Assembly: GCA_002713365.1 (NCBI GenBank) | Contig: PASR01000013.1 | Coordinates: forward strand, 49,932 to 99,710 | Length of the DNA stretch: 49,779 nt | Source of the DNA: Rhodospirillaceae bacterium | GTDB taxonomy: Bacteria > Pseudomonadota > Alphaproteobacteria > UBA6615 | Direction: 5' to 3' | Shown here: piece by piece, positions 1-49,779 of the stretch | Layout: every line of letters starts with the position of its first letter | Position numbering within the stretch: the stretch's first letter is position 1 | Translations under genes and position numbers: made by a program | Notes under the pieces: generated by a model | The model's database searches: none | Seen by the model: the letters and a program-made list of their open reading frames with translations, nothing else | Told to the model about the DNA's origin: nothing

Positions 1-33
1 ACAAAGGGTCGTATAACATTTCGTTTCAAGTAA
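1..33 (+). CDS. infA: Translation initiation factor IF-1, C-terminal end (partial)
   Basis: The first 33 bases read in frame as the last ten residues of a protein ending KGRITFRFK, followed by TAA. This is the usual C-terminus of alphaproteobacterial IF-1, the small OB-fold protein that occupies the ribosomal A site during initiation. The rest of the gene lies upstream of the window. The next gene is maf, and infA-maf is a common order in Alphaproteobacteria, which supports the call although only the tail is visible. Confidence 0.8.
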   Translation, partial: TKGRITFRFK

Positions 34-117
34 GGTAAATTATGTTAGTTTTATAATAATCGAATCTCTTTATTTTCAAGAATTTACTGTATATCTACTC
101 CCAAAAGAGTAAATAAA

Positions 118-696
118 TTGGTCCATAAACTAATTCTTGCTTCTGCATCACCCCGTCGCTCAGAACTAATGAGTCAGATAGGAATTAAACCTGATAAGGT
201 TAGTCCGTCTAAAATTAATGAAAAACCTATTAGAAATGAAATGCCAGGAACCTTAGCTCTTAGGCTGGCAAACCAAAAAGCAACTAAAATAGCTTCCTGT
301 AACACCAACTGTTTTATAATTGGAGCTGATACGGTTGTTAGTGTTGGCAAACGAATAGTTGGAAAACCCGCAGATAAATCAGATGCAAAACGCCATCTAG
401 AACTACTTTCAGGCCGAAGACATAAAGTTTACGGAGGAATATGTATTCTGGCACCTAATGGTATACGGGTAGAAAGATTAGTAAAAACTATTGTTAAGTT
501 CAAAAGATTATCATCTAGTGAAATAGAGATGTATCTATCTACAGGAGAATGGCAAGATAAAGCTGGCGGATATGCCATTCAAGGACGCGCCGGGTCCTTC
601 ATACCATGGATTAATGGATCTTACACCAATGTAGTTGGGCTAGACGTGTTATCTGTTAAAGGTATGCTAACTGGCTTGGGTTATTTACAAAAATGA
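118..696 (+). CDS. maf: Maf family nucleotide pyrophosphatase
   Basis: A 192-residue protein of the Maf/HAM1-like family, house-cleaning enzymes that hydrolyse non-canonical or surplus nucleoside triphosphates to monophosphates in the cytoplasm. The N-terminal signature ASASPRRSEL (residues 8-17), GADTVV (69-74) and GKP after it are all present, and the length is normal. No ATG fits, so the start is a TTG. A weak AAAGAG stands about 8 bases upstream. The stop overlaps the start of the RNase G gene by four bases (ATGA), so the two are translationally coupled. The subtype (dTTP/UTP or m7GTP specific) cannot be told by eye. Confidence 0.93.
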   Translation: MVHKLILASASPRRSELMSQIGIKPDKVSPSKINEKPIRNEMPGTLALRLANQKATKIASCNTNCFIIGADTVVSVGKRIVGKPADKSDAKRHLELLSGRRHKVYGGICILAPNGIRVERLVKTIVKFKRLSSSEIEMYLSTGEWQDKAGGYAIQGRAGSFIPWINGSYTNVVGLDVLSVKGMLTGLGYLQK

Positions 697-1898
697 AGAA
701 CGCTACATTATTAATAGAGCGCTCACCTGGGGAAACGCGCACTGCATTACTTTATGGAAAAGAAGTCTGGCAGGTTGACCATTTTAGAGATAACCAAAAA
801 CTTTTACTCGGCGGTATATATAACGGTCGAATACGTCGTATAGATCAAACTACAAATTCTGCATTTGTAGATATTGGAGAAAAACAAGACGGATTCTTAA
901 GAGCCCGTGACGCCATAATCCAATCATCAAATAGAAAACGGTCAAACATTTCCCAATTAGTTCATGAAGGACAATTGATTACTGCTAAAGTGATAGCTGA
1001 GGGGTTTTTTGGAAAAGGTCCACGGCTAGTTTTACATAAAGATAAAGCTATAGAGACTCAAACAAAACCTTCACCTTCATGCGTAAAACCACCTCCAGGC
1101 GCAGTTGATAGTATTTTACAAACCCACTTCAAGAACTTGTCTAAAATAATCTGTAATAACCTAACAATTAAAACAACTATTCAAAATTGGTTAAGCATTA
1201 ATAGTCCGCAACAGAGTATAAAGCTTTTTCACGAAAATGATCCGCTTTTTATAAAGTATGATGTAGAAGAATCTATAAACCAGGCTCTATCACATAGGGT
1301 AGCTATTAAAGGGGGGGCTGAACTAGTTTTTGATCAAACAGAGACTTTATGTGCGATAGATGTAAACTCCTCTCAAAAAACAGGAAAGGCCGGTAGGGCA
1401 CCCCGCGACATTAATTTGTCTGTAGTCAAAGAGATTTCTAGACAGTTGCGTTTGCGTTCAATTGGTGGAGCAATAGTTATAGACGCTTTAAAGATGAATA
1501 GAGCTAATGATCGAAATCAAGTGTTAGAATCACTTCGAAATAATGTCAGAAATGATCCTTCAACCTCCCATGTTCTCGGAATCTCTAATTTAGGCCTGAT
1601 TGAGATGACCCGCACACGAGTAGGTTCAACACTGGCTGAAAGAATGCTCGAAACTTCTAATACTCAAACTCTGCGCATCGATGTTGCCGCTTATAATGTA
1701 ATTCGCCACTTATTATACGAATCACGAGTTAATCAGTCAGCAAAATATATTTTACGAGTTCCACTGGAAGTAGAAGTAATGCTGAAAGAAAAATTAAATA
1801 CTATATTTATAGAAGCTGCTAATAAAGTAGGACGAGTGGAACTACAAGGAATGCAGAGTTGGCCGCGTGAAAAATACGAGTTAATTCCAATAAATTGA
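693..1898 (+). CDS. rng: Ribonuclease G/E family endoribonuclease, short form
   Basis: This 401-residue protein has the S1-like RNA-binding segment (about residues 37-115) and the RNase E/G catalytic core with the two metal-binding aspartates, D223 in AIDVNS and D264 in VIDALKM. Such enzymes cleave single-stranded RNA in 5S/16S rRNA maturation and mRNA decay. It is shorter than E. coli RNase G (about 489 residues). The CPxC zinc-link and the small C-terminal domain are absent, which is usual for the alphaproteobacterial short paralogue beside maf. It overlaps maf by four bases and precedes yacG. A longer RNase E is probably encoded elsewhere in the genome (inference). Confidence 0.9.
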   Translation: MKNATLLIERSPGETRTALLYGKEVWQVDHFRDNQKLLLGGIYNGRIRRIDQTTNSAFVDIGEKQDGFLRARDAIIQSSNRKRSNISQLVHEGQLITAKVIAEGFFGKGPRLVLHKDKAIETQTKPSPSCVKPPPGAVDSILQTHFKNLSKIICNNLTIKTTIQNWLSINSPQQSIKLFHENDPLFIKYDVEESINQALSHRVAIKGGAELVFDQTETLCAIDVNSSQKTGKAGRAPRDINLSVVKEISRQLRLRSIGGAIVIDALKMNRANDRNQVLESLRNNVRNDPSTSHVLGISNLGLIEMTRTRVGSTLAERMLETSNTQTLRIDVAAYNVIRHLLYESRVNQSAKYILRVPLEVEVMLKEKLNTIFIEAANKVGRVELQGMQSWPREKYELIPIN

Positions 1899-1977
1899 GA
1901 TTCTAAATAGTATTTTATTAATATAATGTATGTTAATTAAATTAAATAGAAACCCTTGTTTGATATAAGGAGAAATA

Positions 1978-2157
1978 ATGGGAAAATGTCCTAATTGTGG
2001 AAAGCTTTCTGTAAAAATTCATCGCCCATTTTGTAGCAAACATTGCGCTAATATAGACTTAGCAAGATGGTTTGATGGTAGTTATCGTATTCCAACTGAT
2101 GAAGCCCCTATGGTTTATGAGAGTAATCCCAATACTACAAATGAAAATAAAAATTAA
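1978..2157 (+). CDS. yacG: DNA gyrase inhibitor / zinc-binding protein YacG
   Basis: A 59-residue ORF starting at ATG with a good AAGGAGA ribosome binding site about 6 bases upstream. It carries two Cys pairs, CPNCG near the N-terminus and CSKHC around residue 20, which together form the four-cysteine zinc site of YacG, plus the following DLARWF segment typical of the family. In E. coli YacG binds GyrB and inhibits gyrase. The position after rng and before tRNA-Phe matches the usual alphaproteobacterial order. Confidence 0.93.
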   Translation: MGKCPNCGKLSVKIHRPFCSKHCANIDLARWFDGSYRIPTDEAPMVYESNPNTTNENKN

Positions 2158-2252
2158 AGTCGATTTTTTATATGATTCTTTATTGTTACAGCTAGAAAGC
2201 CCTCTGGACACGACGAGATATATTTCATATACCCCAACCGTAAGAATGTTAG

Positions 2253-2328
<76 letters not shown>

Positions 2329-2546
2329 CTTTTCCCTCAGAATTCGTCCGTTTTTCGAAGTTTATCTTCTCCAAAAAACAACCCCATTGAGTTCCACACA
2401 ATTAGACACATAATTTTCATCTATTAGTGCCTTGAAAACTGTGTCTCGGAGAACCACAAAGAGTGTTGATTTAAACTCCACTCCAATAAAGTTATACTCC
2501 CATACTCTTCAAAGGGTCGTCCAACATATTGACCCCTTAATGGTTG
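2329..2546. other. Intergenic stretch after tRNA-Phe, no gene seen
   Basis: About 220 bases between tRNA-Phe and the end of the KdsB-like gene. No ORF with family resemblance was found on either strand, and no copy of the tRNA-Phe 3' end that would mark a second attachment site. Base composition rises toward the higher-G+C block that follows. It may hold degraded DNA from an insertion event; that is inference only. Confidence 0.5.
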
Positions 2547-3305
2547 TTAATCATACCGAGCTCTATCGTCTTCGTAGGTGGTAGGAATTGCTTTAGGAAC
2601 AAAAAGAGCATCTACACGGTAGCCGAGGTCGAGAACTCTCAGAGCCTCAATGTTTTCCTTCAGTTCCCGGTCGGATGGAGGCACCCTAACTACACGGTCC
2701 AAGGCAGCCCGTCGGTAGATATAGATAGGGATATGTGCATAAATCTCTCCCTCAATAAGTTTATCGGCGTCTCGCGAAAAATTTGATATGGTACCCACCT
2801 GGGCTTCTGGCATGACGTAGACTACTCGGTCTCTATTCCACTTGACCGATACTTTAGCTGCGTCTTTAGGTTGATCCGACCTAATGGGCGTCACTAGCGT
2901 TGCCATGCCAACATCCGATGCCGCGAGCGGATACATTAATGCTCTTAGAAACGTGGGATCAATCTCCACATGATGCTCTGGTAGGTGAATGATCAGATCA
3001 TGGTTACAAAACCTATCGAACTTGGTGACCGTACGCGCTACTCGCGCCAGGCCGGAAGGTGGCTTATAATTGTGTGTCGGTTCAATTTCCGTGGGATCGG
3101 ACGTAACGGTGTATGCGCCAGAGCCCTGGACAGTCTCGGCAAGCGAGTCATCATGGCAGTCAACTATAGTGTTACCAATATCCGCCTCTTCGGCACGACG
3201 CCATGCATTAACAATCGAGGAAGCAGCTTTTCGGCTACTTCCTCGAACTTCATCACTAACTCCGTCAAGACGCGACGAAACCACAATAAGCGGATTTCGT
3301 TCCAT
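2547..3305 (-). CDS. KdsB-like cytidylyltransferase homologue with altered active-site motifs
   Basis: The 252-residue length and several landmarks match 3-deoxy-manno-octulosonate cytidylyltransferase (KdsB): the DVGMATL segment, the strand before IYIYRR, the PPSDRELKENIEALRVL helix, and the C-terminal VPKAIPTTYEDDRAR part. The residues that define the reaction are changed. The N-terminal nucleotide loop (normally PAR.ASTRLPGKP) reads SSRLDGVSDEVRG, and the metal-binding QGDEP motif is replaced by HLPEHH near residues 107-112. SGLARVA (84-90) still recalls the SGT.R.AEV motif. CMP-Kdo synthesis is therefore doubtful. It starts 8 bases after the M24 gene stop, so they are probably cotranscribed. 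G+C is higher than in surrounding genes. Confidence 0.65.
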   Translation of the reverse strand: MERNPLIVVSSRLDGVSDEVRGSSRKAASSIVNAWRRAEEADIGNTIVDCHDDSLAETVQGSGAYTVTSDPTEIEPTHNYKPPSGLARVARTVTKFDRFCNHDLIIHLPEHHVEIDPTFLRALMYPLAASDVGMATLVTPIRSDQPKDAAKVSVKWNRDRVVYVMPEAQVGTISNFSRDADKLIEGEIYAHIPIYIYRRAALDRVVRVPPSDRELKENIEALRVLDLGYRVDALFVPKAIPTTYEDDRARYD

Positions 3306-3313
3306 AGCTCTGG

Positions 3314-4675
3314 TTAAGTTCCGGGCTCTGATTTATGCGTCGGATATCCAAGCAGAGACGGATGATGAAAATCACCGACACGGTAGTCACCGACGGCCTC
3401 TTCCATATGCTCCATCTTTGTGAAGATCACTGGCCCGTCTTTGGAGACGAGAACATTTTCTTCCAACCGGCACGTCTGCGGTAGTCCTGGATGACCTGCA
3501 AACGTTTCAATAGCAAAGTACATGTTTTCTTTGATCTCCGCCGGGTATTTGAGCGAATACGCTCGGCTCATCCACATCCCTTCATATAGAGTAATACCAA
3601 TGGAGTGAGCAAACTGCTGGAGTGTAACCGTTCCATACGTATCGTCATCATATTCCGGGAATTTAGAAACCACATCCGCTGAGGTCATACCAGGACGCAG
3701 ATTTTCCATCCCGGCATACAGGGAATCATAAGTTTCCCGATAGAGATCGATCTCTTGTTGGGTCATCTTGCCCGCGCATTTCAGAGTCCTTACAAAGTCT
3801 ACATAGTAACCGCCAGGCCCAACGGCATTAATGTCGATGATAATCAAGTCGCCCTGCTGAATGAGTTTATCCGTTGCCCAGCGCCTATACGGGCTAGTAT
3901 TACCACCCGAGGCGACAATGATATCGTAGATGATCTCACAGCCACGATCTAACATGAACTCATGCACTTTAGCTTCGATCTGACGTTCGGTTACGCCTGG
4001 TTTCAGCCATTCATGCTTTATATGCCACATGGCCGCGTCACCAATGGCGGCAGACATCTTAATCTGCTCAATTTCATCCGTTGTTTTCACGACACGGGCT
4101 CGGGACATGGCAGGCCAGCCGTTGACGATCCGAAGGCCGGCTTTTTCGAAAGCGTGTAAGGCAGGAAAATCGAGGTTATCAACACCAATTTTTTCTTTCT
4201 CAACACCATGCTCTTTTAATACTTCCATCGCAGAGGCAACCATCTTATCAGCCATTTCGCTCACAGCGCCCTCAGCCCACTGCCAAGTCATTGCAGGGCG
4301 GATCCTGTCTTTCATCCAGGGAAGATCGAGCCTCGCGTTGTGCATATCAGAGCCGGCCGTTTCAAATAGGTAAGGATCCCCTTCCCGTGGCAGCACAGCA
4401 TAACGGATATTAATATTATATTTCCAGTTTCCCTGGTAAGACCCGGTTAAATATCGGACGTTTGCACCCGCAAAGACAATCAGGGCACCCAGGTCGTCAG
4501 CAATCATTTCTGCCCGGGCCCGTTCAAGGCGCTCTCGGCGCATGCGTTCATGATCAACCCTGTATTGCCAGTCCGCACCATAAGTGCTGTAAAGACGCCT
4601 TGGGTTGGTGTGATGGGACTCTTCTATAAAACCAATATCAAGGTCATAGCCTCGGTAGTCGGCATTGAATGGCAT
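3314..4675 (-). CDS. M24 family metallopeptidase-like protein (creatinase / Xaa-Pro dipeptidase / DddP type)
   Basis: A 453-residue two-domain protein with an N-terminal creatinase-type domain (NVRYLTG around residue 75) and a C-terminal pita-bread catalytic domain. Candidate metal ligands are D281 and D293 in the DINAVG...GYYVDFVRT segment, H357 in FAHSIG, E390 in AIETF and E405 in RLEEN. The 12-residue spacing of the two aspartates resembles what I recall of the DMSP lyase DddP. A third DddP aspartate appears as asparagine here, so DMSP cleavage is only a possibility; peptide-bond or C-N hydrolysis of a small substrate is equally open. ATG at 4673-4675 is preceded by AGGAG at a 7-base spacing and is preferred to the TTG one codon upstream. 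It lies in the higher-G+C block, upstream of the KdsB-like gene. Confidence 0.75.
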   Translation of the reverse strand: MPFNADYRGYDLDIGFIEESHHTNPRRLYSTYGADWQYRVDHERMRRERLERARAEMIADDLGALIVFAGANVRYLTGSYQGNWKYNINIRYAVLPREGDPYLFETAGSDMHNARLDLPWMKDRIRPAMTWQWAEGAVSEMADKMVASAMEVLKEHGVEKEKIGVDNLDFPALHAFEKAGLRIVNGWPAMSRARVVKTTDEIEQIKMSAAIGDAAMWHIKHEWLKPGVTERQIEAKVHEFMLDRGCEIIYDIIVASGGNTSPYRRWATDKLIQQGDLIIIDINAVGPGGYYVDFVRTLKCAGKMTQQEIDLYRETYDSLYAGMENLRPGMTSADVVSKFPEYDDDTYGTVTLQQFAHSIGITLYEGMWMSRAYSLKYPAEIKENMYFAIETFAGHPGLPQTCRLEENVLVSKDGPVIFTKMEHMEEAVGDYRVGDFHHPSLLGYPTHKSEPGT

Positions 4676-4722
4676 CAAATTTCTCCTAATTTTTTGTTTG
4701 GGTAATTAATATTGGAAATGGA

Positions 4723-5193
4723 TTAGCCAGATTTCACGGATGTTAAACACCTGTTTAAAGTACTCTCAATATATTCGCGGTGTTTGCTGGCGTTTCGAAA
4801 GACAAGTTTTTGTACTCTGTCTCCATACACAGGATCCCACTTACGGTTTGTAAAAATTTCATAGGCTTTTGGCTTTGAGAAACCATATTGCTGTCCGGAG
4901 AGCCACTTTCCGGCAGGTCGGGTGACAGCGCAGCCATTTTCAATTTTAAGTTTGAAGCAGATATCGGGTTGAGAATTAACCCACAAAATGCCTTCCGCGC
5001 AGACATCATCCGGCCAAGGTTGAGCGAATAGACAAATTGCTCTTAGAGTATCGAAAGGAAGTCTTTCTTCGAACTCAAATGTTTCCAAGGAATCATTCGG
5101 CACAATAAATTCATCGTCCTTAAGAAATGAGTAAAAAATATTGACGCGTCGGTCTGAGGTCGAATCTTGCAATGGCATGAACTTTAACGACAT
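4723..5193 (-). CDS. Hypothetical protein, 156 residues
   Basis: I do not recognise this family. The product is soluble-looking, without a signal peptide or membrane segment, mixed in charge, with a WPDDVCAEG segment near the middle and a tyrosine- and arginine-containing C-terminal helix. The ATG follows a GGGGGA ribosome-binding sequence. It lies about 45 bases upstream of the M24 gene on the same strand and shares that gene's higher G+C. It is probably the first gene of a three-gene unit with M24 and the KdsB-like gene. Confidence 0.6.
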   Translation of the reverse strand: MSLKFMPLQDSTSDRRVNIFYSFLKDDEFIVPNDSLETFEFEERLPFDTLRAICLFAQPWPDDVCAEGILWVNSQPDICFKLKIENGCAVTRPAGKWLSGQQYGFSKPKAYEIFTNRKWDPVYGDRVQKLVFRNASKHREYIESTLNRCLTSVKSG

Positions 5194-5556
5194 CGAATCC
5201 CCCAGAAGATGAAATTTTTTAGAAATTCATAAATACACTTGATCTTGTTTTGTTATAACATAACAGTAATAGTATAACATAACAAGAAAAATATTGGTTA
5301 GTTTGGCCTAAGAATGCCCCGAGTTCTTTAGAGATTCCAAGCAAACATCGAAATTACAAGTTCTAAATGACCTAGAATATAGTCGCTAATCTGATATGTG
5401 TTATGAGCATCTATATACTCATCTAATTCGGCGTGAGGTAATCTCTAAGAATATAGATTTCATTATATTATTTTGTTAAGTTTACTTATAGATTTTTTAC
5501 CAACAATAATACTTATAGTGAATTTAAAGTAATCATTTGTATATGGAGTATTAAAA
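5194..5556. promoter_or_regulatory. Divergent intergenic region with 12-bp direct repeat
   Basis: This 363-base gap separates the minus-strand hypothetical/M24 unit from the plus-strand cyclase gene and has no coding signal. It is very AT-rich, in abrupt contrast to the block on its left. It holds a perfect direct repeat TATAACATAACA at 5254-5265 and 5273-5284 (19-base period, about two helical turns). The first copy overlaps the palindrome TGTTATAACA at 5251-5260. This resembles a transcription-factor site, but the factor is unknown. The rest shows nothing I can name. Confidence 0.4.
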
Positions 5557-6258
5557 ATGTCTCGCCGTATTATCGATTTAAGCTTAGAAATTGAGGATAA
5601 TATGCCCTCTCATAAGCTTTTTCAAAGTCCTGTTTATTTGAAATCAATGAATCATGAATCAACCAAGGCCCTTAAATTAGGTACTCCTGAGGACCCTATT
5701 ACATTTCAAACAAATTTTATTAGTACCCTAGATCATGTTGGCACTCATGTAGACGCTTTCAGACATTTTGATCCAAACGGCGCGTCTATTGATGAAATGC
5801 CTATAGATATGTTTTTTGGCAAAGCAGTTTGCTTTGACATGAGGCATGTTGGAGATCTTGGTGACATCACTTTAAAGGACATGGAAAAAGCAGAAAATGA
5901 CTCTGGAGTTGATATAGACGGACACATAATACTGCTCTGTTCTGGCCTTCATAAACGTCACTACCCCAACCGAGAGGTAGTGCTGAGTAATCCAGGTATA
6001 ACAGTTGAAGCGACTCAATGGATGTATGACCGTGGCTCGAGATTGCACGGAGTTGAAGGGCCATCAACTGACAAGCCATCAGATAGTTTATTTGCCCAAC
6101 ATCGACTTTGTCGAGATTTAGGTGTTAGCCATATGGAATGGCTCGTTAATCTTGAAGAACTTATTGGTTTAGGCGAATTTGAATTTTTTGGAGTACCAAT
6201 AAAGTTTAAAGGAGGATCAGGTTCGCCAATACGGGCCTTCGCAATTATTGACGATTAA
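5557..6258 (+). CDS. Cyclase family metal-dependent hydrolase (kynurenine formamidase / isatin hydrolase-like)
   Basis: A 233-residue protein of the cyclase family (PF04199 type). The metal-binding signature is clear: H60 and H64 in DHVGTH, D66, and H70 in FRHF, the pattern used by KynB-type kynurenine formamidases and isatin hydrolases to bind a divalent metal and open amide or lactam bonds. The start ATG has a GGAG 8 bases upstream. It is followed 29 bases later by an amidase gene on the same strand, which suggests a shared pathway for an amide- or lactam-containing compound. The exact substrate cannot be read from sequence. Confidence 0.85.
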   Translation: MSRRIIDLSLEIEDNMPSHKLFQSPVYLKSMNHESTKALKLGTPEDPITFQTNFISTLDHVGTHVDAFRHFDPNGASIDEMPIDMFFGKAVCFDMRHVGDLGDITLKDMEKAENDSGVDIDGHIILLCSGLHKRHYPNREVVLSNPGITVEATQWMYDRGSRLHGVEGPSTDKPSDSLFAQHRLCRDLGVSHMEWLVNLEELIGLGEFEFFGVPIKFKGGSGSPIRAFAIIDD

Positions 6259-6287
6259 CTGCTCACGTAAAATCGGGTAAATAAGGT

Positions 6288-7691
6288 ATGTCAGAAGAAT
6301 TTGATTATATGAGCGCAACAGAGTTGCGTTTGCTAATTGGAAAAAAAGAAATATCCCCCCTCGAACTTACCATTCGCTCGCTAGAAAGAGCTGAGCATGT
6401 ACAAAAAACTTTAAACCCATTTTATGCTCTTATGGCCGATAGAGCAGTTGATGAGGCTAAGGCTGCTGAAATAGCCTTAACGTCTGGTAAAACACTAGGA
6501 AAGCTGCATGGATTGCCGATATCTGTTAAGGATTTAATATCGGTAAGAGATGCCCCTTTTTCGCTTGGCTCCAAGACGTTAGCCGAAAATATTGCTGACA
6601 GCGATGCCCCCTCGGTAGAACGAGTTCGCAAATCAGGTGCTATAATTATTGGTAAAACAACTACTAGTGAATTCGGCTGTAAACCCGTAGGTGATTCCCC
6701 TCTTACAGGCATAACACGCAATCCATGGGATTTAAATATGACACCCGGTGGCTCAAGTGCTGGAGCCGCTGCTTCTATAGCCGCAGGTGTTACTTCTTTT
6801 GGCCTAGGTACGGATGGCGGAGGATCAATACGAATACCATCAGCATTTACCGGTTTGGCCGGAATAAAAGGGACTTTCGCGCGCGTTCCGGTTTGGCCAA
6901 CCTCGGCCACACCGACACTTGCACACGTAGGACCTATGGCCCGTTCAATGCGTGATGCTGCTCTTCTTTTTTCTGTAATTTCCGGATACGACAAACGTGA
7001 TCCTTTCAGCATTACAGATACCACCCCAAATGTAATTGATGCCTGTGAACATGGTATTGAAGGACTAAGAGTTGCATGGAGTCCAACGCTTGGATATGCA
7101 CGTCCAGATCCTGAAGTCATTTCTATTATTGAAAATGCTATTAATCATTTTGAGAGCGCAGGTGCTCATGTTGAGCAAGTGGATAATGTGCTGGGCTCTG
7201 ATCCAGTAGATCTTTGGACAGCAGAGTTTTATGCAGGAGTCGGCATCAAGTTAAGGGATGTAATGAATAATCAACGCGAGCTGCTTGACCCCGCGGTTGC
7301 TGACATCTTAGAACCTGCACTTAGCCAACAAATGCAGGACTACTATACAAAAGTATTTCAACGATACGAATTACGAGATCGAATGACCAGCTTTATGAAT
7401 AACTATGATGTTCTCATTTCTCCAGTTTTACCTATAGTAGCATTAGGTGTTGGGCAAAACATACCAGAAGGTCACAATGACCGTAACCTTGTGTCTTGGG
7501 TTTATTATACCTACCCATTTAACCTTACTGGTCAGCCAGCAGCGACGGTCTGCGCAGGTATTTCTAGCAACGGCATGCCAGTCGGTCTTCAAGTTATTGG
7601 TGGTTGCCTAGACGAATTTTCGGTAGTGTCTGCCGCAGCTTTTGTGGAACGCAGCCAACCGACAGGCTATAATATATGTAATTATAATTAA
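6288..7691 (+). CDS. Amidase, amidase-signature family
   Basis: A 467-residue amidase-signature enzyme with a complete Ser-cisSer-Lys triad: K81 in ISVKDLI, S157 in PGGSSAG and nucleophile S180 in DGGGSIRIP. Members hydrolyse amides to acid and ammonia. It resembles GatA, but the neighbours (cyclase, TetR, flavin monooxygenase) and the absence of gatB/gatC point to a catabolic amidase. Together with the cyclase it probably acts on successive C-N bonds of one substrate (inference). Confidence 0.88.
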   Translation: MSEEFDYMSATELRLLIGKKEISPLELTIRSLERAEHVQKTLNPFYALMADRAVDEAKAAEIALTSGKTLGKLHGLPISVKDLISVRDAPFSLGSKTLAENIADSDAPSVERVRKSGAIIIGKTTTSEFGCKPVGDSPLTGITRNPWDLNMTPGGSSAGAAASIAAGVTSFGLGTDGGGSIRIPSAFTGLAGIKGTFARVPVWPTSATPTLAHVGPMARSMRDAALLFSVISGYDKRDPFSITDTTPNVIDACEHGIEGLRVAWSPTLGYARPDPEVISIIENAINHFESAGAHVEQVDNVLGSDPVDLWTAEFYAGVGIKLRDVMNNQRELLDPAVADILEPALSQQMQDYYTKVFQRYELRDRMTSFMNNYDVLISPVLPIVALGVGQNIPEGHNDRNLVSWVYYTYPFNLTGQPAATVCAGISSNGMPVGLQVIGGCLDEFSVVSAAAFVERSQPTGYNICNYN

Positions 7692-7694
7692 TAT

Positions 7695-7711
7695 GATGTT
7701 TTTCAAACATC
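7695..7711 (+). terminator. Short stem-loop after the amidase gene
   Basis: GATGTTT, a 3-base loop, then AAACATC lies four bases after the amidase stop. The 7-bp stem is AT-rich and is followed by ACTATTTATT rather than a solid T run, so it would be a weak terminator. Confidence 0.35.
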
Positions 7712-7791
7712 ACTATTTATTAACAACAAACAATACAAATACATAATGGCAGTTTGGTATTGAATACATTCCAATATAAAATTCAGAATAT

Positions 7792-8487
7792 CTAATCACA
7801 CCAGCTAGGTTTTTTTTTATTAGAATATAATTGAACTCCCTTTTTAGCCCCATAATATCCAACAATGATTTTTGCCTTCACAAGAGAATCTAATTCTTCT
7901 GAAAATTTCTCACCATAAACATATTTTCTTACACCAAGGTAAAAAATATCCGCATTGATACCTGTCACTAACTCCTTTTCAAGTTCGGATATACTTGATT
8001 GTTCATCAGATGTAATACCTACCTCAAATCTCAATTCACGGACTATAGGATATATTACATGTTCATTCATATATTTTATTAAATGCAAATTAAGAGATGT
8101 TCCTCGAAGACCAGCAAATAAGAACAACCTTACCCATTCGTAAGTAATTACGTTATGAGAATAGGCAACATAATATTCAATTAATCTATCCAGGAGAGGC
8201 TTTGATCGATCTGCCAAAAGTTCATCCCAGTAAGGATTCCAACTAGTAATAAATATTTCCTGATAAACTCGTTCTATTAATGCCTCTTTATTTTCAAAAA
8301 AACGATAAAGTACAGACTGGTTGACCCCTATCCTTCTTGCTAATTCACGAGTTTCTCCACTAAAGCCAACTTGAGCAAAAAATTTTATAGCCTCTTGAAT
8401 TATCTGACGCTCACGATCTTCTCTTTTAACTCTCTGTTTCCTAGATTTAATGGCACTAGGTTGATTAATTTTTGTTTGTAACTTAAT
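7792..8487 (-). CDS. TetR family transcriptional regulator with apparent ATT start codon
   Basis: Reading the minus strand upstream of a TTG at 8217 continues the same open frame for 90 codons and recovers a full TetR N-terminal domain. It has RQIIQEAIKFF, then ELARRIGVNQSVLYRFF (the recognition helix), then NKEALIERVYQ. No ATG, GTG or TTG occurs in frame before 8217. The only codon with a proper ribosome binding site is ATT at 8485-8487, with GGAG at 8495-8498 and a 7-base spacing. That gives 231 residues, a normal TetR length. Starting at 8217 would delete the DNA-binding domain. It is divergent from the flavin monooxygenase gene and convergent with the amidase, so it likely controls this cluster. 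A start-codon mutation or sequencing error is the alternative. Confidence 0.8.
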   Translation of the reverse strand: MKLQTKINQPSAIKSRKQRVKREDRERQIIQEAIKFFAQVGFSGETRELARRIGVNQSVLYRFFENKEALIERVYQEIFITSWNPYWDELLADRSKPLLDRLIEYYVAYSHNVITYEWVRLFLFAGLRGTSLNLHLIKYMNEHVIYPIVRELRFEVGITSDEQSSISELEKELVTGINADIFYLGVRKYVYGEKFSEELDSLVKAKIIVGYYGAKKGVQLYSNKKKPSWCD

Positions 8488-8498
8488 GACGGCGCTCC
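8485..8498 (-). promoter_or_regulatory. Ribosome binding site and ATT initiation codon of the TetR gene
   Basis: On the minus strand GGAG (8495-8498) is followed after 7 bases by ATT (8485-8487), which opens the reading frame that encodes the TetR DNA-binding domain. ATT is a rare start, best known from infC, where it lowers expression. Confidence 0.55.
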
Positions 8499-8532
8499 AA
8501 TATAAATTGTATTAAATTGTATAATGTATGAT

Positions 8533-8570
8533 GAAAATATTTTGATCAATATTTTAACCAAAATATTTTC
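8533..8570. promoter_or_regulatory. Candidate TetR operator: perfect 12-bp inverted repeat
   Basis: GAAAATATTTTG at 8533-8544 is the exact reverse complement of CAAAATATTTTC at 8559-8570, with 14 bases between. Each arm contains the palindrome AAAATATTTT. The repeat lies between the TetR gene and the divergent flavin monooxygenase gene, where an autoregulatory TetR operator is expected. Binding is inferred, not shown. Confidence 0.5.
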
Positions 8571-8678
8571 AACTTTAATAATTATTAAAACTTAATAACC
8601 ATTAGTATATGCAGCTTTATTATTATATATTCTTGTGCTTAAATATTTTAATAAACGATCGATTACTTTGAGATTAAA

Positions 8679-9782
8679 ATGGAATTAGCATATTTTACGA
8701 TGCCATTGCATCCAGAAACACGGCCTTTAGCAGAAACTCTGCGTGAAGATAGGGAAGCATTTATTCTTGCTGACAAACTTGGCTATACCGAAGCATACAT
8801 GGGTGAACATGTAACCGATACATTCGAACCAGTACCAAACTCTATGATGTTTCTATCTTCAATAGCTTACGAGACATCAAATATTAAGCTTGGAACTGGC
8901 ACAGTTAATCTAAGTCATCACCACCCAGCCGCAACAGCTGCAGAAGCTGCCATGCTAGATCACATGTTAGAAGGTCGATTTCTTTTTGGAGTAAGCCCTG
9001 GAAACCTTCCATCTGATGCGGAAGTATTTGGCACACTATCAGCTGACCGCAATGAAATGTTTATGGAAGCCCTTGAACAAATAATTGCCGTTTGGACCGA
9101 GGATGCCCCTTATAAAATTGAAGGTAAATACTGGAACATCACAACGGAAAACACCATGAATCTAGAAATGGGTCAGGGAATAATAGGAAAGCCTTACCAG
9201 AAACCCCACCCTCCTATAATAGGTACAGTTGTGGCGCCATATTCTAAAGGTATTGTAGGACTTGGAGAAAGGGGTTGGTATGCTATTTCGGCAAATTTCC
9301 TGCAGCCCAAATGGGTTGCAACTCACTGGCCCCTATTTGCCGAGGGCTGTGCCAAAGCAGGACGAAAAGCGGATACTCAAGATTGGAGAGTCGCAAAAAG
9401 TATATTTGTAGCCGATGATGATCGAATTGCCCAAGAGTATGGTAAAGGTGAACAGTCTCCCTATCGTTTTTACTTTAAACAATTAGGAGGAAAACTAAGG
9501 AAGGCGGGAATGCTTGGTCTTTTCAAAACCGATCGAGATCAGCCTGACGAGGAAATAACATTAGACTACATGTTAGACTCATTAGTGATTACAGGCAGCA
9601 TCAATAGTGTGGTTGATAAATTATTAAAATTCCGTGAAGAAATAGGCGACTTTGGAACATTAGTTTATAATGGACCCGACTGGGTAGATCCCGTTTTGGG
9701 CAAAAGGTCAATGGAGTTAATGGCGACTGAAGTTATGCCTCGTATAAATGAAGCTATTAAGAAAAAAGCAGCAGCCGAATAA
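8679..9782 (+). CDS. LLM-class (luciferase-like) flavin-dependent monooxygenase
   Basis: The 367-residue protein has features of bacterial luciferase-like flavin oxidoreductases: an N-terminal beta strand (LAYFTMPLHP), a YMGEH segment, GTGTVNLSHHHPAATAAEAAMLD and GRFLFGVSPG near residues 75-110, and the later segment KPYQKPHPPI. These TIM-barrel enzymes use reduced flavin from a partner reductase and O2 to oxidise small organic molecules, including ring or C-N/C-S cleavage. No flavin reductase gene is adjacent. Divergence from the TetR gene and closeness to the cyclase and amidase suggest it performs the oxidative step of the same catabolic route. Confidence 0.88.
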   Translation: MELAYFTMPLHPETRPLAETLREDREAFILADKLGYTEAYMGEHVTDTFEPVPNSMMFLSSIAYETSNIKLGTGTVNLSHHHPAATAAEAAMLDHMLEGRFLFGVSPGNLPSDAEVFGTLSADRNEMFMEALEQIIAVWTEDAPYKIEGKYWNITTENTMNLEMGQGIIGKPYQKPHPPIIGTVVAPYSKGIVGLGERGWYAISANFLQPKWVATHWPLFAEGCAKAGRKADTQDWRVAKSIFVADDDRIAQEYGKGEQSPYRFYFKQLGGKLRKAGMLGLFKTDRDQPDEEITLDYMLDSLVITGSINSVVDKLLKFREEIGDFGTLVYNGPDWVDPVLGKRSMELMATEVMPRINEAIKKKAAAE

Positions 9783-9891
9783 ATATCGTGAATCTTTTTC
9801 TTATCGGTCATATTAATGACTTATTATAGATCTGAGAATTTTTCAGGACTTAAAAGCCTATTATCTAGGAATCCCAAGCCTTAAATATAAA

Positions 9892-9968
9892 TGGTGGGCC
9901 CGGCAGGACTCGAACCTGCGACATCACCGTTATGAGCGGTGCGTTCTAACCAACTGAACTACGGGCCC
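9892..9968 (-). tRNA. tRNA with CAT anticodon, probably tRNA-Ile2 (lysidine type)
   Basis: A 77-base cloverleaf with encoded CCA. The acceptor GGGCCCG pairs with CGGGCCC, the anticodon loop reads CTCATAA and the T arm contains GGTTCGAGTCC. CAT may mean elongator methionine or the AUA-reading isoleucine tRNA whose C34 is converted to lysidine by TilS. The C4-G69 and C5-G68 pairs, which I recall as TilS determinants in E. coli, are present, and the acceptor end resembles tRNA-Ile. Ile2 is therefore favoured, but methionine is not excluded. Confidence 0.9.
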
Positions 9969-10100
9969 TAAATAATAATCTAATTCACCAGCCATAAAAA
10001 ATTAATCCGAGCACTTCATATATCATAGAAATAGGCTTGGTCTAGACAGGATCTTTAATTTACGCTGTATAAAAAACCTAATAAAATGAAAATTCACTAT

Positions 10101-10133
10101 AAATCAGATCGATTTATCTGATTTTTTTATTTT
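10101..10133 (+). terminator. Intrinsic terminator-like hairpin, plus strand
   Basis: AAATCAGAT and ATCTGATTT form a perfect 9-bp stem with a 6-base loop, followed on the plus strand by TTTT-A-TTTTT. It would stop plus-strand transcription coming from the flavin monooxygenase gene. It overlaps the last codons of yaiI on the other strand. Confidence 0.5.
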
Positions 10134-10595
10134 TATGAAAAATTTTTGTACCATATTTTCAAGGGATTGTAAAAATACTGTACGATCTTTCTTTGTAAAA
10201 GGAGCATTATAAGTATCGTTATTATCTATTTCTCTAAGGTAACTTCTCAGATCACGCATGGCCAAAGCATTGCCAATATTATCATCCGTAAAAATTCGTC
10301 CATCAGGGGCCATTGCTTTAGCCCCTCCTGCTAAACAACGTGCAGCTAATAGAATGTCTGCCGTAATAACAATATCATCCGTAGTTATATTCTCAACAAT
10401 CCAGTCATCTGCCTCATCTTGTCCTTCAGGCACAACTATAATTTCAATCTTTAGATTATTGTTACCAATACGCAACCAACTATTACTTACCATAAAGACT
10501 TTCAATTTATGGCGATTAGCTACTCTTAAAACTTCTTCTTTAACAGGACAAGCATCGGCATCAACATAGATCTCAATGCTGTTTTTTACCTTCAC
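10104..10595 (-). CDS. yaiI: YaiI/YqxD family protein (UPF0178, DUF188)
   Basis: A 163-residue protein with the YaiI/YqxD N-terminal signature IYVDADACPVK, the central GQDEADDWI, TADILLAARC, and the APDGRIFTDDNIG segment. The fold is PIN-like and the biochemical role is not established, though nuclease-like acidic residues are conserved. The start is GTG at 10593-10595; the ribosome binding site is weak. It follows rpoD by 30 bases on the same strand and may be read from the rpoD transcript. Confidence 0.9.
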   Translation of the reverse strand: MKVKNSIEIYVDADACPVKEEVLRVANRHKLKVFMVSNSWLRIGNNNLKIEIIVVPEGQDEADDWIVENITTDDIVITADILLAARCLAGGAKAMAPDGRIFTDDNIGNALAMRDLRSYLREIDNNDTYNAPFTKKDRTVFLQSLENMVQKFFIKIKKSDKSI

Positions 10596-10625
10596 GCTTT
10601 TTATAATTGTAATTTTATACTGATT

Positions 10626-12668
10626 TTAATAATCTAGAAAACTTCGTAACTTACGCGAACGTGATGGATGCTTAAGCTTTCTAAGAGCTTTAGCTTCAAT
10701 TTGTCTTATACGCTCACGTGTTACCGAAAACTGCTGCCCTACTTCCTCAAGAGTATGATCTGTGTTCATTCCTATACCAAAACGCATTCGCAAAACACGT
10801 TCTTCACGAGGCGTTAAAGTTGCCAACACTCTTGTTGTCGTTTCACGTAAATTAGCTTGAATAGCTGCATCAATAGGCAATACAGCATTCTTATCTTCAA
10901 TAAAATCGCCTAAATGAGAGTCCTCTTCATCACCAATTGGCGTTTCAAGAGAAATTGGCTCTTTTGCTATTTTCAAAACCTTGCGGACTTTTTCTAAAGG
11001 CATGTGTAGCTTAATAGCCAGTTCATCGGGAGTAGGTTCTCTACCAATCTCATGAAGCATTTGGCGCGACGTTCGCACTAGCTTATTTATCGTTTCAATC
11101 ATGTGTACTGGTATTCGAATCGTTCTAGCCTGATCAGCTATAGATCGAGTTATTGCTTGGCGAATCCACCAAGTGGCATAAGTAGAAAATTTATACCCGC
11201 GTCTATATTCAAACTTATCAACCGCCTTCATTAGACCAATATTACCTTCTTGAATTAAATCAAGAAACTGTAGCCCTCGGTTTGTATATTTCTTAGCTAT
11301 AGATATAACTAGCCGCAAGTTGGCCTCAACCATTTCTTTTTTAGCGCGGCTAGCTTCTTTTTCTCCTTGTTGTACTGTGCTTACTATTCGACGAAATTCA
11401 GAAACTGGTAAACCAACACGTGTTGATATTTCTGATACCTCCTTACGAATCTCTCTGATTTGTGTGGACTTAGTGCTACCAAACTTATTCCAGCCTTTAC
11501 CTTTAAGGCGACTAATACGACTTATCCATCTTGGTTCAAGCTCATTCGTCATATATTGATCTAGAAACTCAACTCGACTGACACCGGATTCTAACGCCAA
11601 ACGCAATAATTTACCTTCATAGTTCGTGAGGCGTCTATTAAGACCATAAAGTTCATCAACTAAAGTCTCAATGCGAGCGTTATTAAGCCTTACTGATTCC
11701 ATGATAGTTACTAATTCATCTTGTAGCTTTATATACCGCCTATTCTGGGCATTCGTAAGTTCTTCAGATTTTTTTTTCATACCGGCAAGGCGTTGGTCTT
11801 GAAGTTTACGCAGCTTTTTATAAGTCTTATTAATTTCATCAAAATTTTTAAGAACGTCAGGTTTTAGCCGTTCTTCCATTGCCGCTAATGATAAGTTTGC
11901 CGCATCATCTTCATCATCTTCGTCAATATCATCTCCATCCTCATCAGAATCACTTTTTCTTACAGAGTTGTTAGATTCAGCTGCTAGTCTTGCAGCCAAC
12001 AATTTACTTTGACTTATCGGCCCTGTACTCGGACCATTTAGACCATTTGACCCAGGACCGCCATTTACACTATTATCTACAGTAGGGTTTTCAGCACCCA
12101 AAGTTGCATCTAAATCAATTACATCGCGTAATAATATACGTTCATCATGCAGAGCATCACGCCATTGAATAATTGCTCGTATTGTTAATGGAGATTCGCA
12201 TATAGCTCCTATCATTTTTTCACGACCAGCTTCTATACGCTTAGCGATAGCAATCTCGCCTTCTCGTGATAACAACTCGACCGTACCCATTTCTCGCAAA
12301 TACATGCGTACCGGGTCATCAGTGCGGCCTATATCTTCAGATGCTGCAGGCGTTGAAGCAGAAGTTTTGTCATCATTCTTACCAGAACTAGATGTAGTTG
12401 ACGGAACTTCATTTTCTTCTTTCTCTTCACCTTCGACAACATTTATCCCCATTTCCGAAAGTTGAGCTAGAATATCTTCTATTTGCTCAGACGACACCTG
12501 CTCTTGAGGAAGAGTTTCATTTATCTCATCGTAAGTAATATAGCCGCGCTCTTTGCCTTTAGCGATCATCTTCTTGACCGCCTGAACAGAACTATCCATC
12601 AGTGGTCCATCAGACATCCCTTCGCGGTCTTCCATATTTTCCGCCACTGATTCCTGCTTAATTGCCAT
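10626..12668 (-). CDS. rpoD: RNA polymerase sigma-70 factor RpoD
   Basis: The 680-residue housekeeping sigma factor. Region 1.1 is at the N-terminus, region 1.2 contains [11 protein letters not shown], and an acidic non-conserved insert (residues about 240-260, rich in D and E) precedes the core. Region 2 includes [17 protein letters not shown] for -10 binding, region 3 [11 protein letters not shown], and region 4.2 the helix-turn-helix [20 protein letters not shown] for -35 binding. AAGGGA lies 6 bases before the ATG. It lies 54 bases after dnaG in the conserved yqeY-dnaG-rpoD order of the macromolecular synthesis operon. Confidence 0.98.
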
Positions 12669-12722
12669 TTTTGTCCCTTAATCTATAGATAAATATATAT
12701 TTTAAGTTACTATCTAAAATAT

Positions 12723-14528
12723 TTATAGTCTACCCGGTCCTGATTGTTCGCGAACTATCTCCAAAAGTCGTTCACTATTTTCAGCAGTCATTTCATCTGC
12801 AAGTTCCTTTTTCGCAGCCTTACGATCACTATTAAGACTATTGCTTCGATAAGATGCAATAATTTCTACCAAAGCATTAGATACCACATCTAATGGCGCC
12901 TCAGGAGAGGCAAACTTAGCCTGTCTATATATTTTTGCATTCAGTATACCTAATAATATATCTTGATAACCAGACTCATTGAGATGGTCTTGCAAAGCCC
13001 CACTGTCAAGGTCTGGTTGATCACCAGCCACGTTTAAAATCTCCCTTAATACTCTGTCAAGCTCTCTGTTGCTAAGACTTACGTCTGCTAATTGTTCTGC
13101 AAATCCATGAACAACCTCATTATGATTTATTAGAATTGAAATTAGCACCTTTTCTTGACGTTCTCTCATAGCTGTTAAATCACCACGAGGGACAAGACTA
13201 TTAGTTTTTATAAATCTATTTTTATTATTTGGTAATTTATTGTGAGAGCTAATTCCATCTTCTTTACCAAAAATTATTCGTAGTTGGTTGCGTATTCTTT
13301 GTTGATAATGATATTGAATACTTCTATCGGATATGCATTTTATATGATTATTTAGCTTGCTTTCTAAAGAAGCTCGCTGCTCAGGTGTGGTAAATTTATT
13401 ACCTCCCACTTCTAAATCGATAATTACATCTACTAAGGGTTGCGCCTTACCTAATAGAGTTTCAAATCCTCCGCGAGAGCGTGTTTTAACTAAACTATCA
13501 GGGTCTTCTCCCAAAGGTAATGATACAAATCTCAACGATTTTCCAGGTTTCAGCAAGGGCAAGGCCCTTTGTGCAGCCCTGAATGCCGCTCTTCGCCCAG
13601 CATTATCTCCGTCAAAACACAATAATGGCTCATCCACCACTCTCCAAAGAGCAAGTATCTGTTCTTCGGTAAGTGCCGTACCTAGGGGAGCAACACTATG
13701 TTGAATTCCACTTTGATTTAATGCAATTACATCTGTGTACCCTTCAACAACTATAATAGTTCCAGTAGTCCTAGAAGCAGCCCGCGCATCAACCAAATTG
13801 TATAGTACTTGTCCTTTGCTAAATAATCTAGTTTCCGGAGAATTTAGATATTTAGGTTGGCCTTCTCCTAAAATACGACCACCAAAGGCAATAACTTTTC
13901 CCCTTCTATCAGATATTGGAAAAATTACTCTGTTAAAAAAATAATCGCGTGGTGAATTAGAATGTTCATTGTTTTTTACTAAGCCGCAATCTACTAATTG
14001 CTCTAAACTAACTCCCATTTCTAACATTTCTTGCCTAAATATTCCTCGCCCATCTGGAGCAAACCCCAGACGAAATTTAGAAATCGTAGTTTCTGAAAAG
14101 CCACGACCAAGCAGGTATTTTAGTCCTCTATCTCCATGGGGCTTACGTAGCTGATTTTCAAACCAATTACATGCTTTTTCCATCACTTCTTGAAGAGATA
14201 AAACTTTTTTTACCTCTTCTCTATTCTCTTTAGTATCCTTAGGTATGGGTAACCCAGAAAACCCAGCTAATTTTTCAATAGCTTCTGGAAAACTAAGTCC
14301 TTCAATTTGCATAATAAAACTTATAATATCTCCATGGGCTCCGCAGCCAAAACAGTGATAAAAACCTTTTTCATCGTTAACTGTAAAAGACGGTGTTTTT
14401 TCATTATGAAACGGACATAGGCCAGTTGCTTCACGACCACGTCGAACTAACTTAACTTTAGTTGCGATTAACTCTGAAACCGTAATACGGGCGCGAAGCT
14501 CATCAAGAAATTGTGAAGGAACTGCCAT
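12723..14528 (-). CDS. dnaG: DNA primase
   Basis: The 601-residue DnaG synthesises RNA primers at the replication fork. The N-terminal zinc finger is intact (CPFH near residue 38, then CFGCGAHGD about 20 residues later). The RNA polymerase domain has the YLLGRGFS and LGFAPDG segments. The TOPRIM core has VVEGYTDVIAL followed by CFDGDNAGRRAA, with its catalytic acidic residues. The C-terminal helicase-binding domain is more divergent, as usual. It stands between yqeY and rpoD. Confidence 0.97.
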   Translation of the reverse strand: MAVPSQFLDELRARITVSELIATKVKLVRRGREATGLCPFHNEKTPSFTVNDEKGFYHCFGCGAHGDIISFIMQIEGLSFPEAIEKLAGFSGLPIPKDTKENREEVKKVLSLQEVMEKACNWFENQLRKPHGDRGLKYLLGRGFSETTISKFRLGFAPDGRGIFRQEMLEMGVSLEQLVDCGLVKNNEHSNSPRDYFFNRVIFPISDRRGKVIAFGGRILGEGQPKYLNSPETRLFSKGQVLYNLVDARAASRTTGTIIVVEGYTDVIALNQSGIQHSVAPLGTALTEEQILALWRVVDEPLLCFDGDNAGRRAAFRAAQRALPLLKPGKSLRFVSLPLGEDPDSLVKTRSRGGFETLLGKAQPLVDVIIDLEVGGNKFTTPEQRASLESKLNNHIKCISDRSIQYHYQQRIRNQLRIIFGKEDGISSHNKLPNNKNRFIKTNSLVPRGDLTAMRERQEKVLISILINHNEVVHGFAEQLADVSLSNRELDRVLREILNVAGDQPDLDSGALQDHLNESGYQDILLGILNAKIYRQAKFASPEAPLDVVSNALVEIIASYRSNSLNSDRKAAKKELADEMTAENSERLLEIVREQSGPGRL

Positions 14529-14684
14529 GAAACAGCTTTATGTTGTTAAATTAGGTTAAACAGAAAGTACAGAATATTAGGTTTGCTATATATCAAGCAA
14601 TAGTAAACTTTATAAACCGATTATAATGTTACTTAATTATAACTAATTACACAGAAATTGGGGATAACTATTAATTCGAAGTTA

Positions 14685-15146
14685 TTAACTATTACTGAGT
14701 TTTTGCTTAACAAGTCCACTAGCTTTTGAAAAGTCCATTTGACCAGCATAATTGTTACGTAATTCGCTCATAATATGGCCCATATCTTTAAGACTATCTG
14801 CACCAATTTCGTTTATTGTTTTTTCAACGATTAGATTTATTTGCTCTTCATCCAATTGTTGAGGTAAGAAGCGTTCTATAATTGTAATCTCTTTCGCTTC
14901 TTGCTCGGCCAGTTCTTTTCGGCCTCCATCTTCATACATTTGAATGGATTCTCGGCGCTGCTTTACCATAGTCTGCAGCATCTGTAGAATCTCGTCGTCA
15001 GATATACCTTCAGTATCGCCTTTGCCTCTAGCAGCAATGTCTCGGTCTTTCAAAGCCGCCATAATTAAGCGCACTGTTGAAATGCAACGCTTATCTTGTT
15101 GCTTAAGCGCTACCCTCAGCGCCTCTGGAATAGAATTTCTTAGCAT
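14685..15146 (-). CDS. GatB/YqeY domain-containing protein
   Basis: A 153-residue YqeY-family protein with the start LRNSIPEALRVALKQQDK, the TVRLIMAALKDRDIAARG segment and the closing GQMDFSKASGLVKQKL. It resembles the C-terminal tail domain of GatB, which binds tRNA in the amidotransferase, but acts as a free protein of uncertain role. It is usually placed upstream of dnaG in Alphaproteobacteria and divergent from carA, as here. Confidence 0.93.
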   Translation of the reverse strand: MLRNSIPEALRVALKQQDKRCISTVRLIMAALKDRDIAARGKGDTEGISDDEILQMLQTMVKQRRESIQMYEDGGRKELAEQEAKEITIIERFLPQQLDEEQINLIVEKTINEIGADSLKDMGHIMSELRNNYAGQMDFSKASGLVKQKLSNS

Positions 15147-15397
15147 GTTAACTTTCTATATTTGAACATTTTACAGAACCTAACGGATTTGTATTACTAT
15201 AGCAAACTTAGATTTATGACCTAACTAGTTGTTTTTCTTGTTTATTTTTATTACATTCAAAACTTGACGACTCACAGCGGCTAGCCTAGAACACCAAAAA
15301 ATTTTCGCCTGTTAAATATTGTACTGGCTATAACATTAATATAAGCCGTATTATTAAGTAGGGCGACAGCAAACACGTTCTATAGGACCCCATTTAA

Positions 15398-16570
15398 ATG
15401 GCTGAGGGTGCACGCAAAGAATCAAACCAGCCAAACTGGGCAACTGGTGCCCTGGTTTTACGTGATGGAACTGTATTTTGGGCTAAAGGAATTGGTGCAT
15501 CGGGAACAATGGTCGGTGAAGTTTGTTTTAATACTGCAACCACCGGTTACCAGGAAATATTAACTGATCCCTCTTACGCTGGACAAATTATTAATTTTAC
15601 ATTTCCACATATAGGAAATGTAGGTACGAATTCTCATGATATAGAAGCAAATTTTTCTTCAGCAAAAGGTTGTATCCTGCGTGGTAGTATAACAAACCCT
15701 GCGAATTGGCGCTCGGAAATGGCTCTCGATTCATGGCTAAAATCTCAAAATTTAATAGCAATCACAGGTGTAGACACCCGTCGGTTGACGAGAATGATCC
15801 GAGATGGTGGGTCGCCAATCGGAGCAATTAGTCATCAACCTGCAAATAGTATAAACCTTAAAGAGTTACAAACTGCAGCAAATGGTTGGCAAGGCCTAGA
15901 AGGCCTTGATTTGGCCATTGAGGTCAGTTGCACTGAAGCATATGAATGGAACGAAACAAGATGGCATATAGGGGAAGGTTATTTCGAATTGAAAGAACCA
16001 AAACACCACATAATTGCAATTGATTTCGGGGTAAAGCATAACATCTTAAGGTCTTTAGCTGAACTTGGTTGCAAAATTACTGTTGTTCCAGCATCAACTA
16101 GTGCGAAGGAAGTGCTAGACTATAAAGCCGATGGCGTATTTCTTTCAAATGGGCCTGGTGACCCAGTTGCAACTGGAGTATATGCCATACCAATGATTCA
16201 AGAATTGCTGGCTAATGGTATCCCTATGTTTGGTATTTGTCTCGGCCATCAGTTAATGGCATTAGCATTGGGTGCAAAAACAAAAAAAATGCATCACGGA
16301 CATCGAGGTGCTAATCATCCGGTCAAAGAATTGCTAACCGGCAAAGTAGAAATAACAAGCCAGAATCATGGCTTTGTTGTAGTTAGTGATTCCTTGCCTG
16401 ATAACGTTCTTCCAACACACATTTCTCTGTTTGATAAAAGTATTGAAGGACTAAAAGTTAAAAGCCAATCAGCTTTTTCTGTTCAATATCATCCCGAATC
16501 CTCACCTGGTCCCCAAGATTCTCAATATTTATTCGAATATTTTATAAAGATGATAGAGGACAAAAAATAA
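15398..16570 (+). CDS. carA: Carbamoyl-phosphate synthase small (glutaminase) subunit
   Basis: The 390-residue CarA hydrolyses glutamine and passes ammonia to CarB for carbamoyl phosphate, the precursor of pyrimidines and arginine. The N-terminal small-subunit domain begins at [10 protein letters not shown], and the class I amidotransferase domain carries the catalytic C281 in FGICLGHQ with H365 and E367 in QYHPES. The carB start codon follows 5 bases after the stop. About 250 bases of non-coding DNA separate it from the divergent yqeY gene and must hold the promoters of both; I see no clear operator or attenuator there. Confidence 0.98.
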
Positions 16571-16574
16571 AAAC

Positions 16575-19500
16575 ATGCCTAAACGTAGCGATATATCTTC
16601 TATCATGATTGTTGGAGCAGGTCCGATCATAATTGGCCAAGCATGTGAATTTGATTATTCAGGAACTCAGGCGGTAAAAGCTCTCCGTGAAGAAGGTTAC
16701 CGGATCATACTTATCAACTCAAATCCGGCAACAATAATGACGGATCCTTCGATGGCAGATGCCACCTATATTGAACCAATTACTCCTGAAATCGTAGCTA
16801 AAATTATTGAATTAGAACGCCCTGATGCCATTCTTCCTACTATGGGAGGACAAACAGCATTAAATACATGTCTAACTCTAGAAAGAAATGGAACTTTAAA
16901 AAAACTTGGTATTGAGATGATAGGGGCCAAAGCAGATGTAATAGACAAAGCTGAAGACCGGCTACAGTTTCGTGAAGCAATGTCAAACATTGGTTTGGAA
17001 TCCCCAATAAGCATTCTGGTTAAAAATAGAGAAATGGCTGAAGAAGGCCTACTTAAAGTTGGCCTGCCGGCTATAATAAGGCCAAGTTTTACTCTTGCTG
17101 GAACCGGCGGCGGAGTTGCTTACAACCAGGATGAATATTTCGAAATCATAGAGGGTGGTCTGACAGCATCACCAACATCTGAGGTTTTAGTTGAAGAGTC
17201 AGTCCTTGGATGGAAAGAATACGAAATGGAAGTAGTTCGTGATCAAGCTGATAATTGTATTATAGTTTGTTCCATAGAAAACATTGACCCAATGGGAGTT
17301 CACACTGGTGATTCTATCACAGTAGCCCCGGCACTTACTTTGTCAGATAAAGAATTTCAGATTATGCGCAATGCATCAGTTGCTTGCTTGCGTGAAATTG
17401 GAGTTGATACAGGGGGCTCTAATGTACAATTTGCGGTAAATCCATCAAACGGTCGAATGGTTGTTATTGAGATGAATCCTCGGGTAAGCCGTTCATCAGC
17501 ATTGGCTTCAAAAGCCACAGGATTTCCAATAGCAAAAATAGCTGCCAAACTAGCGGTGGGTTATACTTTAGACGAGCTAGACAATGACATTACTGGAGTT
17601 ACACCAGCAAGCTTTGAACCTACAATTGATTATATAGTAACAAAGATTCCTCGTTTCACATTTGAAAAATTCCCCGGTACAAAACCCCTACTAACAACTT
17701 CAATGAAGTCAGTTGGAGAGGTGATGGCGATTGGACGTACATTTACGGAAAGCCTACAGAAGGCTCTACGTTCATTAGAGACAGGACTTACAGGACTTAA
17801 TGAAATAGAAATTCCTAATTCACATCTTTCAGAAAAAAATTCTACCTATGACATTGATTCCGTTCGTGCCGCACTTGGACACCCAACCCCCGAACGAATA
17901 CTTATTATTGCTCAAGCAATTAGACTCGGGGTATCACTTAATGAAATCCAGAGAGTAACTCATTACGACCCTTGGTTCCTAGAACAGCTTGAATGCCTGA
18001 TAAAAACTGAAAATAAAATACGTACATCTGGTTTACCACAAGATCACGATGGCTTGTTATATATAAAGCAAATGGGTTTTTCAGATGCAAGACTAGCTGA
18101 GCTTTCTAATCAGTCTGAATCCCAAGTAACAAATCTACGTAATGCCCTTTCGGTTAAACCTGTTTATAAACGAATTGATACTTGTGCTGCCGAATTTCCA
18201 AGTCAAACACCGTATATGTATTCCACCTATGAGGGTTACATAGGGCAACCAGGTGAATGTGAAGCAGATCCAAGTGAAAAACCAAAGATTATTGTTCTAG
18301 GTGGAGGACCTAACCGTATAGGGCAAGGTATTGAGTTTGATTATTGCTGTGTTCACGCCATTTTCGCTCTTCATGAAGCAGGGTATGAGACGATAATGAT
18401 AAACTGTAATCCGGAAACAGTATCCACCGATTACGACACTTCGGACCGGCTTTACTTTGAGCCTTTAACTACTGAAGATGTAATTGAAATATGTCAATTA
18501 GAACAGAAATCTGGCAGTCTAAAGGGAGTTATAGTTCAGTTCGGAGGACAAACACCTCTTAAACTCGCTAGCGCACTTCATGAAAACGGCATTAATATCT
18601 TAGGAACCTCCCCCGATGCTATTGATCTAGCTGAAGATAGAGAACGTTTTCAGCAGATACTAAAAAAATTAAATTTAAAACAGCCCAAAAATGGCCTGGC
18701 AAAAAGTGCTGAAGAGGCTATTTCTGTGGCGGAGAAACTTAGTTTTCCTTTGTTAATACGACCGTCTTATGTCTTAGGGGGTCGAGCTATGGAAATAGTA
18801 TACGATATGGAAGGTGTAATTCGATATATTTCAGAAGCAGTGAAGGTTTCTGGCGATAGCCCTGTATTATTAGACAGTTTTCTTCAAGAAGCTATTGAGG
18901 TGGATGTTGATGCTCTGGCAGACGGTAGCGGAGATATTTACATTGCTGGAATTATGGAGCATATCGAGGAGGCTGGTATTCATAGCGGAGACAGTGCCTG
19001 TTCTTTGCCACCATTTACATTAGACTCTTTAGTTTTAAATGAAATAGAGAGACAAACAAAAGTCTTGGCAAAAGCATTGAAAGTTGTAGGTTTAATGAAC
19101 ATACAATTTGCGGTCAAAGATGAAAATATATACATAATCGAGGTCAACCCTAGAGCCAGTAGGACCGTTCCTTTTGTTGCTAAAGCCACAGGCGTGCAAC
19201 TAGCTAAATTAGCAGCAAGACTTATGGTCAATCAATTACTATCCGAATTTGGACTCGGAGAACATGGTATACCTAGAGCTCCAGTTAGTTCTCATGTGGC
19301 TATTAAGGAAGCTGTTTTTCCTTTTGCTCGCTTCCCAGGAGTAGACACGATACTGGGACCAGAGATGAAATCAACAGGAGAGGTAATGGGACTTGATAAA
19401 GACTTTGGTCATGCATTTGCTAAATCTCAATTGGCAAGTGGAGTTAAAATACCCATTTCGGGAAATGTTTTTATATCTGTAAGAGATAGAGATAAATTGA

Positions 19501-19862
19501 ATGCTCTTATTCTTGCAGAAAGACTAATTGAATTAGGTTTCAAAATCTTTGCTACAAGGGGAACAGCAGCAGCTCTCGAAAAAAACCACATTCCTGTAAA
19601 AATTGTAAATAAAGTTCTAGAAGGTAGACCACACATAGTAGATTCAATGACTAATGATGAAATCGACCTAGTAATTAATACTACCGAAGGCAATCAGTCT
19701 ATTGCTGATAGCTATAGTTTGCGTCGAACAGCCTTAACTCAAAATATTCCGTATTATACTACTATTGCGGGTGCAAATGCTGCCTTGTTGGTTATTCAAT
19801 CAATGAATTCGGGTGGCCTTGAAGTTGCGCCTCTGCAGGCCTACTTTAATAGTGGTATTTAA
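16575..19862 (+). CDS. carB: Carbamoyl-phosphate synthase large subunit
   Basis: The 1095-residue CarB has the family's usual length and its two homologous ATP-grasp halves. The first half opens with [21 protein letters not shown] and the second (from about residue 570) with [19 protein letters not shown]. Each has its EMNPR or EVNPR metal-binding strand. An MGS-like allosteric domain forms the last 140 residues ([17 protein letters not shown]), the usual place for UMP/ornithine control. It is translated with carA. Confidence 0.98.
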
Positions 19863-19955
19863 AAATCTGTATTATGTGATTTAATCATAGCAATAACTTC
19901 AATAAGGTTATTTATTAGTAATTTTACTTCAACTTTTTAATTTTAGACTAAAATC

Positions 19956-20429
19956 ATGGAAAAAACACCAATGACCGCTGAGGGTCACGCAATCCTTCAG
20001 GAAGAACTAAAAAATTTAAAAACTATAGAAAGGCCAGCTGTAATTAAAGCTATAGCGGCTGCCCGTGAGCATGGAGATTTGTCAGAAAATGCCGAATATC
20101 ATGCTGCGCGTGAAAGACAGAGCTTTATTGAAGGTAGAATAGGCGAATTAGAGGACGCAACAAAGCGTGCAGAAATTATAGATACTTCAAAGCAAAAAGG
20201 TAAAACTGCAAGGTTTGGCGCCAAGGTTAAACTTTCTGATGAGGATACAGGCAACGAAATTACTTACCAGCTAGTTGGAGAATTTGAAGCCGATATAAAA
20301 AAGAATAAAATATCTATTGCTTCTCCTCTAGGAAAAGCACTTATCGGACGTGACCCACATGATAACATTGAAGTCCAAACTCCAAACGGAATGAGATATT
20401 ATGAAATTGTTTCGGTCAGGTTTAAATAA
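19956..20429 (+). CDS. greA: Transcription elongation factor GreA
   Basis: The 157-residue GreA rescues backtracked RNA polymerase by stimulating transcript cleavage. The N-terminal coiled coil carries the acidic tip [15 protein letters not shown], and the C-terminal FKBP-like domain has the [10 protein letters not shown] motif. The length is standard. It follows carB by 93 bases, as in many alphaproteobacteria. Confidence 0.97.
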
Positions 20430-20441
20430 TGTTTGGATAAT

Positions 20442-20475
20442 AGATTAGTCCAATAAGTATTGGTTCATCTAATCT
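20442..20475. terminator. Candidate bidirectional terminator between greA and the Lrp gene
   Basis: AGATTAG pairs with CTAATCT, and inside it CCAAT pairs with ATTGG around a 4-base loop. It lies between two convergent genes and touches the lrp-type stop codon. The stem is AT-rich and lacks a solid T tract. Confidence 0.4.
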
Positions 20476-20978
20476 AGATCGTAAACCGGAACCCCAGAAT
20501 TATGCTTCGATGTGCGAATTACTTGAAAAGTTTGGACTGTTGTTACATGTGATACACTTGTTAATCTAGTAGTTAGCTCATTTTCATGGGAAGTATTACG
20601 CGCAACAATTCGGAGTAAAAAATCACCACCCCCTCGTATCATATCACAACGGCGCACCTCAGGCCAGCTTCCGACCTGATTTTCAAATTCAGAAAGAACT
20701 TCTCCAGCTTGACTATCAAGGCCTACTAAAGCGTGGAATGAAACTTCGAAACCTAACATTTCTCCATCTAATTCTGCATGGTAGCCTTTAATAAATCCTG
20801 CAGCTTCCAAAGCTCTCACTCTTCTTAAACATGGTGGAGCAGAAATACCTGATAACCGAGCTAGATTAACATTAGTCATTCGACCATTATCCCTTAAATG
20901 ACGTAATATACGACGGTCTATTGCATCTAGTTTAATCTGCTTATCAGATTCTTTTATAGAATGATCAGAAGTTGTCAT
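20469..20978 (-). CDS. Lrp/AsnC family transcriptional regulator
   Basis: An Lrp/AsnC regulator of 169 residues when started at the ATG at 20978. The N-terminal helix-turn-helix is visible in LDAIDRRILRHLRDNGR and NLARLSGISAPPCLRRVRALE, followed by the RAM ligand-binding domain ending in VQTFQVIRTSK. An ATG 14 codons upstream (21020) is also open, but its extra residues do not look Lrp-like. These proteins commonly sense an amino acid. The target is unknown; the divergent ELM1 gene begins about 165 bases upstream. Confidence 0.9.
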   Translation of the reverse strand: MTTSDHSIKESDKQIKLDAIDRRILRHLRDNGRMTNVNLARLSGISAPPCLRRVRALEAAGFIKGYHAELDGEMLGFEVSFHALVGLDSQAGEVLSEFENQVGSWPEVRRCDMIRGGGDFLLRIVARNTSHENELTTRLTSVSHVTTVQTFQVIRTSKHNSGVPVYDLD

Positions 20979-21142
20979 CTTGAAAAAATACCCCCAATAA
21001 TCAATTAATATAAATCTCACTGATAGGAATCACGAGCAACTAGCCTATATTAAGTGCAAATAAGTCAGCAGATTGATGCTAGCAAATTGAAATAATATTA
21101 CAATTGTTACATTACGTTATTTTAAAATAAATCGAGTATATA

Positions 21143-22147
21143 TTGAAAAAAACCATTGAATCACGCCATACAACTGAAAGATTTAGCACTTGGATCCTAA
21201 CAGATGGCCGTCCGGGTATGGTTAATCAATGCCTGGGCCTTACTGAAGCTCTAAAAGCACGTTCAAAGCAAATAGATATTGCTCTATCAAAACCATGGGC
21301 TTGGATGCCACCAGCAATAACCCCAAAACAGTTATATATATTATCAAAATTTAGTGATCGCATTTCTCCTCCATGGCCGGACCTTATAATAGGGACTGGC
21401 CGTAAATCGGTTGCGTTAGCCATAGCAGTGAAACGTTTAAGTCAAGGTAAAACTTTTTGTGTACAAATACAGAACCCTGGATTAGCGATAAAAGAATTTG
21501 ATTTAGTGATAGCTCCCAAACACGATCAACTGAGCGGCACCAATGTATTTAGTACATTGGGCTCAGTTAATAGAGTTAATAAAGACACATTAAATCTAGC
21601 AAAAAAAGATTTTTGTAATGATTTATCCAAATTACCACAACCTGTTGTTACCGTTTTACTTGGAGGAAATAATGCCGTTTATCAAATGAACAAAAAAGTT
21701 GCCATAGACATTGCAAACAAACTACTCAACATATCAGAAACATATGAATACGGTCTAGCTATAACAACTTCGCCACGTACACCAACAGATATAGTTGAAA
21801 TTATAAATGAAAAACTAAAAGAGAAGTTAGTTAATAATAAGGCTATCCTCTGGAAAGGAGATGGCAGAAATCCCTACCTTGGATACCTAGCCCATGCTGA
21901 TTTTATCTTCGCAACTAATGACTCCGTAAATATGATTAGTGAAGCAGCAGCTACAGGAAAACCTGTATACACCATTGAATTGGACGGAGGGTCTAAGAAG
22001 TTTACAAGATTTCATAAAGCAATGAACGAAGCTAAAATTACCAGACCATTTAAAGATATTATAGAGCATTGGAGCTATCAAATTCCGAATGACACTATTA
22101 AAGCAGCCTCTGAAATTAAACTTCGTACAAATATAAAAAATGTATAA
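21143..22147 (+). CDS. Mitochondrial fission ELM1-like family protein (predicted GT-B fold)
   Basis: A 334-residue protein with the family N-terminus WILTDGRPGMVNQCLGLTEAL, the DLIIGTGRKSV segment, VTVLLGGNN, and FATNDSVNMISEAAATGKPVY, which resembles the nucleotide-sugar binding end of GT-B glycosyltransferases. The name comes from the plant protein ELM1; the bacterial function is not established and a glycan-transfer role is inferred. The start is TTG, with GAG upstream, because no ATG precedes the conserved N-terminus. It leads a same-strand run with a 2OG oxygenase and an unrecognised 662-residue protein. Confidence 0.85.
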   Translation: MKKTIESRHTTERFSTWILTDGRPGMVNQCLGLTEALKARSKQIDIALSKPWAWMPPAITPKQLYILSKFSDRISPPWPDLIIGTGRKSVALAIAVKRLSQGKTFCVQIQNPGLAIKEFDLVIAPKHDQLSGTNVFSTLGSVNRVNKDTLNLAKKDFCNDLSKLPQPVVTVLLGGNNAVYQMNKKVAIDIANKLLNISETYEYGLAITTSPRTPTDIVEIINEKLKEKLVNNKAILWKGDGRNPYLGYLAHADFIFATNDSVNMISEAAATGKPVYTIELDGGSKKFTRFHKAMNEAKITRPFKDIIEHWSYQIPNDTIKAASEIKLRTNIKNV

Positions 22148-22208
22148 ACTGTCTAATTAAATAATAATCTCCTTTGCATTACTGGTATTCCCAGTCTAAA
22201 AAAGTAGT

Positions 22209-22832
22209 ATGGTAGCCATAGATCTAGACGCGATAGATACTGCATCTCCAAATCTTGACCCCTTTGAGCACTTGATTGTACCGAAGGTTATTAGGAGTGA
22301 TGCTCTACAAATGATTCTTAATGATTTTCCTAAAATAGAAAAGCCAGGAAGCCACCCGATAAATAAAAAACTTAGTGGTACTAATTTCGTATCATTGATC
22401 CAGGAACTGCACTCCCAGGGTTTTTCGGAGCTAATAGGAAATAAACTAGGCATTAAGCTAACCAATCAACCAATAATTATAACTATCCGGGGTCAATGCC
22501 GGCTTTCCGACGGAAAAATTCATGCGGATTCCAAAGAAAAGTTAGTCACTGCCCTTATCTATCTAAATGATTCTTGGGACATATCAGGCGGTAAATTACG
22601 ACTATTAAAAAATAATCATAATCTCGATGATTACGTCGCCGAGATACCTCCTGATGCTGGCAGCCTTGTTGCATTTGTTTGTCGACCCAACGCTTGGCAT
22701 GGTCATCACAAATTTGAAGGAAAAAGGCAAACGATTCAGATAAATTGGGTGCGAAGCCATAAATACAAGATACGTGAGCAAATAAGGCATACCTTAACGG
22801 CTAACTTAAAAAAGTTAATTGGTTGGATATAA
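22209..22832 (+). CDS. 2-oxoglutarate/Fe(II)-dependent oxygenase family protein
   Basis: The 207-residue protein has a facial triad, H105 and D107 in IHADSKEK and H164 in AWHGHH, with R173 in GKRQTIQINW as likely 2-oxoglutarate anchor. Between them lie LIYLND and GGKLRLL, as in small prolyl-4-hydroxylase-like oxygenases. It probably hydroxylates a substrate with Fe(II), O2 and 2-oxoglutarate. It sits 61 bases after the ELM1-like gene and 15 bases before the 662-residue gene, suggesting a common transcript. Confidence 0.85.
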   Translation: MVAIDLDAIDTASPNLDPFEHLIVPKVIRSDALQMILNDFPKIEKPGSHPINKKLSGTNFVSLIQELHSQGFSELIGNKLGIKLTNQPIIITIRGQCRLSDGKIHADSKEKLVTALIYLNDSWDISGGKLRLLKNNHNLDDYVAEIPPDAGSLVAFVCRPNAWHGHHKFEGKRQTIQINWVRSHKYKIREQIRHTLTANLKKLIGWI

Positions 22833-22847
22833 TTAGATGGAATTACT

Positions 22848-24836
22848 ATGGCTCTATGTATAGATACCTTCTCTAACTCTGACGGAGGATTCCCATTTTT
22901 TAAGGCAGCTGGCCATCCTGCGTCAGCGCCTCTAATTATAAAATTACTCAAACGGCTATCTAAGGCTAACAAGGTAGCTATCTATGATCCACTAGGGTTT
23001 GCCAATGGTTTTTTTGAAATATATTCATCGAATGAAATAACAATCGCAGATGTGTATGTACAAGATCTAAACAATATCGGAAAACAGATTCTTGGGTGCA
23101 CATCAGAACCTATAACTAATCTTATTTACTCAGAAGCTGACTTTGTTCTTATAATAGCATTTGATACCACTAAAATTTTGTCCGACATAAAACATCTGGT
23201 GCCAAGCAAATGTAAAGTTCTAAGCCTTGATGAGGCCAGACTAAACGAAAATAGATTAACTAATAAATCGCGTTATTTAGATTCACTTAATTTTGCGACT
23301 AACTTTGCATGGTTCAGAGACATTAAGGACGACCATGGAAATAGTCTACATACCCGTTTAGTTTCTGCTAATTATTGGTATCGTTACGGTTCAAAAAACA
23401 TAACCTTTTGGTTAATTTTATTTGACGATAATGGAGAAATTATTGCTGAATGGGATCAAAAGATAACAGATTCTCCGGTAGGAATTACTATAGATAGCGC
23501 AGAAATACGCGAACGCTTTCAATTAGGTGATTTTACCGGCCAACTTCTAGTCCATGTCCTAGGAGTGAAAGGCCACGATATAGTTAAATATGCCTTAGAT
23601 ACATATAGTGATAATCCACTAGACCTTTCCTGTACACATGACTCAAATGCCTGGCCTGCAGACTTTTATGCAGGAATACCAGCTCCTAAATCTGATGAAA
23701 AAGTAATTATTTGGATACAAAATAGCCATCCGGCGCCGATACCAGCAGGAGCGGTTAGAATAAATTTAATGGGTCACAATAACCAAGCAGCTTCTCTAAA
23801 TAAAGAAATCCCCCCCTTTGGTAGCTATCCTCTATCTATATCTGACTTACTACCTAATGCTATATGGCCCCAACAAATCGAATTAACTGCAGGCAAACAC
23901 TTTACAAGACCACGTTATGAAATATTAAAAAGCTTCACTGATGGCACTATCAAACATCGTTTAGCTCACGCTAATATCGAGCGGGTAGACCTGTCACCAG
24001 ACCCAGAAATAGAAAAAATAAGTAATTTAATGGGCAAAGGATTCCTTTTGCCTGCCCCAATACTTCCCGCCAGTAAGTTTCTTACAACGATTCTACCTAC
24101 ACCAATGGCATTAACCCAAGAAAAACTTCCAATTACAGCTCTATTTTATAATTATTTAGGAAAAAAAGTGGCTGAATTTGAATTTGGGGAAATTCTCCGA
24201 ACTGATAGCTTTGAGATAACTAGTGATATTATTGGTGATTGTGGTCTAGATGAGAAAGCAGGCCACGTTGAATTAATATATAATTTTTCTATTGCAACAC
24301 ATAGTGTTGACGGCTGGCTACATGCTTTAATTCGTTATGAAGATAAAGCTACAGGCCATGTCGCAGAATCTAGTTTTGGGGCACATATTTTTAATACAGT
24401 CCTAACATGGAACGGAGAACCTCAATCTTACTCCAGTAATCCCCCAGGTCTAACCACCCGTTTATTTTTACGAACTGCGTCAAGCATGGGTATATCAAGT
24501 TTAGCAGTAGGAGGTGAAGGAGCTGATACATTTTGTCATCTAATATACCCTGCATCTACACCCTGGCATACAGAATCGAATACCGAAGTAATTTTATACG
24601 CTAGCAGCGGGAAGCAAATAGCAAGTCGTAAAATAAATATAGCTTGTGGAGGCTCAAAATATTTTTTGATATCAGAAATCTTCGAAGAAGATGAACGCAA
24701 AGCTGCTTATCAAATAGACGGAGTTAACAATGGATATATAATTATCCGGGATACTACTTGCAGACTATTTGGCTATCATGGCTTAATTTCAGCTTGCGGA
24801 AAAGCGTTCAGTCTGGATCACATGTTCGGATTTTAG
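22848..24836 (+). CDS. Unrecognised 662-residue protein, beta-rich
   Basis: I cannot assign a family. Residues about 1-130 look like an alpha/beta (Rossmann-like) domain with VAIYDPLGFANGF and ADFVLIIAFD. From about 155 on, the protein is rich in short beta strands with recurring elements of the type L-FDDNGEII and LYASSGKQIA, suggesting two or more Ig-like or jelly-roll modules. It ends in a striking RDTTCRLFGYHG then SLDHMFGF, probably a conserved signature. No signal peptide or membrane segment is visible. It starts 15 bases after the 2OG oxygenase and ends 14 bases before the DLH-family start, so it is probably cotranscribed with both. Confidence 0.7.
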   Translation: MALCIDTFSNSDGGFPFFKAAGHPASAPLIIKLLKRLSKANKVAIYDPLGFANGFFEIYSSNEITIADVYVQDLNNIGKQILGCTSEPITNLIYSEADFVLIIAFDTTKILSDIKHLVPSKCKVLSLDEARLNENRLTNKSRYLDSLNFATNFAWFRDIKDDHGNSLHTRLVSANYWYRYGSKNITFWLILFDDNGEIIAEWDQKITDSPVGITIDSAEIRERFQLGDFTGQLLVHVLGVKGHDIVKYALDTYSDNPLDLSCTHDSNAWPADFYAGIPAPKSDEKVIIWIQNSHPAPIPAGAVRINLMGHNNQAASLNKEIPPFGSYPLSISDLLPNAIWPQQIELTAGKHFTRPRYEILKSFTDGTIKHRLAHANIERVDLSPDPEIEKISNLMGKGFLLPAPILPASKFLTTILPTPMALTQEKLPITALFYNYLGKKVAEFEFGEILRTDSFEITSDIIGDCGLDEKAGHVELIYNFSIATHSVDGWLHALIRYEDKATGHVAESSFGAHIFNTVLTWNGEPQSYSSNPPGLTTRLFLRTASSMGISSLAVGGEGADTFCHLIYPASTPWHTESNTEVILYASSGKQIASRKINIACGGSKYFLISEIFEEDERKAAYQIDGVNNGYIIIRDTTCRLFGYHGLISACGKAFSLDHMFGF

Positions 24837-24850
24837 AAGGGAAAATGAAT

Positions 24851-25582
24851 ATGGGTGAGAAGGAATCAATAGTTAACACTGATGATGGAGAAATGTATGC
24901 GTTTTCTGTTTGGCCTGATAATAATGGCCCGCATCCGGTAATAGTTCTGTATATGGATGCACCCGGAATACGAGAAGAACTAAGAAATTTTGCTCGCCGA
25001 ATAGCGGCACAGGGTTATTATGCCATACTACCGGATTTATATTATCGCCTAGGAAATATCCGGTTTAATCTACAAAACCGTAATGAAAAGATGGGCGAAA
25101 TGATTTTTGCAGCATGGCATAGCCTTAGTAATTCTGCTGTAAGCAGAGATACAGCTAAAATCTTGGAATTCTTGGATAGTGAACAACATGCTTCTGACGG
25201 ACCAATGGGATGTGTGGGCTATTGTATGAGCGGAGCATTTGTTGTCACAGTAGCTGGAATTTACTCGGATCGTTTCGCAGCTGTTGCATCTCTTTATGGT
25301 GTATGGATAGTTACAGAAAACGATGATTCACCGCATCTACAAATCCCTAATATTAAAAGTGAGCTATATCTTGCCTTCGCTGAACACGATCATTGGATAG
25401 GAGAAAATGTCATACCAGACCTTACTAAAGCATGTAAGGATTATAACGTGGTATACGAAATAGAAACATACCCAGGAACAGAGCATGGATATGCCTTTCC
25501 TGAACGAGAGGTTTACAATGAGGAGGCAGCAGAAGCCACTTGGACAAAGATGTTTGAACTTTACTCTAGGACTCTTGGATGA
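24851..25582 (+). CDS. Dienelactone hydrolase family protein
   Basis: A 243-residue alpha/beta hydrolase of the dienelactone hydrolase family with an intact Cys-Asp-His triad: C125 in GYCMSG, D180 in AEHDHW and H212 in TEHGYAFP. Members open lactone or ester bonds. The start is chosen at the ATG at 24851, 9 bases after GAAGGG; the in-frame ATG at 24845 sits too close to it, and longer readings would run into the previous gene. The stop lies 66 bases before the class III alcohol dehydrogenase. Confidence 0.9.
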   Translation: MGEKESIVNTDDGEMYAFSVWPDNNGPHPVIVLYMDAPGIREELRNFARRIAAQGYYAILPDLYYRLGNIRFNLQNRNEKMGEMIFAAWHSLSNSAVSRDTAKILEFLDSEQHASDGPMGCVGYCMSGAFVVTVAGIYSDRFAAVASLYGVWIVTENDDSPHLQIPNIKSELYLAFAEHDHWIGENVIPDLTKACKDYNVVYEIETYPGTEHGYAFPEREVYNEEAAEATWTKMFELYSRTLG

Positions 25583-25648
25583 TTTTTCATTAGCTAATAG
25601 ATTACATATGAATATTTTATTTTAATTTAGATTCTAAGGGAGATGGCT

Positions 25649-26758
25649 ATGGATACATTAGCTGCCGTGGCACATGAAGCAGGTCAAAAACTCGTCATGG
25701 AAACTGTTCAATTAGAAGGTCCAAAGAGTAATGAAGTTTTAGTTGAAATTAAGGCAAGTGGAATTTGTCATACTGACGAGTTTACTCTATCTGGTGCCGA
25801 CCCTGAAGGAATATTTCCTGCCATTTTAGGCCATGAAGGTGCAGGAATAATCGTTGAGATAGGGTCAGAAGTAACAACTTTAAAACCGGGAGACCATGTT
25901 ATCCCGCTTTATACACCTGAGTGTAGGAACTGTAGCTATTGTTTAAGCGGAAAAACAAATCTTTGCCAAGCTATAAGGGACACTCAAGGTAAAGGCCTTA
26001 TGCCAGATGGGACCTCAAGGTTTTCTTTACGTGGTAAACAAATATTTCACTATATGGGTACCTCAACATTTTCTAATTATACAGTTTTACCAGAAATTGC
26101 AGTAGCTAAAATCAGAAAAGACGCCCCATTCGAAAAGGTATGCTATATCGGGTGTGGAGTGACAACAGGTCTCGGCGCGGTAATAAACACCGCTAAGGTT
26201 CAACCAGGAGATAATGTAGTAGTATTTGGCCTTGGAGGTATAGGTCTTAATGTAGTACAGGGAGCTCGTATGGTTGGAGCTAATATGATAGTTGGTGTTG
26301 ATCTAAATCCTGGCCGAAAATTAATTGCGGAAAAATTTGGTTTAACTGATTTTATAAATCCAGATGAAATAGAAAACGACCTAGTCGATTACATAATTGA
26401 CTTAACCGATGGAGGAGCAGATCACTCATTTGAGTGTATTGGGAATACTGATATAATGCGCCAAGCACTTGAATGCTGTCATAAAGGTTGGGGGAAATCC
26501 ACTATAATTGGAGTTGCACCATCGGGTGCTGAAATCTCAACAAGGCCATTTCAATTGGTCACTGGTCGGGTTTGGCAAGGCACAGCATTTGGAGGGGCTA
26601 AAGGACGCACGGATGTGCCCAAAATTGTGGAATGGTATATGGATGGAAAGATTAATATTGATGATTTAATAACACATGTAATGCCAGCGAAAAATATAAA
26701 TAATGCCTTTGACCTAATGAAAAAGGGAGAATCAATCCGTACTGTGATTACATTTTAA
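25649..26758 (+). CDS. S-(hydroxymethyl)glutathione dehydrogenase / class III alcohol dehydrogenase
   Basis: A zinc-dependent medium-chain dehydrogenase of 369 residues that oxidises S-hydroxymethylglutathione with NAD in formaldehyde detoxification and can reduce S-nitrosoglutathione. Catalytic zinc ligands are C40, H62 (GHEGAG) and C169, and the structural zinc uses C92, C95, C98 and C106. The GLGGIGLNVVQGA NAD motif and the long DTQGKGLMPDGTSRF loop fit class III. The ATG at 25649 has better spacing from AAGGGAG than the one at 25643. No S-formylglutathione hydrolase or gfa gene is adjacent; the nearest hydrolase is the DLH-family gene upstream. Confidence 0.93.
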   Translation: MDTLAAVAHEAGQKLVMETVQLEGPKSNEVLVEIKASGICHTDEFTLSGADPEGIFPAILGHEGAGIIVEIGSEVTTLKPGDHVIPLYTPECRNCSYCLSGKTNLCQAIRDTQGKGLMPDGTSRFSLRGKQIFHYMGTSTFSNYTVLPEIAVAKIRKDAPFEKVCYIGCGVTTGLGAVINTAKVQPGDNVVVFGLGGIGLNVVQGARMVGANMIVGVDLNPGRKLIAEKFGLTDFINPDEIENDLVDYIIDLTDGGADHSFECIGNTDIMRQALECCHKGWGKSTIIGVAPSGAEISTRPFQLVTGRVWQGTAFGGAKGRTDVPKIVEWYMDGKINIDDLITHVMPAKNINNAFDLMKKGESIRTVITF

Positions 26759-26902
26759 ACTAATCACTTATATGTAAAAAATATCATTAAAATTATATCA
26801 TGCTTAATTTTCAAATTATCTCATTTATAAAATTTATCTAAACCTTAACTAAAAAAGTATTAAGAAATTAGATTTACTATATGTTTTTAGGAAAAGTTCT
26901 AA

Positions 26903-27850
26903 ATGCCCAAACCAAATCATTCAAAAGTATTAATCATCGGCTCAGGAGCAGCCGGTTGTACAGCAGCCGTCTATGCAGCAAGAGCAAACTTAAAACCTAC
27001 AATGATACACGGCATGCAACCCGGCGGACAACTTACAATCACTACTGATGTAGAAAACTACCCAGGTTTTGCCGAAGCAATTCAAGGGCCGTGGTTAATG
27101 GAACAGATGGAAGCTCAAGCTAAAAACGTAGGAACAAATATTATTAATGATGTTGTTGTCAATATCGACTTCTCTGTGTATCCGTTCTCTTGTACATGCG
27201 ATTCCGGTGATATTTATACAGGCGATTCTTTGATATTAACAACAGGAGCATCTGCGCGATGGTTAGGTCTAGAATCAGAGAAAAAATACAGTGGATACGG
27301 TGTGTCAGCATGCGCTACATGTGACGGGTTTTTTTATCGTGAAAAACCAGTTATGGTTGTTGGTGGAGGAAATACCGCTGTAGAAGAAGCTTTGTTTTTA
27401 ACTAACTTCGCGTCTAAGGTAACGGTTATCCATCGGCGCAATGAATTTAGAGCAGAAAAAATTTTGCAGGAACGTCTTATGCGCAATAATAAAATTGAGG
27501 TAATATGGGATTCTACGCTGGAAGAAGTTACGGGTAGCGGTAATCCCCTTGGCGTTACTGGGGCACGCATTAAAAACGTTAAAACAGAGCAAATGACAGA
27601 TATTAAGGTTGATGGAGTTTTTATCGCAATTGGTCATATCCCTAATACAGATTTATTTAAAGGGCATCTAGATATGGACAATGAAGGTTACCTAATTACA
27701 AGACCAGACAGTACAGCCTCTAATATACCTGGGGTATTTGCCGCTGGCGATGTTAAAGATAAAGTCTATCGTCAGGCTATTACCGCTGCTGGCATGGGAT
27801 GTATGGCTGCACTGGAGGCTGAAAAATTTTTAGCTTCTAAAGAAGTCTAA
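26903..27850 (+). CDS. trxB: Thioredoxin-disulfide reductase
   Basis: The 315-residue flavoprotein transfers electrons from NADPH to thioredoxin. It has the FAD motif IIGSGAAGCTAA at the N-terminus, the redox-active C137-A-T-C140 followed by DGFF, the NADPH motif VVGGGNTAVEEAL, and the C-terminal GVFAAGDVKD. All key residues are present and the length is typical. A LysR regulator follows 74 bases later, an arrangement shared by many alphaproteobacteria. Confidence 0.97.
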   Translation: MPKPNHSKVLIIGSGAAGCTAAVYAARANLKPTMIHGMQPGGQLTITTDVENYPGFAEAIQGPWLMEQMEAQAKNVGTNIINDVVVNIDFSVYPFSCTCDSGDIYTGDSLILTTGASARWLGLESEKKYSGYGVSACATCDGFFYREKPVMVVGGGNTAVEEALFLTNFASKVTVIHRRNEFRAEKILQERLMRNNKIEVIWDSTLEEVTGSGNPLGVTGARIKNVKTEQMTDIKVDGVFIAIGHIPNTDLFKGHLDMDNEGYLITRPDSTASNIPGVFAAGDVKDKVYRQAITAAGMGCMAALEAEKFLASKEV

Positions 27851-27923
27851 AAAAGCGATGTCTAATTTTTTCTTAAATATCCTTTATTTTACTTGTTAAT
27901 CAAGAAGTTAAAGGGATTTTTTA

Positions 27924-28823
27924 ATGCCTATGGATTGGGATAAACTAAGAGTTTTTCATACAGTGTCTGAAGCTGGAAGTTTTACCCATGCGGGCGAAAG
28001 CCTCCATCTAAGCCAATCAGCAATTAGCCGTCAGATAAGCTCGTTAGAAGACAGCCTTAACTGTAAACTATTTCATCGCCACGCCAGAGGTCTTTTGTTA
28101 ACCGAGCAGGGTGAAGCGTTATATCGAACAGTGCACGAAGTATTTGCAAAATTGACAATGACTGAAGCTCAAATAAATGATAACAAGGATAGACCCCAAG
28201 GTCCGCTGAAAATAACAACTACAGTAGGCCTTGGTTCACTTTGGTTAACGCCGCGAATAAAAGAATTCATAGACCTTTACCCCGATATTGAGGTTACACT
28301 AATTACTTCAGATGAAGAGCTTGATATATCTATGCGAGAGGCAGACTGCGCAATTCGGCTAACCACTCCAAAACAACCAGATTTGATACAACGTCGTCTA
28401 ACTAGAGTAAAAGCTCACGTTTATGCATCACCTGAATACTTACAAAAACACGGAATGCCTGATAAAATTGTTGATCTTCATCAACATAAATTAATTATAT
28501 TTAGTGACGACACCATACAGCCTGCTCCAAATTTAAACTGGTTACGTAATGCAGTTCGTGAAGCTATAGGATCAAATCCAAAGAAATTGTTAACCTTAAA
28601 CAATCTCTATGGCATTTTTAGAGCAGTAGAAGCTGGCGTTGGAATAGCAGGTTTACCAGATTTTTATGCACGAGAATCACGCAGTCTGGTAAGAGTTTTA
28701 CCGGAGCTCGAAGGCCCGGGCTACGATGCTTTCTTTGTATATCCAGAAGAGTTAAAAGGCTCTTCACGAATTAGAGTGTTCAGAGACTTTCTAGTTAGAA
28801 AGGTAGCTGAAACACGCTTTTAA
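27924..28823 (+). CDS. LysR family transcriptional regulator
   Basis: A 299-residue LysR-type regulator. The N-terminal winged helix-turn-helix is clear (FHTVSEAGSFTHAGESLHLSQSAISRQISSLE), followed by the LysR substrate-binding domain from about residue 92 (GPLKITTTVGLGS, EADCAIRLTT, GVGIAGLPDFYARE). It may regulate the trxB region or the MFS gene about 270 bases downstream; the effector is unknown. Confidence 0.93.
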   Translation: MPMDWDKLRVFHTVSEAGSFTHAGESLHLSQSAISRQISSLEDSLNCKLFHRHARGLLLTEQGEALYRTVHEVFAKLTMTEAQINDNKDRPQGPLKITTTVGLGSLWLTPRIKEFIDLYPDIEVTLITSDEELDISMREADCAIRLTTPKQPDLIQRRLTRVKAHVYASPEYLQKHGMPDKIVDLHQHKLIIFSDDTIQPAPNLNWLRNAVREAIGSNPKKLLTLNNLYGIFRAVEAGVGIAGLPDFYARESRSLVRVLPELEGPGYDAFFVYPEELKGSSRIRVFRDFLVRKVAETRF

Positions 28824-29006
28824 AATATTGGTATCTCACCTTACAGAGGTATGATTAAATTGCATAGCTGATAATCAAAAAGAGAACATGAAAAAACCAC
28901 AGAAAAAGTATATTTATTAATCTATTATGAATTTAGGGCTATCTGAATAATGTGTCTCTCCCTCCCAAGGCACATGTTGCTAGCTAAAATTCAATATTTT
29001 GGCTCT

Positions 29007-29020
29007 TGATTAATTAATCA
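29007..29020. promoter_or_regulatory. Perfect 14-bp palindrome upstream of the MFS gene
   Basis: TGATTAATTAATCA is perfectly self-complementary and is flanked by CTCT and AGAG, which extend the symmetry with a one-base bulge. It is 74 bases before the chosen MFS start and may be an operator, for example for the LysR protein just upstream. No binding is shown. Confidence 0.4.
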
Positions 29021-29031
29021 TAGAGTATGGA

Positions 29032-29058
29032 GGCCGAGCCCAATATATGGGCCCGGTC
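29032..29058 (+). promoter_or_regulatory. G+C-rich hairpin in the MFS leader
   Basis: GGCCGAGCCC and GGGCCCGGTC form a 10-bp stem with one mismatch and one G-U pair around a 7-base AT loop, in an otherwise AT-rich leader. It encloses an alternative ATG at 29047 and ends 36 bases before the preferred start. It may be a leader RNA structure; no known riboswitch class was recognised. Confidence 0.4.
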
Positions 29059-29094
29059 TTCATAAAAAAACTTCATGACATGTTGGAAAAAATT

Positions 29095-30306
29095 ATGACA
29101 CCAGCAATGACGCGACATCAAGTTTACACGATTTCTGCTGCAGCTTTAGTTTTAGCAATTGTTCTAGGTGTTCGTCAGACATTCGGTCTCTTCTTAGTAC
29201 CAATGACAATAGACCTGGATTGGAGTCGAGGTTTATTTGGCTTTGCCATGGCAATTCAAAATTTAATTTGGGGAATAGCGCAACCCTTTGTTGGAGGACT
29301 GGCAGACCGTTACGGGTCAGGAAAAGTTATATTCGGAGGTGCCATAGTGTATGCGGTTGGTGTATTTGGCATGGCAAACGCAATTACTCCAACTGATTTG
29401 ATTATAACAGGCGGAGTTCTTGTGGGACTAGGTATGAGTGGAGCAGGCATAGCTGTCGTTTATGGAGCTGTTTCTAGAGCAGTTGCTCCTGATAACCGGA
29501 CATACGCTGTAGCCCTAGTTAGCACCATAGGCGCTCTTGGCCCGATGGTATTACCCGTTTTTAGTCAACTTCTCATAGGTTCGACAGGATGGTATTTTTC
29601 TCTTGTGATATCATCGGTAATTGTTTTGCTTATGGCACTTTTAGGTAGATTGCTAAACCATAGCGAAACAAATAATAATAATGATCCAGATATGAGTTTA
29701 ATGGAAGTGATCAAATCGGCAATTAACAACTCAGGATATATTTTGTTGGTAGGTGGTTTTTTTGTATGCGGATTCCATGTTACTTTTATAGGAACACACT
29801 TTCCTGGATATGTTTTTTCTAATGGAATGACTTCTGAAACAGGGGCTATAGCCCTTACAATAATAGGTTTTGCAAATATTGTTGGTACATATTTAGCCGG
29901 CGAATTCAGCAAAAAATACAGACAAAAAAACTTACTAGGCTTTATATACATTGGTCGCTCAGCCCTTATTGCTGCTTTAGTCATTTTGCCTAAAACAGAA
30001 TGGACAATATATGCCTTTTCTATAGGTTTTGGTCTTCTATGGCTCTCTACTGTGCCACTTACCAGCGGTGTAGTAGCTCGTATTTTTGGAGCCAAACATC
30101 TGGGTATGTTGTTTGGATTTGTTTTTTTTAGTCATCAAATTGGATCGTTTTTTGGCGCCTGGTTAGGTGGGATAGCATATGATAAGACTGGGACTTATGA
30201 CGCTATATGGTATGCCTCTATAATATTGGGTGTGCTGGCTGCCCTACTGCATTGGCCAATTCATGATCAACCATTAAAGAATAACTTAAAATCTCAAACA
30301 GCCTAG
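29095..30306 (+). CDS. MFS transporter
   Basis: About 403 residues with twelve predicted hydrophobic membrane segments, the MFS inter-helix motif GGLADRYGSGKV after helix 2, and an internal repeat in the second half (GEFSKKYRQK loop). The start at ATG 29095 has GGAAAA upstream and leads straight into the first helix. The in-frame ATG at 29047 has no ribosome binding site and lies in a hairpin. The substrate is unknown; the family resembles oxalate/formate and monocarboxylate carriers. No enzyme gene is tightly linked. Confidence 0.88.
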   Translation: MTPAMTRHQVYTISAAALVLAIVLGVRQTFGLFLVPMTIDLDWSRGLFGFAMAIQNLIWGIAQPFVGGLADRYGSGKVIFGGAIVYAVGVFGMANAITPTDLIITGGVLVGLGMSGAGIAVVYGAVSRAVAPDNRTYAVALVSTIGALGPMVLPVFSQLLIGSTGWYFSLVISSVIVLLMALLGRLLNHSETNNNNDPDMSLMEVIKSAINNSGYILLVGGFFVCGFHVTFIGTHFPGYVFSNGMTSETGAIALTIIGFANIVGTYLAGEFSKKYRQKNLLGFIYIGRSALIAALVILPKTEWTIYAFSIGFGLLWLSTVPLTSGVVARIFGAKHLGMLFGFVFFSHQIGSFFGAWLGGIAYDKTGTYDAIWYASIILGVLAALLHWPIHDQPLKNNLKSQTA

Positions 30307-30429
30307 ATTTACATCTGCAGATAATTCTAAAACTGTTGATTAACAAATAAACTAATAATGATGACTTGCCTTATCTTTAAAGAATGTACATCTTTCCCTC
30401 AGTAAAGCAGATAAATATTCGAGGGTTTC

Positions 30430-31416
30430 ATGCTCATAAAAGTTAAGCGCGGTTGGGAGTTATCTGAAAATCTAGCAACCCCCGAAAAACTATTTATTAA
30501 CCGAAGGCAAATTTCTAAGGCAATAGCAGCGGGCTCATTACTTTCCACCTCAGCACTACTTGCAACAACTTATAGAACAGATGCATATGAAAAAAATATT
30601 AATTCTCCTCTTGTCAATAAATTAGCACCAAGAAACGAAAAATTTGTTCTTGATAGACCATTAACATCGGAAAAATATGCTACTACATATAATAATTACT
30701 ACGAATTTGGCTCCCATAAAAATATCTGGAAACAAGCACAGAAGCTAACTACGAATCCATGGAAGGTTTCGGTAGATGGTTTGGTTGAAAAAGAATTTCA
30801 GATAGATATAGAGGATTTACTTAAAAAAGTAGATTTAGAAGAACGACTTTATCGTCACCGTTGTGTCGAAGCATGGGCAATGGCCGTCCCTTGGATTGGT
30901 TTTCCTATGAAACAGCTAGTGGAGATAGCCAGACCTAAAGCTAGCGCAAAATTTGTCGTAATGCGCACAGTTTCAGAAAGCAAAAAAGAAATGCCAGGTC
31001 TCAAACAATTTTGGTACCCATGGCCTTACACTGAAGCTCTTACTATTGACGAAGCGATCAATGAACTAGCATTTATAGTTACTGGAATGTATGGGAAACC
31101 TGTTCCCCCCCAAAATGGAGCACCGCTTAGATTAGCGATACCTTGGAAGTATGGATTTAAATCTATTAAGTCGATTATTAGTTTCAGCTTCACCCAAACA
31201 CGCCCAAAAACTTTTTGGGAATCACTTGCCAACAAAGAGTATGGTTTTTGGGCAAATGTAAACCCTAAAATTGATCACCCTCGTTGGAGTCAGGCTAGTG
31301 AATGGATGATTGGTGGTAGTAAAAATGATCGAATACCGACACAATTGTTCAATGGCTACGGGGAGTTTGTTTCGCATCTCTATAAAAATTTAGAAAGTGA
31401 AAATCTTTATAGATAA
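30430..31416 (+). CDS. msrP: Periplasmic protein-methionine-sulfoxide reductase catalytic subunit MsrP-like
   Basis: The 328-residue protein has a Tat signal (INRRQISK at residues 23-30, then a hydrophobic alanine/serine stretch). A sulfite-oxidase-type molybdopterin fold follows, with the cofactor ligand C145 in HRCVEAWAMAVPWIGFP, as in MsrP (YedY). MsrP reduces oxidised methionines in periplasmic proteins using electrons from the membrane heme protein MsrQ. No msrQ gene lies next to it here, which is unusual, since the two are often paired. Confidence 0.9.
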   Translation: MLIKVKRGWELSENLATPEKLFINRRQISKAIAAGSLLSTSALLATTYRTDAYEKNINSPLVNKLAPRNEKFVLDRPLTSEKYATTYNNYYEFGSHKNIWKQAQKLTTNPWKVSVDGLVEKEFQIDIEDLLKKVDLEERLYRHRCVEAWAMAVPWIGFPMKQLVEIARPKASAKFVVMRTVSESKKEMPGLKQFWYPWPYTEALTIDEAINELAFIVTGMYGKPVPPQNGAPLRLAIPWKYGFKSIKSIISFSFTQTRPKTFWESLANKEYGFWANVNPKIDHPRWSQASEWMIGGSKNDRIPTQLFNGYGEFVSHLYKNLESENLYR

Positions 31417-31447
31417 AATATATACCCATGATTAAGAACCTAGACGC

Positions 31448-31461
31448 CATTCTAGAATAAA
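31448..31461. repeat. 14-bp repeat CATTCTAGAATAAA, copy 1
   Basis: This 14-mer, containing the palindrome TTCTAGAA, recurs exactly at 40385-40398. Here it lies 107 bases before the start of the HIBADH-family gene. It may be a shared promoter element or chance in AT-rich DNA. Confidence 0.3.
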
Positions 31462-31568
31462 ACATAAAATTAGCGTACAAAATATTCTTTACTATAAGAA
31501 CTTATTGTTTAACCGTTTAATTTAGCCATAACAGATTTATTAACAAAAGTTTATAAAGGATACAGTTA

Positions 31569-32441
31569 GTGAATAAAAATTTAGGTATGATAGGCCTCGG
31601 AAAGATGGGGCTAGCACTTTCAAAACAAATGATAGCGGATGGTCACACAGTATATGGCTATGATATCGACCCTGACCGCATCAAATTGCTGCAAAAAGAA
31701 GGCGGTATTCCTGTAGCAAACGCCAGAGAGATAGCAGAGAAAAGTAATATTACATTCTCAATTTTACTAAAAGCATCACATATAGAAGAAAATTTATTTG
31801 GCATCAATGGAATAGATAAAATATTAAAAAACGGTCATATTCATGTAGAGATGAGTACTATGCCACCATCTTTCAGTAAAGAAATTGCAAAAAAACTTAA
31901 TATAATCGGCATAGACATGCTTGATGCCCCAATATCTGGGTCTCATCCAGCAGTTAATGAGCGAACAATTACTTTTATGGTAGGAGGTAAAGAAGAAGCA
32001 TTTAGGGAAGTACAACCTATCTTAGATAGCTTATCAGCCGATGCAACTTACACAGGACCTGCGGGAAGTGGAAGTGTAATGAAAGTGGTTACCAACCTAT
32101 TTGTTAATTCTTCTACAGCTTTGATCTGTGAGATGATACTAACTGGGGAACGGGCGGGCTTATCGCATGATGTGATGATGCATTGCCTTTCAAAGGGTTC
32201 GGTAAGAGGGGCAATGTTAAATCAACTGGCCCCGCGCTTATTTAAGCGTAATTTTAAACCACAAGGTGCAGTTGAAATATTTGTTAAAGATATGGGTCTA
32301 GCTATTGATTTAGCGAAAGAACATGGAATAGAGCTTCAGGTAGTACCAGCTGCAAGAAAAATGTTTGAGCGTGCTGAAGCAGCTGGGTGGGGAAAGGACG
32401 ATGCCAGTAGAGTTGTGGAAGTCTATGAAGGTAAAGGTTAA
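31569..32441 (+). CDS. NAD(P)-dependent oxidoreductase, 3-hydroxyisobutyrate dehydrogenase family
   Basis: A 290-residue beta-hydroxyacid dehydrogenase. The N-terminal GLGKMGLALS dinucleotide motif is followed by DAPISGSHPAV, the substrate-binding signature, and by GPAGSGSVMKVVTN with the catalytic lysine near residue 171. Substrates in this family include 3-hydroxyisobutyrate, tartronate semialdehyde and other beta-hydroxyacids. Tartronate semialdehyde reduction would fit with the glycolate oxidase genes 4 kb away, but this is inference. The start is GTG, with AAGGA 8 bases upstream. Confidence 0.9.
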   Translation: MNKNLGMIGLGKMGLALSKQMIADGHTVYGYDIDPDRIKLLQKEGGIPVANAREIAEKSNITFSILLKASHIEENLFGINGIDKILKNGHIHVEMSTMPPSFSKEIAKKLNIIGIDMLDAPISGSHPAVNERTITFMVGGKEEAFREVQPILDSLSADATYTGPAGSGSVMKVVTNLFVNSSTALICEMILTGERAGLSHDVMMHCLSKGSVRGAMLNQLAPRLFKRNFKPQGAVEIFVKDMGLAIDLAKEHGIELQVVPAARKMFERAEAAGWGKDDASRVVEVYEGKG

Positions 32442-32469
32442 TAAAAATATATAAAGAAATATATTTTGA

Positions 32470-33609
32470 CTAATTTATTAACCTTATTTTTAAAAACGGT
32501 ATTATTACTTCTTTTAAGATACGTTCATCCGGCCACTCGGTAGATCGGCCAAGATGTCCTCCAGATGGGTTTAACCAAGTATATTTTACCTGACCATGGC
32601 GCTGGAGAAGCAAAAGGTCTTCTATAGAAGTCTGAGAATCTTTTTCTCCACCGACTAATAACATTTCTGGGGTTGGTTCATCTAGTAATTTTAAAGCCTT
32701 TATTGACATTAAAGGAACTTTTTCAAGGTATTCTTCCCAGCTCTTCGCACCATATATAGATAAACGCGCTGGTAGATAATCAAACAAATACTCATTCGTA
32801 TTTGTACTCTGCTCTAACCATTCACGCTGGAATGTATAATGAGTAGGTCCTGCCCAAAAGACTGCCGCAGCTAAACGCTTTTCTTCTGCAATAGCTAAAC
32901 GTGCTGCCCAATAACCACCTTGACTAACTCCCTGAACTGCTAAACGTTTAGAATCAATATCATCACGACTTTGAAGGTAATCAATTATTACTTTATACAT
33001 ACGTATTGCGTCCGGAGAAGCCAAAATAGGTGATTCTCCTGTTCCCGGTATATCGAGGGCTGCATAGCCAAAACCATTCGCCAAATAATCTGGACCATAT
33101 CGCTCAACTATATATTCCTTGTAGCTATCTAAACCACCAAAGGATAATATTAAAGGAACTGGACGAGAGGCATTGTCAGGTAACTGGATATAAAATATAA
33201 CATGTTTGTCTTCAAATGGAACTTTTATGCGTTCTATATTAGGTGACACCAGAGATGCATAACTACGAAAGCTATCCATAGAAGCGTTAAAGGCTATTTT
33301 TTTACTATCTGTATTCTGTGTTGGCCAAGCTGCAAAACCATGATAACGCCAAGCATTTAGATAATTAGAACAAGCTAAAGAACGGTTAGATTTAACTTGT
33401 TTATTAGCAAGATTGAGATATCTATCCCCAATTACTGACCAACCATTAGCCCATGCATCGCGATTGAGTGTTGCGGTATTAGCAAGTGCTTCAGTAACAT
33501 CTCCAGGATCCATTCCAGTGAGAGGGTACCTTTGTGCATCCGCTCGTTTTTGAATTTCATCACTTAATTGTTGCCAACTTCTTAAAGTGATCATGTCATT
33601 ACTAGTCAT
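32470..33609 (-). CDS. Alpha/beta hydrolase (FrsA / 2,6-dihydroxypseudooxynicotine hydrolase-like)
   Basis: A 379-residue alpha/beta hydrolase with an N-terminal helical cap of about 130 residues and the core landmarks LILSFGGLDSYKE, DIPGTGES, the nucleophile elbow GVSQGG, the acid in GGEKDSQTS and the terminal His in SGGHLGR. The architecture matches FrsA-like esterases and C-C hydrolases of the dihydroxypseudooxynicotine hydrolase type. It is convergent with the HIBADH-family gene and divergent from prfC. The substrate is unknown. Confidence 0.85.
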   Translation of the reverse strand: MTSNDMITLRSWQQLSDEIQKRADAQRYPLTGMDPGDVTEALANTATLNRDAWANGWSVIGDRYLNLANKQVKSNRSLACSNYLNAWRYHGFAAWPTQNTDSKKIAFNASMDSFRSYASLVSPNIERIKVPFEDKHVIFYIQLPDNASRPVPLILSFGGLDSYKEYIVERYGPDYLANGFGYAALDIPGTGESPILASPDAIRMYKVIIDYLQSRDDIDSKRLAVQGVSQGGYWAARLAIAEEKRLAAAVFWAGPTHYTFQREWLEQSTNTNEYLFDYLPARLSIYGAKSWEEYLEKVPLMSIKALKLLDEPTPEMLLVGGEKDSQTSIEDLLLLQRHGQVKYTWLNPSGGHLGRSTEWPDERILKEVIIPFLKIRLIN

Positions 33610-33759
33610 TTACTTTTTCAATCCTCTAAAGTTCTTATAAAATGCTAATCTGAAGTTACATAAATAACGTTTCCGATAAAAATGGTAATCTAAGCTCTAG
33701 AAAAAAGATAATATATCTCTATATTAATTTGATGCTAATAGAATTATCTCCAATGTAAT

Positions 33760-35367
33760 ATGACAAGAATCGAAGACGAGATAGCTCGTCGACGCACCTT
33801 TGCTATTATTAGCCATCCTGATGCAGGTAAAACTACGCTTACAGAGAAACTTTTGTTATTTGGCGGAGCAATAAAACTTTCTGGAGCAGTGAAAGCAAAA
33901 GGTAAGGCAAGGCGTTCCCGTTCAGATTGGATGAAAGTAGAAACTGAAAGAGGTATATCAGTAGCATCATCTGTTATGACTTATGAATATCAAAACTGTG
34001 TATTCAATTTATTAGATACACCTGGACACGAGGATTTTAGCGAAGATACTTATCGTACTTTATCGGCAGTTGATTCAGCAGTAATGGTAATAGATGCAGC
34101 TAAAGGAATTGAGTCGCAAACACGCAAACTGTTTGAAGTTTGTCGCTTAAGAGATGTACCCATAATTACATTTATAAATAAACTTGATAGAGAGGGGCGG
34201 GATCCATTTGATCTACTAGATGAGATAGAACAAGTTCTTGCAATAGAAGTTACACCGGTAAGTTGGCCGATAGGTATGGGACGTAATTTTTACGGTTGTT
34301 ACAATGTTATCAATGACCATGTTATGATGACACAAAGAGGGGATGCAGATAATACACTAAGTGAGCCAGAGCAGTGTAAGGGAATAAATGATAATAAATT
34401 AGATAAACTTCTACCTCAAGAATCTGTGGCTTTATTGCGCGAACAACTCACGATGGCTAAAGGCTTATGCCCTACTTTAAATATTAATGCTTATAGAGAA
34501 GGTAACCTAAGCCCTGTTTTTTTTGGTTCAGCAATAAATAATTTTGGGGTAAAAGAATTACTTGAAGGTCTTGTTAACCTAGCACCATCGCCTGCAGGGC
34601 GCTCCTCAAACAAACGTTTTGTTTTACCAGATGAAAATAAAGTTTCAGGATTCGTATTTAAAATTCAAGCAAACATGGACCCTAAGCATAGAGATAGAAT
34701 GGCGTTTTTTCGTGTTACATCTGGTAATTTCAAACGCGGTATAAAGTTAATTTCAGTCAGAAATAAAAAACTTGTAAATTTACAGAACCCCATGATGTTC
34801 TTAGCCAAGGAACGTGAGACGGCAGAGGAAGCGTGGCCTGGTGACATTATTGGTATAGCCAACCATGGTAATTTAAGAATTGGAGACACCCTGACAGAAG
34901 GAGAGGAAATACAATTCTCTGGTGTCCCGTCCTTTGCACCTGAACTTCTAATGTCTATTGATACAGTTGATCCTATGAGAGCTAAGCATCTATCTCGTGC
35001 TTTAACTCAACTAGCTGAAGAAGGCGTAGCTCGTGCATTTCGTACTAGACTAGGTTCAAACTGGGTTGTAGGCGTATTAGGTGCACTACAATTTGAAATT
35101 ATGGCTGACCGAATTCGAACTGAGTACGATATTATAGTAAAATTTACACCTATCCAACTTTACACAGCTCGCTGGCTAGAATCGGACAACCTTCAAGTAA
35201 TAAAGCAATTTAGCGATAAAAATCAATCATCTATAGCTGATGATCACGATCAAACACCTGTATTCTTAGCTCGCAATGAGTGGCATTTAGATAATGCAAT
35301 AAAAGAGTGGCCAGCCATTAGATTTCTCAAAACACTTGAAAACACACCAGAGCATTTTGACGACTAA
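33760..35367 (+). CDS. prfC: Peptide chain release factor 3
   Basis: The 535-residue translational GTPase recycles RF1/RF2 from the ribosome after termination. The G motifs are intact: SHPDAGKTTLTEK (G1), the GISVASSV switch, DTPGHEDFSEDTYRTL (G3) and NKLDREGRDP (G4). The length and the C-terminal domains fit RF3 rather than EF-G. It is not in an operon with its neighbours. Confidence 0.97.
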   Translation: MTRIEDEIARRRTFAIISHPDAGKTTLTEKLLLFGGAIKLSGAVKAKGKARRSRSDWMKVETERGISVASSVMTYEYQNCVFNLLDTPGHEDFSEDTYRTLSAVDSAVMVIDAAKGIESQTRKLFEVCRLRDVPIITFINKLDREGRDPFDLLDEIEQVLAIEVTPVSWPIGMGRNFYGCYNVINDHVMMTQRGDADNTLSEPEQCKGINDNKLDKLLPQESVALLREQLTMAKGLCPTLNINAYREGNLSPVFFGSAINNFGVKELLEGLVNLAPSPAGRSSNKRFVLPDENKVSGFVFKIQANMDPKHRDRMAFFRVTSGNFKRGIKLISVRNKKLVNLQNPMMFLAKERETAEEAWPGDIIGIANHGNLRIGDTLTEGEEIQFSGVPSFAPELLMSIDTVDPMRAKHLSRALTQLAEEGVARAFRTRLGSNWVVGVLGALQFEIMADRIRTEYDIIVKFTPIQLYTARWLESDNLQVIKQFSDKNQSSIADDHDQTPVFLARNEWHLDNAIKEWPAIRFLKTLENTPEHFDD

Positions 35368-35424
35368 CCTTTAGAACAACAAAATATTTGAAAAGCAAAT
35401 AGAATACCTCAAAATAGAACCTAT

Positions 35425-35805
35425 TTATTTTCTCTTTCTTGCTTTACGAGCAGCATATTTGCGATCACGTTCTGCCTTACGTTCAGCTGCATGTGCCGCC
35501 TCAGCCTCTTCTCTTTTTATAGCCTCGGCTTCTAGCCGCTCTTGCTCAGCTTTTAAAGCTATCTCTTTAGCAAGTTTTTTGGCAGCTTCTTCTTCAGATT
35601 TGCGAATTTTCTCGGCTTCCTTAGCTGCTTTTCTTTCCTTTAAACGTTCCTCTCGGGCAATAGAGGCAGCACGCCGCGCTGCCTGTCTCTCTGCAAAACC
35701 AGGTTGATTAGCAGGATTATTTGCTTTTGCCTTTTTAAGTTGGGCTTGCTTTGCCTTAGCCGCCGTACCCAACCTATCAGCGAAGCTGGGCTCATGGTTT
35801 TTCAT
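35425..35805 (-). CDS. Small lysine/alanine/glutamate-rich protein (DUF6481-like)
   Basis: A 126-residue, very charged protein. After FADRLGTAAKAKQAQLKKAK and the PGFAERQAARRA segment it is almost entirely a predicted single alpha helix or coiled coil of K, E, A and R. The opening matches what I recall of the DUF6481 family of Alphaproteobacteria, function unknown. GAAGG lies 9 bases before the ATG. It is convergent with prfC. Confidence 0.75.
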   Translation of the reverse strand: MKNHEPSFADRLGTAAKAKQAQLKKAKANNPANQPGFAERQAARRAASIAREERLKERKAAKEAEKIRKSEEEAAKKLAKEIALKAEQERLEAEAIKREEAEAAHAAERKAERDRKYAARKARKRK

Positions 35806-35946
35806 TTATGTATACCTTCTTTTATTTTATTATAATTATTTAAATATTAATCTTAGGTTTAATAAGTGTTTTATGAATTGAAAATTAAGTAGAAAAAATT
35901 TCAACTGTTATACTTAAAACCTTCTTTTTTTCAACCATAACTACTT

Positions 35947-37239
35947 CTATTTAATCCCAAATGGCTTAGGACCACCTGTAGCCCAATCAAGTAACTCAAC
36001 AGTATGCACAATTGGTACATCAATTTTATCTGCTAATTGTGTTATACATCCAATATTTCCAGTTGCCACTACGGTGGGTTTGGTTAAAGAAATATTTGCG
36101 GCTTTACGATCGCCTAAATTATCAGCCATTTCTTTTTGTAGAATATTATATGTACCAGCTGAACCACAACATAAATGTGGTTCAAGTGGCTCCTTTACAT
36201 CAAAACCAGCGGCTGACAAAAGCTTTAATGGTTGATTATGAATCCCTTGGCCGTGCTGCATTGAACAAGCTGAATGATAAGTTACACGTTGATCAGATAT
36301 ACCCTTTAAACTAGAAAATTTGAGGTCTAATTCACCCATAAATTCGGTTATATCCCGTGATATTTCCGATATTTTATTAGCCTTCTCTGAATAATCTTTA
36401 TCATCTCTAAATATAAACCCGTAATCCTTCACATGAGTGCCACAACCACTAGTGTTTATTATTAATGCATCTAATTCTCTTGATTCAATTTCGAGGGTCC
36501 ACGCATCAATATTAGCTTTTGCTTGATTAATTGATTGATCTTTTTTACCTAAATGGTGCGCGAGTGACCCACAACAGCCTGCTCCATCCGAAATTACTAC
36601 CTCTACATCAAAGCGCGACAATAAACGAATGGTGGATTCATTAATTTGTGGAGCAAGCACAGTTTGTGCGCAGCCATTAAGAAGAGCAACTCTTTTATAA
36701 TATTTTCCCTTTGTTTTTATTGTTTGTGGTTTATCCAGCGGGGACTTCTTAGGCAAAGTATCAGGAACTAAGGTCAACATTGAACTTATGTACTTCGGCA
36801 TAATCGGATTTAAAAAGCGTCCTATCATTCCTAATAATAGGATGAGCCTGAATCTTGAGGGGTATGGAATGATTGAAGCAAGGAACCAACGAATTATTCT
36901 ATCAGGGAGCGGACGTTTATAAGTTTCCTCGATATGCTGCCTTCCTTTATCAACTAAGTGCTGATAGTGAACACCAGATGGACAAGTGGTCATACAGGAT
37001 AAACAGGAAAGACAGCGGTCTATATGTGTTACAACTTCTTTAGTCGCTGGCGCCTCATCCTCAAACATCTGTTTCATGAGGTAAATTCGACCGCGTGGGC
37101 TATCTAATTCATCTCCAAGTAAAACGTACGTTGGGCATGTCGCAGTGCAAAAGCCACAGTGAACACAAGATCGTAAAATATCGTTAACAGCAGCAGTATC
37201 AGAATCTGCTAATTGCAGTATTGAGAAGTTTGTTTGCAT
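35947..37239 (-). CDS. glcF: Glycolate oxidase iron-sulfur subunit GlcF
   Basis: The 430-residue GlcF has two 4Fe-4S clusters of ferredoxin type (CVHCGFCTATCP around residue 25 and CLSCLSCMTTCP around residue 75) and two CCG domains (GCCGSLAHH and CCGSAGTYN). It passes electrons from the GlcD/GlcE flavoprotein to the respiratory chain at the membrane. It begins 5 bases after the glcE stop in the order glcD-glcE-glcF, so all three are cotranscribed. Confidence 0.95.
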   Translation of the reverse strand: MQTNFSILQLADSDTAAVNDILRSCVHCGFCTATCPTYVLLGDELDSPRGRIYLMKQMFEDEAPATKEVVTHIDRCLSCLSCMTTCPSGVHYQHLVDKGRQHIEETYKRPLPDRIIRWFLASIIPYPSRFRLILLLGMIGRFLNPIMPKYISSMLTLVPDTLPKKSPLDKPQTIKTKGKYYKRVALLNGCAQTVLAPQINESTIRLLSRFDVEVVISDGAGCCGSLAHHLGKKDQSINQAKANIDAWTLEIESRELDALIINTSGCGTHVKDYGFIFRDDKDYSEKANKISEISRDITEFMGELDLKFSSLKGISDQRVTYHSACSMQHGQGIHNQPLKLLSAAGFDVKEPLEPHLCCGSAGTYNILQKEMADNLGDRKAANISLTKPTVVATGNIGCITQLADKIDVPIVHTVELLDWATGGPKPFGIK

Positions 37240-37244
37240 AAACC

Positions 37245-38495
37245 TTAAACCCCCAAATACATTCTGTCTGGGTTCATGATGCGTTTGGGGTCAAAACTTT
37301 TTTTAACTCTTGATGACAGAGCAGCAAGAGCCTTTGGTTGAGGTTGGAATACCTCGACCTGCGAACGACTTATGTCATCTGCACGTATAAGCGTTGCATG
37401 CCCTCCTCCATTGTTTTGGATCGTTGAACGTACTTTTTGTGCACCACAATCTTCTGAACTCTGGTTCATAGAGTACCAAATAAGTCCTCCGCCCCAATCA
37501 TAAAATGCCTCCCCTTCATACTCTGACCTAATATTTTTAACAATCAGTGGGCTTAAACTAGGAGTTACTGACATTCGCCACAAGACACGGTTTTCTTTCT
37601 GAAAAGGTCTAACATCTCTTACCTCAGACCAAAAAACAACGGAGTCCTCTCTATCTAGCTCTTCTAGATCTCCATATTTTTTTAAATTAATACGTAAAGC
37701 TTCTATTCTAGCATCTACTGATGGACCAAAACCTTCAAGCCTTAGACCAGTAATAGCTGTCTGAGAAGAAGAAATATTTGCAACTGAAGATTGTATGGCT
37801 AAAGTTAATGGCAAATGCACTGCTCCGCTGACTTCATGACTAGAATTAATAGCAGCGGTCATAGCCTGTTGTGCCAATTCATCATCAAGACCAATCAAAA
37901 TCAATGTTCTAGTGTCTTCCGGTGACGGCAAAACTTTTATAGTAATCTCCGTTAGAGCTGCTAAAGTACCATAGGAACCAGTCATCAATTTCGATAAATC
38001 ATAACCGGTAACATTTTTCACAACACGCCCACCACTCTTAAATAATTCACCTCGGCCGCTAACTCCTTTAATTCCTAAAATATGATCTCGGGCCGCTCCC
38101 GACTTAAAACGACGGGGACCGGATAGGTTACAAGAAATAACTCCTCCCAAAGTACCACCCTCAGTACCATAAAGCCTTTCTAAGTTCATTGGTTCAAAGG
38201 CTAGTTGTTGTCGATTAACTGCTATAGCAGCTTCTATATCTGAGATAGGTGTCCCTGCTTCAGCGGTCAAAACTAGCTCTTCTGGTTCATAAAGTAATAT
38301 ACCATTTAACTGCGACAATTCTAAAGTATGGCCGATCACACGGTTGTCCGCATCACCATATTTTCCCAAAATAGGCCGACCCAGATTACGTTTTGTATTG
38401 GTTCCTGCAATGTCTAGTGGAAGCTCATCACCTAAAGACCATTCAATAATTTCTGAGACCTGATTTGGGTTTTCTGGTTTTAATACCTTCGTCAT
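37245..38495 (-). CDS. glcE: Glycolate oxidase FAD-binding subunit GlcE
   Basis: The 416-residue FAD-linked subunit has a PCMH-type FAD domain with SGRGELFKSGGRVVKNVTGYDLSKLMTGSYGTLA, as in GlcE, and ends with the RMMNPD-like FDPKRIMNPDRMY. GlcE pairs with GlcD in the glycolate dehydrogenase complex that makes glyoxylate. Its start lies 5 bases downstream of the glcD stop. Confidence 0.94.
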   Translation of the reverse strand: MTKVLKPENPNQVSEIIEWSLGDELPLDIAGTNTKRNLGRPILGKYGDADNRVIGHTLELSQLNGILLYEPEELVLTAEAGTPISDIEAAIAVNRQQLAFEPMNLERLYGTEGGTLGGVISCNLSGPRRFKSGAARDHILGIKGVSGRGELFKSGGRVVKNVTGYDLSKLMTGSYGTLAALTEITIKVLPSPEDTRTLILIGLDDELAQQAMTAAINSSHEVSGAVHLPLTLAIQSSVANISSSQTAITGLRLEGFGPSVDARIEALRINLKKYGDLEELDREDSVVFWSEVRDVRPFQKENRVLWRMSVTPSLSPLIVKNIRSEYEGEAFYDWGGGLIWYSMNQSSEDCGAQKVRSTIQNNGGGHATLIRADDISRSQVEVFQPQPKALAALSSRVKKSFDPKRIMNPDRMYLGV

Positions 38496-38500
38496 CTGTC

Positions 38501-39988
38501 CTAAAACCGTGGTAGATCAGGGAAGGGTAATTTTCCACGATTAATATGCATACGCCCAAGTTCAGCACATCTATGTAACGTAGGAAATACTTTACCAGGA
38601 TTAAGAATTTGTTCTGGATCGAAAGCACATTTAACCCGCTGTTGCTGATTTAAATCAATTTCAGAAAACATTTCTCCCATCAAATCGCGTTTTTCAACAC
38701 CAACGCCATGCTCTCCAGTTAGAACACCTCCTACTTCTACGCATAACCTGAGAATATCTGCTCCAAAATTTTCCGCACGTTCTAGTTCACCGGGGATATT
38801 AGCATCATACATTATTAGTGGGTGTAAATTTCCGTCACCGGCATGAAATACATTAGCTACTCGCAAATCATATTTCTTTGACATATCATCCATACTCTCA
38901 AGTACGTAAGGCAATTTATTACGTGGTATAGTTCCATCCATACAATAGTAGTCAGGTGTCATACGGCCAATCGCCGGAAATGCTGCTTTACGACCGGCCC
39001 AAAAGCTTTCTCTCTCCATTTCATTTTCACTAACTCTAACAGAAATAGCATCAAGCGCCTCAGCGATTGAAGACACTTTTTCTATAAGATAGTCTACTTC
39101 CTCAGGTGGACCGTCCAATTCAACTAATAGTAAAGCGCCAACGTCAACCGGATAGCCAACTTGTACGAAAGCTTCCGCAGCTGCGATAGCAGGTCCATCC
39201 ATCATCTCCATACCTCCAGGGATAATGCCAGCACTGATAATATTAGCGACGCATTTACCCCCAGCCTCAGAGCTATTAAAACTAACCATAAGTGCAGTTG
39301 CGGTGGTGGGCTTGGGCAGAATTCTAACAGTAACCTCAGTAATAACCCCTAACAATCCCTCTGAACCAGTCATCAGCCCCAAAAGATCATAGCCTTCACT
39401 ATCCATATGTTTTCCGCCTAAACGAAGAATTTCTCCATCCGTAAGAACGATCTCGAGACCAAGTATATTATTTGTGGTAAGACCATATTTAAGGCAATGA
39501 ACACCACCAGAATTTTCCGCAACATTTCCTCCAATAGTACATGCAATCTGACTGGAAGGATCGGGTGCATAATAGAATCCATTACCCTCAACTGCTTTTG
39601 ATATAGCAAGATTTGTTACGCCCGGTTGAACTCGGGCACATCTATTATCGTAGTCAACCTCAAGCACTTGGTTAAATTTACCTAGCCCAAGAGTAATCCC
39701 GTCTGCTAAGGGCAAGGCTCCACCAGATAGGGACGTGCCAGCTCCTCTAGGAACTATTTTAACATTATTCTGATGGCAATAAGATAAAACACTACTAATT
39801 TGTTCAACTGTTTCAGGCAATACCACAATCAATGGCAACTGTTTGTAGGCCGTTAATCCATCGGATTCATAAACGGCTAATTTCTTCTTTTCTACTATAA
39901 CATTATCTTTTTTAACTATCTTATTCATAGCGCCAATTATTTCATTACGCTTTGCGAGGATAGTTTTATCCGGATCAGGCATTTTCAT
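38501..39988 (-). CDS. glcD: Glycolate oxidase catalytic subunit GlcD
   Basis: The 495-residue FAD-linked oxidase has the FAD-binding PRGAGTSLSGGALPLADGI segment, GGNVAENSGGVHCLKYG, and the C-terminal HAGDGNLHP and GEHGVGVEKR motifs of the GlcD/D-lactate dehydrogenase group. It heads the glcDEF unit and the complete set supports glycolate oxidation over D-lactate. In marine bacteria glycolate comes largely from phytoplankton photorespiration (general knowledge). No glcC regulator is adjacent. Confidence 0.95.
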   Translation of the reverse strand: MKMPDPDKTILAKRNEIIGAMNKIVKKDNVIVEKKKLAVYESDGLTAYKQLPLIVVLPETVEQISSVLSYCHQNNVKIVPRGAGTSLSGGALPLADGITLGLGKFNQVLEVDYDNRCARVQPGVTNLAISKAVEGNGFYYAPDPSSQIACTIGGNVAENSGGVHCLKYGLTTNNILGLEIVLTDGEILRLGGKHMDSEGYDLLGLMTGSEGLLGVITEVTVRILPKPTTATALMVSFNSSEAGGKCVANIISAGIIPGGMEMMDGPAIAAAEAFVQVGYPVDVGALLLVELDGPPEEVDYLIEKVSSIAEALDAISVRVSENEMERESFWAGRKAAFPAIGRMTPDYYCMDGTIPRNKLPYVLESMDDMSKKYDLRVANVFHAGDGNLHPLIMYDANIPGELERAENFGADILRLCVEVGGVLTGEHGVGVEKRDLMGEMFSEIDLNQQQRVKCAFDPEQILNPGKVFPTLHRCAELGRMHINRGKLPFPDLPRF

Positions 39989-40054
39989 TGGCTTGAACCC
40001 CTATCTAAATTGCTTACACCAGAGCAAACTTATTATAGACAAAAAAAGGATAAT

Positions 40055-40077
40055 AAAAAACCGCGCAAATTGCGCGG
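40055..40077 (-). terminator. Rho-independent terminator of rpmJ
   Basis: On the minus strand CCGCGCAA and TTGCGCGG form a perfect G+C-rich stem with a minimal loop, followed at once by TTTTTT. It lies about 45 bases beyond the rpmJ stop codon and is the clearest intrinsic terminator in the window. Confidence 0.85.
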
Positions 40078-40119
40078 CTATTAAGTGGCAGTAAAATATC
40101 AATGATCTATCTTTTCAGA

Positions 40120-40245
40120 TCAACCCTGCCGAGCCTTAAAGCGCGGATTCCTCTTATTAATCACATAAAGACGCCCCCGCCGTTTTACAACTTGGCAGTG
40201 TCTATCGCGTTTCTTAAGAGTTTTTAAAGAACTAGCGACTTTCAT
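40120..40245 (-). CDS. rpmJ: 50S ribosomal protein L36
   Basis: A 41-residue ORF reading [18 protein letters not shown] onward and ending NPRFKARQG, the alphaproteobacterial L36. It has only one cysteine, so the classical four-ligand zinc ribbon is absent, as in the zinc-free form of L36. It is a lone gene with its own terminator. Confidence 0.95.
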
Positions 40246-40384
40246 AAACTTCACCTTTAGATATACTTATACAAATTTCCTTAATAAACAGTGGCAACCT
40301 ACAAAGACGTTATAAGTCTGTCAACCAATGCTTTACCATAAATCAATTCAATTTCTATAGTTTGACAGCATTATTTTACAGGAG

Positions 40385-40398
40385 CATTCTAGAATAAA
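40385..40398. repeat. 14-bp repeat CATTCTAGAATAAA, copy 2
   Basis: Exact copy of the 14-mer at 31448-31461. Here it lies 87 bases before the start of the 2OG oxygenase gene, a position similar to copy 1. Confidence 0.3.
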
Positions 40399-40484
40399 TT
40401 CTATTCATTAAAATATTAGTTGAAGGTATTGATTTATTTTATATTGGTAAAGCTAGTAATAGCTAGCATAAGGCAAACTTATAT

Positions 40485-41504
40485 ATGGAAATAAAAAAAC
40501 AAGCTAAATTAGAACAACAGAAAATACCCGTTATTGACGTAAGTAAATTCGTAGGTGGTGATTTCAGTGAACTGGAGGGGTTAGCCCTCCAGGTAAGACA
40601 GGCTCAAGAAAAAGTAGGATACTATTATTTAATTGGTCATGGTATAAATTCTGATCTCATTAAACGTACTTTTGAAGAGATTACCCAGTTTTTTAATTTA
40701 CCCGAAAATGAAAAAAATTCATTAAAGATCAACGAACACCAGATTGGATATATACCTCCAAAATCGAGTCTATTAAAAACATCGGGTATCGAAAATAATA
40801 CTAAACTTGATACTAATGAAGCATTTCAACTAATGCGAGATCGGTTTCCTCATGACAAAAAAGTTACCGACGGTATTCGCTTTAATGGCCTCAACCAATG
40901 GCCACCAAGTGAGCTATTGCCTAACTTTCGTAGAGTTATGACAGAATATCATGACAATATGTGCCGACTCGGCTGGCGTATGCTCCCTATATACTCCGTA
41001 GCACTTCAGCTCGAGAAAAACCATTTATATCAGTATTTTAGGGATCCTCACTTCATTAATCGAAATGCACATTACACACCTAGTAATGTTGAAGAAAATC
41101 AATTTGGTCTGGCTGCACATTCTGACCATGGGTTCATTACTTTTTTACCGATTTCTAATGAACCAGGATTAGAGGTCAAAACTCAAAGCGGTGAATGGAT
41201 GGCTGTTCCTCACCTTCAGGATGCTATATTTATTAATACAGGAGAATTTCTAAGTCGTTGGACGAATGGAAGATTTATTGCCACTCCACATAGGGTGGTA
41301 ATTCCCAAAGCGCATCGTTACGCTATAACATTTTTTTATAATCCCAGTGATGAGACTATTAATACAGTATTTCCCAGCTGCTTAAATAATAAGGGCAAAT
41401 TACTTTACGAACCAAAAACATTTCTACAATACTTAAAAGAATATGCTGAAGGGAATTATCTTCATCAGGCAGAGTTTGCGAAGCGTCAAAACGCCGCTAG
41501 TTAG
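40485..41504 (+). CDS. 2OG-Fe(II) oxygenase, isopenicillin-N-synthase-like
   Basis: A 339-residue oxygenase of the isopenicillin N synthase / plant-type dioxygenase family. The N-terminal DIOX_N domain opens with IPVIDVSKF and has GYYYLIGHGI. The Fe-binding triad is H and D in AAHSDHGFITFL (about residue 213) and H in ATPHRVV (about residue 270), with the RYAITFFYNP arginine that holds 2-oxoglutarate. The substrate is unknown. It is separate from the following HtrA-like gene (about 90 bases) but on the same strand. Confidence 0.9.
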   Translation: MEIKKQAKLEQQKIPVIDVSKFVGGDFSELEGLALQVRQAQEKVGYYYLIGHGINSDLIKRTFEEITQFFNLPENEKNSLKINEHQIGYIPPKSSLLKTSGIENNTKLDTNEAFQLMRDRFPHDKKVTDGIRFNGLNQWPPSELLPNFRRVMTEYHDNMCRLGWRMLPIYSVALQLEKNHLYQYFRDPHFINRNAHYTPSNVEENQFGLAAHSDHGFITFLPISNEPGLEVKTQSGEWMAVPHLQDAIFINTGEFLSRWTNGRFIATPHRVVIPKAHRYAITFFYNPSDETINTVFPSCLNNKGKLLYEPKTFLQYLKEYAEGNYLHQAEFAKRQNAAS

Positions 41505-41595
41505 AAGGAGTCATCAAGACTTCCAGATATGCAATTTTTAGGGTAAATAATCTTATATTATTTTTAAAATTTTTTAATATTCAGAGGAATACAGT

Positions 41596-42582
41596 TTGAG
41601 CGATACATCAAACCCACAATTTTGGAGTATGCGCCTAGGGAGCCATCCCCAACGGGAGGACGTATCCTTTGATTTGGATTCTGTTTTATCATCCGTAGTT
41701 TCTCTTAGAGCCACTATTCCGGAAGACGCTTATACAGCCCCCCTACTGGGAACAGAACGTGAAGGACAAGGAGTAGTAATTGATGATAGTGGTACAGTAC
41801 TAACTATAGGTTATTTAGTTACAGAGGCAGAAGAGGTTTGGCTTATTGGTAATAACTCTAAAGCCTTACCAGCACATGTTGTAGCTTACGATCAAGAAAC
41901 CGGATTAGGGTTAGTTCAGGCTCTAGGAAATCTTGAACTACCTGCAGCTGAAATTGGAGAGTCTTTCCCAGTTGCAGTTGGCGAACCCATTATTATGGCT
42001 GGTCAGGGAGGGACCGAAGAAGCAGTAAATGCCCAAGTAGTTTCTGTTAGAGAGTTTGCTGGCTCATGGGAATACCTTATAGATGACGCTATATTTACTA
42101 TTCCTGCCCATTCAAAATGGAGTGGTGCTGGTGCATTTAACAGATTAGGGCAACTTATAGGTATTGGTTCGCTATATATTCAACAAGTGATACCTGGGGA
42201 AGACCAAATAGACGGAAATATGATTGTTCCAATTGATATTTTAAAACCTATATACGATGATTTAATAAAATTAGGTCGCCCAGGCAAACCTCCGCGGCCA
42301 TGGCTAGGAATGACTACAGCTGAAGCGGATGATAAACTAGTCGTTGCTGGTTTATCTAAACGAGGTCCAGCAATGCGGGCTGGTGTAGATCTTGGGGACG
42401 TAATAATTGGTATTGCTGGTGAACCGGTTAAAAGTCTACCCACCATGTTCCGTAAAATATGGGCCTTAGGTAGTGCTGGAGTAACAGTTCCACTTACCCT
42501 AGAACGTGATGGCCAAACTATGTCTATTTCCATCGACAGCAGTGCTCGACAGGAGTATTTAAAGAAGCCAAGCATAAATTAG
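41596..42582 (+). CDS. HtrA-like trypsin-fold protein with PDZ domain, probable pseudoprotease
   Basis: A 328-residue protein with the S1C fold (GQGVVIDDSGTVLTIGYLV) and a C-terminal PDZ domain from about residue 225 (AMRAGVDLGDVIIGIAGEPV). The catalytic triad is degraded: the usual His of NHVV is Y73 in GYLV, the usual Asp of TDLAL is G103 in TGLGL, while S176 remains in KWSGAGAF. It probably binds rather than cleaves peptides. No signal peptide is visible. The start is TTG, with AGAGGA 7 bases before. Rhizobial proteins with the same GYL motif are, as far as I recall, a conserved subfamily. Confidence 0.85.
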   Translation: MSDTSNPQFWSMRLGSHPQREDVSFDLDSVLSSVVSLRATIPEDAYTAPLLGTEREGQGVVIDDSGTVLTIGYLVTEAEEVWLIGNNSKALPAHVVAYDQETGLGLVQALGNLELPAAEIGESFPVAVGEPIIMAGQGGTEEAVNAQVVSVREFAGSWEYLIDDAIFTIPAHSKWSGAGAFNRLGQLIGIGSLYIQQVIPGEDQIDGNMIVPIDILKPIYDDLIKLGRPGKPPRPWLGMTTAEADDKLVVAGLSKRGPAMRAGVDLGDVIIGIAGEPVKSLPTMFRKIWALGSAGVTVPLTLERDGQTMSISIDSSARQEYLKKPSIN

Positions 42583-42745
42583 ATAGCAATTAGTAAAAAA
42601 TCAATTCTACTAACAGTTGATTCGATATGCCTAATCAAACTAAAGTTGGTTGTATTTTGTTCCCTTTACGGCGCAATATTGGCTTAGAATAAAATAATCG
42701 CAATCACAAACGGTGATAAACGAAATTAACAAAGAGGAGAGATTT

Positions 42746-43768
42746 ATGAAATTTTCATCAATCATAGGGGCTGTATTAGCTGTGACGGCATTTTTTGTCG
42801 TCGGAGCGGCACAAGCTTCTACACTAGATGACGTAAAATCGGCTGGTAACCTGAAATGTGGTATTAATACGGGTCTTCCTGGATTTGCGTTTACAGATGA
42901 TAAAGGAAGTTGGAAGGGTTTTGACGTAGCTTTTTGTCGCGCTTTGGCAGCAGCTGTATTAGGAAATCCCGACAAAGTAAAATACGTTAACCTCACAGGT
43001 AAAACGCGTTTTCCAGCACTTGCATCGGGTGAGATCGACGTTCTATCGAGAAATACTACATGGACGTTTTCACGAGATGTTGATCTAGGGTTCACGTTTC
43101 TAGGAGTTAGCTATTATGATGGACAAGGGTTTATTGGTCGTAAATCATTGGGTATCAAGAGTGCTAAGGAACTGGATGGTGCATCTGTATGTATCCAAAC
43201 CGGTACAACAACAGAATTAAATCTTGCTGATTTCTTCAGATCAAATAACATGAAATACGAGCCCGTGCCTATCGAAACAAACTCGGAAGCACGAGCGGGA
43301 TATTTAGCAGAAAGATGTGATGTTTATACAACTGATGCCTCAGGTCTTGCAGCTACAAAGAGTACTTTTGAAGATGCCGATAAGCATATGGTATTTCCGG
43401 AAATAGTATCAAAAGAACCTCTAGGACCATTAGTACGTCAAGGTGACGATCAATGGGCTGATATCGCTCGGTGGACTTTAAATGCGCTAATTGTTGCCGA
43501 GGAGCTGGGAGTTACCAAAGACAATGTACAAACTATGGCTAAGGGGACCAAAAACCCTGAAATCAACCGTATGTTAGGTACAGAGGGGTCAATGGGTAAA
43601 ATGTTGGGACTTGATGCAGATTGGGCAGTTCGCGCTATTGCGGCTGGGGGTAATTATGCAGAGATATTTGATAGATATCTTGGAACCAATACTCCATTAG
43701 GCCTTTCAAGAGGCTTAAACGCTTTATATAAAGATGGGGGTATTCTTTACGCTCCACCAATACGTTAA
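42746..43768 (+). CDS. aapJ: Amino-acid ABC transporter substrate-binding protein, AapJ/BztA type
   Basis: A 340-residue periplasmic binding protein with a clear signal peptide (MKFSSIIGAVLAVTAFF, cleavage after AQA). The mature part begins STLDDVKSAGNLKCGINTGLPGF and has the family signatures GKTRFPALASGEIDVLSRNTT and CIQTGTTTEL. AapJ binds a range of L-amino acids. The ATG at 42746 follows GAGGAGA; an upstream in-frame TTG/GTG-type extension lacks a signal-peptide start. First gene of aapJQMP. Confidence 0.95.
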   Translation: MKFSSIIGAVLAVTAFFVVGAAQASTLDDVKSAGNLKCGINTGLPGFAFTDDKGSWKGFDVAFCRALAAAVLGNPDKVKYVNLTGKTRFPALASGEIDVLSRNTTWTFSRDVDLGFTFLGVSYYDGQGFIGRKSLGIKSAKELDGASVCIQTGTTTELNLADFFRSNNMKYEPVPIETNSEARAGYLAERCDVYTTDASGLAATKSTFEDADKHMVFPEIVSKEPLGPLVRQGDDQWADIARWTLNALIVAEELGVTKDNVQTMAKGTKNPEINRMLGTEGSMGKMLGLDADWAVRAIAAGGNYAEIFDRYLGTNTPLGLSRGLNALYKDGGILYAPPIR

Positions 43769-43779
43769 AAATTTAATTT

Positions 43780-43811
43780 CTTCGCCCGGATTGATATCTA
43801 TCCGGGCGAAG
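43780..43811 (+). terminator. Stem-loop between aapJ and aapQ
   Basis: CTTCGCCCGGAT and ATCCGGGCGAAG form a perfect 12-bp stem with an 8-base loop, 12 bases after the aapJ stop. It is followed by CTTTAACTT, not a strong T run. Such a structure can stabilise the binding-protein mRNA or cause partial termination, so that aapJ exceeds the membrane components. Confidence 0.7.
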
Positions 43812-43844
43812 CTTTAACTTAAAAAGATATTCAAAGGTTAAATA

Positions 43845-45035
43845 TTGACCCAGAATAATGGGACTAAGATTTTTTTTGAAATAATTACCAGACGCTTGTG
43901 GGGTGAAGAACGTACCCGAGGAATCATCTTGCAGATATTTCTTGTGTTTGGGTTAGTATTATTTTTTGCATTTATCATATCAAATACAATAACAAATCTT
44001 CAAAATGCTGGTTTAGCCTCAGGCTATGGATTTCTCGGAGACACTGCCTCTTTCGATATAAACCAACGATTAATTGAGTATTCATCAACATCATCTTATG
44101 GCCGCGCAATAATTGTAGGCGGATTAAACACTATTGTTGTAGCTGTAATGGGGATTTTAGCGGCCACCCTAATAGGCTTTTTAGCAGGTATACTGCGGCT
44201 TTCAGGTAACTTTTTGATAAGCCGGCTTATAACTATGTATGTAGAGTTTGTAAGGAATGTTCCTGTACTTTTGCAAATCATATTTTGGTGGATAATTTTA
44301 ATTTCGTTACCAAAGGTAAGATCTAGTCTTTCTATAGGAGATTCTGTTTTCTTAAATAATCGTGGTGTTAGATTGCCATCACTTATTTTCGAAAATAATT
44401 CATTATACATAGCTGCTGGCATAATTATAAGCGTGCTTCTAGTTTATGTTCTTAGATTATGGGCAAGGAAAAGACAAAAAGACACAGGAAAACCATTTCC
44501 CTTAGGAATTGCATCCCTGGGAATACTTATTTTAATTCCTCTATTAATATACTTTATAGCTGGAGAGCCAATTGGATTAGACAAGCCTACACGCGGGCGA
44601 TTCAACCTAACTGGAGGTTTCAATGTAACACCTGAGCTAGTAGCTTTATGGTTAGCTTTATCAACCTATACTGCGGCTTTTATATCTGAAATTGTTCGTT
44701 CGGGGATACTATCCGTTTCAAAAGGACAAAAAGAGGCTGCAAGTGCGCTGGGATTAAGACCCGGTTTAACAATGCGAAAAATTATATTACCTCAAGCACT
44801 TAGGGTTATTATTCCTCCACTTACAAGCCAGTATTTAAACCTAGCTAAAAATTCTTCCTTAGCTGTAGCCATCGGATATCAAGACATAGTTTCGATAGGG
44901 GATACAGTATTAAACCAAAGTGGCCAAGCTTTAGAGGTTATATCTATATTTATGATATTTTATCTCTCCCTTAGTCTGATGACCTCTGCACTTATGAACT
45001 GGTATAATAAGAGAATTGAGTTGGTTGAGCGATGA
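43845..45035 (+). CDS. aapQ: Amino-acid ABC transporter permease AapQ
   Basis: The 396-residue inner-membrane permease has multiple hydrophobic segments, the FVRNVPVLLQIIFWW signature of the polar-amino-acid HisM-type permeases, and the EAA loop EAASALGLRPGLTMRKIILPQALR that contacts the ATPase. The start is TTG, with AAAGG 7 bases upstream. Its stop overlaps the aapM ATG (ATGA), indicating translational coupling. Confidence 0.95.
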   Translation: MTQNNGTKIFFEIITRRLWGEERTRGIILQIFLVFGLVLFFAFIISNTITNLQNAGLASGYGFLGDTASFDINQRLIEYSSTSSYGRAIIVGGLNTIVVAVMGILAATLIGFLAGILRLSGNFLISRLITMYVEFVRNVPVLLQIIFWWIILISLPKVRSSLSIGDSVFLNNRGVRLPSLIFENNSLYIAAGIIISVLLVYVLRLWARKRQKDTGKPFPLGIASLGILILIPLLIYFIAGEPIGLDKPTRGRFNLTGGFNVTPELVALWLALSTYTAAFISEIVRSGILSVSKGQKEAASALGLRPGLTMRKIILPQALRVIIPPLTSQYLNLAKNSSLAVAIGYQDIVSIGDTVLNQSGQALEVISIFMIFYLSLSLMTSALMNWYNKRIELVER

Positions 45036-46144
45036 GTGTTAATACCCCCATTTCGTTTAAAGAACGCAAGAAAAGCTCTCAGCTTCCGCCGCCTAATACT
45101 GTTGGGTTTACAGGCTGGATACGCAAAAACTTATTTAGTAATTTAACTAATACTCTTCTCACAATTATCTCTTTATATATACTTTATTTGATACTCCCAC
45201 CCTTGTTTAATTGGGCTATTTTTGACGCAGACTTTACAGGAACTATTGGAAAAGAATGTAATTCTGAAGGAGCATGTTGGGCATGGGTTGATCAAAGAAT
45301 CAATCAGTTTTTATATGGCTTTTATCCTGCTGATTCTTATTGGCGTGTTAATCTCTCACTTTTTCTGCTAGCGCCAGCTTTAGCCTATTTGCTATTTGAA
45401 AATCTTCCCTTTAATCGATATGGACGTTGGTTTTCCTTATTATACCCTTTATTAGCTGCCGTTTTACTACTTGGTGGTTTCGGACTAGAGGAAGTAACCA
45501 CCGATAAGTTTGGTGGGTTTATGCTGAATCTTGTTGCTGGATTAGCAGGCATAGTTTTATCTCTGCCTATTGGAATTCTTCTTGCCCTAGGTCGAAGATC
45601 TAAGCTGCCGTTAATTAAATTATTCTGTATAATTTTCATCGAATTAATACGAGGAGTTCCGCTAATAACATTGTTATTTGTTGCGGTTATAATCGTTCAA
45701 CTTTTCCTGCCACCTCAGGTTTCATTAGATCAACTATTTAGAGTTATGATCATGATAACGGTTTTTGCTTCAGCTTACATGGCAGAAGTAATTAGGGGAG
45801 GGCTGCAGGCAATTCCTAATGGGCAATATGAAGCAGCTCAAGCAATGGGTTTGAAATACTGGCAATCCATGCGCTTGATTATCCTGCCTCAAGCCTTGAA
45901 AATATCTATACCTGGGATTGTTAATACCTTTATTGGTTTATTCAAAGATACAACTTTAGTAATAATAATCGGACTATTTGATATTCTGGGTCAGGCACGT
46001 CTCTTGCAAACTAATCCAAATTGGATGGGTAAAGTTGATCATGAAACATTTTTATTTGCATCACTCTTCTTTTTTGTGATTTGTTTCTCAATGTCTCGTT
46101 ACTCAATTAATCTAGAGAAACGCCTTGATACAACAAATAAATAA
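45032..46144 (+). CDS. aapM: Amino-acid ABC transporter permease AapM
   Basis: The second permease, 370 residues, with several transmembrane segments, the IELIRGVPLITLLF motif and the EAA loop EAAQAMGLKYWQSMRLIILPQALK. It forms a heterodimer with AapQ. It overlaps aapQ by four bases and precedes aapP by about 37 bases. Confidence 0.95.
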   Translation: MSVNTPISFKERKKSSQLPPPNTVGFTGWIRKNLFSNLTNTLLTIISLYILYLILPPLFNWAIFDADFTGTIGKECNSEGACWAWVDQRINQFLYGFYPADSYWRVNLSLFLLAPALAYLLFENLPFNRYGRWFSLLYPLLAAVLLLGGFGLEEVTTDKFGGFMLNLVAGLAGIVLSLPIGILLALGRRSKLPLIKLFCIIFIELIRGVPLITLLFVAVIIVQLFLPPQVSLDQLFRVMIMITVFASAYMAEVIRGGLQAIPNGQYEAAQAMGLKYWQSMRLIILPQALKISIPGIVNTFIGLFKDTTLVIIIGLFDILGQARLLQTNPNWMGKVDHETFLFASLFFFVICFSMSRYSINLEKRLDTTNK

Positions 46145-46181
46145 ATTGTGATGCAAGTGAATCATAGAGAGAGACTCAGCG

Positions 46182-46919
46182 ATGGATAGAGCAGCTGTAA
46201 TAGAAATTAATTCATTAAATAAATGGTTCGGAAACTTTCACGTGCTAAAAGATATTAATCTAAAAGTATCTCAAGGTGAAAGAATAGTTGTTTGTGGCCC
46301 GTCTGGTAGTGGGAAATCAACTCTTATACGTTGTATAAATCGCCTAGAAGAACACCAAGAAGGCAATATTTTTGTCGATGGAACTGAACTAACTAATGAT
46401 TTAAAAAATATAGATACAGTTCGTAGAGAAGTTGGAATGGTGTTTCAGTCCTTTAACCTTTTTCCTCACCTGAGTGTTCTTGAAAATTGTACATTAGCAT
46501 TAATTTGGGTTCGTAAAATGCCTAAAACTAAAGCTGAATCTGTAGCAATGGAATATCTGGAACGAGTAAAGATTCCAGAACAAGCATATAAATTTCCCGG
46601 TCAACTATCAGGTGGACAGCAACAAAGGGTAGCTATAGCAAGATCATTATGCATGAGACCCAAAATAATGTTATTTGACGAGCCAACATCAGCTCTAGAC
46701 CCAGAAATGATTAAGGAAGTCTTAGATGTGATGGTAGATTTAGCTGAGACAGGAATGACAATGCTAGTTGTTACACATGAAATGGGATTTGCGTCTGAAG
46801 TTGCTGACCGTATAATATTTATGGATGAAGGATACATTGTTGAACAAAATACACCCGATGAATTTTTCGATAATCCAAAATCTGATCGCACCAAGCTTTT
46901 TTTGAGTCAAATACTTTAA
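46182..46919 (+). CDS. aapP: Amino-acid ABC transporter ATP-binding protein AapP
   Basis: The 245-residue ATPase has Walker [10 protein letters not shown], the Q-loop [11 protein letters not shown], signature LSGGQQQR, Walker [13 protein letters not shown] and the H-switch VVTHEMGF, all intact. It powers amino-acid import through AapQM. It completes the aap operon in the standard order. Confidence 0.97.
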
Positions 46920-46967
46920 TTAATGACTCAAATCTCATCCTAACATTTCTAAGAATTAGAAATATAA

Positions 46968-47894
46968 ATGTTCTATACCGCAATTACGCTCTTACCAGTA
47001 TTTATACTTATATTATCCGGCTTTTTAATATTCAAGTTCTGGGTTCGCGAAGAAATTCCCTGGAAATTATGTGAGAAACTCACCTACTATATATTTATTC
47101 CAGCTTTAGTAATAAACGATTTAACCGGAACCGATCTATTAGCAATTAAATTTTCTGGTGTATTAATTGCCCTACTAGGATCGGTATTAGCAATAACGAC
47201 CGTCCTTCTTTTTTGTCGTAAAACCCTTAATAAACACTTTAGCATTAATAATGGAGCTTTTACGTCAGTATTACAGGGCTCGATTAGGGCAAATTTCTTT
47301 ATTACTCTTGCGGTAGCCCCCCTCATTATTGGAAATGAAGCTTTAGCTCTAGTTATTATACTCATTGCTTTTTTTACAATTTTAGTAAATATAATTAGCG
47401 TTTTAACCTTAGCTCGTTTTGGTGACCATAGGAAAAACGGACTAAGCCATCTGCTTAAACAATTATTTAAAAACCCTTTCATACTCTCCACAATCATTGC
47501 AGTAGTAATTAATTTAAATGGCTGGATTGCTCCAGTGGCTATAGAAAATACACTAAATCTATTATCAGGTGCAGCATTACCATTAGCGCTAATTACTGCA
47601 GGTGCAGGCTTGCGCTTTAGCAATATAGGAAAACACCTAAATGGTCTTTTAATCGCTAGTTTTTGTAAATTAATTGCCTTGCCACTAATTTCTTGGTCTA
47701 TAGGTAATCTGATGGGCCTCGAAGAAATTGCTATAGCTACATTAGTTTTATTTCATAGTCAGCCAACAGCGATGACTTCTTACGTTCTTTCAAAACATAT
47801 GGGTGGAGACCACGAGTTGATGGCAACTATTTTAACTATGCAGACTATATTTGCTTTTATAACTGTACCCATCCTAATGACGCTAGTTATATAG
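46968..47894 (+). CDS. AEC family transporter
   Basis: A 308-residue, ten-segment membrane protein of the auxin efflux carrier family, with the N-terminal LLPVFILILSGFLIFK, GSIRANFF in the middle and FHSQPTAMTSYVLSKHMGGD before the last helix. Bacterial members move malonate, malate or other small acids. It lies 48 bases after aapP and may share that transcript. The substrate is unknown. Confidence 0.88.
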   Translation: MFYTAITLLPVFILILSGFLIFKFWVREEIPWKLCEKLTYYIFIPALVINDLTGTDLLAIKFSGVLIALLGSVLAITTVLLFCRKTLNKHFSINNGAFTSVLQGSIRANFFITLAVAPLIIGNEALALVIILIAFFTILVNIISVLTLARFGDHRKNGLSHLLKQLFKNPFILSTIIAVVINLNGWIAPVAIENTLNLLSGAALPLALITAGAGLRFSNIGKHLNGLLIASFCKLIALPLISWSIGNLMGLEEIAIATLVLFHSQPTAMTSYVLSKHMGGDHELMATILTMQTIFAFITVPILMTLVI

Positions 47895-47905
47895 AAAAAC
47901 CTATT

Positions 47906-49066
47906 TTAGTCTAATGAATGTTGGAGTTCTGCTATAAGATCTCGAGAATCTTCTATACCAACAGACAACCGAACCAAGTTATCAACTATACCTAGCTCAG
48001 CACGTTTTTTTGGAGGTATAGATGCGTGTGTCATAATTGCAGGGTGTTCAATCAAGCTTTCAACACCTCCTAAACTTTCTGCCAAGGAAAAAAGATGGCA
48101 TCGTTCTAAAAAGATCCTGCTTTCATTTAATCCGCCCTTAATTAACACAGTTACCATACCGCCAAACCCATTCATTTGTTTCCTGGCCAGTTCATGTTGT
48201 GGATGACTAGGTAGTCCTGGGTAAATTACCTTTTGAACCGATTTATGAGTTTCAAGAAATTCAGCAACTAACTGCCCATTCTTTACATGACGTTCCATAC
48301 GTAAGTGCAGAGTTTTTAGAGCCCTTAGAGATAAAAAACTATCAAATGGACCTGCTATAGCACCGACAGCATTCTGCAAGTAGGCTAAGCGCTCAGCTAA
48401 TTCAGATTTTTTAACAACCACTACACCACCAACTACATCAGAATGGCCGTTCAGGTATTTAGTAGCGGAGTGCACAACTATATCAATCCCAAAATCTAGT
48501 GGTCTTTGAATATATGGAGAGGCAAATGTATTATCACATACAGTGATTAACCCATGCTCTGCGGCGATATTCGAAATAGCAGTTAAGTCTACGATACGTA
48601 ACATAGGGTTTGTGGGAGTTTCTACCCATATCATTTTTGTATTAGGTTTAATTGCCGATATAATTCGATCAGCATCTGTCATGTCGACAAAAGAAAATTC
48701 TAAATTTGAACTACGCTTTCTTACATTTTCAAATAATCTAAACGTACCTCCATATAGGTCATCCATTGATATTACATGATCCCCACTATCCAACATTTCG
48801 AGGATAGTTCCTATAGCGGCCATTCCGGATGCGAATGCATAGCCATGGTCACCATTCTCTAAATCGGCAATACAAGATTCATACGCATCTCTTGTGGGAT
48901 TTTTGGTGCGTGAATACTCATATCCTTTATGTTCTCCGGGACTAGTTTGAACAAAAGTAGAAGTAGCGTATATCGGTGTCATAATAGCACCGGTGGTTGG
49001 GTCAGGTCTTTGTCCAGCATGAATGGCTCTTGTGGCAAAGTAGGGTCTATTTGACTTGTAACTCAT
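47906..49066 (-). CDS. Trans-sulfuration PLP enzyme (cystathionine gamma-lyase / gamma-synthase / beta-lyase group)
   Basis: The 386-residue Cys/Met metabolism PLP enzyme has the N-terminal TRAIHAGQRPDPTTGAIMTPIY, the Y-S-R-T-K-NPT motif, CDNTFASPY and the PLP lysine K203 in SATKYLNGHSD. The C-terminal GGVESLIEHPAIMTHASIP is typical. Cystathionine gamma-lyase, gamma-synthase and methionine gamma-lyase cannot be separated by eye. It is transcribed after a RidA-family gene, a sensible pairing because PLP lyases of this type release the reactive enamines that RidA clears. Confidence 0.92.
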   Translation of the reverse strand: MSYKSNRPYFATRAIHAGQRPDPTTGAIMTPIYATSTFVQTSPGEHKGYEYSRTKNPTRDAYESCIADLENGDHGYAFASGMAAIGTILEMLDSGDHVISMDDLYGGTFRLFENVRKRSSNLEFSFVDMTDADRIISAIKPNTKMIWVETPTNPMLRIVDLTAISNIAAEHGLITVCDNTFASPYIQRPLDFGIDIVVHSATKYLNGHSDVVGGVVVVKKSELAERLAYLQNAVGAIAGPFDSFLSLRALKTLHLRMERHVKNGQLVAEFLETHKSVQKVIYPGLPSHPQHELARKQMNGFGGMVTVLIKGGLNESRIFLERCHLFSLAESLGGVESLIEHPAIMTHASIPPKKRAELGIVDNLVRLSVGIEDSRDLIAELQHSLD

Positions 49067-49110
49067 AAATTAAATTGCTCCGAAATTTAAGTACACACCA
49101 ACACCCTACT

Positions 49111-49536
49111 TCAGTCTATTATCGCTACTGCGTCTATTTCAATTAAACAACGTGGGTCTGTTGCCAATTTTACAACCTGAACAGTAGTTGTGGTTGGTTT
49201 GTTATCTCCAAAATATTCGGCCCAAACACGATTGAGCGAATCTTGTTCTGAAAGATCAGTACAGTATCTATTTGCAGTAACAATGTCAGAAAATCTTGCA
49301 CCTACTGCTTCTAGACCTTTCTTTATATTTTCCAGTACCATCCTAGTTTGTCCCTCCATATCTTCCGGAATACCGTCAAACTCTTCTGGGACGTGCGGAT
49401 GACTATGATATACAGGGGTGGCCGTACATCCTGCCAAATAGACAGTAGTTCCTCCAGTAACTTTAATAGCTGGAGCGTATGGCATCCATATATCAGGCGC
49501 ATCAGGCCAATGTATATGTTCAATTTTTTTTGCCAT
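49111..49536 (-). CDS. RidA family protein
   Basis: A 141-residue member of the RidA/YjgF family, which hydrolyses reactive enamine or imine intermediates of PLP enzymes. The conserved arginine R129 in ATDPRCLIEIDAVA, which binds the substrate carboxylate, is present. The N-terminus WPDAPDIWMPYAPAIKVTGGTTVYLAG is a little longer than E. coli RidA. GAGGG lies 8 bases before the ATG. It is 44 bases upstream of the PLP-enzyme gene on the same strand. Confidence 0.92.
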   Translation of the reverse strand: MAKKIEHIHWPDAPDIWMPYAPAIKVTGGTTVYLAGCTATPVYHSHPHVPEEFDGIPEDMEGQTRMVLENIKKGLEAVGARFSDIVTANRYCTDLSEQDSLNRVWAEYFGDNKPTTTTVQVVKLATDPRCLIEIDAVAIID

Positions 49537-49611
49537 AATTATATCCCTCTATAATTGATTTTCATAAACACATAACAAAATAATAATTAGTATAATAGTT
49601 TTAGTAAAAAA

Positions 49612-49779
49612 TTAAGAATCATACAGATCATAGTGTCCAACACCTAATGGATCTAGATAAACGTCATCATAACTAAGCAGTTTATTAGACAATAAATTTT
49701 TAAATGAGTTTATACTTTGTGAAACGCCATCTGAAAGACTAATACTTGGCCAATCACCTACTAAATTTCTTAACTCTCT
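49612..49779 (-). CDS. C-terminal end of a gene running off the window (possibly NAD-dependent epimerase/dehydratase-like)
   Basis: The last 168 bases are open on the minus strand for 55 codons and end at TAA (49612-49614). The visible part contains LVGDWPSISLSDGVSQSINSFK, which resembles the C-terminal helix region of sugar-nucleotide epimerase/dehydratase-type reductases (a phrase such as D-GV--SI--F). Too little is present for a firm call. It is on the same strand as the RidA gene, 76 bases upstream of its start. Confidence 0.55.
   Translation of the reverse strand, partial: RELRNLVGDWPSISLSDGVSQSINSFKNLLSNKLLSYDDVYLDPLGVGHYDLYDS

Follow-up and report, generated by a model that had tools for sequence, protein, structure and literature searches.

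The window, which is the whole stretch of 49,779 nucleotides that was analysed, contains a run of four open reading frames, all on the plus strand, that encode an ELM1-family protein, a 2OG-Fe(II) oxygenase, a protein of 662 residues (P662) and a DLH-family hydrolase (Table 1). Coordinates, strand and spacing agree with the original prediction: the gaps are exactly 61 bases between ELM1 and the oxygenase gene and exactly 15 bases between the oxygenase gene and P662, and that between P662 and DLH is 14 bases if DLH starts at the ATG at 24851 (a second in-frame ATG lies at 24845). The family assignments made beforehand for ELM1, DLH and the oxygenase, the last with an intact HxD...H motif, were likewise borne out by profile matches. 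The conserved core of the run is three genes, ELM1, the oxygenase and P662.

Table 1. Genes and features at the locus (positions in the window)
Feature	Position	Strand	Evidence or remark
Lrp/AsnC-type regulator; context, outside the core	20469..21020	-	HTH_24 and AsnC_trans_reg; divergent from ELM1
ELM1-family (KdoT-like) GT-B glycosyltransferase, 334 aa	21143..22147	+	PF06258, 4.6e-94; TTG start uncertain
S210-P-R-T213, counterpart of the KdoT SRRT motif	21770..21781	+	second Arg kept
2OG-Fe(II) oxygenase (2OG-FeII_Oxy_3), 207 aa	22209..22832	+	PF13640, 1.9e-9
H105-A-D107, putative iron ligands of the oxygenase	22521..22529	+	with H164 at 22698-22700 and R173 at 22725-22727
P662, 662 aa, no family name	22848..24836	+	predicted cytosolic
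P662 Rossmann-like N-terminal domain (~residues 15-145)	22890..23282	+	invariant D47, Q72; no clear GxGxxG
P662 beta-sandwich 1 (~residues 149-262)	23292..23633	+	model secondary structure
P662 beta-sandwich 2 (residues 268-380), ASRT/TM1070-like	23649..23987	+	1nc7_B, Z 10.2, rmsd 3.0, 106 aligned
P662 beta-sandwich 3 (~residues 398-518)	24039..24401	+	models
P662 beta-sandwich 4 (~residues 530-662), ASRT/TM1070-like, ends SLDHMFGF	24435..24833	+	1nc7_A, Z 11.5, rmsd 2.8, 104 aligned
DLH-family hydrolase; neighbour, judged outside the core	24851..25582	+	PF01738, 6.3e-42
AdhC, S-(hydroxymethyl)glutathione dehydrogenase; context	25643..26758	+	TIGR02818, 612 bits, cut-off 544
TrxB-like thioredoxin reductase; context	26903..27850	+	name presumed from sequence appearance

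Related loci were found using an alignment of P662 as the query, while a search with the P662 sequence of the window alone returned none. P662 is encoded in 92/387 alphaproteobacterial genomes sampled; membership of this sample was rebuilt from genome handle numbers, the total agreed, and the window's own genome is included both in this count and in a count of 27/40. In a phylum-wide search every match listed came from the same class, the number of non-alphaproteobacteria sampled not being shown, and a tblastn search of plasmids gave no match to P662. ELM1 is present in all 92 P662 genomes vs 226/295 that lack P662 (Fisher 8e-10, relatedness not corrected). Since P662 is absent from 226/318 ELM1 genomes, the basic role of ELM1 does not need it. 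Distances were compared, among the matches listed, in the 71 of 92 P662 genomes with coordinates for both genes (in G152, which has two ELM1 genes, the one on the P662 contig was used). The two genes are co-directional and within 4.6 kb of each other in 61 of these 71; the other 10 do not have them on one contig and strand.

Neighbourhoods were compared at 136 loci, which are not independent, as some represent the same contig reached by two routes (e.g. L030 and L043), and several of which are truncated by contig ends. ELM1 precedes P662 co-directionally within 6 kb in 107/136 loci, and the oxygenase gene lies within the same distance upstream in 76/136, not being found there in 60/136. DLH is downstream of P662 in only 15/136 loci, in 11 of which AdhC is present too. 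A four-gene system with DLH was rejected on these counts, and DLH seems to be a passenger in one group of loci, a role that the original prediction had allowed for it. AdhC, for its part, tends to accompany DLH. The recurrence of the arrangement across alphaproteobacteria, in which at least three adjacent genes were recovered in distant genomes as had been proposed for a check, places it far from chance and disposes of the possibility that the neighbourhood is unique to the window's genome.

The surrounding genes are also recurrent. An Lrp/AsnC-type regulator lies at most 6 kb upstream of P662 in 88/136 loci and also near ELM1 in 12/17 readable P662-less loci, and a TrxB-like gene is downstream of P662 in 93/136 and immediately 3' of ELM1 in 13/17 of the P662-less ones. 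The TrxB-like gene marks the far boundary of the interval that holds the oxygenase gene and P662. TrxB, LysR, CarA, CarB, GreA and WaaA are gene names that we presume to apply here. It is highly unlikely that the genes share position only, with the oxygenase and P662 as unrelated passengers kept by slow rearrangement within a syntenic block carAB-greA-lrp-ELM1-trxB. The same block does occur in P662-less genomes without the two genes (neither was labelled in the 17 readable loci), and pairwise P662 distances track those of TrxB too (r 0.76-0.82). The correlations among P662, ELM1 and the oxygenase (r 0.82-0.89, 54 loci) are slightly higher than theirs with TrxB (0.77-0.82). Against this, the adjacency of ELM1 and P662 outlasts the flanking block where the latter is gone (L024, L152, L161), oxygenases and ELM1 are paired in other orders and places, and no P662 genome lacks ELM1. 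Close relatives of the oxygenase (>200 bits) were detected in 28/40 P662 genomes, the other 12 having none anywhere in the genome at this threshold, vs 3/40 P662-less ELM1 genomes; in two of these three an oxygenase gene abuts ELM1, as a member of the same family in L210 and as a divergent partner in L212. Other neighbours, the few scanned (glutamine amidotransferase, metallo-beta-lactamase, aminotransferase-family protein) or those read by eye, formed no consistent pathway. In the neighbourhood maps, most genes of which are unscanned, no LPS genes were recognised except Lpt-like ones, by eye, in L025.

P662 itself gave no match in Pfam at E<=1, in NCBIfam or in a sequence search of the PDB, and a profile search of the PDB gave one chance-level match (E 1.4). 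A Pfam comparison of 72 members, with E values allowed to reach 10, gave no family shared by more than three of them and did not report PF07100. The start of the protein does not resemble a signal peptide by eye and its highest 19-residue hydropathy is 1.36, so from its sequence it is predicted to be cytosolic. The SLDHMFGF ending that had drawn attention is indeed notable: among 72 sequences D657-G661 never vary, and S655 and F662 hardly do. Invariant polar residues are numerous across all the domains.

AlphaFold models of P662 are confident and largely beta, as had been anticipated, with a Rossmann-like N-terminus followed by four beta-sandwiches. Structural comparisons were made using VIA, in which the full model covered mainly residues 15-140 and 270-375 and the half model the last domain, sandwiches 1 and 3 being barely covered. 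Sandwiches 2 and 4 match 1nc7, of the ASRT/TM1070 (ASRAH) superfamily, whose fold is a sandwich of eight strands. The scores for sandwich 4 come from a model of the L045 homologue, with positions transferred by alignment; this domain also matches Anabaena ASRT (2ii8/2ii7) at Z 9.1, and the next different fold is at Z 6.0. Sandwich 2 carries W269 (68/72, F in four) and N292 (72/72), which were equated by sequence position with the ASRT hallmarks, a Trp that opens strand 1 and an Asn that closes strand 2; in no other sandwich, sandwich 4 included, were these hallmarks recognised by eye. A protein that had been called unrecognised still has no sequence match in Pfam, NCBIfam or the PDB, but its models contain ASRT-like sandwiches, and neither HMM nor structure searches placed it in a characterised family with an unrelated role. 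Foldseek gave no convincing hit either with the whole model (beta-sandwich look-alikes, TM-scores near 0.1) or with the C-terminal half (0.14-0.26). No significant match was obtained when the N-terminal domain and the sandwiches were aligned with four ASRT sequences using hhalign. Between domains, the D1-D2 hhalign value was disregarded as the slices overlap, and sandwiches 3 and 4 have weak profile similarity (49% probability, 35 columns).

The excerpted text of PMC2739507 argues that the ASRT/TM1070 fold binds sugars, describes tetrads of such domains in secreted amidases, and places an ASRAH-type fold beside a glycosyltransferase gene in actinobacteria. P662 differs from the described proteins in that it looks cytosolic, joins four sandwiches to a Rossmann-like N-terminus, does not carry the SHExxCxxN ligand signature, having K/R285 and W289 at the signature positions, and is missed by the Pfam model of the solo ASRT family, PF07100, which has no match in the window's genome. 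The actinobacterial neighbourhood resembles the present one in its glycosyltransferase gene, whereas there the ASRAH protein is a secreted lipoprotein dyad and WhiB is a neighbour (PMC2739507, same excerpts).

The ELM1 family owes its name to a plant mitochondrial fission factor. The match to PF06258 (Mito_fiss_Elm1) is full-length, with ELM1 residues 24-326 aligned to positions 1-301 of 304 in the model. The KdoT motif is retained in the family, S-R-R-T being conserved at >=90% in 108 ELM1 sequences from P662 loci and at >=85% in 17 from P662-less genomes (17 of 20 loci; three were left out where ELM1 was unlabelled). According to the excerpted text of PMC12856342, KdoT of Acinetobacter baumannii, which is labelled ELM1-like, is a CMP-Kdo transferase of lipooligosaccharide proven in vitro, with an SRRT motif in which Arg180 is important and R179 dispensable. 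Like KdoT, the ELM1 of the window keeps the important second Arg, and the window's genome also has a match to PF04413, which was used as a sign of WaaA. The likeness to KdoT was judged by family and motif; in those excerpts KdoT is described with GnaT, and neither a 2OG oxygenase nor P662 accompanies it.

PF13640 was matched by 32/32 members of the oxygenase family, the match in the window being above the cut-off, and the only Pfam families matched by the oxygenase were PF13640/PF13661. H105, D107 and H164, which we take to be the iron ligands, and R173, presumably 2OG-binding, are invariant in 32 sequences, including that of the window. Among solved structures the closest relatives are of P4H/EGLN type rather than KdoO, and the PDB matches obtained up to E 1 include no chain named KdoO. 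The Kdo-3-hydroxylase KdoO depends on 2OG and works once the Kdo transferase has acted (PMC8533242, in the text excerpted), a role like that proposed here for the oxygenase of the window. The two, both 2OG-Fe(II) enzymes, differ in that the oxygenase of the window matches other 2OG groups, as judged from database matches, and in that its gene is linked to ELM1.

The trio looks like an undescribed unit for making or changing a sugar part of the cell envelope; no description of an ELM1-2OG-P662 unit, and no paper on the protein of 9BLQ, was found in the open-access literature searched. Quite possibly, ELM1, the oxygenase and P662 work together in the cytosol as one cassette, which installs and oxidises a sugar, most likely of Kdo type, on the lipid A-core precursor before export, with P662 as a sugar-binding scaffold. 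Its substrate, chemistry and order of steps are what we infer: by analogy with KdoT, ELM1 would transfer the sugar from a CMP-activated form; the oxygenase might then hydroxylate the transferred sugar or a neighbour, as KdoO does with terminal Kdo in Yersinia; and the ASRT-like sandwiches of P662 may bind the sugar or the acceptor and hold or gauge it for the two enzymes. LPS core assembly would thereby gain an oxygenase-dependent step and a sugar-binding scaffold.

P662 could instead sense sugars in the cytosol or regulate ELM1 allosterically, in the way proposed for solo ASRT proteins, and not serve the reaction as a scaffold; the oxygenase would then be a separate enzyme of the same operon. 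This is unlikely, even though solo intracellular ASRAH proteins have been proposed to sense sugars through protein contact (PMC2739507, in part), no catalytic family is recognisable in P662, and VIA aligned residues 39-140 with domains of Rex-type sensors at Z up to 7.8. That score is within the range of common arrangements, and in our judgement the invariant polar residues in all domains exceed the apparent need of a simple sensor. A more specific form of the scaffold reading is doubtful: P662 would be the candidate founder of a new protein family, in which four ASRT-like sandwiches that bind sugar inside the cell are joined to a degenerate Rossmann domain. It would serve as a lectin-like platform on which, in many alphaproteobacteria, a hydroxylated Kdo-like residue of the LPS core is made by a KdoT-type transferase together with one or two 2OG oxygenases. 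Such a platform would be a KdoO-independent route to hydroxylated Kdo-like sugars. The models and loci provide the first structural and genomic handle on P662, a large protein family common in Alphaproteobacteria for which no Pfam or NCBIfam match was found, and they tie the puzzling ELM1 family to envelope sugar chemistry with testable partners.

Modification of a surface or storage molecule had been suggested. Surface is favoured over storage because KdoT belongs to the ELM1 family (PMC12856342, as excerpted) and because ELM1 and WaaA, as PF04413, co-occur (297/318 ELM1 genomes vs 42/69 without ELM1, p 7e-11); the shared biochemical role is putative. Rather unlikely is a unit that modifies another glycan or glycolipid, e.g. 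a non-LPS envelope glycolipid, in which ELM1 would be a GT-B enzyme with another donor, the oxygenase would alter a sugar or acyl chain, and P662 would bind the product. The oxygenase family is generic, and KdoT homologues were tested only from Acinetobacter and Rickettsia in the excerpts of PMC12856342; the Rickettsia homologue nevertheless partly restored the KdoT step, and both the motif kept across the ELM1 proteins examined and the strong co-occurrence with WaaA favour a Kdo-type sugar. A PF04413 match is absent from 21/318 ELM1 genomes, three of them with P662, a point on the side of another glycan. Some of these genomes may reflect assembly gaps. Families f32 and f114 account for nine of the 21, each of these nine with 2-3 ELM1 matches, so some ELM1 proteins may act on something other than Kdo.

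All four ORFs of the original prediction were recovered at the predicted positions, in a genome of 2.5 Mb; those of its relatives that have named records are alphaproteobacteria. Pfam searches of the window ORFs named ELM1 (read here as a KdoT-like GT-B protein), a 2OG-FeII_Oxy_3 oxygenase (2OG) and a DLH hydrolase; the 662-residue protein (P662) had no match in Pfam, NCBIfam or, by sequence, the PDB. An Lrp-type regulator (Lrp) is the divergent neighbour of the unit, and the dehydrogenase AdhC is the next gene downstream. ELM1, 2OG and P662 constitute a conserved unit; this unit and the domain assignments of its proteins are results of the present analysis, and no description of it was found in the open literature searched.

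With the window's own genome counted, 27 of 40 relatives encode P662, as do 92 of 387 alphaproteobacterial genomes, which represent 63 of 263 genera; a phylum-wide sample yielded it in 5 of 397 genomes, all from the window's class. A scan of named genome contigs returned at least 578 stretches encoding P662 relatives, and the 80 retained came from Azospirillum, Nitrospirillum, Oleisolibacter, Oceanibaculum, Pelagibius, Tistlia, Thalassobaculum and numerous metagenome bins. Of these genera, Tistlia and Azospirillum are placed in separate families within Rhodospirillales. Thirteen diverse relatives were 42-61% identical to the window's P662, with more than 100 invariant columns. Four loci (L066, L076, L079 and L100) lie in metagenome bins whose titles read Anaerolineae, Asaia bogorensis and Rhizobium sp. 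Q54, which may reflect errors in binning or naming. The P662 matches of genomes G161 and G305 contain stops (see table), and decay of P662 beside an ELM1 match without stops is possible in both.

Gene order was compared at 136 partly non-independent P662 loci, of which 107 had a same-strand ELM1 and 76 a same-strand 2OG upstream within 6 kb, 93 had TrxB downstream, 88 had Lrp upstream and only 15 had DLH downstream. TrxB here is a TrxB-like thioredoxin reductase, so named from the look of its sequence. DLH and AdhC, a glutathione-dependent formaldehyde dehydrogenase, occurred together in 11 of the 15 DLH loci and may form a separate formaldehyde or thioester unit. Distances were obtained for the 71 of the 92 P662 genomes with both coordinates available. 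ELM1 and P662 shared a contig and strand in 61 of the 71, with gaps of less than 400 bases (n=14), 400-1000 bases (n=38) or 1-4.6 kb (n=9), and at L024, L152 and L161 the pair persists without the surrounding block. Among 17 readable loci (20 retrieved) of P662-less genomes, no 2OG or P662 was labelled near ELM1, and TrxB directly followed ELM1 in 13; the ELM1-TrxB interval therefore probably either gained 2OG and P662 by insertion or lost them. At L025, P662 follows a run of other genes (see table), and the ELM1 listed for that genome (G033) lies on another contig.

The four expected active-site residues of 2OG were invariant in 32 sequences. Its nearest solved structures were 9blq and 9ei6, followed with much weaker E-values by HIF/EGLN-type prolyl hydroxylases. 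Close relatives (>200 bits) were found in 28 of 40 P662 genomes (24 of the 28 within 1.4 kb of P662 by coordinates) versus 3 of 40 P662-less ELM1 genomes. Since an oxygenase adjoins ELM1 in two of those three (L210 and L212), the ELM1-oxygenase link is present even without P662. A divergent second oxygenase, the partner, retained H-x-D...H...R in seven sequences; the Azospirillum copy had no Pfam match. The order at L145 is ELM1, partner, 2OG, P662, and at five loci tandem 2OG-partner pairs lie away from ELM1 and P662.

Coordinates of features at compared loci (L), in sampled genomes (G, with contig C) and in the window
Source	Coordinates	Feature
L208	6103-7432	tandem 2OG-partner pair
L211	5600-7029	tandem 2OG-partner pair
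L214	6106-7430	tandem 2OG-partner pair
L215	6477-7782	tandem 2OG-partner pair
L216	6438-7851	tandem 2OG-partner pair
L210	5600-7296	oxygenase of the 2OG family directly before ELM1; gene order unlike window
L212	6286-8023	divergent partner directly before ELM1; gene order unlike window
L025	7705-16168	P662 after LptF-, LptG- and LptD-like proteins (by eye) and a membrane protein
G161 C55	2221-4109	P662 match in two overlapping pieces, one with internal TGA
G305 C18	29128-29385	short C-terminal P662 remnant with TAG
Window	24851-26758	DLH adjoining AdhC

An AlphaFold2 model of P662 built from 72 sequences (mean pLDDT 87.2, pTM 0.89) shows an N-terminal alpha/beta domain and, after it, four regions that we read as beta-sandwiches. 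On re-alignment with PDB chains, residues 268-380 matched 1nc7 (T. maritima TM1070) at Z 10.2, and residues 39-140 matched Rex-type domains at Z up to 7.8. When the C-terminal half of a homologue was folded separately (pLDDT 88.1), its last sandwich matched 1nc7 (Z 11.5) and Anabaena ASRT (Z 9.1), the next different fold scoring 6.0. The TM1070/ASRT fold, or ASRAH domain, was described as sugar-binding by De Souza and colleagues; its hallmarks are a Trp at strand 1 and, where strand 2 ends, an Asn, and it occurs as tetrads in secreted amidases and as dyads beside a glycosyltransferase (PMC2739507). Sandwich 2 of P662 carries both hallmarks (W269 in 68 and N292 in 72 of 72 sequences), but the ligand residues of ASRT are replaced; the hallmarks were not located in sandwich 4, and sequence profiles alone gave no P662-ASRT link. 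Neither export signal nor membrane stretch was seen in P662 by inspection and hydropathy. We place P662 outside PF07100, in a new family whose domains resemble ASRT.

According to PMC12856342 (2025), the Acinetobacter baumannii enzyme KdoT, which carries an ELM1-like annotation, transfers Kdo from CMP-Kdo to Kdo2-lipid IVA. Within its SRRT motif Arg180, unlike Arg179, is important, and partial function was shown for a Rickettsia homologue. S-R-R-T was common to aligned alphaproteobacterial ELM1 proteins with (n=108) and without (n=17) P662; the window ELM1 has S-P-R-T instead, keeping the important Arg. The whole unit was classed as built on a KdoT-like transferase. The simplest joint reading, to which we give somewhat less than an even chance, is a cytosolic step of lipopolysaccharide core assembly, for which we infer substrate, order and scaffold role: ELM1 would add a Kdo-like sugar, the oxygenase would then hydroxylate it, and P662 would bind the sugar or the acceptor. 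KdoO (PMC8533242) is a precedent for Kdo hydroxylation by a 2OG-dependent enzyme.

Co-occurrence was tested in the same 387 genomes, with p values that ignore shared ancestry: ELM1 was present in 92 of 92 P662 genomes versus 226 of 295 without P662 (p 8e-10), and WaaA in 89 of 92 versus 250 of 295 (p 8e-4) and in 297 of 318 ELM1 genomes versus 42 of 69 without ELM1 (p 7e-11). A PF04413 match was taken by us as the sign of WaaA. Three of the 21 ELM1 genomes without such a match carry P662. Nine of the 21 come from two families (G054, G163, G243, G310 and G371 from f32; G136, G219, G289 and G351 from f114) and have 2-3 ELM1 matches apiece, an argument against Kdo being the sole ELM1 substrate. 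Because several ELM1 matches thus occur in one genome without a WaaA match, some ELM1 proteins may serve another sugar.
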